A stretch of 42,752 nt of DNA from Bacteroidota bacterium (GTDB taxonomy: Bacteria; Bacteroidota; Bacteroidia; Chitinophagales; Chitinophagaceae): the NCBI GenBank assembly GCA_030706735.1, contig JAUZNZ010000035.1, forward strand, positions 1 through 42,752. The letters are read 5' to 3'. Below the pieces are notes generated by a model that worked only from the letters and a program-made list of their open reading frames with translations, did not search any database and was not told the DNA's origin. Both the position numbers and the translations under genes were made by a program. This document shows, piece after piece, positions 1 through 42,752 of the stretch. Numbering within the stretch: position 1 is the stretch's first letter; every line of letters starts with the position of its first letter.

Positions 1-1
1 G

Positions 2-2730
2 AAACAGTTCACGCAGCTGGGCTCTGCTCCGGTTAACCTGAGCCTTACGGGTGCGACAACAGTCGTCCAGGTCGGACCTTCCTCGGCCATCGGCGGCGAC
101 TTCACGGCCGTCTCGCCACGCATCCTGTTGAATGGCGCCACCTATTCCGGCAATTGCACCGTGACCAAGACCGGCGCGACGGGCGAATGGTCGTTCGGCG
201 GCAATACCTTCAACGGCACCACGACGGTAAACCAGCAGGGCGCCGGTTATTTCGGGTTCGCCAATGGGGCTCCCGATATCTATAACGGTGACCTTTATGC
301 AAATAATAACTCGACGGAGAGGATCATCTTCGCCAACAGTCCCGTGGGCAACCAGTTCAACGGGAATATCATATTGACCCAGATCGGTTCCTCCCAGGGG
401 ATCGCTTTCGGCTGGAACGCCACGACGAACGAGACGCAGGCGGCCGGCAAGACGATCTCCATCGGCGCCGCCGGGTTCAGCACCGGCTACCTGCAGATCG
501 AACGGTTTACGCAGCTGGGCAACGCGCCCATGAACCTGCCGCTGACCGGAACGGCCTCGCTGACCTTCGGGCCCACGTCCACGATCGGAGGCGACATGAC
601 CTCCACCAGCGCCGCGCTGTTCTTCAACGGCTGTACCTTCAATGGCGCGGTAAACGCGACCAAGAATGGTCCGACTGGCGATAACAGCAACGGCGGCAAT
701 ATTTTCAACGGCACGACCGTCATCACGAATAACGGGGGCCAGCTCTTGCTCGGCAATGGCACCCCCGACCAGTTCCTGGGAGCCACCACGTTTAACAATT
801 TTGGCACGAATAATATCTATGTGGCTTACAACAGTCCGGGCAACGTGTTCGGCGGCGCTACGACCTTTAACAATTCCCCGACGACCAATACCGGGATCTA
901 TGTGAGCTGGTATTCCACCGGAACCACTTTTGCCGACAATATCATCGTCACCTCGACCAATGGCCAGGGCGTTCAGTTCTGCGGCGGTAATGGCACGGCT
1001 ACGGTGGGCATGGCGGCCAACAAGACGATCAGCATCGGCGCAGCCGGGTTTTCTGCCGGCACCTTGTTGCTGAGGCAGTTCACCCAGGCAGGGCCTTCCG
1101 CGGAGAGCTTCACGCTGACCGGCACGGGCATCCTGACCTTTGGTCCCTTATCCTCCTTTGGCAGCGACGTCACCTCGTCCAGCCCGACGATCTTCCTGAA
1201 CGGCTGTACCTTCAACGGCGTCACCAATATTACCAAGACGGGTACCACCGGCGATTTCAGCCAGGGCGGCAACGTATTCAACGGCGTCTCGACGCTCACA
1301 AACAGCGGCAGCAGCTATTTCCTGCTGGGCAACGTAAACCCCGATATCTGGAATAATGACGTAACCTTCACGGACAATGGTTCCGAACGCCTGTTGCCTT
1401 GTTGGGCGACGACCGGTAACCAGTTCAACGGGAATATCTTTGTAAATACGGCCGGCAGCGCAACGGGTATCCAGTTCTGCGGCGGCAACGGTACCGCAAC
1501 GGCCATTCAAGCCGCCGGTAAGGGGATCTCCGCAGGGGCCATCGGGCTGAATGCCGGTTATCTCCAACTGCGGCAGTTCACGCAGCTCGGCAATTCGCCG
1601 ATCAATCTGACCCTGGCGAGCACGGCGACCTACCTCCAGTTTGGACCTTCGTCCTCGCTGGGCGGCAACGTGACCTCGACCAGTCCCGGACTTTATTTCA
1701 ACGGTTGTACGTTCAATGGCACGGTCACCAGTACCAAGACAGGTACCACCAATGACCAGAGCAACGGGAACAATACCTTTAATGATGTAACGGTCCTTAC
1801 GACTACCGGGGCGGGCTACCTGATGCTCGGCAATGGTAACCGCGACCAGTTCAATTCAACGGCGACCTTCAACAATACGGGCAGTGCGAATTTTTATGTG
1901 GCCTACAATAGCGCCAATAATATCTTCGGCGGCGTAACGACCTTTAATAACACGCCCACCGGGAATACGGGCATCTATGTCGCCACGAATTCGCCGGGCA
2001 CCGTGTTCAATAATAATGTCGTGGTCACTTCCACCAACGGCCAGGGGGTTCAATTCTGCCAGGGCGCGAGCGGGACCGTCACGCTGGCTGCCGGCAATAC
2101 CATCAGCATCGGCGCCGGCGGCTTTTCGGCCGGTACGCTGTTGTTGAGACAGTTCACGCAGCTTGGCGCTACGCCGCAAACGCTCACGCTGACGGGCACG
2201 GGCAACCTGACCTTCGGGCCTTCTTCGGCCTTCGGCGGGAACATGACCAATACCAGCCCCACCCTTTTCTTCAACGGCTGTAATTTCGGCGGAACGGTGA
2301 CGGCCATCAAGAACGGCTCGACCAACGACGGTTCCACCGGCAACAATATATTCAATGGCGCCTTTGTAGTAACCAATACGGGTTCGGGCACCTTCCTGAT
2401 GGGCAGCGGCAGCCCGGATATCTGGCAGTCGACCTCGGTGTTCAATAACTTCAGCACGGGCCAGCACATGTACGTGGCCTACAATAGCACGGGGAATACC
2501 TTCAACGGCGATGTGACCTTCAACAACCAGCCCGGTTCTACCGGTCTCTGGATCTATCCCAACCAATTTGGGATCAACACCCAGTATAACGGCAATATCA
2601 TCGTACAGAACGTGAATGGCGGAGGGGTCTACTTCGGTGCAAATACCGGAACGGCCACGCTCGCCGGCACGATCAGCGTGGGTGCGGCCGGCTTCAATTT
2701 CGGCGGCCTGATCCTGAAGAGCTTCACGCA
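2..2730 (+). repeat. Tandem protein-coding repeats of about 500 and 570 bp
   Basis: The FTQ-encoding landmark recurs near bases 8, 510, 1078, 1576, 2152 and 2726. The spacings are therefore about 500, 570, 500, 575 and 575 bp. Long units carry an extra segment with a YVAYNS motif and a second FNN motif that the short units lack. The array starts before the window, so total copy number is unknown. Confidence 0.85.
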
Positions 2731-4432
2731 GTCCGGCGCAACGCCTCAGTCCATCACCAGCACCGGTACCAGCTATATTCAATACGGCCCCAGCTCCACG
2801 TTCGGCGCGGCGGTCACCAGCTCGAGTCCCGGCCTGTTCTTCAACGGCTGTACCTTCAACGGGACGGTCAACGCGACCAAAACGGGCACCACAAACGACC
2901 AGAGCCAGGGTAACAATATCTTCAACGGAGCGAGCACCTTTACCAATAACGGGACCGGCTATTTGTTGATGACGATCACCACGCCCGACTCGTATAATAA
3001 TAACGTAACCTTTGTCCGGAACGGCGCCGGCCTGGTCTATCCCAACTACAACGGGAATAGCACCTATTCCGGCAACGTAACGGTCACGGCTCCCGCCGGC
3101 ATCACCTTCGGTGCGGGTACAGGCCAGGCGACCTTTAACGGCTCGGGCGCGCAAGGCATCAGCATCACGGCCGGCTCGGCCACGCCGATCTTCAGCAGGT
3201 TGCAGATCGCCAATACGAGCGCCGCCGGCGTCACGTTGACCAATACGCCGATCCAGGTATCCACCTCTCTCACGATGACCACGGGCTTGCTGAACACGAC
3301 GGCTACCAACATCCTGACGATGTTGAATAACTCGACGACGTCAGCAGGTACGGCCTTGTCGACCAGCTACGTGAACGGCCCCATGGCTTACCAGAAGTCG
3401 ACCGCCGGTTCCACCGTGCTGAACTTCCCGGTTGGCAATGCCCCGGATTGCCGCCCCATCATTCTTACCGTCACGCACTCGAACGGCACCTTATATACGT
3501 ACACGACGACCTTGTTCAATGCCAGCGCGCACATGTTGGGCTTTACCTTCCCGCCGAGCGTGAACAAAGTATCGGACGTCCATTATTATACCGTCGTCCG
3601 CACCAATGCGGCAGGCGTCAACACGCCGGCAACCAACCTCGTCGGCAACCAGCAGATCCAGATCTTCTTCGGCGCGAACGATATCGTGACCGACGGGACC
3701 CAGCTGACGATCGTGAAGAATACCTTCGGGGCGCCGACGACCTGGATCGACATTGGCGGCATGGGCGGTCCGGCGCCTACAGGCTCGAACCTGACGGGCA
3801 GCATCATCTCGACCTCTTCGCCTTCGGCCTTTACGTCCTTTTCGACCTTTGCCATCGCCGATAAGATCGGTGGCAGCAACATATTGCCCATCGGCCTGCT
3901 GGATTTCACCGCAGAGGCCAATAACAACCACGTCGATCTCGACTGGACCACGGGCGCCGAATCGAATAACAGTTATTTCACAGTGGAACGCAGTCACGAC
4001 GGCAGCAGCTTCGAGGACGTCACCAGGGTGAACAGCAAGGCCCTGAATGGCAACAGCAGCACAGCACTGAGCTATTCGGCCCAGGACCCGAACCCCTATA
4101 GCGGCACCAGCTATTATCGCTTGAAACAGACGGACCTGAACGGCGTCACTTCCTATTCGAAGATCATCCCGGTCCGCTTCGATCGCGCGCAAACGCTGTC
4201 CGTCTATCCGAACCCGACCCGCGGTTCGGTCTATGTCGGCGGCATCGATCAGAGCGAGACCCATCTTAAGGTGGAATGGTATGACGTCAGCGGCAGGTTG
4301 CTCTCCTCGGAAGATGTGCCGGTGAATGGCGGCATCGCCACGCTGAACCCGCACTTCAACAATGGGGTGTACATGATGCGCTTCATGGCAGGTGGCAAGT
4401 TCCGCATGCAGAGCATCATGATCATGCGGTAG
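2..4432 (+). CDS. Giant repeat-rich T9SS-exported surface protein, 5' end outside window
   Basis: The frame is open from the first base, and the first 126 nt already encode the repeat pattern, so the gene begins upstream; the ATG at 128 is internal. The visible part is about 1476 residues. Most of it consists of Gly/Asn/Thr/Ser-rich modules, each opening with an FTQ(L/A/S)G motif and containing FGPSS..GG, FNGCTFNG and IFNG motifs, as expected of a stacked beta-helix adhesin or surface-layer protein. After the repeats, from about base 3120, comes a non-repeated stretch, then a module around 3890-4190 with DLDWTTGAESNNSYF and YYRLKQTD motifs typical of Bacteroidota cargo, then a C-terminal T9SS type A domain starting near SVYPNPTRGSV. 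The product should be moved across the outer membrane and anchored or released. No enzymatic motif is visible. The stop overlaps the convergent terC by 11 nt. Confidence 0.9.
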   Translation, partial: KQFTQLGSAPVNLSLTGATTVVQVGPSSAIGGDFTAVSPRILLNGATYSGNCTVTKTGATGEWSFGGNTFNGTTTVNQQGAGYFGFANGAPDIYNGDLYANNNSTERIIFANSPVGNQFNGNIILTQIGSSQGIAFGWNATTNETQAAGKTISIGAAGFSTGYLQIERFTQLGNAPMNLPLTGTASLTFGPTSTIGGDMTSTSAALFFNGCTFNGAVNATKNGPTGDNSNGGNIFNGTTVITNNGGQLLLGNGTPDQFLGATTFNNFGTNNIYVAYNSPGNVFGGATTFNNSPTTNTGIYVSWYSTGTTFADNIIVTSTNGQGVQFCGGNGTATVGMAANKTISIGAAGFSAGTLLLRQFTQAGPSAESFTLTGTGILTFGPLSSFGSDVTSSSPTIFLNGCTFNGVTNITKTGTTGDFSQGGNVFNGVSTLTNSGSSYFLLGNVNPDIWNNDVTFTDNGSERLLPCWATTGNQFNGNIFVNTAGSATGIQFCGGNGTATAIQAAGKGISAGAIGLNAGYLQLRQFTQLGNSPINLTLASTATYLQFGPSSSLGGNVTSTSPGLYFNGCTFNGTVTSTKTGTTNDQSNGNNTFNDVTVLTTTGAGYLMLGNGNRDQFNSTATFNNTGSANFYVAYNSANNIFGGVTTFNNTPTGNTGIYVATNSPGTVFNNNVVVTSTNGQGVQFCQGASGTVTLAAGNTISIGAGGFSAGTLLLRQFTQLGATPQTLTLTGTGNLTFGPSSAFGGNMTNTSPTLFFNGCNFGGTVTAIKNGSTNDGSTGNNIFNGAFVVTNTGSGTFLMGSGSPDIWQSTSVFNNFSTGQHMYVAYNSTGNTFNGDVTFNNQPGSTGLWIYPNQFGINTQYNGNIIVQNVNGGGVYFGANTGTATLAGTISVGAAGFNFGGLILKSFTQSGATPQSITSTGTSYIQYGPSSTFGAAVTSSSPGLFFNGCTFNGTVNATKTGTTNDQSQGNNIFNGASTFTNNGTGYLLMTITTPDSYNNNVTFVRNGAGLVYPNYNGNSTYSGNVTVTAPAGITFGAGTGQATFNGSGAQGISITAGSATPIFSRLQIANTSAAGVTLTNTPIQVSTSLTMTTGLLNTTATNILTMLNNSTTSAGTALSTSYVNGPMAYQKSTAGSTVLNFPVGNAPDCRPIILTVTHSNGTLYTYTTTLFNASAHMLGFTFPPSVNKVSDVHYYTVVRTNAAGVNTPATNLVGNQQIQIFFGANDIVTDGTQLTIVKNTFGAPTTWIDIGGMGGPAPTGSNLTGSIISTSSPSAFTSFSTFAIADKIGGSNILPIGLLDFTAEANNNHVDLDWTTGAESNNSYFTVERSHDGSSFEDVTRVNSKALNGNSSTALSYSAQDPNPYSGTSYYRLKQTDLNGVTSYSKIIPVRFDRAQTLSVYPNPTRGSVYVGGIDQSETHLKVEWYDVSGRLLSSEDVPVNGGIATLNPHFNNGVYMMRFMAGGKFRMQSIMIMR

Positions 4433-5342
4433 GCGGACGGCGCGCCGATAATAGCATGGCGCCACCGAGGCACAGTAGGATCACAAGTAAAGATATATAT
4501 GCTGGCAGATGGATCTCCCAAATCTCTGCCAGCATTTTTATTCCTACGAACAGGAGTACGACCGCAATGCCTTGCTGCAGCCGGGAAAACCGAGCCGCCG
4601 CCCCCTGGAGCAGGAAGAATAACGAACGCAGGCCCAGCACGGCGAATATATTGGAGGTATAGATGACGAGCTTCTCCTGGGTAATGCCGAATACCGCAGG
4701 GATCGAATCCAGGGCGAAGACGATATCGGTCATGGCCAGCAACAAGACCACGACAAAGAGGGTCGTATATTTCTTCCTTCCCCCTTCGGTAATGCGCCAT
4801 TTGCCGCCTCCGTCATGGTCGGTGAGCGGCAATACCCGTTTCAATAGCTTATAGGGCCTACCTTCATGGACATCTTCTTCGTTGCCCTTCTTCTGACGGA
4901 ACATGGACACGCCCGTATAGATCAGGATGACGCCGAAAATATATAGTACCCAGTGCCATCGTGCAACCAGGCCGACCCCCACCGTGATAAAGCCTACCCG
5001 CAACAGGATCGCCGCGAGGATCCCCACCATCAATACGCGGCCATAGAAGATCGGTTTGATCCGGAAGGAGTCGAAGATCAGGATGAAGACGAAGATATTG
5101 TCCACGCTCAGGCTCCACTCCATCAAATAGGCGCTCAGGTATTCCCAGGCTGTCACTTGTCCCCTCTCCACCAGCAAAAAGGCAAAGAAGGCCAGGGCCA
5201 ACCCCACCCACAATGCCGTCTGCCACAACGCGGATCGCACCGGCACGGCATGGCCTTTCTTGCTGAGCAGCCCCAGGTCGAGGAGTACGGCCGCCAGCAG
5301 GACAATGCCGAATACGAGGTATATGAGATTGGACTGTCCCAT
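4422..5342 (-). CDS. TerC/Alx-family integral membrane protein
   Basis: A 306-residue polytopic membrane protein with eight or more hydrophobic segments. It carries the two family signatures: an acidic pair in a helix (EWSLSVDNIFVF, about residues 75-86) and DIVFALDSIPAVFGIT (about 208-223). TerC/Alx proteins are linked to metal-ion homeostasis, notably manganese export and loading of exported proteins, and historically to tellurite resistance. The substrate here cannot be read from sequence. The ATG at 5342 is preferred over an in-frame TTG at 5345 because it shares one base with the gldG stop (TGATG), which implies translational coupling. It is the last gene of the gldF-gldG-terC unit and overlaps the convergent giant surface gene by 11 nt. 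Confidence 0.9.
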   Translation of the reverse strand: MGQSNLIYLVFGIVLLAAVLLDLGLLSKKGHAVPVRSALWQTALWVGLALAFFAFLLVERGQVTAWEYLSAYLMEWSLSVDNIFVFILIFDSFRIKPIFYGRVLMVGILAAILLRVGFITVGVGLVARWHWVLYIFGVILIYTGVSMFRQKKGNEEDVHEGRPYKLLKRVLPLTDHDGGGKWRITEGGRKKYTTLFVVVLLLAMTDIVFALDSIPAVFGITQEKLVIYTSNIFAVLGLRSLFFLLQGAAARFSRLQQGIAVVLLFVGIKMLAEIWEIHLPAYISLLVILLCLGGAMLLSARRPPTA

Positions 5343-7033
5343 CAATGTTGGAATTTCCTCTTTCGCAGCATCTGATAGACATAGCCGCCCGCGATCACGA
5401 GCAGCAGCGGCAGGACGATATTGATGAATTGCCAGAAGCTGCGGTCATCTTCCACTTTCTTCTGGTCGAGCAGACGCAGCGTGAAGTCCTTCGCCCGGGC
5501 TTCCAGGATACCCGAGGGATCGACCAGCCAATCGATGGCGTTCTCGATGAAGGTCTGGTTGGCGAAGGTATAGCCGATGTCCTTGTCCATGCCGAGCGGC
5601 AACGGCCCCTTGGGCGTGACCTCATTCATGGCGATGTCGGCGTCCGCACATACGATGACCTTGCCTTCGCTGGTCGCCACGGGTAGAAAGGGGGTATGGT
5701 AGACCCTGGCCAGGGTATCGGTCATGGCCGACGAAATGCGGTTGGCGAATAGGGAATGGAAGCGGCCCTCCAACAAAACGGCAACCGGCACGGATGGCTT
5801 GTTGAATTTCGCGGGATCGGGTGCGCTCTTCAGGCTTTCGAAGGAGATCAGGGCCGGAGTGGACGTGATACGGCTATTGCCCGCCGTTTGCAGGATCACG
5901 GTCTTGCGGATCTCGTCGGCCTTGACCGTATCGACGGAGTTGGCGAATTTTGAATAGACCGGATCGATATTCTTCGAGATCGGATGGGTCAGGCTGCCCT
6001 GCAACAAGGGAAAGTAAGGGAAGGGGATCAGGCCCAGTTGCGGCTTATCGCCCTGCATGCCCACGACGAAGTTCATGCTCGCGCACTGCAGGTCTTCCAC
6101 CAGGTCCTGGTTGACGCGCACCCCATAGCGGAAAAAAAGGTCTTCGAGGTTGAGGCCGCGGTCATAGGCGATCGTTTCCCGATCCATCCGCAGACTGTCC
6201 ATCTCGGCATACAGGTTGTCGATCATCCAGATGATATGGCCCCCGCGCATCAGATATTGATCCAACTTCAACTTCTCGGCATCCGTAAATTTGATCCTGG
6301 GCTTGACGATGATCAGCGCCTTGAATATCGGAGGTATGACCGGAATGCTGTCGTTGTCCAGCGGAAATATCTTCGTGGCATAGTTTTTCTTGAGCGTATT
6401 CTGAATAAGATCGTAAACGCTATAGTTCAACGGCTCGCCATTGCCCGAGACATAGCCGATCAGCGGCACTTCCTTTTGCGTGATCTTGTCGATGGCATTC
6501 GCAAATTTGTATTCCAGCAGGGCCTCCGCATTGTTATAGAGATCGGCTTCGCCATTCTGGCTCACATTCACGCCCTTCAACAGGTCGACCGGGAATACAC
6601 GGCCTTTATAGGAGACGATCGCTCCGGGAATGATGGTTCGTTGCGTCTCCTCCTGACCCTTTTTCGATTGGACGACCTCTGTCTTGGGTTGGATGCCCAG
6701 GCGCTGCAAACTGTCGTAGAAGGCAGCGCGGTCCGAGTCATTCAGTTCTCTCAGCGGATCTACGGCGCGGAATTGCACGCGCCCGTCGCTATAGTCCTGG
6801 AAAGACAGCAGCAGTTCTCCCGCACTCTTGGCAAGCTCCCTGGCGCCCGCTTTCAGGTCACCTTTCAGATAGAGATCGATATTGACCTGGTCGTCGAGGT
6901 TGCGCAGGAGACGTTTGGTCGGCTCGCCCAGGCTATATCTTTTTTCGTCGGTCAGGTCCAGACGCGCATGGAACACGGAGGCCAGCCAGTTGACCGCCAC
7001 CAGGATCAGCAACAGGAAGATCGTTCTTTTCAT
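5342..7033 (-). CDS. gldG: GldG, auxiliary component of the gliding-associated ABC transporter
   Basis: 563 residues. An N-terminal membrane segment (IFLLLILVAVNWLASVF, residues 4-20) is followed by a large periplasmic region that starts with LDLTDEKRYSLGEPTKRLL, typical of the ABC-transporter auxiliary family (GldG). A C-terminal membrane helix lies near INIVLPLLLVIAGGYVYQML, then a basic tail RKRKFQH. GldG works with the permease GldF and the ATPase GldA; loss of this transporter affects gliding in Flavobacterium, although many non-gliders keep the genes. GldA is not in this window. The ATG overlaps the gldF stop by 4 nt (ATGA) and the stop overlaps the terC start, so the three genes form a tightly coupled operon. 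Confidence 0.93.
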   Translation of the reverse strand: MKRTIFLLLILVAVNWLASVFHARLDLTDEKRYSLGEPTKRLLRNLDDQVNIDLYLKGDLKAGARELAKSAGELLLSFQDYSDGRVQFRAVDPLRELNDSDRAAFYDSLQRLGIQPKTEVVQSKKGQEETQRTIIPGAIVSYKGRVFPVDLLKGVNVSQNGEADLYNNAEALLEYKFANAIDKITQKEVPLIGYVSGNGEPLNYSVYDLIQNTLKKNYATKIFPLDNDSIPVIPPIFKALIIVKPRIKFTDAEKLKLDQYLMRGGHIIWMIDNLYAEMDSLRMDRETIAYDRGLNLEDLFFRYGVRVNQDLVEDLQCASMNFVVGMQGDKPQLGLIPFPYFPLLQGSLTHPISKNIDPVYSKFANSVDTVKADEIRKTVILQTAGNSRITSTPALISFESLKSAPDPAKFNKPSVPVAVLLEGRFHSLFANRISSAMTDTLARVYHTPFLPVATSEGKVIVCADADIAMNEVTPKGPLPLGMDKDIGYTFANQTFIENAIDWLVDPSGILEARAKDFTLRLLDQKKVEDDRSFWQFINIVLPLLLVIAGGYVYQMLRKRKFQH

Positions 7034-7791
7034 GCGGTCGTTCGTTTAGCCAGGTTACGGTCGGTCAGCAGGAGGAACAGCAGGATCAGACTCAGGAAGT
7101 AAACCAGGTCGCGACTGTCGATAACCCCGCGGCTGATGCTGCGATAATGAAAATCGACGCCCAGCATTTCAATATAGTAGTCTGCCCCCGCTGCGAACAG
7201 AGGCAACCGGCTGATCGCGCCAAAGCCGCTATAGATCAAAAAGCAAAGGAAGGCGGCGGCGATAAAGGCTACCACAGCATTGGACGTGAGGCTGCTGCAC
7301 CAGGTCCCGATCGCCGTGAACACACAGGCGAGGAAGGCCAGACCGAAATAGCTCCCGATCGCGCCCCCCACGTCGAGGCCCCCTTGTGCAGTCAACCGCT
7401 GGATGGATATGAAATAGACCAATGTCGGCAACAGTGCGATGAGCACCACGATCAGGCTCGCCAGATATTTGCCGCCTACGAGCCGGCGTCTGCCCAATGG
7501 GGCTGTTTGCAGCAGCTCGAAGGTCCCCATCCGGAATTCGTCCGAGAGGCTGCGCATGGTGATGGCTGGTATTAAAAGAAGGAGGATCCAGGGCGCCAGC
7601 TCGAAGAATTTATCGAGCGTGGCATAGCCGAATGCCAAAATATCGGTCTCCGGAAAGACGAATAATAATAACCCATTCAACAACAGGAAGACGATGATCG
7701 CAATATAGCCCGTGAGGCTACTGAAGAATTGACGGAGCTCTTTTTTGCAGACTGCCCACATGGACGCGAAAATAAGCGATAGGGCATACAT
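7030..7791 (-). CDS. gldF: GldF, gliding-associated ABC transporter permease
   Basis: 253 residues with about six hydrophobic segments (for example YIAIIVFLLLNGLLLFVF, ILLLLIPAITMRSLSDEF, YFLSLILLFLLLTDRN) and the KKELRQFF..LTGYIAI start typical of GldF/ABC-2 permeases. It is the membrane channel partner of GldG. The start is ambiguous: the ATG at 7791 gives 253 residues, while an in-frame ATG at 7761 gives 243 residues beginning MWAVCKKELRQFF, closer to the usual GldF start. Neither has a clear Shine-Dalgarno sequence, which is normal in this phylum. First gene of the gldF-gldG-terC operon. Confidence 0.93.
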   Translation of the reverse strand: MYALSLIFASMWAVCKKELRQFFSSLTGYIAIIVFLLLNGLLLFVFPETDILAFGYATLDKFFELAPWILLLLIPAITMRSLSDEFRMGTFELLQTAPLGRRRLVGGKYLASLIVVLIALLPTLVYFISIQRLTAQGGLDVGGAIGSYFGLAFLACVFTAIGTWCSSLTSNAVVAFIAAAFLCFLIYSGFGAISRLPLFAAGADYYIEMLGVDFHYRSISRGVIDSRDLVYFLSLILLFLLLTDRNLAKRTTA

Positions 7792-7866
7792 TGTGGAAAA
7801 AAAAGTTAATTTCTTCCGGCGGGAAAATGCCGTGTTTTTGAGGGAGATTTCCTATATTCGCTCTTC

Positions 7867-7969
7867 ATCACGCCTTAACCTTCCTTTAGAAAATATTATG
7901 GTTATCGACTAACAATATTTAACCGAAACCAACTGCATGAAAAGATCCGCCTCTGGCGGGTTTTTTTTT
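7867..7969 (+). ncRNA. Candidate structured small RNA ending in an intrinsic terminator
   Basis: The 195-nt gap between gldF and the desulfurase gene (both leftward) holds a rightward-facing unit with no convincing open frame. A -7-like box TATATTCG lies at 7853-7860. At 7891-7920 there is an exact nested hairpin: AAATATT pairs with AATATTT, then an ATG bulge, then GTTA/TAAC around loop TCGAC. A GC stem with a run of nine T follows at 7946-7969. The 5' end is a guess placed about seven bases after the box, and no -33 TTG sits at the proper spacing. It resembles no RNA family I can name. An alternative is that the GC stem only serves as a weak bidirectional terminator for the desulfurase gene. 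Confidence 0.4.
7946..7969 (+). terminator. Intrinsic terminator, rightward
   Basis: Stem CCGCC (7947-7951), loop TCT, stem GGCGG (7955-7959), extended by a T-G pair, followed by nine T at 7961-7969. The T-run lies only on the rightward side. Read leftward, the stem is followed by ATCTTTTC, which could give weak termination of the desulfurase gene. No rightward protein gene precedes it. Confidence 0.75.
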
Positions 7970-7986
7970 GCCCGCCCGGGCCGGTC

Positions 7987-9144
7987 TCACGAAGGCTGCC
8001 GCTGCAACCGTTGCACCGTCTCACTCACCCGTTCGATGGCGTACCCGACTTCTTCATCAGTCGTAAAGCGGCCCAGCCCGATGCGCAGCGACGCATAAGC
8101 CAGTTCATCGTCGAGGCCGAGCGCTTTCAGGACATAGCTGGGTTCCGGTGAGGCCGATGTGCATGCCGAGCCCGACGACAGGGCGACATCCTTGGCCAGC
8201 GCCGCCAACAGCGCCTCCCCGTCGATGCCCGCAAAGGACATATTCGTCGTCGCAGGAAGACGATGGATCCGGCTGCCGTTGACCTTTGCCCCATCCAGCC
8301 GCAGAAGTCCTTGTTCAAGCCGGTCGCGCATCGGTTCGATACGCACACGGTCTGCCTCCATCTCCTTTTCACAGAGCGCACAGGCCTTCCCCAGGCCGAC
8401 GATGCCCGGCACATTCAAGGTTCCGCTTCGCATGCCGCGCTCATGCCCGCCTCCATCCATCTGCGCGGTCAGGCTGATACGGGGATCCCGGCGTCGCACA
8501 TACAAGGCCCCGGCCCCTTTCGGGCCATAGATCTTGTGTGCGGACAAGGCCAGCAGGTCGATGCCATCGGCCTGCACATCGACGGGCAGCTTGCCCACAG
8601 CCTGCGTGGCGTCGGAAAAGAAAGCGACCCCCTTCCGCCTGGCGATCTCGCCGATCTCCCTGACGGGTTGAATGACGCCGATCTCGTTATTCGCCAACAT
8701 CACGCAGATCAGGATCGTCGTCGGACGGATCGCTGCCTCCAGTTCCGAAAGGTCGATCAACCCCTCACTGTCAACGGGCAGCCAGCTCACCTCGCCGCCC
8801 GATCTTTCCAGGTGCTTGCAGGTATCGATCACGGCCTTGTGTTCCGTCTTCACCGTAATGATATGGTTGCCGCGAGAGGCATACCGGTCGAAGACCCCCT
8901 TGATCGCCAGGTTCACCGCTTCCGTCGCGCCCGAGGTAAAAACGATCTCCCTGGGACCGGCCCCGATCAGCGCAGCCACCTGCTCACGGGCGTTCTCCAC
9001 GGCCTCCTCGGCCTGCCAGCCAAAGGCATGCGTACGGCTGGCCGCATTCCCAAACCGTTCGGTGAAATAGGGCAGCATGGCCTCTACCACGCGTGGATCG
9101 CAGGGCGTGGTCGCATTATGGTCCAAATACACGGGCAGTTTCAC
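7987..9144 (-). CDS. iscS: Cysteine desulfurase (IscS/NifS class)
   Basis: 385 residues, a full-length PLP-dependent aminotransferase-fold enzyme. It removes sulfur from L-cysteine to form an enzyme persulfide used for Fe-S clusters, thiolated tRNA and other cofactors. Visible landmarks: YLDHNATTP at the N-terminus, the EHKAV histidine (H102), the PLP lysine K204 in [10 protein letters not shown], and the sulfur-accepting cysteine C328 in [14 protein letters not shown] followed by a long flexible loop, which marks group I (IscS/NifS). No other isc or suf gene is adjacent, so the symbol rests on the family only. The start is GTG at 9144; no ATG is available near the conserved N-terminus. It diverges from the epimerase gene with a 38-nt gap. 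Confidence 0.9.
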
Positions 9145-9148
9145 AGGC

Positions 9149-9156
9149 CAAAATTA
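9149..9156 (-). promoter_or_regulatory. Candidate -7 box for the desulfurase gene
   Basis: On the leftward strand the sequence reads TAATTTTG, an exact match to the Bacteroidota -7 box TAnnTTTG, four bases before the GTG start. No TTG is found at the usual 19-21 nt upstream. If used, the transcript would begin at or next to the start codon. Confidence 0.35.
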
Positions 9157-9182
9157 CCATTACTTTTACATAAAATCCCCGT

Positions 9183-9596
9183 ATGCTGAAAGTCGAACAT
9201 ATCGGCATTGCTGTAAAGAGCCTGTCCGCATCGATCCCCTTATTCGAGCGCCTGCTGAACACACCCTGTTACAAAACCGAGCTCGTCGAAGGAGAACAGG
9301 TGGACACCGCCTTTTTCAAACAGGGTGAAACGAAGATCGAGCTCCTGGAAGACAAAGCGCCCGGTGGAGAAGGGGTGATCGGCAAATACCTCCAAAAACG
9401 GGGAGAGGGGGTGCATCATATCGCCTTTGCAGTAGCCGACCTGAAGGCCGAAATGCAACGCCTCGCTGAGCAAGGGTTCACCCTATTGAACGAGCAGCCG
9501 AAATTGGGTGCAGATAATAAATGGGTCTGCTTCCTCCATCCCCGCGACACCCAGGGGTTGCTGGTTGAATTATGTATGGAAAGAGCCGAGCCTTGA
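9183..9596 (+). CDS. mce: Methylmalonyl-CoA epimerase
   Basis: 137 residues, the usual length for this glyoxalase/VOC-fold enzyme, which interconverts (S)- and (R)-methylmalonyl-CoA in propionate and branched-chain metabolism. Two beta-alpha-beta-beta-beta modules are visible. The first starts with VEHIGIAV (metal-ligand H6), the second with GEGVHHIAF (ligand H78 or H79), and the C-terminal ligand is E129 in GLLVEL. The ATG at 9183 starts the conserved fold directly. No mutase gene is in the window. The 3' end overlaps the start of the next gene by 25 nt, so the kinase genes may be co-transcribed from here. Confidence 0.93.
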   Translation: MLKVEHIGIAVKSLSASIPLFERLLNTPCYKTELVEGEQVDTAFFKQGETKIELLEDKAPGGEGVIGKYLQKRGEGVHHIAFAVADLKAEMQRLAEQGFTLLNEQPKLGADNKWVCFLHPRDTQGLLVELCMERAEP

Positions 9597-12565
9597 GAGT
9601 TCCCCTATTCATATTTGCCATGCTGCTGCTCCAACCCGCAGAGGCGCAGCTCCTGCCCATCCGCAACTACACCACCAGGGAAGGGCTGAATGCGAATGGC
9701 ATCTATGCGATCCTGCGCGATTCGAAGGGCGTGCTCTGGGTCGGCACCTATAATGGCGTGAACTGGTATGACGGAAGCCGCTTCATACAACCCCCGATGA
9801 GCACCCGCAGCGGTCAGATCTATGTCACGAGTTTCAGGGAGGATAGCGCCAGACAGGTTTGGGTGACCAGCTGGTATAGCGGACTATATAAGTTCTCGGA
9901 AGGTCGCTTCACCAACTACTTACCCGATACCGTCCACATCGAGTCGCAGTCCAATAGCCTCTTCGATCTCCTGGAGCTGGGCGGCGGCCGCTATCTTGCC
10001 GCCACCGATCAAAATGTCTGGCTGTTCAACGGTCATCACTTCACCCTTTTCGATCCGCACAACCCGGCGCTGCAACAGCAGATCCTGACGCTCGCAAAAA
10101 CCCCGCGGGGCGATATCCTCATCGGCTACGGCCGGGGCGTAGTCTGGTACCGCCGGACGGGCAGTAACGGGTATGTCTATGCGGGAAAACTCTTCGACGA
10201 TTTGGGAGTCAACAAGATCCTCATCACGGGTCAGGAATGCTGGATCGCCACGGCCCGCGGGTTGCGCTTTTGTCCCGATCTGGACGACGCCATGCAAAAC
10301 CCCGGCGGATCGTCCGGCGCCTTTATCGAAAAAGGCCTGGTTGACAATATCTTCATCGACCGGGAAAAAAATATCTGGTTTACGGGCGAAGGCGGCCTGC
10401 ACAAGTTCAACATGCGCGGAAACACCCCGTCTGCCGAACAAATCTATACGCCCGCCAATGGCCTGCCTTCATCGGCGGTACGCGCCATTTATACTGATCA
10501 GGAAGGCATCACCTGGCTGGGCACCGACTATGGCCTGGCCAAGCTTAATGAGAATTACTATCGGTTCTATCCCATCCAGGATGAGGATCCTACCCAACCT
10601 GACAATAAAGGAGACGCCAGCATCATCGCCATTTCGGATGACCGTTTGGGTCGTCTTTGGCTTGGCTCCTATGAGGGCATCTACCGCATGCAGCATGCGC
10701 AGGCCTTCGAGAGCAGGCCCCGCGATCCGGCGCAACATGGCGGTCATGCCGGTTTCACGTATTCGATGAGAAAGGACCGCGCGGGTACTCTATGGGCATG
10801 CACCGCCACCGGCGTGTATACCATCGGATCCGGCGGTCTCGAAAAACGCTCGCCCCAACAGATCGTTGCGATGGACGAGGACAAAGAGGGCGATCTTTGG
10901 TTCGGCGCCATGGATGGGAAGATATATACCTTGCGCGACCATGAGGGCTCGGGTGGCCCGGATGGTTCGGGTGGCCCCGGTGGCTTGTGCGAAGTGCCCA
11001 TCCCGAAACTTATCAACGAAAAGATCAACGCCCTCTACCGCGATCCCGCCGGGTTCTTTTGGGTCGGCTATGCCCTGACGGGCGTGCGAAAGTATCGCCT
11101 GGCGCCCGACGGTCACCTGGAGCTGGTGAAGGAATTTACCGGCCGTAATGGCTTCGAGAATCTCCGCGTCCGTTCATTTTGCGACGACCGGCGCGGCCAC
11201 CTCCTGGTCGGCACACGCACCGACGGGATCTATGTCTTCGATTGGAAGACAGACGCGACGATCGCCCATATCAATACGGGCAGCCAGTTGGGAGGCAACT
11301 GGGTCAAGGCGGCCGCCATCGGGGGCAGACAGGTCTACCTCGCAACGAATAACGGCCTGGACATCCTTGACGCGGACAATTATACCGCCAAACCGAAACA
11401 TATCGCCTTTCGCAACGACGCGGTGCCCGTGGAGTTCAACACCGTCTATTTGCAGGGCGATACCGTATGGCTGGGCACGGCCAAGGGGGTCCTGGAGTAC
11501 ACGCCCTTCAGGCAGCAGAAGAATACTCTCCCTCCCCCGGCCTACATCATGAAGGTCACGATCGACGGATCGGTCGACAGCCTCGTGCCGCCCTTCAGCA
11601 TGGCCGGCGAGTTGCCGAAACTCTCCTACCGGCAGAACAATATCGCCTTCGATTTCGCCGGCCTCAGCTTCCTCGACGAGGAAAATGTGCGTTATACCTA
11701 TCGCATGGAGGGACTGGACAAGGACTGGAGCCCGGTAACGGACAGGCGCTATGTCAACTATAGCCATCTCTCCCCGGGCACGTACCGCTTCCGCGTGAGC
11801 GCGCAGAACAATGACGGCGTATGGAGCGAGGTGCCCGCTTCGATGTCTTTCATCATCGCGACCCCTTTCTGGCAGACCTGGTGGTTCCTATCGCTGGTCG
11901 TCGTCACTTTAGCGGCCCTGATGTACGCCTTCTATCGCTACCGTCTGCAGCAGGCCCTGCAAATAGAACGATTGCGCGTTAAGATCTCCACCGACCTGCA
12001 TGACGATATCGGATCGACCCTCAGCTCGATCTCCATCCTGAGCGATATCGTGCTCCGCGAGGCAGGCCAGGAGCAGCACCAGGGCATGGTACAGGAGATC
12101 AAAGAAAGCTCCATCTCCCTGATGGAGAAAATGGACGATATTGTGTGGAGTATCAACCCGAGGAATGACGAGCTGGAAAGCCTCATGCTGCGCATCAAAC
12201 GTTTTGCGGCGCAATTGTTCGAGGCCAAGGGCATCGACTATGAGATCGATATCGAGAATAGCATCCGCCATCTGAAGCTGCCCATGGAACACCGCCAAAG
12301 CGTTTACCTGATCATGAAGGAAGCCATCAATAACCTCGTCAAGTACGCCGATGCAGGCAGGGCCTTTATCCGGGCCGAGTCCGAGGGCCAGTTTCTCAGG
12401 GTGCAGATCAGCGACGACGGGAAGGGCTTTGTCTATGAAACCGTACGCACCGGCAACGGGATCGCCAATATGAAGAGCCGTGCCGATCTGATGGGAGCGA
12501 CGCTGCACCTCAGTTCTTCACCCGGGAAGGGTACCACGGTGATCCTCACGCTTAAAATGAAATGA
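9572..12565 (+). CDS. Sensor histidine kinase with periplasmic two-component propeller
   Basis: 997 residues. Signal peptide at about 1-25 (RVPLFIFAMLLLQPAEA). About residues 26-680 are propeller repeats with the pattern G-x-LW-x-G-T-x-x-G-(V/L) (GVLWVGTYNGV, GITWLGTDYGL, GRLWLGSYEGI, GDLWFGAMDG, DTVWLGTAKGV). A Y_Y_Y module covers about 685-765 (RYTYRMEGLDKDW), with one membrane helix at about 770-792. The HisKA_3 dimerisation domain carries the phospho-histidine in DLHDDIGSTLSS (near 808) and a HATPase domain follows (N box EAINN near 918, DDGKGF, GNGIANM). Unlike many Bacteroides hybrid sensors it has no receiver or DNA-binding domain. Its propeller is a putative sensor of an external ligand, unknown here. 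The ATG at 9572 overlaps mce by 25 nt and is the only start giving a proper signal peptide. The stop overlaps the next kinase by 4 nt (ATGA). Confidence 0.92.
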   Translation: MYGKSRALRVPLFIFAMLLLQPAEAQLLPIRNYTTREGLNANGIYAILRDSKGVLWVGTYNGVNWYDGSRFIQPPMSTRSGQIYVTSFREDSARQVWVTSWYSGLYKFSEGRFTNYLPDTVHIESQSNSLFDLLELGGGRYLAATDQNVWLFNGHHFTLFDPHNPALQQQILTLAKTPRGDILIGYGRGVVWYRRTGSNGYVYAGKLFDDLGVNKILITGQECWIATARGLRFCPDLDDAMQNPGGSSGAFIEKGLVDNIFIDREKNIWFTGEGGLHKFNMRGNTPSAEQIYTPANGLPSSAVRAIYTDQEGITWLGTDYGLAKLNENYYRFYPIQDEDPTQPDNKGDASIIAISDDRLGRLWLGSYEGIYRMQHAQAFESRPRDPAQHGGHAGFTYSMRKDRAGTLWACTATGVYTIGSGGLEKRSPQQIVAMDEDKEGDLWFGAMDGKIYTLRDHEGSGGPDGSGGPGGLCEVPIPKLINEKINALYRDPAGFFWVGYALTGVRKYRLAPDGHLELVKEFTGRNGFENLRVRSFCDDRRGHLLVGTRTDGIYVFDWKTDATIAHINTGSQLGGNWVKAAAIGGRQVYLATNNGLDILDADNYTAKPKHIAFRNDAVPVEFNTVYLQGDTVWLGTAKGVLEYTPFRQQKNTLPPPAYIMKVTIDGSVDSLVPPFSMAGELPKLSYRQNNIAFDFAGLSFLDEENVRYTYRMEGLDKDWSPVTDRRYVNYSHLSPGTYRFRVSAQNNDGVWSEVPASMSFIIATPFWQTWWFLSLVVVTLAALMYAFYRYRLQQALQIERLRVKISTDLHDDIGSTLSSISILSDIVLREAGQEQHQGMVQEIKESSISLMEKMDDIVWSINPRNDELESLMLRIKRFAAQLFEAKGIDYEIDIENSIRHLKLPMEHRQSVYLIMKEAINNLVKYADAGRAFIRAESEGQFLRVQISDDGKGFVYETVRTGNGIANMKSRADLMGATLHLSSSPGKGTTVILTLKMK

Positions 12566-14571
12566 CCTTGCGCAGGAGTCTGACCATTTGCTTATCGATC
12601 CTCCTTCCTTTCCTGGCGCATGCCGGCCAGGGAGCGGACTCCGTGCAGCCCTCGCCCACCCGGCAGCCCTCGCCCGCCACGGCGCCCCTGCTCAACTATG
12701 TCTCCGACCACCGGCTTACCCTGACCGGCGCCGTGTCCTGCCTGATCGATCCGGCCCGGACCGGCGGCATCCCGGATAATAATGGCGCCTCCGACCTTCT
12801 CTCCGCCGGGATCGACGAGATCCGCCGCCGCCCCTTTACTGTCTCCTTCGATTCAATGCAAAGCCAGCTGAACCGCGATCCCAGGCCTTTCACGTTCTGG
12901 ATAAAGTTCGGGTTGCGAAATAACGCCGACAGCGCGCTCGATCTCTCCCTGTATTGCGGGAACCTGAATTATGTCAGTCTGTATTTCGTGACCGCCGGTC
13001 GGGTAGACCAGCAGGTGAAGGCCGGCGACCTCCGGCGCGCGCCACCCAATAGCTCCTATGCGCAGCGAAGGACATCCTCCCTTCCCCTCCATATCGCGCC
13101 GGGCGTGTCGGGCGAGGTCTTCGTCGAGATCAGGCAACGAACGGATGAATTTGATTTCGACGGCCTGGAACTCTATGACGAACCGGCGCTCAATGCCCTG
13201 ACCGTCCGGTACACGGCCCGGAGCAACCACTATGTCATCTTTCAATTGCTGTTCCAGGGCCTGTTGCTCTGCCAGCTTCTTTATGTCTTGTTCCAATGGC
13301 TCATGATCCGCAGGCGGGAATACCTCTATTATTTCTTTTACCTGCTCGTGCTCGGTTTATACTTTCTTAGCAAGCAGGAGTCGCTCTTCGGCATGGAGCT
13401 CCTATTCGCCCGCTGGCCCCTGCTCAGGATCTACTTCGGCAAGACCCTGCTCGCGTTGCCGTATTTTCTCTACTTCCGCTTTGTACGGAGCTTTCTCGAC
13501 ATGGCGGTCAATTATCCTGCCCTCAACCAATGGGTGAAACGGGTGGAGTATTTTCTGCTGGCCTATCTCGTCTTCGACCTGGGGCTGATCTTTTTCAGTT
13601 TCAACCGCCGCCTCCAAACGGAGATCTTCACCTACGTCCTGCTGGCCGTGTTCGGACTGGCGACCTCCTTCATGGTCTATCTTTTCCGGAGGCGCCAGGC
13701 CCTGGTCTATTACATTATTTCGGGCAGCCTCGCCGCGGCTACGGGGAATATCATCGGCCTGCTGGTCAGCTATATTCAATTCAACCGGCATATCGACCTG
13801 GGCATAACGGACATTCTCCTCTTCGCGCAGGTCGGCATCGTGGTGGAGATGATCTGCTTTACGGCCGGCCTTAGCTACAAGGGCCAGGCCGCCGAACGGG
13901 AAAAGGTAAAAAGCCAGGAAAAACTGATCGAGCAACTAAAGGCCAATGAGCTGTTGCAGGGGCGGATGCAGCATATCCGCAACAAGATCGCCCAGGACCT
14001 GCACGACGATATCGGGTCCACGCTCAGTTCCATCTCCATCCTGAGCGGCCTGGCACTCGAAGAGCGGAATAGCAGTCATGCGCTGGAGACGATGAACGAG
14101 ATAAAGGACAGCTCGATCATGCTGATGGAAAGGATGGACGATATCGTATGGAGCATCAATCCGAGCAACGATTCGCTGGAAAACCTGCTGATCCGGGTCA
14201 AGCACTTCGCAACCACCTTGTTCGAGGCAAAGGAGTTGAACTATTCGATCGACATCCCGGATGATATTCATGAGGTCAGGCTGCCGACGGACTACCGCCA
14301 GCATATCTACCTCGTGCTGAAGGAGGCGATCAATAACCTCGTGAAATATGCGAATGCCACGAAGGCGGAGATCAGGATCAGCTTCGACACCCCCACGGTA
14401 CTGGAGGTCTCCGTCAGGGATGATGGCCGCGGCTTCGATGCCTCCGGACAATCCAGGGGCAATGGCATACCGGGCATGCGACGCCGCGCGGAGCTGATGA
14501 ATGCGGAATTGACGGTGCAGTCGGCGCCCGGTCAGGGAACCCTGATCGTCCTGAGGGTCACGATCTTGTGA
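12562..14571 (+). CDS. 7TMR-DISM sensor histidine kinase
   Basis: 669 residues. A signal peptide (ICLSILLPFLAHAG) leads to an extracytoplasmic 7TMR-DISMED2-type beta domain at about 90-215 (FWIKFGLRN.., LYCGNLNYVSLYF). Seven membrane helices follow at about 222-440, then a coiled linker, a HisKA_3 domain with DLHDDIGSTLSSISILSG (about 478-495), and a HATPase domain (EAINNLVKYA, DDGRGFD, GNGIPGM). DISM receptors are thought to sense carbohydrates or other small molecules; no ligand can be read here. Its transmitter shares long identical stretches with the preceding kinase (DDIGSTLSSISILS, MDDIVWSINP, EAINNLVKYA). The two genes therefore look like a transmitter duplication fitted with different sensors. 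Coupled upstream by ATGA; the response regulator starts 98 nt downstream. Confidence 0.92.
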   Translation: MTLRRSLTICLSILLPFLAHAGQGADSVQPSPTRQPSPATAPLLNYVSDHRLTLTGAVSCLIDPARTGGIPDNNGASDLLSAGIDEIRRRPFTVSFDSMQSQLNRDPRPFTFWIKFGLRNNADSALDLSLYCGNLNYVSLYFVTAGRVDQQVKAGDLRRAPPNSSYAQRRTSSLPLHIAPGVSGEVFVEIRQRTDEFDFDGLELYDEPALNALTVRYTARSNHYVIFQLLFQGLLLCQLLYVLFQWLMIRRREYLYYFFYLLVLGLYFLSKQESLFGMELLFARWPLLRIYFGKTLLALPYFLYFRFVRSFLDMAVNYPALNQWVKRVEYFLLAYLVFDLGLIFFSFNRRLQTEIFTYVLLAVFGLATSFMVYLFRRRQALVYYIISGSLAAATGNIIGLLVSYIQFNRHIDLGITDILLFAQVGIVVEMICFTAGLSYKGQAAEREKVKSQEKLIEQLKANELLQGRMQHIRNKIAQDLHDDIGSTLSSISILSGLALEERNSSHALETMNEIKDSSIMLMERMDDIVWSINPSNDSLENLLIRVKHFATTLFEAKELNYSIDIPDDIHEVRLPTDYRQHIYLVLKEAINNLVKYANATKAEIRISFDTPTVLEVSVRDDGRGFDASGQSRGNGIPGMRRRAELMNAELTVQSAPGQGTLIVLRVTIL

Positions 14572-14616
14572 GCCCCGCCACGCGGGTTCGCCGTGCTTGC
14601 CGGTTATTCGGTAAAT

Positions 14617-14663
14617 TCATATGAATATCCGATTGTGGAAATTAGGATTTGTCGCCATATTTG
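14617..14663 (+). promoter_or_regulatory. Promoter of the response-regulator gene with shared upstream element
   Basis: The element TCATATGAATATCCGATTG (14617-14635) ends in the -33 TTG. A 20-nt spacer follows, then CATATTTG (14656-14663), one mismatch from the -7 box TAnnTTTG. A perfect 12-bp palindrome ATTCATATGAAT spans 14615-14626 and could be an operator for a dimer. The predicted start of transcription lies at about 14667-14670, at the ATG. The same 19-nt element recurs at 15321-15339 before the OmpA operon with identical spacing. Confidence 0.65.
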
Positions 14664-14669
14664 AATATA

Positions 14670-15317
14670 ATGATCAAAGTAGGCATTGTCGAGGACAACA
14701 GCACATTGAGAAACAGCCTGGAGAACCTGTTCAACCGGACGGATGGAATGAAATGCGTGGTTTCTCTGAACAACCTGATGAACGTCGTCAGCGAGGTAGG
14801 AAAAGCTTTGCCTGATGTGGTGCTGATGGACATCGGGTTGCCCAATATCTCCGGGATCGAAGGTGTACGCACGGTGAAATCGAACTTTCCGAAGATACAG
14901 GCGATGATGTTCACGGTTTTCGACGACGACGAAAAGATCTTCGATGCCATCCGGGCCGGCGCATCGGGATACCTCCTCAAGCGGACGCCTCCCGAAGAGA
15001 TCGTTCAGGCCATACGCGACCTCTATCACGGCGGCGCTCCCATGACCGCCAGCATTGCGCGAAAGGTCATCCAGTCTTTCCAGGGCGCCCCTTCCACCGT
15101 CGTGGAGGACTATCGCCTGACGGTTCGCGAGAACGAGATCCTCTACTCGCTTGTCGACGGGCTCAGCTACAAAAAGATTGCCGACAAATACTGCGTCAGC
15201 ATCAGCACCATCCGCACGCATATCTGCAATATCTATAACAAGCTCCACGTGAACAGCAAGGCCGAAGCCGTGGCCAAGGTTCTGGGGCCCTCCAAGCCCT
15301 CTTCCCGGCGGGTATAA
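14670..15317 (+). CDS. LuxR/NarL-family response regulator
   Basis: 215 residues. The receiver domain has the acidic pair E8/D9, phospho-acceptor D54 in VLMDIGLP, T82 in MMFTVFDD and K104 in YLLKR. A linker precedes a C-terminal LuxR helix-turn-helix (LTVRENEIL..LSYKKIADKYCVSISTIRTHICNIYNKLHV, about 150-200). NarL-type regulators partner with HisKA_3 kinases, and both upstream genes encode such kinases, so it is probably their shared output. The ATG at 14670 gives the canonical receiver start MIKVGIVEDN; the in-frame TTG at 14649 would add seven unneeded residues. A promoter sits directly before the ATG with room for little or no leader. The gene after it carries the same upstream element, which suggests autoregulation plus control of the secreted operon. 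Confidence 0.92.
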   Translation: MIKVGIVEDNSTLRNSLENLFNRTDGMKCVVSLNNLMNVVSEVGKALPDVVLMDIGLPNISGIEGVRTVKSNFPKIQAMMFTVFDDDEKIFDAIRAGASGYLLKRTPPEEIVQAIRDLYHGGAPMTASIARKVIQSFQGAPSTVVEDYRLTVRENEILYSLVDGLSYKKIADKYCVSISTIRTHICNIYNKLHVNSKAEAVAKVLGPSKPSSRRV

Positions 15318-15320
15318 AAA

Positions 15321-15367
15321 TCATATGTTCATCCGATTGACCAGGGGCTGCTTTTTGGTTCCCTTTG
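15321..15367 (+). promoter_or_regulatory. Promoter of the OmpA-led operon with shared upstream element
   Basis: TCATATGTTCATCCGATTG (15321-15339) matches the element before the regulator gene at 16 of 19 positions and ends in the -33 TTG. A 20-nt spacer leads to TCCCTTTG (15360-15367), one mismatch from TAnnTTTG. The predicted leader is about 33 nt, to the ATG at 15405. Confidence 0.6.
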
Positions 15368-15404
15368 TATCGTGAATGCATCTAAAAAACTCAAATGCCC
15401 AACA

Positions 15405-16649
15405 ATGAAAAAGAGCCTTCTCCCTCTCGCCTTATTCGCCGCCGGTCTCGTCATGAGCGGCAACCTCCGCGCACAGGTCAATGACCCCGGTCAGGTGGCC
15501 AAGGACGGCGCCACCAATCACGTCAATGACAATATCAGTAATGGCGTGGACAACGGTTTGAACAAAACCGAAAATGCCATCAAGGGCCTCTTTAAAAAGA
15601 AAAACAAAACGGCCCCCGCCGCCAATACTAATGCCAATGCGGCCGGCACGAACAGCAACGGTACGGCAGCTCAGGCCACACCCGCCGGCCCGGTAAGCTT
15701 AAAGACTTACGCCAACTATGATTTCGTGCCCGGCGAAAAGATCATCTTCGAAGACAATTTTGCGGACGACCAGGACGGCGAATTCCCCGCGCACTGGAAG
15801 CTCGGAAAGGGCCAGGCCATTATCAATAAAGTGAATGGCGGGGAGCAGGCTTTCTTCCTGACCGAAGGGAATTATGTTCGCGTTGCCCCTCGTATGAAGA
15901 CGGAAAAGGACTACCTGCCCAGCGATTTTACGGTTGAATTCGATTTCTTCTTTACGGACGGCTCCTATCCGCCGGTATTACTGTTTACCACCAAGGACGA
16001 TCAAAACAGGAACGTCAACTTCGGTAAAGAGGTCAGTACCGGGTATTTCCCTAATGACCTTTCGGCCGATTATCCCGGCGACCAGACCAACTATGCCGGC
16101 AAATGGCATCATGCTGCCATGATCAAGAAGGGTAACCAGATCAAATGTTATGAGGATCAATATCGCGTGCTGGTCATGCCGGATTGTGGTAGTTGCGAAG
16201 TATCCTTTGTCGAGGTCGGCGGGATCGGGAGTACGGAAAATCCCATCGTATTCAAGAACTTCCGGATCGCGGAGGGAGGCAGTATGAACATGATCGGCCA
16301 GAAGTTCACCGATGCGAAGATCATCACCCATGGCATCAACTTCGACATCGACAAGGCAACGATCAAGCCCGAGAGCATGGGCACCCTGAACATGATCGTC
16401 AAGATCCTTCAGGGCAACCCCGACCTCAAGTTCGAGATAGACGGCCATACCGACAATACGGGTAACGCGCCGCACAATCTCGCCTTGTCCCAACAGAGAG
16501 CCGATGCTGCAAAGGCACAACTGGTAGCTATGGGGATCGATGCCTCCCGCCTGACTACAAAGGGCTTTGGCGACAGCAGGCCCATTGCAGATAACTCCAC
16601 GGTCGAAGGCAAGGCCAACAATCGTCGCATTGAGTTCGTGAAAATGTAA
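15405..16649 (+). CDS. OmpA-family outer-membrane/peptidoglycan-binding protein
   Basis: 414 residues. Signal peptide MKKSLLPLALFAAGLVMSG..RAQ. Next comes a short region with NHVNDNISNGVDNGLNKTENAIKGLFKKKNK and an Ala/Asn-rich linker. A middle domain at about 100-295 (IIFEDNFADDQDGEFPAHW, FTVEFDFFF) resembles a concanavalin/LamG-like beta-sandwich. The C-terminal OmpA domain (about 305-414) carries the peptidoglycan-binding signature (INFDIDKATIKPES, EIDGHTDNTGN, LSQQRADAAKAQL, NRRIEFVKM). Such proteins sit in the outer membrane or periplasm and bind the wall through the OmpA domain. The ATG at 15405 is chosen over the in-frame GTG at 15372 because it begins the signal peptide. First gene of a four-gene operon; the next start is three bases after the stop. 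Confidence 0.9.
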   Translation: MKKSLLPLALFAAGLVMSGNLRAQVNDPGQVAKDGATNHVNDNISNGVDNGLNKTENAIKGLFKKKNKTAPAANTNANAAGTNSNGTAAQATPAGPVSLKTYANYDFVPGEKIIFEDNFADDQDGEFPAHWKLGKGQAIINKVNGGEQAFFLTEGNYVRVAPRMKTEKDYLPSDFTVEFDFFFTDGSYPPVLLFTTKDDQNRNVNFGKEVSTGYFPNDLSADYPGDQTNYAGKWHHAAMIKKGNQIKCYEDQYRVLVMPDCGSCEVSFVEVGGIGSTENPIVFKNFRIAEGGSMNMIGQKFTDAKIITHGINFDIDKATIKPESMGTLNMIVKILQGNPDLKFEIDGHTDNTGNAPHNLALSQQRADAAKAQLVAMGIDASRLTTKGFGDSRPIADNSTVEGKANNRRIEFVKM

Positions 16650-16652
16650 TTT

Positions 16653-18767
16653 ATGACCCCTCTTCCCTCCGCCGGCACATGCCTTCTCGCCGTGCTGCTA
16701 ATCTGTGGACGACCGGCACATGCACAACCCGGAAGTCCCACAGGCGCTCAGGGCGCAGGCAACCAGAGCGCCGGCTACACCGGTGCCACCAAAGACAGCT
16801 CTCTTTTCGGGGACAGCCATCATTTCCTCTGGTTTACCGGCCATTGGAGCACGACAAAAAAGCATGTGTTCGTCGTGGATAAGGGCTCTGGCGCCTTTCC
16901 TGCCGGCGGAAGCAGCGGTGGGGGCAGCGGTGGGGGCAGCGGCGGAACCGTGACGGTCAATCCCGACGGGTCCGTGAACCTATCCGGCCCGGGCGTGGAC
17001 GAATGGAATAAGAAGGTCGGGGAGGCCCAAAAGCAAATTGATGATTGGGTGCAGCAACTCAGCAATCCGGCCAACAATGCCGACCTGCGTACCCAGCACC
17101 TGAACAATCTGCTCCTGCCCGAGGCACAGGAACAGCAGCAGCAATGGAGCGAGTACCGGATAGATAAAAAACAAGACGTACTGACACCGGATACCCGACC
17201 GGGCGATACCCCTCCTTCCCAGCCTGCGGCGCCACAGCGGACCTTGAACGATGCCGCGACGGACATGTGCAACGCGGAAAAGGCGGACTATGACAAGGTC
17301 ATGGCCTACTACAAATCGATCAAGAAAGAGAAGGAGGCAGACCTGAACGTCCCGCCGCCCCCCGAATTCGAATACGACTGTTATGTCTGTGACTCCGACC
17401 GCAGAAAGGTGTATGACACCACGATCGCCCACTATGTCAGAGACTTCATGCACCCCGAGGATAGCATGATCCGGAAGGCACTCGGGATGATGAGGAGCTT
17501 TCTATTGCTCAATGGGAACGAAAATACGATCAGCGGCGAGGTCGACCAGGCCTTCAGTAAGGCTGGGGCCTGTCATTACCTGAGCTACGGAGAGTTAAAC
17601 GATGCCATGCTGACCATCATCACGCACATGTACCTCCGGGCCGAAAAACTAGTGGATAAATACAAAAATGATTTCAGGGCCTGCGAAGCCATCGCGCGCA
17701 CTTTTGTGACCGTGGCCAGGAATTTTGCATTGGTTACGGGAAATACGTCCTCCTCGGATTCCTATTTGGCTGAACTCGCCCCCATCGTGGCCCGCGCCTT
17801 CGACTTCTATTATCAACAGGTGAAGCAAAATAACTGGAAGCAGGTCGCCAATATTCCCCTGCTCATGGGTCTGGCGCGGCAGATCTCACTGCTCGGCAGC
17901 GATATGGGAGATTATCGGTTCCAAGACTATTTTGAAAAATTGAAAGTGATCATGAATGACTTTGTATTGACCATCGACATGGACACCAAGTTCGGCAAGG
18001 ATCAGGGCTATTGGATCTCGCATGTCAAAGGTCAGTGCCATATCGGTCCTGATTTTGACCAGGACTCCAACCAGTGTTACAAGTGGGTGGTGCTGGACGA
18101 GAAGATGCAGGACCCGAATGGCTTTTACAAAACCAAGGCCCTCCAGGAGATCGATTGTAAGCTGATCGCCAACCAGATCACCGGCTCGCAATACAGCCCC
18201 GTTTATGTCGGCACAAAAAAATATACGATCACGCTGAAAGGTCTGCGCATGGATTTCTGCAGTCCCGGACAGGACACGATCATCCTCTCCAGTTTCTCTC
18301 CCAGTCCCAGGGACAGCGGCTGGTGGCGCATTCCCCATGCTCCCCTGCAAAACCTCGGGATATCTGGAGAACAGTTCTTTGTCGACGTTAAGAAACAAAA
18401 AGAGCTGGTCAATTCCGGCGAGGCGCAAAAGGCGGCCAACAACTACCAATCCCAAAGTGAGCAAATGATCGCTCGTATGAAACAGATGGCGGAGCAGATG
18501 AAAAGCGATACCGGGCGAAAGACCTTCCAGGACTACCAGAAGATCATGGAAATGGCTAACCAGGTCAAGCAATCCGCCAACCAGGGCGTCCTGGCCAAGG
18601 TCATGTTCCTCGACTTCGAGCTGCCGGTGAAGAACAACCAACGGGAACTTGTAAAAAAGACCTTCGACGGCAAGCAGATCAATCCCCAGGCCGCGGGCGC
18701 GGTCGTATATGCCAATTTCACCGTTCTTATTGAAAACGAAAGCGTGCCTCGTCCGAAACAGCCGTAA
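16653..18767 (+). CDS. Unrecognised secreted protein, 704 aa (operon gene 2)
   Basis: I do not recognise the family. Signal peptide LLAVLLICGRPAHAQ within residues 1-24, so the product is exported. Residues about 86-105 are a Gly/Ser-rich linker (GGSSGGGSGGGSGG). A long, mostly helical body rich in Gln, Lys and Asp follows, with a CYVC pair near 245 and a CHIGPDFDQDSNQCYKW segment near 470. A Met/Gln-rich predicted coiled region lies near 590-640 (QMIARMKQMAEQMKSD), and a beta-like tail ends the protein. No T9SS sorting domain, lipobox or catalytic motif is evident, so it is probably periplasmic or associated with the outer membrane. It starts three bases after the OmpA gene and is followed nine bases later by the next secreted gene, so co-expression is very likely. 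Confidence 0.8.
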   Translation: MTPLPSAGTCLLAVLLICGRPAHAQPGSPTGAQGAGNQSAGYTGATKDSSLFGDSHHFLWFTGHWSTTKKHVFVVDKGSGAFPAGGSSGGGSGGGSGGTVTVNPDGSVNLSGPGVDEWNKKVGEAQKQIDDWVQQLSNPANNADLRTQHLNNLLLPEAQEQQQQWSEYRIDKKQDVLTPDTRPGDTPPSQPAAPQRTLNDAATDMCNAEKADYDKVMAYYKSIKKEKEADLNVPPPPEFEYDCYVCDSDRRKVYDTTIAHYVRDFMHPEDSMIRKALGMMRSFLLLNGNENTISGEVDQAFSKAGACHYLSYGELNDAMLTIITHMYLRAEKLVDKYKNDFRACEAIARTFVTVARNFALVTGNTSSSDSYLAELAPIVARAFDFYYQQVKQNNWKQVANIPLLMGLARQISLLGSDMGDYRFQDYFEKLKVIMNDFVLTIDMDTKFGKDQGYWISHVKGQCHIGPDFDQDSNQCYKWVVLDEKMQDPNGFYKTKALQEIDCKLIANQITGSQYSPVYVGTKKYTITLKGLRMDFCSPGQDTIILSSFSPSPRDSGWWRIPHAPLQNLGISGEQFFVDVKKQKELVNSGEAQKAANNYQSQSEQMIARMKQMAEQMKSDTGRKTFQDYQKIMEMANQVKQSANQGVLAKVMFLDFELPVKNNQRELVKKTFDGKQINPQAAGAVVYANFTVLIENESVPRPKQP

Positions 18768-18776
18768 ACTATCGTT

Positions 18777-19724
18777 ATGAAGAAATATCCATACGCTTCA
18801 CTAGCCCTCACCATCACCGCCCTCGCCGCCATCGCGCTCATGCCGGCCGGGGCCCTCGCACAGAAGCCGGCGCATGTGAAGCTCAATAGCCTGTTAAGCC
18901 GGATTCCTATCCCGCAATCCTCGGCCGCCTGCTATGCGACCTGCACGACGACAACGGACGCCTCCGGTGTAACCTCGATCAAAGATCTTGGCCCCGCGTT
19001 CACCACCTTACAGGACGAGCTCAAATCCTTGATGATGGCCGATATGAGTGCGATGAACAATCCGGCGGCGCCCAAATCCACGCCCCAGGCCCCGACCGCA
19101 GACGAGATCGCGAAAATGCAGGCTGACGCGATGGCGAAGGCCCAGGCCTATCAACAAGGGGGCGGGGCCAATACCGCGGCCATGATGCAAGCACAGGCGC
19201 AAGCCCACAAGCAGGCCACGGCTCCGTCGAAGGCCAACCTCCTCGCCATGCAAAACCTCAGTAAGGCCGGCGAGGCGAATCAAAAAATCCAAAGCATGCT
19301 GATGGAGGTCAGGCAAAAAATGGTTGCGCTTCACAAGGAGGAACCGCAAATCCCACCCAATTGCCCCGAAGTAAGGCAAGGCAGCTATGTCGGGCCGACC
19401 TGCGCATGCGAATATGCCCGCGGGGTTACGGCCGAGAAGAACCGGGTCACGGTCATGGATCATTATATCCAGCAGAGAAGTGCGATCATCCGGAACGCGA
19501 TCGGTCAGATACAGGTTCAGCTGGGGATCGTAGATCAACTCATGGAAGACACCAAATACGGTGACGCCATCACCGATCCGACCTTGCTTCAATTACTTTG
19601 GTCCGCCCAGCGGCAGGCTATGAGCGGGGTCGTAGAGATGCTTGGCGCCTCCAGCGGCGCCTGGACTGATGGCTCCAACACCTATTTGAGCCTCGTCAAC
19701 GCACAAGTGAATCACTGTAAATAA
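18777..19724 (+). CDS. Unrecognised secreted protein, 315 aa (operon gene 3)
   Basis: Family not recognised. Signal peptide at residues 1-29 (LALTITALAAIALMPAGALAQ). The mature protein begins with a CYATC cysteine pair and contains a low-complexity Ala/Gln/Met-rich helical middle (about 75-190, with MQADAMAKAQAYQ and AAMMQAQAQAHKQ). A second cysteine cluster lies near 205-220 (NCPEVRQGS..PTCACEY), and a helical C-terminal part ends in NHCK. The cysteines suggest disulfides outside the cytoplasm. ATG at 18777, nine bases after the previous stop. Role unknown; its place in the operon suggests it acts with the OmpA-family protein and the two other secreted proteins. Confidence 0.8.
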   Translation: MKKYPYASLALTITALAAIALMPAGALAQKPAHVKLNSLLSRIPIPQSSAACYATCTTTTDASGVTSIKDLGPAFTTLQDELKSLMMADMSAMNNPAAPKSTPQAPTADEIAKMQADAMAKAQAYQQGGGANTAAMMQAQAQAHKQATAPSKANLLAMQNLSKAGEANQKIQSMLMEVRQKMVALHKEEPQIPPNCPEVRQGSYVGPTCACEYARGVTAEKNRVTVMDHYIQQRSAIIRNAIGQIQVQLGIVDQLMEDTKYGDAITDPTLLQLLWSAQRQAMSGVVEMLGASSGAWTDGSNTYLSLVNAQVNHCK

Positions 19725-19730
19725 TTGCCC

Positions 19731-20915
19731 ATGCTTCGCGCAAATACCCTGTTCTACCTCATGTTCCTCTGGGCTCTCGCCGTTCCCTGCACAGCCTGCT
19801 CGCAAAGCAACTGTCCCCAGATGCCCGCGGACTGCCCGGTAGAGGACTACCCAAACCTCGACCTTTCGGAAGACAGCGTCAGCAAGCTGGGCAACCCGAT
19901 CATCCCGCAGGAGGTCGCGATGGAACACTTCCTGCGCCGCCGGACGACGGCTCTGATGAAGCGGATCGCGCAAAAAGAGGGTTGGGAGGTGACCGAATTG
20001 TCCGAAGGCGGCGCCTCCGGCTATCGCGACCTGCCGCCGCATGATACCCCCTTGAATTATGCGCTTCGTCCGCCGCATTGGTTCGAAATATCCTTCCAGT
20101 TTATCATCAACAAGGATTCGCTGGCGGCCTGGGCAGCCTGGATCAAGGATCTGAGCGAACGGCGCCTGGCCGACGTAAACCAATATGCCAGCCGCATGGC
20201 CTCGGTCGAGGATAAGCGAAAGGCCTATATGGACTCGGCGAATTACTATGGTGACCTGAAGGCCAACTACATGACCGCCCATATGGCCGGCTACCAGCAG
20301 GCGTTGATGTCCGGGAGCAAGTCGGGAACCGCTGCGTATGAAAAAGCGGTAGACGCCTATGACAAAAAAGTAAACTATTGGATCAATAAGGCCACCGACC
20401 TGCAAAAAGATGCGTCCAGCGAAAAGAGGCAGAGCGACGCCGAGGAGGAAAAGAATTCGGTCGGCCAGCGTTACCACGACGCGACCGTGGTCACGGTCGA
20501 ATTTCGGTTCAATGGGGAAAATGCGCTCACGAATGAAGCCCATGCGGCCGGCGAGGCGTCGGGCAGTTCGTCCGGCGGCAATCCGTCCGGCGCCTCCGGT
20601 TACAGCCTCGCGCGCTGGTATAGCAATCCGAAACCTTATCTGAAGGACCCGCTGGCGCTCTACACCCATTCACGAAATTTTGTGCTGCTGCTTGACGGCC
20701 CTTGGAATCTGCATCCCGACGCAAATGGGATTTTCTACCCATCCTTCCGCTCGAACAAGCAGGCCATTGACCAGCGGACGCCTAAATCGATCAAGAGTGA
20801 CCGCATACAGGCGATCAGTATCCATATCGCCGGCAATAAAGCAGGCATCGGCCGCGTGCTCGCGGATCTTTCGGCCGCGGAATTAAGAAGCTCGCTCAAA
20901 GAGCATTCACAGTGA
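19731..20915 (+). CDS. Unrecognised secreted protein, 394 aa (operon gene 4)
   Basis: Family not recognised. The ATG at 19731 starts a signal peptide (LFYLMFLWALAVPCTACSQ); an in-frame TTG at 19725 overlaps nothing useful. The CTAC segment is a poor lipobox match, so signal peptidase I cleavage is as likely as lipidation. The mature N-terminus is Cys/Pro-rich (SNCPQMPADCPVEDYP). A long charged helical, probably coiled-coil, segment covers about 140-250 (DLSERRLADVNQYASRM, KVNYWINKATDLQK). After a Gly/Ser linker (GSSSGGNPSGASG) a C-terminal domain has RNFVLLLDGPWNLHPD. Last gene of the operon, six bases after the previous stop. The repeat-marked AT-rich island begins immediately after it. Confidence 0.8.
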   Translation: MLRANTLFYLMFLWALAVPCTACSQSNCPQMPADCPVEDYPNLDLSEDSVSKLGNPIIPQEVAMEHFLRRRTTALMKRIAQKEGWEVTELSEGGASGYRDLPPHDTPLNYALRPPHWFEISFQFIINKDSLAAWAAWIKDLSERRLADVNQYASRMASVEDKRKAYMDSANYYGDLKANYMTAHMAGYQQALMSGSKSGTAAYEKAVDAYDKKVNYWINKATDLQKDASSEKRQSDAEEEKNSVGQRYHDATVVTVEFRFNGENALTNEAHAAGEASGSSSGGNPSGASGYSLARWYSNPKPYLKDPLALYTHSRNFVLLLDGPWNLHPDANGIFYPSFRSNKQAIDQRTPKSIKSDRIQAISIHIAGNKAGIGRVLADLSAAELRSSLKEHSQ

Positions 20916-20940
20916 AAAAAGCCAACCTGTTTCCCTCCGC

Positions 20941-20971
20941 CGCGGGCATGGCGGGGGGAGCGGGGGGTGCG
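20941..20971. repeat. Lone G-rich repeat end at the island's left border
   Basis: CGGGCATGGCGGGGGGAGCG and its flanks match the G-rich right ends of repeat copies at 22672-22700 and 25914-25943. The rest of the repeat is missing, so this is probably a solo end or remnant at the backbone/island junction. Confidence 0.5.
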
Positions 20972-21045
20972 ATGAGATCTTCACCCACCTTACGTCAATA
21001 ATTGCTATTTTTGGGCTGCCTTTTCTTAGTGAAATATTCATACAT

Positions 21046-21615
21046 ATGCCAGGTGCAATCCCAAGAATATCTTCTTCACATGCTCTAGACTTGATCCAGC
21101 AAGGCCTCCCACTCATAAATTGTTACATTGAAGGTGATATCAATCTAAAGAAGAACGAGGAGAAATTAGTCTATCCTATTTTCTTCGAAAATTGCATCAT
21201 TGAGAATTTGATTTCGTCAGCGATAGATTTTAAACATTCTCTCACGTTAATTGGATCGACAGTTCTCAAGTGTTCGTTCCATTCTGCATATTTTTTTGAT
21301 GGTTTAACCTTGGATAATTGTTCCTTTAAAAGCTATCTGGAATTTGAGGCAGGAGGTCACAACAATCGTCCTTTCTTGATAAAAAATTCGAATTTTTCGG
21401 AATTTGTCAATTTTTTCGATTGTTGGTTTCACAGCGACGTCATAATATTTAATAATCATTTTGAAGGAGGTACTAATTTGATGGGCAACAGAAATCAGAT
21501 AGGCGGAGTTGAATTTGTCGTTTCACCATTCATTCAAAATAATACAGGACGTATTGATGCGGATGGCGATGGTGGCAGACCTGTAAATATTATTAACCTC
21601 CTTAGGTTCAAGTAA
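21046..21615 (+). CDS. Beta-helix-like protein, paralogue 1
   Basis: 189 residues, no signal peptide. The N-terminal helix (ISSSHALDLIQQGLPL) is followed by short strand repeats (FENCIIENL, STVLKCSFHSAYF, LTLDNCSFKSYLEF, NSNFSEFVNFFDCWF, DVIIFNNHF) that read like a pentapeptide-repeat-like right-handed beta-helix. A homologue of the same length lies at 26006-26575, roughly two thirds identical by eye. No function recognised; beta-helix proteins in such islands may act as immunity or protein-interaction factors, which is inference. AT-rich relative to the paralogue and to the backbone. Convergent with the pseudogene at 21655-21769. Confidence 0.8.
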   Translation: MPGAIPRISSSHALDLIQQGLPLINCYIEGDINLKKNEEKLVYPIFFENCIIENLISSAIDFKHSLTLIGSTVLKCSFHSAYFFDGLTLDNCSFKSYLEFEAGGHNNRPFLIKNSNFSEFVNFFDCWFHSDVIIFNNHFEGGTNLMGNRNQIGGVEFVVSPFIQNNTGRIDADGDGGRPVNIINLLRFK

Positions 21616-21654
21616 GATGCTTGTTCGGGGCATCAGGGTGGACGAAAACTCTTT

Positions 21655-21769
21655 ACAAATTAAATACCAGGAATATTTCTTAATTGTTGAAATTCCGTAA
21701 ACCGTATATTCCTTATCAATCGTTAAATTGTTTAGCATGTTTTCGTCTGCCGATGCATTTCACTCCCAT
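21655..21769 (-). pseudogene. Truncated copy of the 22769-23203 gene
   Basis: Read leftward it begins MGVKCIG, matching MKVKCIG of the intact gene, then jumps to ADENMLNNLTIDKEYTVYG and continues to YSWYLIC before homology stops near 21655. The intact gene has two CCGATG copies 56 bp apart (23128-23133 and 23184-23189, plus-strand sense). The pseudogene retains one (21750-21755). A 56-bp deletion between these short direct repeats explains the gap and shifts the frame. The 3' two thirds are also lost. Confidence 0.85.
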
Positions 21770-21854
21770 ATTTCATTCATTTATATGAGCTGAGGCGCCT
21801 GGCGCAGCGGAATTGTGCACTTAAATCCCACCATATATTTTCCGCCGCGAACAT

Positions 21855-22391
21855 TCACTTAGACAACTTCCTGGTTGCAATCTCATATTTCTTGGAATAA
21901 GATCTAGGAAATTCATCCAAGCCAATTTGGTCTACCAATTCGATAAACTTCTTGTAGTCTTCATCCTGCCAGACTTTATCGGCCGCGGCCTTTAATTGGC
22001 TTTGCAATATGCGTCTTGTATATTCTTTGCTATCCTTTTTAACCCATAGCTTTAGCTTTTCAAAGTCACCCGGGCTGCCTTTGAAAAGTCCCGCCCCCTT
22101 GTTCTGCATAAACAAAATTAGATTCGAAACGAATTGATCGTGGCTTGTGCTCTCCAATTGGATATTTGGATCAAATAGTTCTCTTATCGCCTGCTCATAA
22201 AGAGGGCACGTAAATACCCCCTGCCTACCAATTTGCACGAAATGAGAATTCTCTCTGATATCGAAACTAATGAACAGTTCAACTGCATTGGATTGGAATT
22301 TAAAGAAACAACTGTCATGACTGAGCAACTTAAATCCATACGATCTAAGGATAGGTTCGACTCTTTGAATTATCAGTGCGTCAAAGTCCAT
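21855..22391 (-). CDS. Immunity-like protein, paralogue 1
   Basis: 178 residues, cytoplasmic, family not recognised by name. The first half looks alpha/beta (MDFDALIIQRVEPILRSYGF, DIRENSHFVQIGRQGVF) and the second helical (KLKLWVKKDSKEYTRRIL). The size, the lack of export signal and the copy next door (23337-23876, roughly 65-70% identical by eye) fit an immunity protein, but this is inference. The start ATG at 22391 matches the paralogue's second methionine. It lies upstream of the truncated pseudogene at 21655-21769, just as its paralogue lies upstream of the intact version, so a two-gene module was duplicated. Confidence 0.8.
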   Translation of the reverse strand: MDFDALIIQRVEPILRSYGFKLLSHDSCFFKFQSNAVELFISFDIRENSHFVQIGRQGVFTCPLYEQAIRELFDPNIQLESTSHDQFVSNLILFMQNKGAGLFKGSPGDFEKLKLWVKKDSKEYTRRILQSQLKAAADKVWQDEDYKKFIELVDQIGLDEFPRSYSKKYEIATRKLSK

Positions 22392-22506
22392 TATCTACCC
22401 ATTTGGTTTTCATCCTTTCGACTTTCTATTTCCTGTTGCCGCAAATTGGGTTAGCTATTGCAAAAAAAACGGCAGGCATCAGGCGTGTCGCACAAGTCGC
22501 AACCAT

Positions 22507-22700
22507 ACCGCCGCCGCCCCCCTACTATGCTTTTCCTGAAAGTGAGTTCGAGTGATAGACCCCCTGTCAAAGAAGTGAACTTTTTGCAATTGATTGAAAA
22601 TAGATTAGTTATAAAAAGTTCACTTTCTCGCACGTGGATTTTGCAAGACGAGTCGCATCAGGAAAGGAAACCCGCGGGCATAGCAGGGGGGGTGCGGGAA
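22507..22700. repeat. Island repeat copy A (complete)
   Basis: C-rich left end (CCGCCCCCCTACTATGC), a conserved body with GACCCCCTGTCAAAG, then inverted arms AAGTGAACTTTTT (22573-22585) and AAAAAGTTCACTT (22613-22625) around a loop containing CAATTGATTG. An ATTTTGC block ends at 22644, and the G-rich right end GCATAGCAGGGGGG (22679-22692) is roughly the reverse complement of the left end. Total about 194 bp. An extra 35 bp to the left (22473-22507) is shared only with copy B. Confidence 0.8.
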
Positions 22701-22768
22701 TAGGAACTATTTTCTTACTCTTCTGGCATTTTAGAGCCCATCAAACGGATCAGAATACGGCTAACCGG

Positions 22769-23203
22769 TCACCTGAATTCACTATCCATCAATTCCTTGT
22801 ATTTCAGAAAAATATCAGCTTCTCTTTTCGCATCATCTACAAGCTTGCTATAAAAAAATTCTTCCGTTACCCATTCCTTAAACCCAAACTCTATTATTCT
22901 TTGATCACTGTCAAAATGATCCGTGCTGTCAACGGCCACCCAATAACGGGAAAGTCTGCCATCCGTAATTACAAAATATCGATGGAAAACATACATAGGA
23001 TATATTGTGTATTTACCATCAAAATGATCTTCACAAATTAAATACCAGGAATATTTCTTTATTGTTGAAATTCCATAAACCGTATATTCCTTATCAATCG
23101 TTAAATTGTGTAGCATGTTTTCATCTGCCGATGGAATTGAACGCCAATCTATTCCTGGAGGAATATGATCACCCATTGTGGTACCGATGCATTTTACTTT
23201 CAT
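22769..23203 (-). CDS. Immunity-like protein (intact parent of the truncated copy)
   Basis: 144 residues, no signal peptide. N-terminus MKVKCIGTTMGDHIPPGIDW, then beta-rich (LTIDKEYTVYGISTIKKYSWYLI, YTIYPMYVFHRYFVITDG) and a helical C-terminus (FFYSKLVDDAKREADIFLKY). The compact beta-then-helix form is common in contact-toxin immunity proteins, but I cannot name the family. It follows the paralogue-2 gene in the direction of transcription with a 133-nt gap. A decayed duplicate is at 21655-21769. Confidence 0.8.
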   Translation of the reverse strand: MKVKCIGTTMGDHIPPGIDWRSIPSADENMLHNLTIDKEYTVYGISTIKKYSWYLICEDHFDGKYTIYPMYVFHRYFVITDGRLSRYWVAVDSTDHFDSDQRIIEFGFKEWVTEEFFYSKLVDDAKREADIFLKYKELMDSEFR

Positions 23204-23336
23204 ATCTAATCCAATTTTTTAAGATAGTAAATCATTTTTCTGCGTCCGCCACCTGCCTCCAAATAGCCGGAATTTGCTCCATGAGCATTTTAGCAGCGAT
23301 TGCAGCCCTATGTTTATTGGCCGTTTTCCAGGAAAT

Positions 23337-23873
23337 TCACTGAGACAACCGCCTGACAGCCATCTCGTATTTCTTAGAGTAAGATCCTGGCAATAATTTC
23401 AACCCAATCTGATTTACCAGTTTGATATATCTATCATAGTCGCCACCCTTCCAAGCTTTGTCTGCTGCCTCCTTCAGTTGCCCCTTCATTAATCGTTCTG
23501 TATATTCTTTGCTATCCTTTTTAACCCATAGCCTTAATTTATCTAAATCGCCGGGGTTGCCTTTGAAAAGCGCCGCTCCATTGTTTTGCATAAACAAATT
23601 GAGATTAGAAACGAATTGTTCGTGGCTGGCACTTTCCAATTGGATATCCGGATCAAATAATTCCTTAATCGCCCGATCATCGAGTGGGTACATAAATACC
23701 CCCCGACTGCCAATTTGCACGAAATGGGAATTCTCTCTTGTATCAAAACTAATTACCAGTTCAACTAAATTCGATTGGAATTGGAAAAAACAACTATGAT
23801 GCAGGAGCAACTTAAATCCATATGATCTAAGTATTGGCTCGACTCGTTGAACAATCAATGCATCAAAATCCAT
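23337..23873 (-). CDS. Immunity-like protein, paralogue 2
   Basis: 178 residues from the ATG at 23873; a second ATG at 23876 would add one Met. Sequence from MDFDALIVQRVEPILRSYGF to the end aligns without gaps to the gene at 21855-22391, with shared ENSHFVQIG, RGVF and LWVKKDSKEYT segments. Family not recognised. First gene of the two-gene module whose second member is 22769-23203. Confidence 0.8.
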   Translation of the reverse strand: MDFDALIVQRVEPILRSYGFKLLLHHSCFFQFQSNLVELVISFDTRENSHFVQIGSRGVFMYPLDDRAIKELFDPDIQLESASHEQFVSNLNLFMQNNGAALFKGNPGDLDKLRLWVKKDSKEYTERLMKGQLKEAADKAWKGGDYDRYIKLVNQIGLKLLPGSYSKKYEMAVRRLSQ

Positions 23874-24007
23874 CATTTACCTTTTAAGATTTCCACCTTT
23901 GTACTCACTTGGCGTTATTTCAGCGCTCGAAGCTGGAAAAACGAGGCTGGCAGCCCAAACAGGAACACCTGGCGGGGATGTTTCGCGTCAATTATAGGAC
24001 GGATCGA

Positions 24008-24628
24008 TCAATCAAAAGCGTGGTGAGCGAACATATCGAAAGAATTCTTACCCCCATTCTCTAATGCAATCTGCAAAATAGTCAGCAAGTCGATCTTTCG
24101 GCCTTCTTTAACCAATAATGGATGGAGGTATGGATTATACATGGAGTATCTCTTTTCAAGCTGAATGGTATACGATTTATCTTGCATTGCATATCGGAAT
24201 GCCGAAATTCCAAATTCATACATAGCTGACTCCATTTCCTTTCCCGGTCTCCGCTTATCCTTGATAAATTTAAGAAGCCGAAAATAGTCTGCTCTAATTA
24301 CCTCAATATCTTTATTTTGACTTGGAGCTGGATTTGTCAATTCCCTGATGTCCTGAACATGGGCCACAAGCCAGGTCTTTTGTGCCTCACCAATTGGAAA
24401 TGAATCTAAATCCCGGTATTTTATGAACTTTTCCTCATCTTTAAATATTATTCCCGGGTAAGACTCATCGTAGTTAGACGGAACCAGAACGAATTTGCCG
24501 TTGGGTAATGTGTAGATAATTCCTTTCATGCTTTGAATTGAATAGTGGGGATTGAAGGTTACCACACCCAATTGATTATGCTTAAGATATTCCAAACACT
24601 CTTTTGTTGATATGACTTTATATTCCAA
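24008..24628 (-). CDS. Unrecognised cytoplasmic protein, 206 aa
   Basis: Starts MEYKVISTKECLEYLKHNQ from a TTG at 24628. No ATG lies in frame upstream before a stop, and the next in-frame ATG would remove 29 residues, including a well-formed alpha/beta start. No signal peptide or membrane helix. Features include YPGIIFKDEEKFIKYRDLD, a basic stretch FIKDKRRPGKEME and a C-terminus with NSFDMFAHHAFD. Possibly an immunity or immunity-like protein by position and composition; no family assigned. The weak start codon could mean the gene is N-terminally eroded. It lies 45 nt downstream of the frameshifted gene at 24673-25015. Confidence 0.65.
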   Translation of the reverse strand: MEYKVISTKECLEYLKHNQLGVVTFNPHYSIQSMKGIIYTLPNGKFVLVPSNYDESYPGIIFKDEEKFIKYRDLDSFPIGEAQKTWLVAHVQDIRELTNPAPSQNKDIEVIRADYFRLLKFIKDKRRPGKEMESAMYEFGISAFRYAMQDKSYTIQLEKRYSMYNPYLHPLLVKEGRKIDLLTILQIALENGGKNSFDMFAHHAFD

Positions 24629-24672
24629 ACGCAGGTCTTTTATGCATGAATCATTTAGGCCGCCGCGGCCGA

Positions 24673-25015
24673 CTAATCGGTTGCACCTAATGAGTCCAGT
24701 TGCTCTTTAATCCATTTGAAATAATACTCCCTTCCTAAGGCATTCATCATCATAATATCATAATTATGTTGCTCCTCAATCAAATAATATCGACTCATTG
24801 GTTTTACCGGCCATATGAAGGTCAGACACAAGAAATAGTCGATCTATGCATGTGGTGTCTCTGTTTAACATACATTTGATTAGACTCTCTACTGTTCTCA
24901 TTTCTGCATCGGATTGTCCTCTGCAATCTGCGAATAAGACAAACAAAGCAGCGACCAGTCCTAAAAGCATCCCTTTTTCCGAGGATGACGTGTTATGGAT
25001 AAAGAAGGATCTCAT
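24673..25015 (-). pseudogene. Frameshifted small secreted-protein gene
   Basis: From the ATG at 25015 the frame encodes MRSFFIHN then a hydrophobic segment LLGLVAALFVLFADCRG and continues to NRDTTCID, ending at a TGA at 24778-24776. The next frame picks up at about 24843 as DYFLCLTFIWPVKPMSRYYL and runs to KWIKEQLDSLGATD and a TAG at 24675-24673, with clearly protein-like composition. One extra base near 24838-24846 (plus-strand GTCGATCTA) explains both halves as one gene of about 113 residues. The hydrophobic segment could be a signal peptide; DC is a poor lipobox. A sequencing error is the alternative. Confidence 0.6.
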
Positions 25016-25136
25016 GGAAATCGATTTTGTCTCTCTGCAGCAATAAAGCAAAAAATTTGCAAATGGCTATCTTTTAGCCTCAAGATTGTATTAACGTGTT
25101 GAAACAGGCATCAGGCGTGTCGCGCAAGTCGCAACC

Positions 25137-25322
25137 ATACCACCGCCGCCCCCCTACTATGCCTTTTTTGAAAGTGAGTTCGAGTGATAGACCCCCTGTC
25201 AAAGAAGTGAACTTTTTTCAATTAATTGAAAATAAAATAGTTATGAAAAGTTCACTTTCTTGCAAGGTATTTTGAAGGGAATGCACTTCGAAAAAAAGGA
25301 CTGCGCCAGGGGAGGCGAGGCC
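25137..25322. repeat. Island repeat copy B (right end degenerate)
   Basis: C-rich left end nearly identical to copy A, inverted arms AAGTGAACTTTT (25205-25216) and AAAAGTTCACTT (25246-25257), and an ATTTTG block at 25269-25274. The G-rich right end is only weakly recognisable (CCAGGGGAGGCGAGG, 25308-25322). The 35 bp before it (25105-25139) match those before copy A almost exactly. Confidence 0.75.
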
Positions 25323-25328
25323 ATCAAT

Positions 25329-25755
25329 CTATCTTCCCTCAAAGGCGGCGTGATAATTCTCAGACGGCATGGCCGTATTGATCGCGCGGAGGAAATAAAC
25401 CCCCGCGGCAAGAAGATGCGAAAATTGAAGGCGGGCCTCATTGGTATTTGAGATGCGCTCGCGCTGCAGCAGCCTTCCATCGACCGAAAGGACATCGACC
25501 TGCCAGGAACCGGCAGCGCTGCCGCCAGAGCCGCCACTGCCGGCGCCTCCGCCATTGAACACTAAATTGATATGGTCATTGGCTGGATTCGGAAAGACCA
25601 AGATCCCGCGGCCCGCATTGCCTACTTCGACCATCCTGATGATCGAATACACCGGGTTCATACCCGGATCGGTCCACTTCAGCCGGAAATATTATTTCCC
25701 CGCGATGGCGCGCGCTGTCGAAGCTGTCGAAGGAGCCGAAGTCGCGGCGACGCCG
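25329..25755 (-). pseudogene. C-terminal fragment of a T9SS cargo gene
   Basis: Reading leftward, the fragment aligns with the C-terminal third of the gene at 28814-30091: AIAGK, stop, YFRLKWTDPGMNPVYSIIRMVE, then a T9SS domain (GILVFPNPANDHINLVFN.., LLAAGVYFLRAIN). The codon for Trp in the intact relative (GKWYFRL) is TAA here. Everything 5' of this is missing. The fragment lies between repeat copies B and C, whose ends abut it on both sides. Confidence 0.85.
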
Positions 25756-25945
25756 TCACCCCACCCAGTATGCCTTTTTTGAAGTATAGGATGGATTGAT
25801 GGACCCCCTTTTAAGAAAGTGAACTTTTCGCAACTAGTTAAAAATAAATTGGTTATAAAAAGTTCACTATCTCACACGAGTATTTTGCGCGTCGAGCGCA
25901 TAATCATCCCCGGTCCCGGGCATGGCGGGGGAGCGGGGGCTGCCC
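25753..25945. repeat. Island repeat copy C (complete)
   Basis: Left end CACCCCACCCAGTATGCC, inverted arms AGTGAACTTTT (25818-25828) and AAAAGTTCACT (25858-25868), a loop with palindrome AACTAGTT in place of AATTAATT, an ATTTTGC block at 25882-25888, and a G-rich right end (GGCATGGCGGGGGAGCGGGGG, 25920-25940, flanks to 25945). About 193 bp, the same length as copy A. Confidence 0.8.
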
Positions 25946-26005
25946 GAAGGCCAGAACCCTTTTTTCCTTAACTTCATCGGCTATACATGTATAAAATCAT
26001 TTGAA

Positions 26006-26575
26006 ATGCAGGATGCATTCCAACGAATTTCATCTGCCCAGGCCATGGATTTGATTCTGCAAGGCCAACCGCTCAGGAACTTCTATGTAGAAGGCAATGT
26101 AGACTTGCACGAAAACGAGAAGAAGCTGAACCATCGCCTATTCATTGAACAATGCACCATTGAGAATCTGATCGGTTTGTCGGTCGAATTCAAACATTCC
26201 GTAACATTAGTCGCATCGTCGATACGCAAGTGTTCATTCAACTATGCGTATTTTTTTGACGGCTTGACAATCGACAATTGTTCCTTTAACAGCTATGTAG
26301 ACTTCGAGGCGGGTGGGCACAACAACCGGCCTATTTTGATCAAGAACTCAACTTTTTCAGAATTTGTCAACTTTTTTGATTGCTGGTTTCACGGCGAAGT
26401 TATCGTGGTCAATAATCACTTTCCGAAAGGGACTAACCTGATGGGCAACCTAACCGACATGGGCGGGGTGGAGTTTGTTGTTCCTCCGGTCATTGAAAAC
26501 AACACGGGGTCTATCGATCTCGATGGTGATGGCGACAGACCGGTAAATATTATTAACCTTCTCAAGTTCGATTAG
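26006..26575 (+). CDS. Beta-helix-like protein, paralogue 2
   Basis: 189 residues from the ATG at 26006, the same length and start context as the paralogue at 21046-21615; the longer frame from 25922 runs through repeat-derived sequence and is rejected. Shared motifs: ISSAQAMDLILQGQPL, FKHSVTLVASS, YFFDGLTIDNCSF, FEAGGHNNRP, SEFVNFFDCWFH and the end PVNIINLL. The strand repeats suggest a right-handed beta-helix. GC content is higher than in the paralogue, so the two copies probably did not arise very recently within this genome. A G-rich repeat end lies about 60 nt upstream of the ATG, as it does for the paralogue. Confidence 0.8.
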   Translation: MQDAFQRISSAQAMDLILQGQPLRNFYVEGNVDLHENEKKLNHRLFIEQCTIENLIGLSVEFKHSVTLVASSIRKCSFNYAYFFDGLTIDNCSFNSYVDFEAGGHNNRPILIKNSTFSEFVNFFDCWFHGEVIVVNNHFPKGTNLMGNLTDMGGVEFVVPPVIENNTGSIDLDGDGDRPVNIINLLKFD

Positions 26576-26587
26576 CCTGTCAATGAG

Positions 26588-26672
26588 TACCCCCACCCCA
26601 CTTTGCTTTTTTGAAATATAAAATGGATTGATGGCCCCCCTGCTAAAGAAGTGAATTTTTTTGCAATCAATG
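26588..26672. repeat. Island repeat copy D (truncated)
   Basis: Has the left end (CCCCCACCCCACTTTGC), the body with TGATGGCCCCCCTGC, and only the left arm (GAAGTGAATTTTTTTGCAA). The right arm and right end are missing, and the neighbouring gene's stop codon abuts it at 26673. Confidence 0.7.
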
Positions 26673-27083
26673 TCATAATTCATCAAAGTGCTTCAGGCAT
26701 AATCGCAGATCCTTGGCCGCTTTCAATATTTCTCGACCAATCAAATTACTGGGAGAGAAATTAGCAAAGAACTCATTGTTCAGAAGAATTTCTTGTTTAT
26801 CTAATCTTGAAATAATGACTTCATTCAGCTTTCTCAGGTCCATTATTCCTTCCTTATCGTTGAATTTTGGCATTTGTCCATCATGCAACAAGTATAGTCG
26901 TACCAGAAAATAATCTTCTAGATTTTCATAGGATATGGAAATTTCCTTCTCCTGACTTCGAAAACGCAAATCATAATAGACATTCGCCCTGATTTCCTCA
27001 TCTCTAATCCAAAATGAATACTCCGTAATCAGATAAATAAAATATCTTTTTACTTCTTCAAAATATGCCGCTGCATCAATCAT
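26673..27083 (-). CDS. Immunity-like small protein
   Basis: 136 residues from the ATG at 27083 (MIDAAAYFEEVKRYF); a TTG 33 nt upstream is in frame but adds an unstructured start. Sequence: an N-terminal helix, an acidic/aromatic beta region (EKEISISYENLEDYFLVRLYLL), then helices (LRKLNEVIISRLDKQEILL, GREILKAAKDLRLCLKHF). No export signal. Size and composition fit immunity proteins next to polymorphic toxins; no family named. Its 3' end fuses directly to the truncated repeat copy D. Confidence 0.75.
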   Translation of the reverse strand: MIDAAAYFEEVKRYFIYLITEYSFWIRDEEIRANVYYDLRFRSQEKEISISYENLEDYFLVRLYLLHDGQMPKFNDKEGIMDLRKLNEVIISRLDKQEILLNNEFFANFSPSNLIGREILKAAKDLRLCLKHFDEL

Positions 27084-27243
27084 AGCATGGTAGTAATTTT
27101 TCCCATTTGGATGCAAATAATCGCCGCTCCCTCGAATCCAAGCGTCATCTTTTCAAGCTTTAAAATTGGGATATTTCTGGTCTGGTCCACTGCGCCACAT
27201 GAAAACAAAAAAATGGCATAAAGCCATCGCCGGCAGGCCGTGG

Positions 27244-27374
27244 CCTCACCCCCTATGCTTTTTTTGAAATAAAATACGGGTTGCTGGACCTCCTGTCAAG
27301 AAAGTGAACTTTTCGCAATTAATTGAAAATAAGACAATTATAAAAAGTTCACTTTCTTGCACGGGGTATTTTGC
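27244..27374. repeat. Island repeat copy E (left part and arms)
   Basis: Left end CACCCCCTATGC, body with GGACCTCCTGTCAAG, and the longest arms of the family: AAGAAAGTGAACTTTT (27298-27313) and AAAAGTTCACTTTCTT (27343-27358), a perfect 16-bp inverted repeat around a 29-nt loop containing CAATTAATTG. The ATTTTGC block ends at 27374. No G-rich right end recognised. Confidence 0.75.
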
Positions 27375-27448
27375 TAGTGATTTCACTTCCGAAAAGCAAC
27401 CACAACCCGTATAGATGAGGCTGGCACTTTCTGCCATGACAATCGTCG

Positions 27449-28099
27449 CTATGAACTTAACATCTTCAACAACTCCCGCTTTTGTTCTTTTGACAATTTC
27501 AAATCACGGCCTTTAAGAATGCGGACAACATGATCTTTCAGAATAAGTATGTCCTTTCTCTTTCTGTGGGATTCATAGAAATAAGCAAACCGATAGAACG
27601 CATAATTATTGTTGGTCCGTTGAGCAATGGCCAACAACTTTAAGAATAGTTCATGATACTTTTCGTCGATAGCAGATAGATTCAATGCCGCCTGAAATTT
27701 TAAAAGGAAATTTCTTACCTTCTTTAATATAGTTGAGTTTATCGCCTCATATTTATTTCGACCGATTGTAGTTCGTAGCGAATACAGATAATCAACAAAG
27801 GCAAGCCGAAAATCATATTTCCCACTGTAAAAAAATTTCAGCAAATGGTCTAGAAGATTGCTATTATAATATTCAACCTTAATTGACAGTTCCATCAGTT
27901 GAATAAGCAGGTCTGACTTTTGTGATGAGCATTTGCGCCTGATAAACTCTTTGTAAAATGAGGTATTGTTGTCAGACAGAAACAAACCATGCTCTTCAAT
28001 AAATTCTTCCCTGGTTCCATTTTTGGAGAATATCTTTTCCAGTTCATTTTTGTTAATTTTCCGGGGATTTCCATTCATAATTGTAGTTCGTTTATTCAT
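27449..28099 (-). CDS. Unrecognised helical protein, 216 aa
   Basis: Starts MNKRTTIMNGNPRKINKNEL from the ATG at 28099, 28 nt after the upstream gene's stop. A TTG at 28180 is in frame but would overlap that gene by 53 nt. Predicted all-helical, Lys/Leu/Tyr-rich, no signal peptide; segments such as LLIQLMELSIKVEYYNSNLLDHLLKFF and YAFYRFAYFYESHRKRKD suggest a HEAT/TPR-like helical solenoid. Co-directional with and probably co-transcribed after 28128-28487. Function unknown. Confidence 0.75.
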   Translation of the reverse strand: MNKRTTIMNGNPRKINKNELEKIFSKNGTREEFIEEHGLFLSDNNTSFYKEFIRRKCSSQKSDLLIQLMELSIKVEYYNSNLLDHLLKFFYSGKYDFRLAFVDYLYSLRTTIGRNKYEAINSTILKKVRNFLLKFQAALNLSAIDEKYHELFLKLLAIAQRTNNNYAFYRFAYFYESHRKRKDILILKDHVVRILKGRDLKLSKEQKRELLKMLSS

Positions 28100-28127
28100 T
28101 TCCCACTCTAATTGCCGCCGGGTTGTC

Positions 28128-28487
28128 TCAAGATCTACGTTCACTATAATATTTCCTAACCGGTCCGTGCAGAATTTCAAAAATCCCTCTGGCTTCCGGA
28201 AGGGTCAGGCGCACCTGATCTTCCAACTCCTTTTTTGCAATACCATGGCAAACTTCATTTAACGCTTGATGCATCATGGCAAGCTCTTCAATCGAAAAAC
28301 CTTCAGCCTTTGGAGTTCCCAGCTTGTCCACCAGACTCCGATATTCCTCAGCATCAAACCCGGTTCTTGTGAACAAATCACATTCAAGGTTTTCGATAAT
28401 GAATACGATAATATTTACCATGATCGCGATCTCCGCATTTTCGAATCTCAGAAAATAATTCGATTCGTCAATTTCTTTGATTAGCAT
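28128..28487 (-). CDS. Unrecognised small protein, 119 aa
   Basis: ATG at 28487. Begins MLIKEIDESNYFLRFENAEIAIMVNIIVFII, alpha/beta in character and without a classical signal peptide. The rest is helical (GFSIEELAMMHQALNEVCHG) and ends PVRKYYSERRS. Family not recognised. First gene of the pair with 27449-28099 and the rightmost gene of the AT-rich island. Confidence 0.7.
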   Translation of the reverse strand: MLIKEIDESNYFLRFENAEIAIMVNIIVFIIENLECDLFTRTGFDAEEYRSLVDKLGTPKAEGFSIEELAMMHQALNEVCHGIAKKELEDQVRLTLPEARGIFEILHGPVRKYYSERRS

Positions 28488-28813
28488 TCCGCCTCGATAG
28501 ATTTTATAACAATAGGACTACTATTCGACGTTACTCTTCGGGTAAAAGGCGTACGGGTCGACACTAATCGTCAACGTAACGATGTTGTCTTACCCAAAGT
28601 CAAAATCCAGATTAATATGTCTAAAATCAACGGCTTCGCCGGTGAGTGCAAATTTTCTTGATTTTAGAGCCTTTATGATCGTTTATTCTGCTTGGCCTCC
28701 CCTTGCCGCCTCACAGTCCAATTTATAACCGTTCTGCGAATCCGTCAAGCATAAACTGACCTGCGCGCAATTTTGGAAACGGACGTGCACGAAAGAATAC
28801 TGCTGAGCGCGCC
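28488..28813. other. Gene-free 326-bp island border with inverted repeats
   Basis: No convincing gene. It contains a perfect 10-bp inverted repeat, TCTAAAATCA (28620-28629) and TGATTTTAGA (28659-28668), enclosing a CGGC-TTC-GCCG hairpin. A second set of nested arms lies upstream (GGGTAA..TTACCC around ATCGT..ACGAT, about 28538-28606). Composition grades back to the backbone here. Confidence 0.5.
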
Positions 28814-30091
28814 CTATTTAACCAGGAATGATGCTGTCATCGGCGAACCGCCTTGCTGAAGCTGCATCGCGCGGACAAAATAGACGCCCGGCGCGAGTCT
28901 TCCGCGAAAATCGATCCGTACGACGGAGGCGCCGGCCGCAAGGATCTGGCGTTGTATCAATCTGCCGTCGGCAGCCAGGATATCGACCTGCCTGGAGGTT
29001 ACGCCGTCGGCGCCCGCCGCATTTGGCGCATCGAAGAGAATATTAATATGATCATTGGCCGGATTCGGATAGATCGAGATCCCGCGACCTGCACTGCCCA
29101 TCTCGACCATCCTGATGATCGAATACACCGGGTTCATGCCCGGATCGGTCCACTTCAAACGGAAATACCATTTCCCCGCGATGCCCCGCGATGCGGAAGG
29201 CGTCGCAGTCGCCATCGCAGCCGATGGCGCCGAACCCAGATCCGCAACAAAGGAATAATCTTGCTCAGCCGCCGCGACTGAAGACCCGCCTCCCGCAGCA
29301 CCCGAAGCCGCAAACGAGCCCGCCGCATCAAAATGCTGCCCGTCACGGCTTTCTTCAATCTCATACACGCGTCCCGGCTGCTCATTGACGGCCCCCCAGC
29401 TCAGGAGAACGGAACGGGGGTCCTGCAACTCCGCAGTCCAATGCGTCAGCGCAGCGGCCAACAGCCCCGCCTTACAATAAGTATAGGTCAGCGAAAAGTG
29501 TACGGTGTCGTGCGCCGTGGCGCTATAGGCATAGCTCGAGTTATTGTTCGTATGGATGTCGGTATAGGTGATGGGCTCATAGTCGAAGTTTAACATGCCC
29601 GAACCGACAAAGGAGGCTACTGCCCCGCTAATGCTGTCCGTATTGTTATAATTGCCCATCAGGCTAAAGGGAGGCTTCACCACCTGTGCGCCGGGTACCA
29701 GCGAATAGGCGCCGAGGCTTTGCTCGACCGTATTGCTGTACGGAACGCTCAGGGCCGGGCTGCTGATCTGCTCTACCCTGCCCACCAGGATCGTGTAGGT
29801 GCTGGGTACCACATCCGCATTCTTGAGCGTAAAACCGTAACTCAGGGAAACGCTGGTATTCAGTTTGACCGACATCAGGGTACCTGAATCGGGGCTCCAT
29901 TTGGGAAAGCTGACCGCATAGCTGCCATAACCGATCCCCTTGACCAGGGTGTCGTAGGTCCGGGTAGCCATGCTGTTCCCGCACTGAGCGGAGACGGAAG
30001 ACGGGGTCGCAATATATAAAATACTGATAATCAGCCACAGAATGTGGCTTAAAAAAAGGGTTTTCCAGGAGTAAAGGTTCTTGGTCTTCAA
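28814..30091 (-). CDS. T9SS cargo protein with choice-of-anchor E-like domain
   Basis: 425 residues. The start is TTG at 30091; an in-frame stop lies shortly upstream and no ATG precedes the signal peptide (LFLSHILWLIISILYIATPSSVSAQ). An N-terminal beta domain at about 38-225 (TYDTLVKGIGYGSYAVSFPKWSPDSGTL, LSYGFTLKN) resembles choice-of-anchor E domains. Next comes a fibronectin-like stretch (LLSWGAVNEQPGRVYEIEES..) and a T9SS type A C-terminus from about 340 (ISIYPNPANDHINILFD). It should be secreted or surface-bound; no enzyme motif seen. A broken duplicate of its C-terminal third lies inside the island at 25329-25755. Confidence 0.85.
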   Translation of the reverse strand: MKTKNLYSWKTLFLSHILWLIISILYIATPSSVSAQCGNSMATRTYDTLVKGIGYGSYAVSFPKWSPDSGTLMSVKLNTSVSLSYGFTLKNADVVPSTYTILVGRVEQISSPALSVPYSNTVEQSLGAYSLVPGAQVVKPPFSLMGNYNNTDSISGAVASFVGSGMLNFDYEPITYTDIHTNNNSSYAYSATAHDTVHFSLTYTYCKAGLLAAALTHWTAELQDPRSVLLSWGAVNEQPGRVYEIEESRDGQHFDAAGSFAASGAAGGGSSVAAAEQDYSFVADLGSAPSAAMATATPSASRGIAGKWYFRLKWTDPGMNPVYSIIRMVEMGSAGRGISIYPNPANDHINILFDAPNAAGADGVTSRQVDILAADGRLIQRQILAAGASVVRIDFRGRLAPGVYFVRAMQLQQGGSPMTASFLVK

Positions 30092-30173
30092 TTGGCTTAT
30101 GGATTATTGGACTTCTTTATATATAACTCCTCACGGGCTGCATTTATTGCCGTCGGCGGCCATTTTGCACCCC

Positions 30174-30199
30174 AAAACAAAAGGCCCCTTACGGGGCCC
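30174..30199 (-). terminator. Intrinsic terminator for the 30225-31349 gene
   Basis: Leftward reading: GGGCCCC, loop GTAA, GGGGCC, then TTTTGTTTT. It sits about 26 nt beyond the stop of the upstream T9SS gene, at the expected place. Confidence 0.8.
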
Positions 30200-30224
30200 T
30201 TTGAAAACTAGTTTAAAGAAGGTT

Positions 30225-31349
30225 CTATTGACGGGAGATGAACAGTTTGCTGATCTGACGGGTACCGTCTGCGCCCGTCACCAGGATCAGGTAATTGCCC
30301 TGCGGATAGCTGCCAACCGGCAAGCTGATCGTAGTGCCCGCACCATTTTCCAGTTTCTTCTCGGAGAGCGTCTGGCCGGACTGGTTCAGGAGACGAATGC
30401 TCATCATGCCCGATCCTAAATGGCTGCTCAGGCTGATATTGACCACATCGATCGCAGGATTGGGGAATACACTGATACCGCTAACCAGACCCGTGCGTAC
30501 CAACCTGATCGTCGAAAAAGTCGGCTTGCCGTCCCTATCGATAATCTGAAGGCGGTAGTCATTAACCCCGGAACCAGGCGTGCCGTCAACGAAAGAGTAA
30601 TTCTTCGGCAGGGAAGAGAACCCGGCCGCAGGCAAAGTGCCAATGGTAGTCCAGCTAGAACCTCCGTTCGTGCTGCGCTCTACCGCAAAATGATCGGTGT
30701 TTGATTCCTGTGCGGTAGTCCAGTTCAGCGAAACGGCGTTGCCATCGATGGCTGCCTCAAAGCTGGCCAGGGTGATCGGCAACGGACCGGAACCGGTAAG
30801 ACCTACCGGCCCGCTCAGGAAGTTCCCGCCCTGAATGGTGGTTTGGAGCTGGGGCGTTCCATCAGACCCGAAAATGCTCCAGGGGCCATTTCCGACCTGC
30901 TTCAGGTAAGTGCTATTCTGCGCGAAGATGCCATCCCAGGTCGCAGTACCCGTCGCATCAACAAATGAATTGGAATACAATATTTTAAGCTTGGTATTGT
31001 CCAACCCGGCAGAGCTCAGGATGATGTTATGGGCGGACGTGAAATTGGACGCGCCCGATCCGGCAATGATCAGCTGGGCGGATCCTACGCCATCGGACCC
31101 GAGCACCAGCGCGGAAGTCCCGGTAAGCGTGACGTGCACGTCCAGGGTCACCTTGACGTTGGAATTGATAGTGATCAGGCAATTAGAACAATTGGTGGGA
31201 GGTCTGCCATTCGGATCCCAGGGGGTTCCGGCGCCGGAACTCACGCTCCAATTGCCGTTGCGCACGGCGGTATAAGTCTGGGCAGAAGCCCCATTCGCAA
31301 AAGTCAGCATAGAAAGCACGGCTGTTGCCAGAACGTAAACATGTTTCAT
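30225..31349 (-). CDS. T9SS cargo protein, 374 aa
   Basis: Signal peptide MKHVYVLATAVLSMLTFANGASAQ. Residues about 25-190 are a beta-rich domain (YTAVRNGNWSVSSGAGTPWDPNG, NCSNCLITINSNVKVTLDVHV, LVLGSDGVGSAQLIIAG) of the kind found in surface beta-helix proteins. A linker module follows (LASFEAAIDGNAVSLNWTTAQESNTDHFAVERS), and a T9SS type A domain starts at about 295 (ISVFPNPAIDVVNISLS, ending KLFISRQ). Predicted surface or extracellular protein of unknown role. Single-gene unit with its own terminator; it shares direction with the neighbouring T9SS gene. Confidence 0.85.
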   Translation of the reverse strand: MKHVYVLATAVLSMLTFANGASAQTYTAVRNGNWSVSSGAGTPWDPNGRPPTNCSNCLITINSNVKVTLDVHVTLTGTSALVLGSDGVGSAQLIIAGSGASNFTSAHNIILSSAGLDNTKLKILYSNSFVDATGTATWDGIFAQNSTYLKQVGNGPWSIFGSDGTPQLQTTIQGGNFLSGPVGLTGSGPLPITLASFEAAIDGNAVSLNWTTAQESNTDHFAVERSTNGGSSWTTIGTLPAAGFSSLPKNYSFVDGTPGSGVNDYRLQIIDRDGKPTFSTIRLVRTGLVSGISVFPNPAIDVVNISLSSHLGSGMMSIRLLNQSGQTLSEKKLENGAGTTISLPVGSYPQGNYLILVTGADGTRQISKLFISRQ

Positions 31350-31709
31350 GTTCAGGTTAATTTAAATAATAATTGAATGTGGTTTGAGTGCGTCAGGGTC
31401 TTAACCCAGCTCGCATTAGGTAAACCATAGTCAATGGATCGGAGGTAAGCTTTCTAAAGATGAATTGGATCGAATGGCTGCGCGTGGAATAAGCGGCAAC
31501 ATAGGCTGATTGGTAAGTCACAGATCGTCGAAGGGAATTACAAGGATACGTGGTTGAGGCGCTAGCTATAGGAGAAATGGTACGCGTTAATAGTAAGACA
31601 AAAATATAAAAAAAGCGATAGGTTGTATATTAAAAACGGGAAAAAATTTAATTTATGTCCTCCCGGAGCATGTCCGGATTGGGGCTGCCAGTGGCTGCGC
31701 CCGGTGGGA
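31350..31709. other. Gene-free 360-bp region upstream of the T9SS gene
   Basis: No credible coding frame. A leftward box TATTTTTG (31599-31606) matches the -7 consensus but has no TTG at the right distance and would imply a 250-nt leader, so it is only a weak promoter candidate. A short inverted repeat CCGGA-GCATG-TCCGG at 31663-31677, followed leftward by AT-rich sequence ending in six T, may terminate rnc weakly. Confidence 0.4.
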
Positions 31710-32441
31710 TCAGGCCGTTTCTTCGCCTGCATCTATCTTATTGATTCCCAGCTTATCAAGTGCCGTTTGGGCGGCGATCTGGCTGGCGTCCTTCTTGTTA
31801 TAGGCCTTCCCCTGGGAAAGCAGCTCCCCGTCAACGACCGCCCCTACCGTAAACAGGCGCCTACCCCCCTCGATCCGCTCGTCCAGGGTCTCGAATTCCA
31901 GGTTCTTGCCATTCTTATTGGCCCAGCCATAGAGCTTATTCTTATGGTTGATCTCCAGGTTCTCCAGGTCATCCAGGAACAAATAGGGCTGGATGATCCG
32001 TTCGATCACCCATTTCCGGCTCTTGTCAAACCCCTTGTCCAGGTAAATGGCCCCGACAATGGCCTCCAGGGTATTGCCGAAGATCTGGCTCATCTTCAGG
32101 CTGCCGTCGAATTTATTGAAATTGCTGATCTTCTTGAGCCCCATCTTGATCGCAATCTCATTAAGCTGGTTCCTGTTAACCATCTTGCTTCGCATCTCTG
32201 TCAGAAAGCCTTCTTCTTTATAGGGATATTTCTTAAATAAAAAATCCGCGATGATCGCGCTCAGGATGGCATCGCCCAGGTACTCCAACCGCTCATTGTT
32301 CTCATCGGCCCCGTCCTTGACGGAACGATGAGTAAGTGCTGTACGATATAGAACGTCCTTTCCCGGAACGAAGCCCAGCACGTTCCGAAGCTGTTCTTTG
32401 AACGAAGCGGTAGCGCCATTCCCCCTTATGATGCGATGCAT
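31710..32441 (-). CDS. rnc: Ribonuclease III
   Basis: 243 residues. It cleaves double-stranded RNA in rRNA maturation and RNA decay. The catalytic signature NNERLEYLGDAIL is at 48-60, the second acidic motif GNTLEAIVGAIYLD near 115, and a C-terminal double-stranded RNA-binding domain covers about 165-240 (NKLYGWANKNGKNLEFETL, AYNKKDASQIAAQTALDKL). The ATG at 32441 is preferred to the in-frame GTG at 32450. Third gene of acpP-fabF-rnc, an order common in Bacteroidota, 71 nt after fabF. Confidence 0.95.
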   Translation of the reverse strand: MHRIIRGNGATASFKEQLRNVLGFVPGKDVLYRTALTHRSVKDGADENNERLEYLGDAILSAIIADFLFKKYPYKEEGFLTEMRSKMVNRNQLNEIAIKMGLKKISNFNKFDGSLKMSQIFGNTLEAIVGAIYLDKGFDKSRKWVIERIIQPYLFLDDLENLEINHKNKLYGWANKNGKNLEFETLDERIEGGRRLFTVGAVVDGELLSQGKAYNKKDASQIAAQTALDKLGINKIDAGEETA

Positions 32442-32512
32442 TATCCCCACCCTAACAAGCTACAATTTTTTTGCCCTATTAAAAAATAAATCGGCCCTCA
32501 GACAAGACAGGA

Positions 32513-33766
32513 TCAAGCCTGGTACTTCTTTATGATGACGCAGGCATTGTGGCCGCCAAACCCGAAGGTATTGCTCAGTGCGGCCCGGACAGTCTTCCGT
32601 TGTGGTTTCGCGAAGGTAAAGTTCAACCTGGGGTCGAGTTCAGGATCGTCGGTAAAGTGGTTGATCGTGGGCGGCACCTCGTCGTTCACTACGCTCATGA
32701 GACAGGCGATCGCCTCTACCACGCCGGCAGCCCCAAGACAATGGCCGGTCATGGACTTCGTGGAACTAATATTCACACGGAATGCACTCTCCCCAAACAC
32801 GTCCATGATCGCCTTGATCTCGGCAATGTCTCCAAGGGGAGTGGACGTGCCATGGGTATTGATGTAATCGATGTCGTCCGGTTTCATCCGCGCATCCTTT
32901 AACGCGGCGTTCATCACATTCTTGGCGCCCAATCCCTCCGGATGTGGCGCAGTGATATGATAGGCGTCCGCGGTGGCGCCGCAGCCGGCTATCTCGGCAT
33001 AGATCTTCGCCCCGCGAGCCTTCGCGTGTTCCAGCTCCTCCAGGACCATCACGCCAGCACCCTCGCCCATGACAAAACCATCCCGGTCCTTGTCATAAGG
33101 CCTGCTGGCCGTCCCGGGCGCGTCATTGCGCTCGCTGAGCGCCTTCATGGCATTGAACCCCCCGACCCCGGCCTCGCTGATCACCGCCTCCGAACCGCCG
33201 CCGAGGATGATGTCGGCCATGCCGAGCCGGATCAGATTAAAGGCCTCCATGATGGCATTCGTAGACGATGCGCAAGCGCTGACCACGGAGAAGTTCGGAC
33301 CGCGGAAACCATGTCGCATCGAAATATGCCCCGAGGCGATGTCGAGGATCATCTTGGGAATGAAAAAAGGATTGAACCGCGGGGTGCCGTCGCCTTTCGC
33401 GAAATTGATCACCTCTTCCTGAAAGGTGATCAGCCCTCCGATGCCACTGGCAACAACGACGCCGACCCGGTCCGGGTTGACCGAGGTCTTGCTGATGCCG
33501 GCATCGAACACGGCCTCGTCGCTGGCCACCAGGGCCAGCTGCGTGAAGCGGTCTATTTTCCGGGATTCTTTTCTGTCCAGGTATTGCAGGGGATCGAATC
33601 CCTTCAGCTCGCAGGCAAACCGGGTCTTGAATTTCGAGGCGTCGAACAAGGTAATGAAGTCGGCGCCGGATATCCCATTGAGCAGGCCTTTCCAGTAATC
33701 GTTGACATTGTTGCCGACCGGCGTAAGGGCGCCGATCCCTGTGACCACCACTCGTTTCAATTCCAT
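32513..33766 (-). CDS. fabF: 3-oxoacyl-ACP synthase II (FabF)
   Basis: 417 residues, full length. It condenses malonyl-ACP with acyl-ACP in fatty-acid elongation. The Cys-His-His triad is present: C165 in VSACASSTNA, H305 in NTHGTSTPLGD, H342 in MTGHCLGAAG; the N-terminus is VVVTGIGALTPVG. ATG at 33766. It lies 105 nt downstream of acpP and upstream of rnc, and should be co-transcribed from the acpP promoter. Confidence 0.97.
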   Translation of the reverse strand: MELKRVVVTGIGALTPVGNNVNDYWKGLLNGISGADFITLFDASKFKTRFACELKGFDPLQYLDRKESRKIDRFTQLALVASDEAVFDAGISKTSVNPDRVGVVVASGIGGLITFQEEVINFAKGDGTPRFNPFFIPKMILDIASGHISMRHGFRGPNFSVVSACASSTNAIMEAFNLIRLGMADIILGGGSEAVISEAGVGGFNAMKALSERNDAPGTASRPYDKDRDGFVMGEGAGVMVLEELEHAKARGAKIYAEIAGCGATADAYHITAPHPEGLGAKNVMNAALKDARMKPDDIDYINTHGTSTPLGDIAEIKAIMDVFGESAFRVNISSTKSMTGHCLGAAGVVEAIACLMSVVNDEVPPTINHFTDDPELDPRLNFTFAKPQRKTVRAALSNTFGFGGHNACVIIKKYQA

Positions 33767-33871
33767 ATGGCTTTCCCGGGAAATAGTTTTTTTAAGGATA
33801 AATCCGCCTTCTAAGCCTGTTGGCCCGGAAAGGCGGATCGACGCTATGTATAAGAGAACAGAATGCCCTCG

Positions 33872-34108
33872 CTATTTTGCATGCTCTTCCAGATAGGCTA
33901 TAGCCTGGCCTACGGTCGTGATCGTTTCAGCTTGCTCGTCCGGAATGGAAATGTTGAATTCCTTTTCGAATTCCATGATCAATTCAACAGTATCCAAAGA
34001 GTCGGCGCCCAGATCATTGGTGAAGGAAGCCTCATTCGTAACTTCTGCTTCTTCAACGCCCAACTTATCAACAATAATCTTTTTAACCCTTGTAGCGATG
34101 TCTGACAT
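33872..34108 (-). CDS. acpP: Acyl carrier protein
   Basis: 78 residues, acidic, four-helix. The phosphopantetheine attachment serine is S37 in [15 protein letters not shown]. It carries acyl chains for FabF and the other fatty-acid synthesis enzymes. ATG at 34108, with a consensus promoter about 27 nt upstream. First gene of acpP-fabF-rnc. Confidence 0.97.
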
Positions 34109-34134
34109 TTTTGTAAATTTTAGTTATACGGCTG

Positions 34135-34168
34135 CAAAAATATAATTTTTGAACTAAACAGAACAAAT
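34135..34168 (-). promoter_or_regulatory. Promoter of acpP-fabF-rnc
   Basis: Leftward: ATTTG (34168-34164) supplies the -33 TTG, a 21-nt spacer follows, then TATTTTTG (34142-34135), an exact TAnnTTTG -7 box. The predicted start lies near 34130, giving a leader of about 22 nt. This is the best consensus promoter in the window. Confidence 0.7.
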
Positions 34169-34307
34169 ACGCCATTTTTAATTTCCACTTTTAATAGCTA
34201 TGCAAGCCTTTTTTAACCCTTTTCCATTTTTTGCGCCCAATTGTACCCCGGAATTGATAAATTTAGATAACTTCGACATCCCGGCGGATATAAACCTCAG
34301 TAACAGC

Positions 34308-34736
34308 ATGGCACTTAAGATGATAGATCACGGTACGAAGGAATACCAGCAAATGGTGCATTTGCGCATGGAGATCCTGCGCAAACCACTGGGACTATCA
34401 TTCGACGCGGCCGAGCTTGAAAGAGAGAAGGACGATATCCTCATGGGCGCCTTCGAGGACGAAAAGCTCCTGGGTTGCTGTCTGCTGACCCAACTGAACA
34501 AAGATACGCTCCGATTGAGGCAAATGGCCGTGCCGAACAGCATGCAGGGAAAGGGTATCGGCCGCGCCCTGATGATCTTCTGCGAGAATGTCGCCCGCGA
34601 CCGTGGCTATAAGCGGCTCATCATGCACGCGCGCAAAACGGCCCTCGGCTTCTACGAAAAACTGGGATACCGCGTATGTGGCGATGAGTTCGTCGAGGTT
34701 ACCATTCCCCATTATATTATGGAAAAAAATCTTTGA
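34308..34736 (+). CDS. GNAT-family N-acetyltransferase
   Basis: 142 residues from the ATG at 34308 (MALKMIDHGTKEYQQMVHLR), which starts the conserved fold. An upstream in-frame ATG at 34200 would add 36 residues of unlikely composition. The acetyl-CoA-binding motif is clear: LRQMAVPNSMQGKGIGRALM (about residues 65-84). The C-terminal part ALGFYEKLGYRVCGDEF (about 110-126) is typical of the superfamily. The acceptor substrate cannot be told from sequence. Divergent from acpP and 34 nt before the convergent mfd stop. Confidence 0.85.
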   Translation: MALKMIDHGTKEYQQMVHLRMEILRKPLGLSFDAAELEREKDDILMGAFEDEKLLGCCLLTQLNKDTLRLRQMAVPNSMQGKGIGRALMIFCENVARDRGYKRLIMHARKTALGFYEKLGYRVCGDEFVEVTIPHYIMEKNL

Positions 34737-34770
34737 GCGCCGCAGGCATCGACCCCGGGCCTCAACCAGG

Positions 34771-37700
34771 CTATTTGACGGAAGCCCCCGCCCCCTCCAG
34801 CCTAACCGCCGCTCCATAGGCCGACATCTTCTGAAGGAATTGCAGCAGGTCCCGCATCGAGCGCATATCGGCGATGGTCAGCAAAAAGTGCTTGCCCGCC
34901 TGCTTCAGACGGGCCTTATTGGTCGCCTTTTGCAGGTAATCTAAAATGCTGCGGAACGTGCCCGACTCGAAATAGGGTGAGTCCGGGCGGTTAATGAAAT
35001 AGGCCCGCACGGTATCGTCTTTCATGATGATCTTCTCAAAGCCCAGCGAAACGGCCAGCTTCCGGATGCGTACCGTATCGAACAAGGCCTCCACCTGCGA
35101 GGGTATGGGCCCGAACCGGTCGGCCAGCTCGACCTGGAATTGCCCCAGCTCCTCTTCATTCTCGCAATTATCGAGGCGGGTATAGAGCGATAATCGCTCC
35201 GTAATGCTCTCCACATAGTCGTCGGGGATCAGGATCTCCAGGTCCGTATCGATCGTGCAATCCTGTACGTAGTCGTCGGCCTTGGCGATCTCCTCCTTGA
35301 ACAACTCCCTGAAATTGGTCCTCTTCAATTCCCTGATCGCCTCTTCGAGGATCTTCTGGTACATCTCGAATCCGATCTCGGCCATAAAGCCGCTCTGCTC
35401 GCCACCCAACAAGTTCCCCGCGCCCCGAATGTCCAGGTCCCGCATCGCGATCTGGAAACCGCTGCCCAACTCGCTATGCTGCTCGAGGGTTTGAAGCCGC
35501 TTGCGGGAATCGGCAGGCAAGGTCGCCAGCGAAGGGGCCAGCAGGTAACAAAACGCCTTTTTATTGCTCCGTCCAACCCGGCCGCGCAACTGATGGAGAT
35601 CGCTTAATCCGAATTGATGGGCGTTATTGACGATGATCGTATTCACATTGGGAATGTCCACCCCGCTCTCCACGATATTGGTACAGACCAGCACATCGTA
35701 TTTCTTGTCGATGAAATCCATGATCCGCTCTTCCAGGTCATGGCCCTCCATCTGGCCATGGGCAAAGCCGACACTCAGATCGGGGCATAATCCCTGGATG
35801 ATGGCCGTCATTTCGGCAAGACCATGCACGCGGTTGAATATGAAGAAGACCTGCCCGCCGCGCTCCGTCTCGAAATAGATCGCATCCCGGATAAAATCCT
35901 CGTCATAGCCATGCAGCTCGGTCTGTATCGGCTGCCTGTTCGGCGGAGGCGTATTGATAATGCTCAGGTCGCGCGCGCCCATCAGGCTGAACTGTAAGGT
36001 TCTTGGGATGGGCGTAGCCGTTAGCGTCAGGCAGTCCACATTCGTGCGGAGCGTCTTGATCTTCTCCTTATGGGCGACGCCGAATTTCTGCTCTTCGTCG
36101 ATGATCAGCAGGCCGAGGTCCTTGAACCGGACCTCCTTGCCCAGCAAGGCATGCGTCCCGATGATGATGTCGATCTTCCCCTCCTCGAGTCGCGTCAGGG
36201 TTTGCTTTTTTTCGCGCGGGGCTTTGAACCGGTTCACATAGTCGACGGTGACGGGAAAGTCCTTCAGGCGGTCGCTGAAGGTCTTGAAATGCTGGAAGGC
36301 GAGAATGGTGGTAGGCACCAGGACCGCCGCCTGCTTGCCTTCGCAACAGCTCTTGAATGCGGCGCGGATGGCCACCTCGGTCTTGCCGAAACCCACGTCC
36401 CCGCATACCAGCCGATCCATCGGAGAAGGCGATTCCATATCCTTCTTGACGTCGGCCGTGGCCTTCCCCTGGTCGGGGGTATCCTCATAGATAAAGGAGG
36501 CCTCGAGTTCCGTTTGCATATAGTTGTCCGGACCATGCGCGAATCCCTCCTGGGCCTTTCGCTGCGCATAGAGACGGATCAGATCGAAGGCGATCTCCTT
36601 GACGCGCGTCTTGGTCTTTTCCTTCAGCTTGGACCAGGTGTCGCTGCCCAATTTATTGACCTTCGGCACCGTCCCTTCTTTGCCCGTGTACTTGGATATC
36701 TTATGCAGCGAATTGATATTGACATAGAGAATATCGCTGTCCTTATAGATGATGCGCACGGCCTCCTGCAGCCTGCCCCCCACCTCGACCTTCTGCAGGC
36801 CGCTATAGACGCCGACGCCATGATCGATATGCGTGACATAGTCGCCGGGCTGCAGCTCGCGAAGGGTGCGCAGCGTGACGGCCTTATTCTTGTTATACGC
36901 CTGCTTGACCTTGTATTTATGATACCGCTGGAAGATCTGGTGATCCGTATAGCATACGATCTTCAGATCGTCGTCTATGAAGCCTTCATGTATCGACAGC
37001 GCCACCGGGTTAAAATGAATGGCCGAATGCAGGTCCTCGAAAATAGTATGGAGACGCTCCAGCTGGCGCGGGTTCTCGGCGAACAGGTAGATGGCGTATT
37101 GTTTCGACTCCCAACCCTTCAGGTCGCGCATCAGCAGGTCGAACTGCCGGTTGAAGGCCGGCTGCGGGCGGGTATGAAACTCGATGACCTCCGGGTTCTC
37201 CATCAGCCGAACCCCGGCATCAGCCTTTCTCGCCGACGTATCTTTCCCGGCCGACAAGCCGAATTCCACCAGGTGAAACCGTTCGAGCTGCCGCTCCAAT
37301 TCCGGCACCTTGAGGAACTCGTCGGCGCTGAGCTCTTTTTTGATGAGCTTGTCCTCCTCTTCGTCCAGGTCCTGCCTGCTCGAGGCCCGCACGCCCGCCT
37401 TGCCCGGAACGCCCGATCGGTCGGCGGCGGCTGCCGAATAGGCCGGCCAAAGGTTGTTCAGGTACAGCCCCAGGTCCTCCTCCTCGCGGAGGAGCGTTTC
37501 GCGTGTAAAATCCCAGTCCTGCATCCAGATCACGGTATTCGCCGGAATGAAATCCAGCAGGGAGACCTTGTGATCGCTCCGGAACCGGGTTTCAACATTT
37601 GGTATGATGCTGACTTGTAATATTTTACGCTCACTCAACTGGGTCTCCGGGTCGAAAATGCGGATCGAGTCCACGTCGTTCCCGAAAAGCTCGACCCGGT

Positions 37701-38331
37701 AAGGCTTTTCATTGCCAAAGGAATAAATGTCCAGGATGCCCCCGCGAAGGGCAAATTGTCCCGGCTCATAGACGAAGTCTGTCCTTTCGAAGCCGACCTC
37801 GACCAGGCGCGTCATCGTCCCATCGACATCCAGCGAGTCTCCTGCTTTAATATATATGATATTGCCCGACAAAGCCTCCGGCAGCACGACCTTTTCGAAG
37901 AGGGCCTCGGGATAGGTGACAAGCACCTTCCTGGCCACCTCGGCGGCGCCTCCCGAACGCAAGGGCCGCAAGGGATTGGCCGCGAACTTGGTCAGCGCCT
38001 CCGTCCGCAGCATGACATGACTGCTGTTCAACAGTCGGTAGTTCTTGCGGTTCTTGAAGGAGGAAGGGAAATAGAATAGGTCCAGGGCCTTGGTCAGGTT
38101 TTCGACCGTATTATGCATATACGCTGCGGCCTCGGCGTCTTCGCACACGACCAGGTGGTTCAATTGACTGGTGACGGAATATTGCAGGAGAGCGCTGATC
38201 AAAAAGGAGGGGCTGCTGCCCTGGAGGTTCTTGCACCGGATGCGTTGGGGGGAAGACAATACGAGCCTGTCCGCCAGGTGAAAAAGGCGGGGAGATTGCA
38301 AAAATGATCCGGATAGATCCTCACTGTTCAT
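34771..38331 (-). CDS. mfd: Transcription-repair coupling factor Mfd
   Basis: 1186 residues, full length. It releases RNA polymerase stalled at DNA lesions and recruits UvrA. Domains in order: a UvrB-like N-terminal region (VLSSPQRIRCKNLQGSSPSFL; GGILDIYSFGNEKPYRVELFG), the RNA-polymerase-interacting domain (LQPGDYVTHIDHGVGVYSGL), and a RecG-like translocase with Walker A VCGDVGFGKTE (near 644), DEEQ box LLIIDEEQKFG (near 745) and motif VI HQLRGRVGRSNKKA. The C-terminal domain ends near FLQKMSAYGAAVRLE. ATG at 38331. On the same strand TATATTTG at 38347-38340, eight bases before the ATG, is a possible -7 box without a matching -33. Confidence 0.97.
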   Translation of the reverse strand: MNSEDLSGSFLQSPRLFHLADRLVLSSPQRIRCKNLQGSSPSFLISALLQYSVTSQLNHLVVCEDAEAAAYMHNTVENLTKALDLFYFPSSFKNRKNYRLLNSSHVMLRTEALTKFAANPLRPLRSGGAAEVARKVLVTYPEALFEKVVLPEALSGNIIYIKAGDSLDVDGTMTRLVEVGFERTDFVYEPGQFALRGGILDIYSFGNEKPYRVELFGNDVDSIRIFDPETQLSERKILQVSIIPNVETRFRSDHKVSLLDFIPANTVIWMQDWDFTRETLLREEEDLGLYLNNLWPAYSAAAADRSGVPGKAGVRASSRQDLDEEEDKLIKKELSADEFLKVPELERQLERFHLVEFGLSAGKDTSARKADAGVRLMENPEVIEFHTRPQPAFNRQFDLLMRDLKGWESKQYAIYLFAENPRQLERLHTIFEDLHSAIHFNPVALSIHEGFIDDDLKIVCYTDHQIFQRYHKYKVKQAYNKNKAVTLRTLRELQPGDYVTHIDHGVGVYSGLQKVEVGGRLQEAVRIIYKDSDILYVNINSLHKISKYTGKEGTVPKVNKLGSDTWSKLKEKTKTRVKEIAFDLIRLYAQRKAQEGFAHGPDNYMQTELEASFIYEDTPDQGKATADVKKDMESPSPMDRLVCGDVGFGKTEVAIRAAFKSCCEGKQAAVLVPTTILAFQHFKTFSDRLKDFPVTVDYVNRFKAPREKKQTLTRLEEGKIDIIIGTHALLGKEVRFKDLGLLIIDEEQKFGVAHKEKIKTLRTNVDCLTLTATPIPRTLQFSLMGARDLSIINTPPPNRQPIQTELHGYDEDFIRDAIYFETERGGQVFFIFNRVHGLAEMTAIIQGLCPDLSVGFAHGQMEGHDLEERIMDFIDKKYDVLVCTNIVESGVDIPNVNTIIVNNAHQFGLSDLHQLRGRVGRSNKKAFCYLLAPSLATLPADSRKRLQTLEQHSELGSGFQIAMRDLDIRGAGNLLGGEQSGFMAEIGFEMYQKILEEAIRELKRTNFRELFKEEIAKADDYVQDCTIDTDLEILIPDDYVESITERLSLYTRLDNCENEEELGQFQVELADRFGPIPSQVEALFDTVRIRKLAVSLGFEKIIMKDDTVRAYFINRPDSPYFESGTFRSILDYLQKATNKARLKQAGKHFLLTIADMRSMRDLLQFLQKMSAYGAAVRLEGAGASVK

Positions 38332-38409
38332 TCGCCATGCAAATATACGACAAATCAGCCGCCCGCGCCACTAAGAAAAGCAACCCATGCCCTCAAAACC
38401 CCGTAAGTT

Positions 38410-38901
38410 TTAGTAAACCGCCGCATGATCGGACTCTACTCTGCAATCGACCCGGGTCATCTTCCCGGGCAGAACATCCACCGGGGCAATATTATTCTTG
38501 TCGTCCCGGCGACCGGCGCAGTACAGATCGCCTTTTTTAGTAAAGACAGAGTAGCGCCCGGGTGGCAATAACAGCTTGAAATAACCCTTTTCGTCCGTAT
38601 TGGCCTTTCCAATCAACCTGGTATTTACCGCAGTAAAACAAGGGGAGGAGGCCGGACCGGCCACCTGGCGAATATTCGTCAGTTCAAAAATATACACCGT
38701 CGACCGGATTCCTTTCCTCGCACGCTTGCCGGGTGGGTGATCCGGAGAGGGCATCTGGTTCCCCGTCACGGAGTAGACGATGCCTTCGATGCCGGTGCTG
38801 TCTGGGACAGCATTCGCGGGGGATACGACAAGAGCATGCCCTGGTAAAGGATCAGCTGGCGAGGCCAGGAGCAATGTGAATAAAAAGGTGGATAAGTCCA
38901 T
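38410..38901 (-). CDS. Small secreted protein with carboxypeptidase-regulatory-like fold
   Basis: 163 residues from the ATG at 38901 (MDLSTFLFTLLLASPADPLPGHA), a likely signal peptide; the in-frame GTG at 38949 would bury that signal and overlap the divergent peptidase gene. The mature part has GIEGIVYSVTGNQMPSP, a basic stretch PPGKRARKGIRSTVYIFE, and TDEKGYFKLLLPPGRYSVFTKKGDLYC, the pattern of beta-sandwich carboxypeptidase-regulatory-like domains common in exported Bacteroidota proteins. Function unknown. Only 36 bp separate it from the divergent subtilase, so the two genes may share control. Confidence 0.8.
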   Translation of the reverse strand: MDLSTFLFTLLLASPADPLPGHALVVSPANAVPDSTGIEGIVYSVTGNQMPSPDHPPGKRARKGIRSTVYIFELTNIRQVAGPASSPCFTAVNTRLIGKANTDEKGYFKLLLPPGRYSVFTKKGDLYCAGRRDDKNNIAPVDVLPGKMTRVDCRVESDHAAVY

Positions 38902-38937
38902 AAAAATGGTAATTTTAGAACGTTTTAAAACACATTT

Positions 38938-41900
38938 ATGATTAAACACTGGACCCGTACCTTAGTTCTGTTTGCTTGCCTGCTTGTTGCCGGAATAGCA
39001 CACGCCCAGGTGCTTACAAATAAAGACCTTCTCCAATCCGCCAGCCGCACCATGGCCGGCAAGAACCGGGATCTCCATACAAAATTACTCTCTCTCGCCA
39101 AGCAAAAGAACTGGCCCCTGGTCCTGCACACCCTGAAAGGCAGGAGGGCCTATCTCATGGGGGTTGATCCGGCCGGGCTTCCGATCTATACGACCACTAC
39201 CGACAATATCATATCCGCCGCCACGATCCGGACCAACCAGCTTTGGCCGGGAGGCGCCACGGGACTAAATCTTAGCGGCAGTTCCACCAATATCAAAGGA
39301 AAGATCGCCGTTTGGGATGAGGGCAAAGTGCGATCCACGCACGTCGAGCTGACAGGCCGGATCAACCAGGTAGACGGCGCCTCATCGATCAGCGATCACT
39401 CGACGCACGTAGCCGGCACCATGGTCGCCGCAGGCGTCAATCCGCTGGCCAAAGGCATGTCCTTCGGCGCTCAACAACTCCAGGCTTACGATTTCAATAA
39501 CGACGTGTCCGAGATGATGTCGGCGGCAGCAGGCGGCCTGCTGGTATCGAGTCACTCCTATGCCTCCATCGCCGGATGGTTCCAGAATGCCGATCAGGGT
39601 AACCGCTGGGAGTTTTGGGGGGCGCCCGGGGATACCGTCGACTACAAGTTCGGCGATTACGATGCCGAGGCGCAGGTCTGGGACTCCATCGCCTATAATG
39701 CACCTGATTATCTCATTTCGAAGGCCGGCGGGAATAACCGCGATCAGAACGGTCCGGCGGTAGGCAGCCCCTACTATCGCTTCAACGCCAGCGGCGTCAT
39801 GGCCTCGGCCGGCAATCGTCCCGCGGGCATCAGCAGCAATAACGGCTATAATATCATCGCCACCTACGGAGTAGCGAAGAATATCCTTACCCTGGGCGCG
39901 GTCTTCCCGATCCCGGGCGGTTATAACAGTCCGTCTGACGCCGTGCTGGCCAGCTTCAGCAGCTGGGGACCCACGGCCGACGGTCGCATCAAACCCGATG
40001 TCGTCGCGGATGGAATAAACGTACTTTCTTCTGTCGGCACCTCGGACAACGCTTATGATATTTTCAGCGGGACGTCGATGGCCACGCCCGCTGCCGCGGG
40101 CTCCTCCTTCCTCCTGCAGGAATTGTATTCAAAGATCCATGCCGGCGCCTTCATGCGCGCGGCGACGCTGAAAGGCATCATCATCCATACCGCCGACGAG
40201 ACCGGTCCAAGCCCGGGCCCGGATTACCAATACGGCTGGGGCCTGATCGATATGCAAAAAGCCGCATCGGTCATTACGTCCGATACAGCCGCGGTAAGAG
40301 ATCAGGAGATCCACGAGAGCAGTCTCAGCAACGGCACCAAGGATGCCGAGACCTTCAACATCATCGCCTCCGGCAAAACGCCGATCACCGCGACCATCTC
40401 CTGGACCGATCCTCCGGCCACTCCCAATACGACGACCAAGGTGGATACGACGCGCAAGCTGGTGAACGACCTGGACATCCGCATCACGGATGGCACGAGT
40501 ACCTTCATGCCCTGGGTGCTGAACCCCGCCAATCCCTCGGCAGCCGCGACGACAGGAGACAATATCCGTGACAACGTGGAGAAGATCGAGATCGACAGCC
40601 TGATCCCCGGCAAATCGTATACGGTGCATGTGACCCACAAGGGCAGCCTGGCCAGGAACTCGCAAGCTTATTCCCTGCTCCTGAGCGGCGTAGGCGGACA
40701 GGCCTACTGCGCCTCATCCGGTTCCGGAGCAGGCGGCGCACGCATCGACAATCTCACGCTCGCCAATATCAACAATAATAATTCGGCAGGCTGCAAGTCC
40801 TATTCCGACTTCACCGGCGTGGCGGCTGCGCGGCTGCCCGTTGGACAGACCCTGCCCATCAGCATTACGACCAGCAGCTGTGATGTCTCCAATGCAAACC
40901 GCGTCATTACGGTTTACATCGACCTCAACAACAATGGCAACTTCACCGATCCCGGGGAGATGCTGTTGCAGAGCGGCGTCCTGACGAACGGCACCTTCAA
41001 CGGATCGATCACCATTCCCGGCAACACGAAGGCCGGTGGCTATTCCCGGATGCGCGTCATTGCCGAAGAAACCAGCTCGCCCGCCTCCGTCAGCCCTTGC
41101 GGCACGTACGGCAATGGCGAAACACAGGATTACCGCGTACTGTTCACGACGCCTTCTATCGACGTAGGCGTTACGCAGCTCGAATATCCCACCCTGACGA
41201 CCTGCGCCAGCGATTCGCAGATCGTGACCCTGCACATCCGCAACTTCGGCAGCGTATCGGAGGACAGCGTGCCGGTTACGACCGTCGTTAAAAATGGCGC
41301 GACGACCGTAGCCACGCTTAGCGCCGTATGCAAAGACACGATCGCTCCGGGCAGCGAAGTGCTCTTCACGTACAATACCACCTTTGCCACCGTGGCCGGC
41401 ACAACGTATACGTTTACCAGCACGACCGGCCTGCCGGCGGACCTGAATACGGCTGACGATCAGAACGTGACGACCCTCACCGTGAGCCCGGCAGAAGCCG
41501 CACCCTCCGGCACGGCCACTATCTGCGGAACCTCGACACAGGCGATCCTGAAGACCAGTGTAACTGGTAACGACGTGGCCTTATGGTACGATAGCCCCAC
41601 TGCCACCACACCGATCGCCACGGGCAACAATGCCACGACCAGTGATATCCCGGCCAACAAAACCTACTACCTGGCGGTGAACGACCTGCCCGCACATGCC
41701 TCGCCGCCAAACAAGCTCTTCTTCGACAACGGAGCCGGAGCCTACTTCTCCTTTGGCGGAAATTATATCAGCTTCACCACCTCCGTGCCCCTGACCATCG
41801 AGAGCGCGAGAATGTATATCGGCAATTCCGGGAAAATGACCTTCACGCTGGCTACGCTGGCCGGTTCCAGCTATGCACACGGCTATTCGTACTTCCCGCT

Positions 41901-42752
41901 CTATACGACGACCATCGACGTATATGCCACCACGCCGAATCCGCAGCCGGGCACGGTGAACGTGGCCGCAGGGGATAATACGGACAAGGGCGCGATCTTC
42001 TACCTGAACATACCCGTGCCCACGCCGGGGAACTATATCATCATCATTGACAACAGCGACAATTCGACCGCCTTCCTGAATGTGGGCGCCGCGGCATTGC
42101 CGTATCCCGTCTCGCTGCCTGGCGTGATCTCATTCACGGGTACCTATATCAGCGACGGAAAGCCGGCCGACACCCTGACCTTTCCCAAACAGGTGTTCTA
42201 TCCATTCTACGATCTGTCCGTCAGGCTTGAAGGCTGTGCGAGCCCCAGGGTCCCGGTTGTGGCGTCCACGCCCGCAGCGCCGGTCATCACGCTCAATGGG
42301 GACGTCTTCACCAGCAGTATCGCGAATGGCAATCAATGGTATCGGAGCGGCACCGCCATTCCGGGAGCCATCAACCAAACGGATACGGCGATCTTTTCGG
42401 GTCTGTATAACACGGTGGTCACGGATGCTTCCGGTTGCCAGCTGACATCCAATTCGATCAACTTCACGTCCACGGGAACGAACAACCTCCCCGGCTCGAC
42501 GATCGACCTGACCATATCGCCTAACCCAAATGCGGGCACATTCAATCTGAGCTTCAACTTTGCGACCGCGGATAACCTCTCGATCACCCTGGTCAATACC
42601 CTTGGCCAGACGGTCTATGAGTCCGTCTATCCGGATTTCGCAGGACCCTTCTCGAAGGTCATCGATGGCGGAGCGCTTGCATCGGGCATGTATGTGCTGA
42701 AGATCCAGCATGGGAACGACGTGTTTATCAAAAAGATACTCGTGAGGAGATA
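38938..42752 (+). CDS. Subtilisin-like (S8) serine peptidase with T9SS sorting domain
   Basis: 1271 codons open to the window end, where the last two bases are TA; the preceding residues KKILVRR are a typical T9SS terminus, so the stop codon is almost certainly completed by the next base. Signal peptide LVLFACLLVAGIAHAQ. Peptidase domain with D127 (VWDEGK), H157 (DHSTHVAGT) and S380 (SGTSMATPAAAG). A C-terminal beta domain of the subtilase follows, then a GEVED-type domain (PCGTYGNGETQDYRV, near residues 720-735), Ig-like modules (VALWYDSPTATTPIATG), and the T9SS type A domain from about 1190 (LTISPNPNAGTFNLSF). Likely an extracellular or surface protease for nutrient scavenging. Confidence 0.93.
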   Translation, partial: MIKHWTRTLVLFACLLVAGIAHAQVLTNKDLLQSASRTMAGKNRDLHTKLLSLAKQKNWPLVLHTLKGRRAYLMGVDPAGLPIYTTTTDNIISAATIRTNQLWPGGATGLNLSGSSTNIKGKIAVWDEGKVRSTHVELTGRINQVDGASSISDHSTHVAGTMVAAGVNPLAKGMSFGAQQLQAYDFNNDVSEMMSAAAGGLLVSSHSYASIAGWFQNADQGNRWEFWGAPGDTVDYKFGDYDAEAQVWDSIAYNAPDYLISKAGGNNRDQNGPAVGSPYYRFNASGVMASAGNRPAGISSNNGYNIIATYGVAKNILTLGAVFPIPGGYNSPSDAVLASFSSWGPTADGRIKPDVVADGINVLSSVGTSDNAYDIFSGTSMATPAAAGSSFLLQELYSKIHAGAFMRAATLKGIIIHTADETGPSPGPDYQYGWGLIDMQKAASVITSDTAAVRDQEIHESSLSNGTKDAETFNIIASGKTPITATISWTDPPATPNTTTKVDTTRKLVNDLDIRITDGTSTFMPWVLNPANPSAAATTGDNIRDNVEKIEIDSLIPGKSYTVHVTHKGSLARNSQAYSLLLSGVGGQAYCASSGSGAGGARIDNLTLANINNNNSAGCKSYSDFTGVAAARLPVGQTLPISITTSSCDVSNANRVITVYIDLNNNGNFTDPGEMLLQSGVLTNGTFNGSITIPGNTKAGGYSRMRVIAEETSSPASVSPCGTYGNGETQDYRVLFTTPSIDVGVTQLEYPTLTTCASDSQIVTLHIRNFGSVSEDSVPVTTVVKNGATTVATLSAVCKDTIAPGSEVLFTYNTTFATVAGTTYTFTSTTGLPADLNTADDQNVTTLTVSPAEAAPSGTATICGTSTQAILKTSVTGNDVALWYDSPTATTPIATGNNATTSDIPANKTYYLAVNDLPAHASPPNKLFFDNGAGAYFSFGGNYISFTTSVPLTIESARMYIGNSGKMTFTLATLAGSSYAHGYSYFPLYTTTIDVYATTPNPQPGTVNVAAGDNTDKGAIFYLNIPVPTPGNYIIIIDNSDNSTAFLNVGAAALPYPVSLPGVISFTGTYISDGKPADTLTFPKQVFYPFYDLSVRLEGCASPRVPVVASTPAAPVITLNGDVFTSSIANGNQWYRSGTAIPGAINQTDTAIFSGLYNTVVTDASGCQLTSNSINFTSTGTNNLPGSTIDLTISPNPNAGTFNLSFNFATADNLSITLVNTLGQTVYESVYPDFAGPFSKVIDGGALASGMYVLKIQHGNDVFIKKILVRR

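Follow-up and report, generated by a model that had tools for sequence, protein, structure and literature searches.

The regulator locus

The window analysed here, the whole 42,752-nt stretch of contig JAUZNZ010000035.1 from a Bacteroidota bacterium of the Chitinophagaceae, contains a two-component system followed by a gene for a protein with a C-terminal OmpA domain and three further genes (Table 1). The response regulator matches the Pfam domains Response_reg (E 1.9e-21) and GerE (E 2.4e-13), and it matches VraR, DevR and NarL chains over both domains. It has the receiver and GerE helix-turn-helix domain that place a protein among the NarL/FixJ (LuxR-type) response regulators. Residue Asp54, the predicted phospho-acceptor, aligns with the aspartate of VraR and DevR, and the recognition helix, SISTIRTHICNI, starts at residue 177. 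The spacing of the OmpA, 704-, 315- and 396-residue genes suggests that they form one operon.

The region from 9572 to 14571 encodes two HisKA_3 kinases with distinct sensors, a two-component propeller and a 7TMR-DISM module, in genes that overlap by 4 bp and lie ahead of a single regulator. In orthologous loci, the long kinase match is usually of either the propeller or the 7TMR-DISM type.

Table 1. Features of the regulator locus, with positions in the window.
Feature	Position	Strand	Basis
Second histidine kinase: Reg_prop, Y_Y_Y, HisKA_3, HATPase_c; 4-bp overlap with the 7TMR-DISM kinase	9572..12565	+	Pfam; position
Presumed partner kinase with 7TMR-DISM, HisKA_3 and HATPase_c; ends 45 nt 5' of operator 1	12562..14571	+	Pfam; position
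Perfect 12-bp palindrome ATTCATATGAAT, judged incidental	14615..14626	.	Upstream of the regulator in 0/30 orthologues
Putative operator 1, 16-bp dyad TCATAT-GAAT-ATCCGA, 5' of the response-regulator gene	14617..14632	+	Position; orthologue conservation; exact element only twice in genome
-33 element TTG adjoining operator 1	14633..14635	+	Position
-7 box CATATTTG, one mismatch to TAnnTTTG, 20 nt past TTG	14656..14663	+	Position; spacing in orthologues
215-aa response regulator of LuxR/NarL type, proposed to read the operators	14670..15317	+	Pfam Response_reg, GerE; DevR/DosR alignment
Putative operator 2, 16-bp dyad TCATAT-GTTC-ATCCGA, 5' of the OmpA operon, 3 nt past the regulator stop	15321..15336	+	Position; clade dyad at OmpA homologues
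-33 element TTG adjoining operator 2	15337..15339	+	Position
-7 box TCCCTTTG, one mismatch to TAnnTTTG, 20 nt past TTG	15360..15367	+	Position
Target gene, C-terminal OmpA domain, 414 aa, signal-peptide-like start (by eye)	15405..16649	+	PF00691, E 2.8e-24; sequence
Downstream gene, presumed same operon, 704 aa, without Pfam match	16653..18767	+	
Downstream gene (p315), presumed same operon, 315 aa, without Pfam match	18777..19724	+	
Downstream gene (p396), presumed same operon, 396 aa, without Pfam match	19725..20915	+	

Two predicted promoters with a shared element

A 19-nt element occurs twice on the forward strand, as TCATATGAATATCCGATTG at 14617-14635 and as TCATATGTTCATCCGATTG at 15321-15339. 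The initial annotation had claimed that the two copies match at 16 of 19 positions, and they do, with the differences confined to positions 8-10. Its description of the promoters is borne out at both sites as well: TTG forms the 3' end of each 19-mer and is followed, after exactly 20 nt, by an 8-mer with one mismatch to TAnnTTTG. The consensus reported for Bacteroidetes sigma-A promoters is TTTG at -33 and TAnnTTTG at -7 (PMC6847099). Among the 1437 TTGs on both strands of the window, five have a -7 box with at least five of six bases at exactly this distance. Both of the exact elements, the only ones there are, have such a box, which is therefore unexpected by chance. A scan of the window at up to three mismatches finds three places, compared with a mean of 0.48 in shuffled sequence, where three were reached in 1 of 100 shuffles. 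The match at 24898, which has three mismatches, was set aside as likely due to chance.

A 16-bp dyad as the putative operator

The putative operator is a 16-bp NarL-like dyad, TCANAT-N4-ATNYGA, that ends directly before the -33 element. The 7-2-7 sites reported for NarL consist of inverted half-sites spanning 16 bp (PMC7419079, PMC4549865), and the dyads in the window have this size. Each of the two forms four of six outer pairs. In the 31 dyads at the first site, before the regulator gene, four or five of the six outer pairs form in 24 sequences, three in 6 and two in L054, and the dyads of paralogous systems form up to six. The initial annotation had also stated that a perfect 12-bp palindrome overlays the first element. 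The palindrome is present, with its centre 4 bp upstream of the dyad centre, but it lies upstream of the regulator in none of 30 orthologues and is ruled out as the operator. The comparison thus supports the dyad TCATAT-N4-ATCCGA as the candidate operator in the window.

For comparison, the best 80 of 99 confirmed loci were taken from named genomes according to the similarity of their regulators, and the orthologue set consists of 30 loci (L033-L062) with regulators of 62-84% identity, which are orthologues or close paralogues. By best match to a 22-nt consensus, derived from the same sequences that it then scored, all 30 have an element like that of the window before the regulator. The match is at least 17 of 22 in 27 of the 30, compared with 23 of 3100 random windows drawn from these loci; the remaining orthologues, L053, L054 and L057, score 16, 14 and 15. 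Positions T1, T6, T12 and A16 of the dyad are invariant in all 31 sequences (orthologues and window), and NANNTTTR lies exactly 20 nt past the element in 28. The -33 place is occupied by TTG in only 10 of the 31 and by other bases in 21. Six of the seven loci in the divergent group L053-L059 have TAGAAT as their left arm and three have ATCCTA as their right arm; the second sites of L053, L056 and L057 pair TGGGAY with RTCCCA, so both arms have shifted. In 25 of 31 sequences (L033, L039-L062), the upstream (kinase) frame has its stop codon within the dyad, such that conservation of the left arm at the first site may be partly coding, although both sites in the window are intergenic. The ATG of the regulator follows the -7 box by 3-6 nt in 27 of the 31 (in the window, 14663-14670), which predicts a near-leaderless regulator mRNA.

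At the second site, the sequence fetched for 19 of the 30 loci includes an OmpA homologue, and a dyad of the clade sequence stands in the right register before it in 16 of these, with L044 added by a profile scan. In L040 and L047, neither the dyad scan nor the profile scan of the 19 loci found a clade-type site before the OmpA homologue. A generic dyad scan reaches threshold in 18 of the 19 but also in 243 of 950 random windows drawn from these loci, so reliance is placed on the 16 clade-sequence dyads; the generic matches in L044 and L047 are not of the clade type. In L059, the OmpA homologue lies about 3 kb from the regulator and the dyad is still present.

Some congeners keep the genes apart. 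In congener G194, the regulator is on contig C152, an OmpA homologue (43% identity) on C119 and a p396 homologue (30%; L162/L235) on C103, and each of the two homologues has a copy of the element with no mismatches to the loose pattern. A copy without mismatches stands before a weak p315 homologue in G398, and a copy is likewise found in G408, but with 19 rather than 20 nt to the -7 box. These two p315 homologues (L233, L243) have 24-25% identity to p315 with E values of 4e-13 and 9e-12. A close regulator was not found in G398 or G408, both of which are incomplete genomes.

Copies in the source genome and in the family

The genome-wide scan for the element that the initial annotation had proposed did not turn up many copies at unrelated sites. 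In the 5,048,036-bp source genome, TCATATGNNNATCCGATTG has two exact copies, one at one mismatch and one at two, and a reversed-pattern control has none. The looser pattern TCANAT-N4-ATNYGATTG-N20-TNNNTTTG is found at three places with at most one mismatch and at two more with two mismatches, again with none in the reversed control. The three are the two promoters of the window and G000:C35:67463-67509, all with the same spacing. The last is an unlinked promoter, with 20 nt to TGTTTTTG, and the product of the gene downstream has a signal-peptide-like start; the element thus extends to one promoter of the same genome beyond the two first described. A match on C63 with two mismatches has no -7 box at the right place and was set aside as likely due to chance.

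The pattern was also sought in 394 genomes of the family, where it occurs at up to one mismatch in 82; the reversed control gives 5 matches, as counted from the listing. Most matches are of the TCAKAT...ATCYGA type or of the commoner TCACAT...ATGYGA type. Matches of the ATCYGA type, classified by eye, are found in 8 of 18 genomes with a close regulator, compared with 9 of 376 without (Fisher p 6e-8), where a genome without a close regulator is one with a best E above 1e-75. In one of these nine, G330, the site is next to another NarL-type regulator. At this locus (L167), a TCATAT...ATCCGA site adjoins a NarL-type regulator that has the helix SVGTVRSHIM and is only 28% identical, so the same operator may be read by another clade. 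A promoter class TCACAT-N4-ATGYGA-TTG-N20 occurs in G066, G131, G172 and others, with up to six matches in one genome, and likely represents a larger regulon of a related regulator clade.

A recurring layout among related regulators

Paralogous NarL-type regulators of the same genome have other dyads in the same place, for example TCCCATAATGATGGGATTG and TCCCATCATCATGGGATTG, which flank a regulator on C24, and a paralogue's own dyad is often repeated before the next gene. Of the seven regulators nearest to the query, a grouping by E-value made after the sequences had been seen, six have an upstream dyad score that is matched by at most 11 of 200 shuffles. The seventh, L172, fails the shuffle test because its dyads are 15 bp long. 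Among 19 more distant regulators of the genome, one passes. The dyad at the second site of L172 is TACCAC-N3-GTGGTA, one base short, and is followed by TTG and, by eye, 20 nt to TAATTTTG.

The spacing was examined in 74 regulators that had been fetched by homology and reduced at a 90% redundancy cut, 73 of them with upstream sequence. Loci selected by motif (L113-L167) were left out, as were L168, which is the same place as the window, a set of 41 non-Bacteroidetes or unassigned relatives (L072-L112; 31-35% identity) and matches missing the C-terminal region. With the dyad at offset 0, a spacing of 20 nt is found upstream of 18 of 73 regulators and downstream of 30 of 74, compared with 0-5 at spacings of 16-19 and 21-27; a spacing of 18 gives none on either side, and 22 gives 3 upstream and 1 downstream. 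Under the strict rule, 37 of the 74 have at least one site with a spacing of 20, and 37 have neither. The signal is weaker outside close orthologues. At a 60% cut, the spacing of 20 occurs upstream in 4 of 28, compared with 2 each at 19, 21 and 22, and downstream in 9 of 29, compared with 3 each at 21 and 25. In the 41 relatives L072-L112, a spacing of 20 was found at no upstream and no downstream site; spacing 19 occurs at 1 upstream and 3 downstream sites, and spacing 22 at 2 upstream and none downstream.

Covariation of dyad and recognition helix

Both sites reach a score of at least 11 in 32 of the 74 regulators. In these 32, the two dyads of one locus agree at 10.03 of 12 arm positions, compared with 6.29 between loci, and none of 20,000 permutations gave a value as high. 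The agreement within a locus exceeds that with other loci in 10 of 10 clusters.

A confident dyad (score of at least 12) is present in 51 of the 74, and in this set the similarity of dyads follows that of recognition helices when the receiver and the rest of the helix-turn-helix are controlled (partial r 0.44, reached in none of 2000 permutations). The rest of the helix-turn-helix adds nothing (partial r 0.005). The dyad sequence therefore tracks the recognition helix beyond overall relatedness, although receiver identity, with the helix given, still has a partial r of 0.39, so the control does not take out inheritance completely. An association that was noticed after the fact in the same data involves residue 179 of the regulator: position 4 is C in both half-sites for 18 of 20 regulators with an acidic residue there, compared with 0 of 31 without. 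Counted by 60% clusters, C4 occurs in 12 of 14 acidic and 0 of 4 non-acidic clusters (p 0.005); residue-base associations are also strong outside the helix-turn-helix, so shared ancestry contributes. Among nine new regulators, seven have a dyad of at least 12, and C4 is present in all six acidic ones. The single non-acidic regulator of the seven, with Phe, also has C4, contrary to the rule. The other two of the nine, both acidic, have dyads below 12, and the better dyad of L250 is without C4.

Puia dinghuensis carries two paralogous systems (L057, L033) in which both the helices and the dyads (TGGGACATTTGTCCCA, TCATATCTTTATCCGA) differ. The paralogue dyad TGGGACATTTGTCCCA resembles the DosR box.

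Proposed mechanism and comparison with known systems

By binding the dyad, the regulator very probably activates its own gene together with the OmpA operon and one or more unlinked genes. In the proposed sequence of events, a neighbouring HisKA_3 kinase would phosphorylate the regulator, which would then bind the dyad as a dimer centred near -43.5. The dyad abuts, with its last base, the -33 TTG of a putative sigma-A promoter of the Bacteroidetes kind, in which the distance to the -7 box is always 20 nt, and the bound regulator would recruit RNA polymerase to weak promoters. The regulator would thereby raise its own expression by positive autoregulation, probably from a near-leaderless mRNA, and switch on the OmpA operon and the unlinked gene. 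The sites, their geometry and conservation, the private code and the covariation with the helix are computational results; binding, phosphorylation, activation rather than repression, the operon structure and the transcript starts are all predictions from sequence. An activator site abutting the -33 element, as put forward in the initial annotation for autoregulation and operon control, is supported by the orthologue conservation, the private dyads and the covariation with the helix, with the dyad as operator in place of the palindrome to which that annotation had drawn attention.

Sites of class-II-like activators are centred near -41 to -45. The dyad adjoins the -33 element with a centre at -43.5, which lies within this range, and the 90% set peaks at offset 0 and spacing 20. 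The numbering follows promoters of F. johnsoniae, for which G at -5 and a start 4-5 nt past the -7 box are reported (PMC6847099), so the dyad would extend from about -51 to -36. Dependence on an activator is suggested by the lack of TTG at -33 in most first-site promoters (TTG in only 10 of 31) and by the off-consensus -7 boxes of the window. For comparison with the predicted near-leaderless transcript, leaderless mRNAs reportedly make up 5.5% of the mapped ones in F. psychrophilum (PMC9723704), and 87% of predicted transcripts in F. johnsoniae are reported to carry leaders longer than 10 nt (PMC6847099).

E. coli NarL is reported to activate yeaR through a single 7-2-7 site that lies immediately upstream of -35, and ogt through one centred at -44.5 (PMC7419079). 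As at yeaR-yoaG and ogt, the layout described here combines a NarL-type regulator, 16-bp inverted half-sites and a single site upstream of the -33/-35 element. Unlike those sites, the half-site is TCANAT rather than the NarL heptamer given as TACCCCT (PMC4549865), the promoter is of the Bacteroidetes -33/-7 kind with 20-nt spacing, and the candidate operators flank the regulator's own gene, where the upstream frame frequently has its stop within the dyad.

Mycobacterial DosR/DevR belongs to the same family, and its alignment to the window regulator (phmmer E 1.5e-24) is free of gaps over residues 1-201. The base contacts reported for DosR, Lys179, Lys182 and Asn183 (PMC4082495), align without gaps to Ser179, Arg182 and Thr183 of the window regulator, and positions 179 and 183 vary among the dyad types found here. 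Unlike DosR/DevR, the window clade has other half-sites and another sigma system, and no shared signal is known. Recognition rules for the LacI and IclR families have been derived from comparing factors with their sites, for LacI by way of local gene regulation (PMC2978694, PMC8222616). The present case differs from these codes in that it concerns NarL-type response regulators of Bacteroidetes in a fixed promoter register.

Alternative explanations

The dyad might be the operator of the regulator but serve mainly for repression or to restrain the regulator gene by feedback. NarL is reported to repress or activate depending on the promoter, as at frdA (PMC4549865), and most first-site promoters have a fair -7 box (NANNTTTR in 28 of 31). 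This reading is unlikely, given that the site lies upstream of and adjoining the -33 element rather than over the -33, the -7 or the start, in the place from which NarL is described as activating yeaR and ogt, and that the -33 place is other than TTG in 21 of 31 sequences, as expected of activator-dependent promoters. The element might alternatively be read by another, unlinked transcription factor, such that the neighbouring regulator is merely one of its targets; it does occur in 9 of 376 genomes without a close regulator and in G398 and G408. The same private dyad stands at both gene ends in 32 of 74 regulators, however, the dyad follows the recognition helix of the regulator more than the rest of the helix-turn-helix, and the ATCYGA-type element is associated with the regulator across genomes, all of which make an unlinked reader improbable.

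Conservation at the first site could instead reflect coding constraint on the kinase C-terminus, with no operator involved, and the upstream-frame stop inside the dyad in 25 of 31 sequences fits such a constraint. The right arm is non-coding yet conserved, operator 1 of the window lies 45 nt past the kinase stop, and no kinase gene precedes operator 2 or the unlinked copies, so coding constraint is a highly improbable explanation of the site. The two copies could also stem from a recent local duplication or repeat with only coincidental promoters, considering their high match and their separation of within 0.7 kb. Yet the 20-nt spacers share 28% identity between the first and second sites (31 loci) and the flanks 34% (20 loci), and both positions are conserved across genera. 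Local duplication is ruled out by the spacer identity and has almost no probability left. Activation by the neighbouring regulator from the dyad is the preferred reading.

Significance

A literature search, in which coverage of subscription journals was thin, found no description of this layout in Bacteroidetes. Many NarL-type regulators of the Chitinophagaceae, and some of other Bacteroidetes, probably have a 16-bp operator of their own, which stands in one fixed promoter register both at the regulator's promoter and at the adjacent target operon; the recognition code of the family could then be read from genome sequence alone. What is new is a recurring layout in which the locus of a regulator would reveal its operator. 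A separate prediction is that the regulator gene gives a near-leaderless transcript, in a phylum for which the sources cited above report leaderless mRNAs as a minority. If the layout of a shared operator in a fixed register is true, it would lead to regulon prediction for uncharacterised two-component systems, and it would make the protein-DNA specificity of the NarL family testable by swaps of residues and bases.
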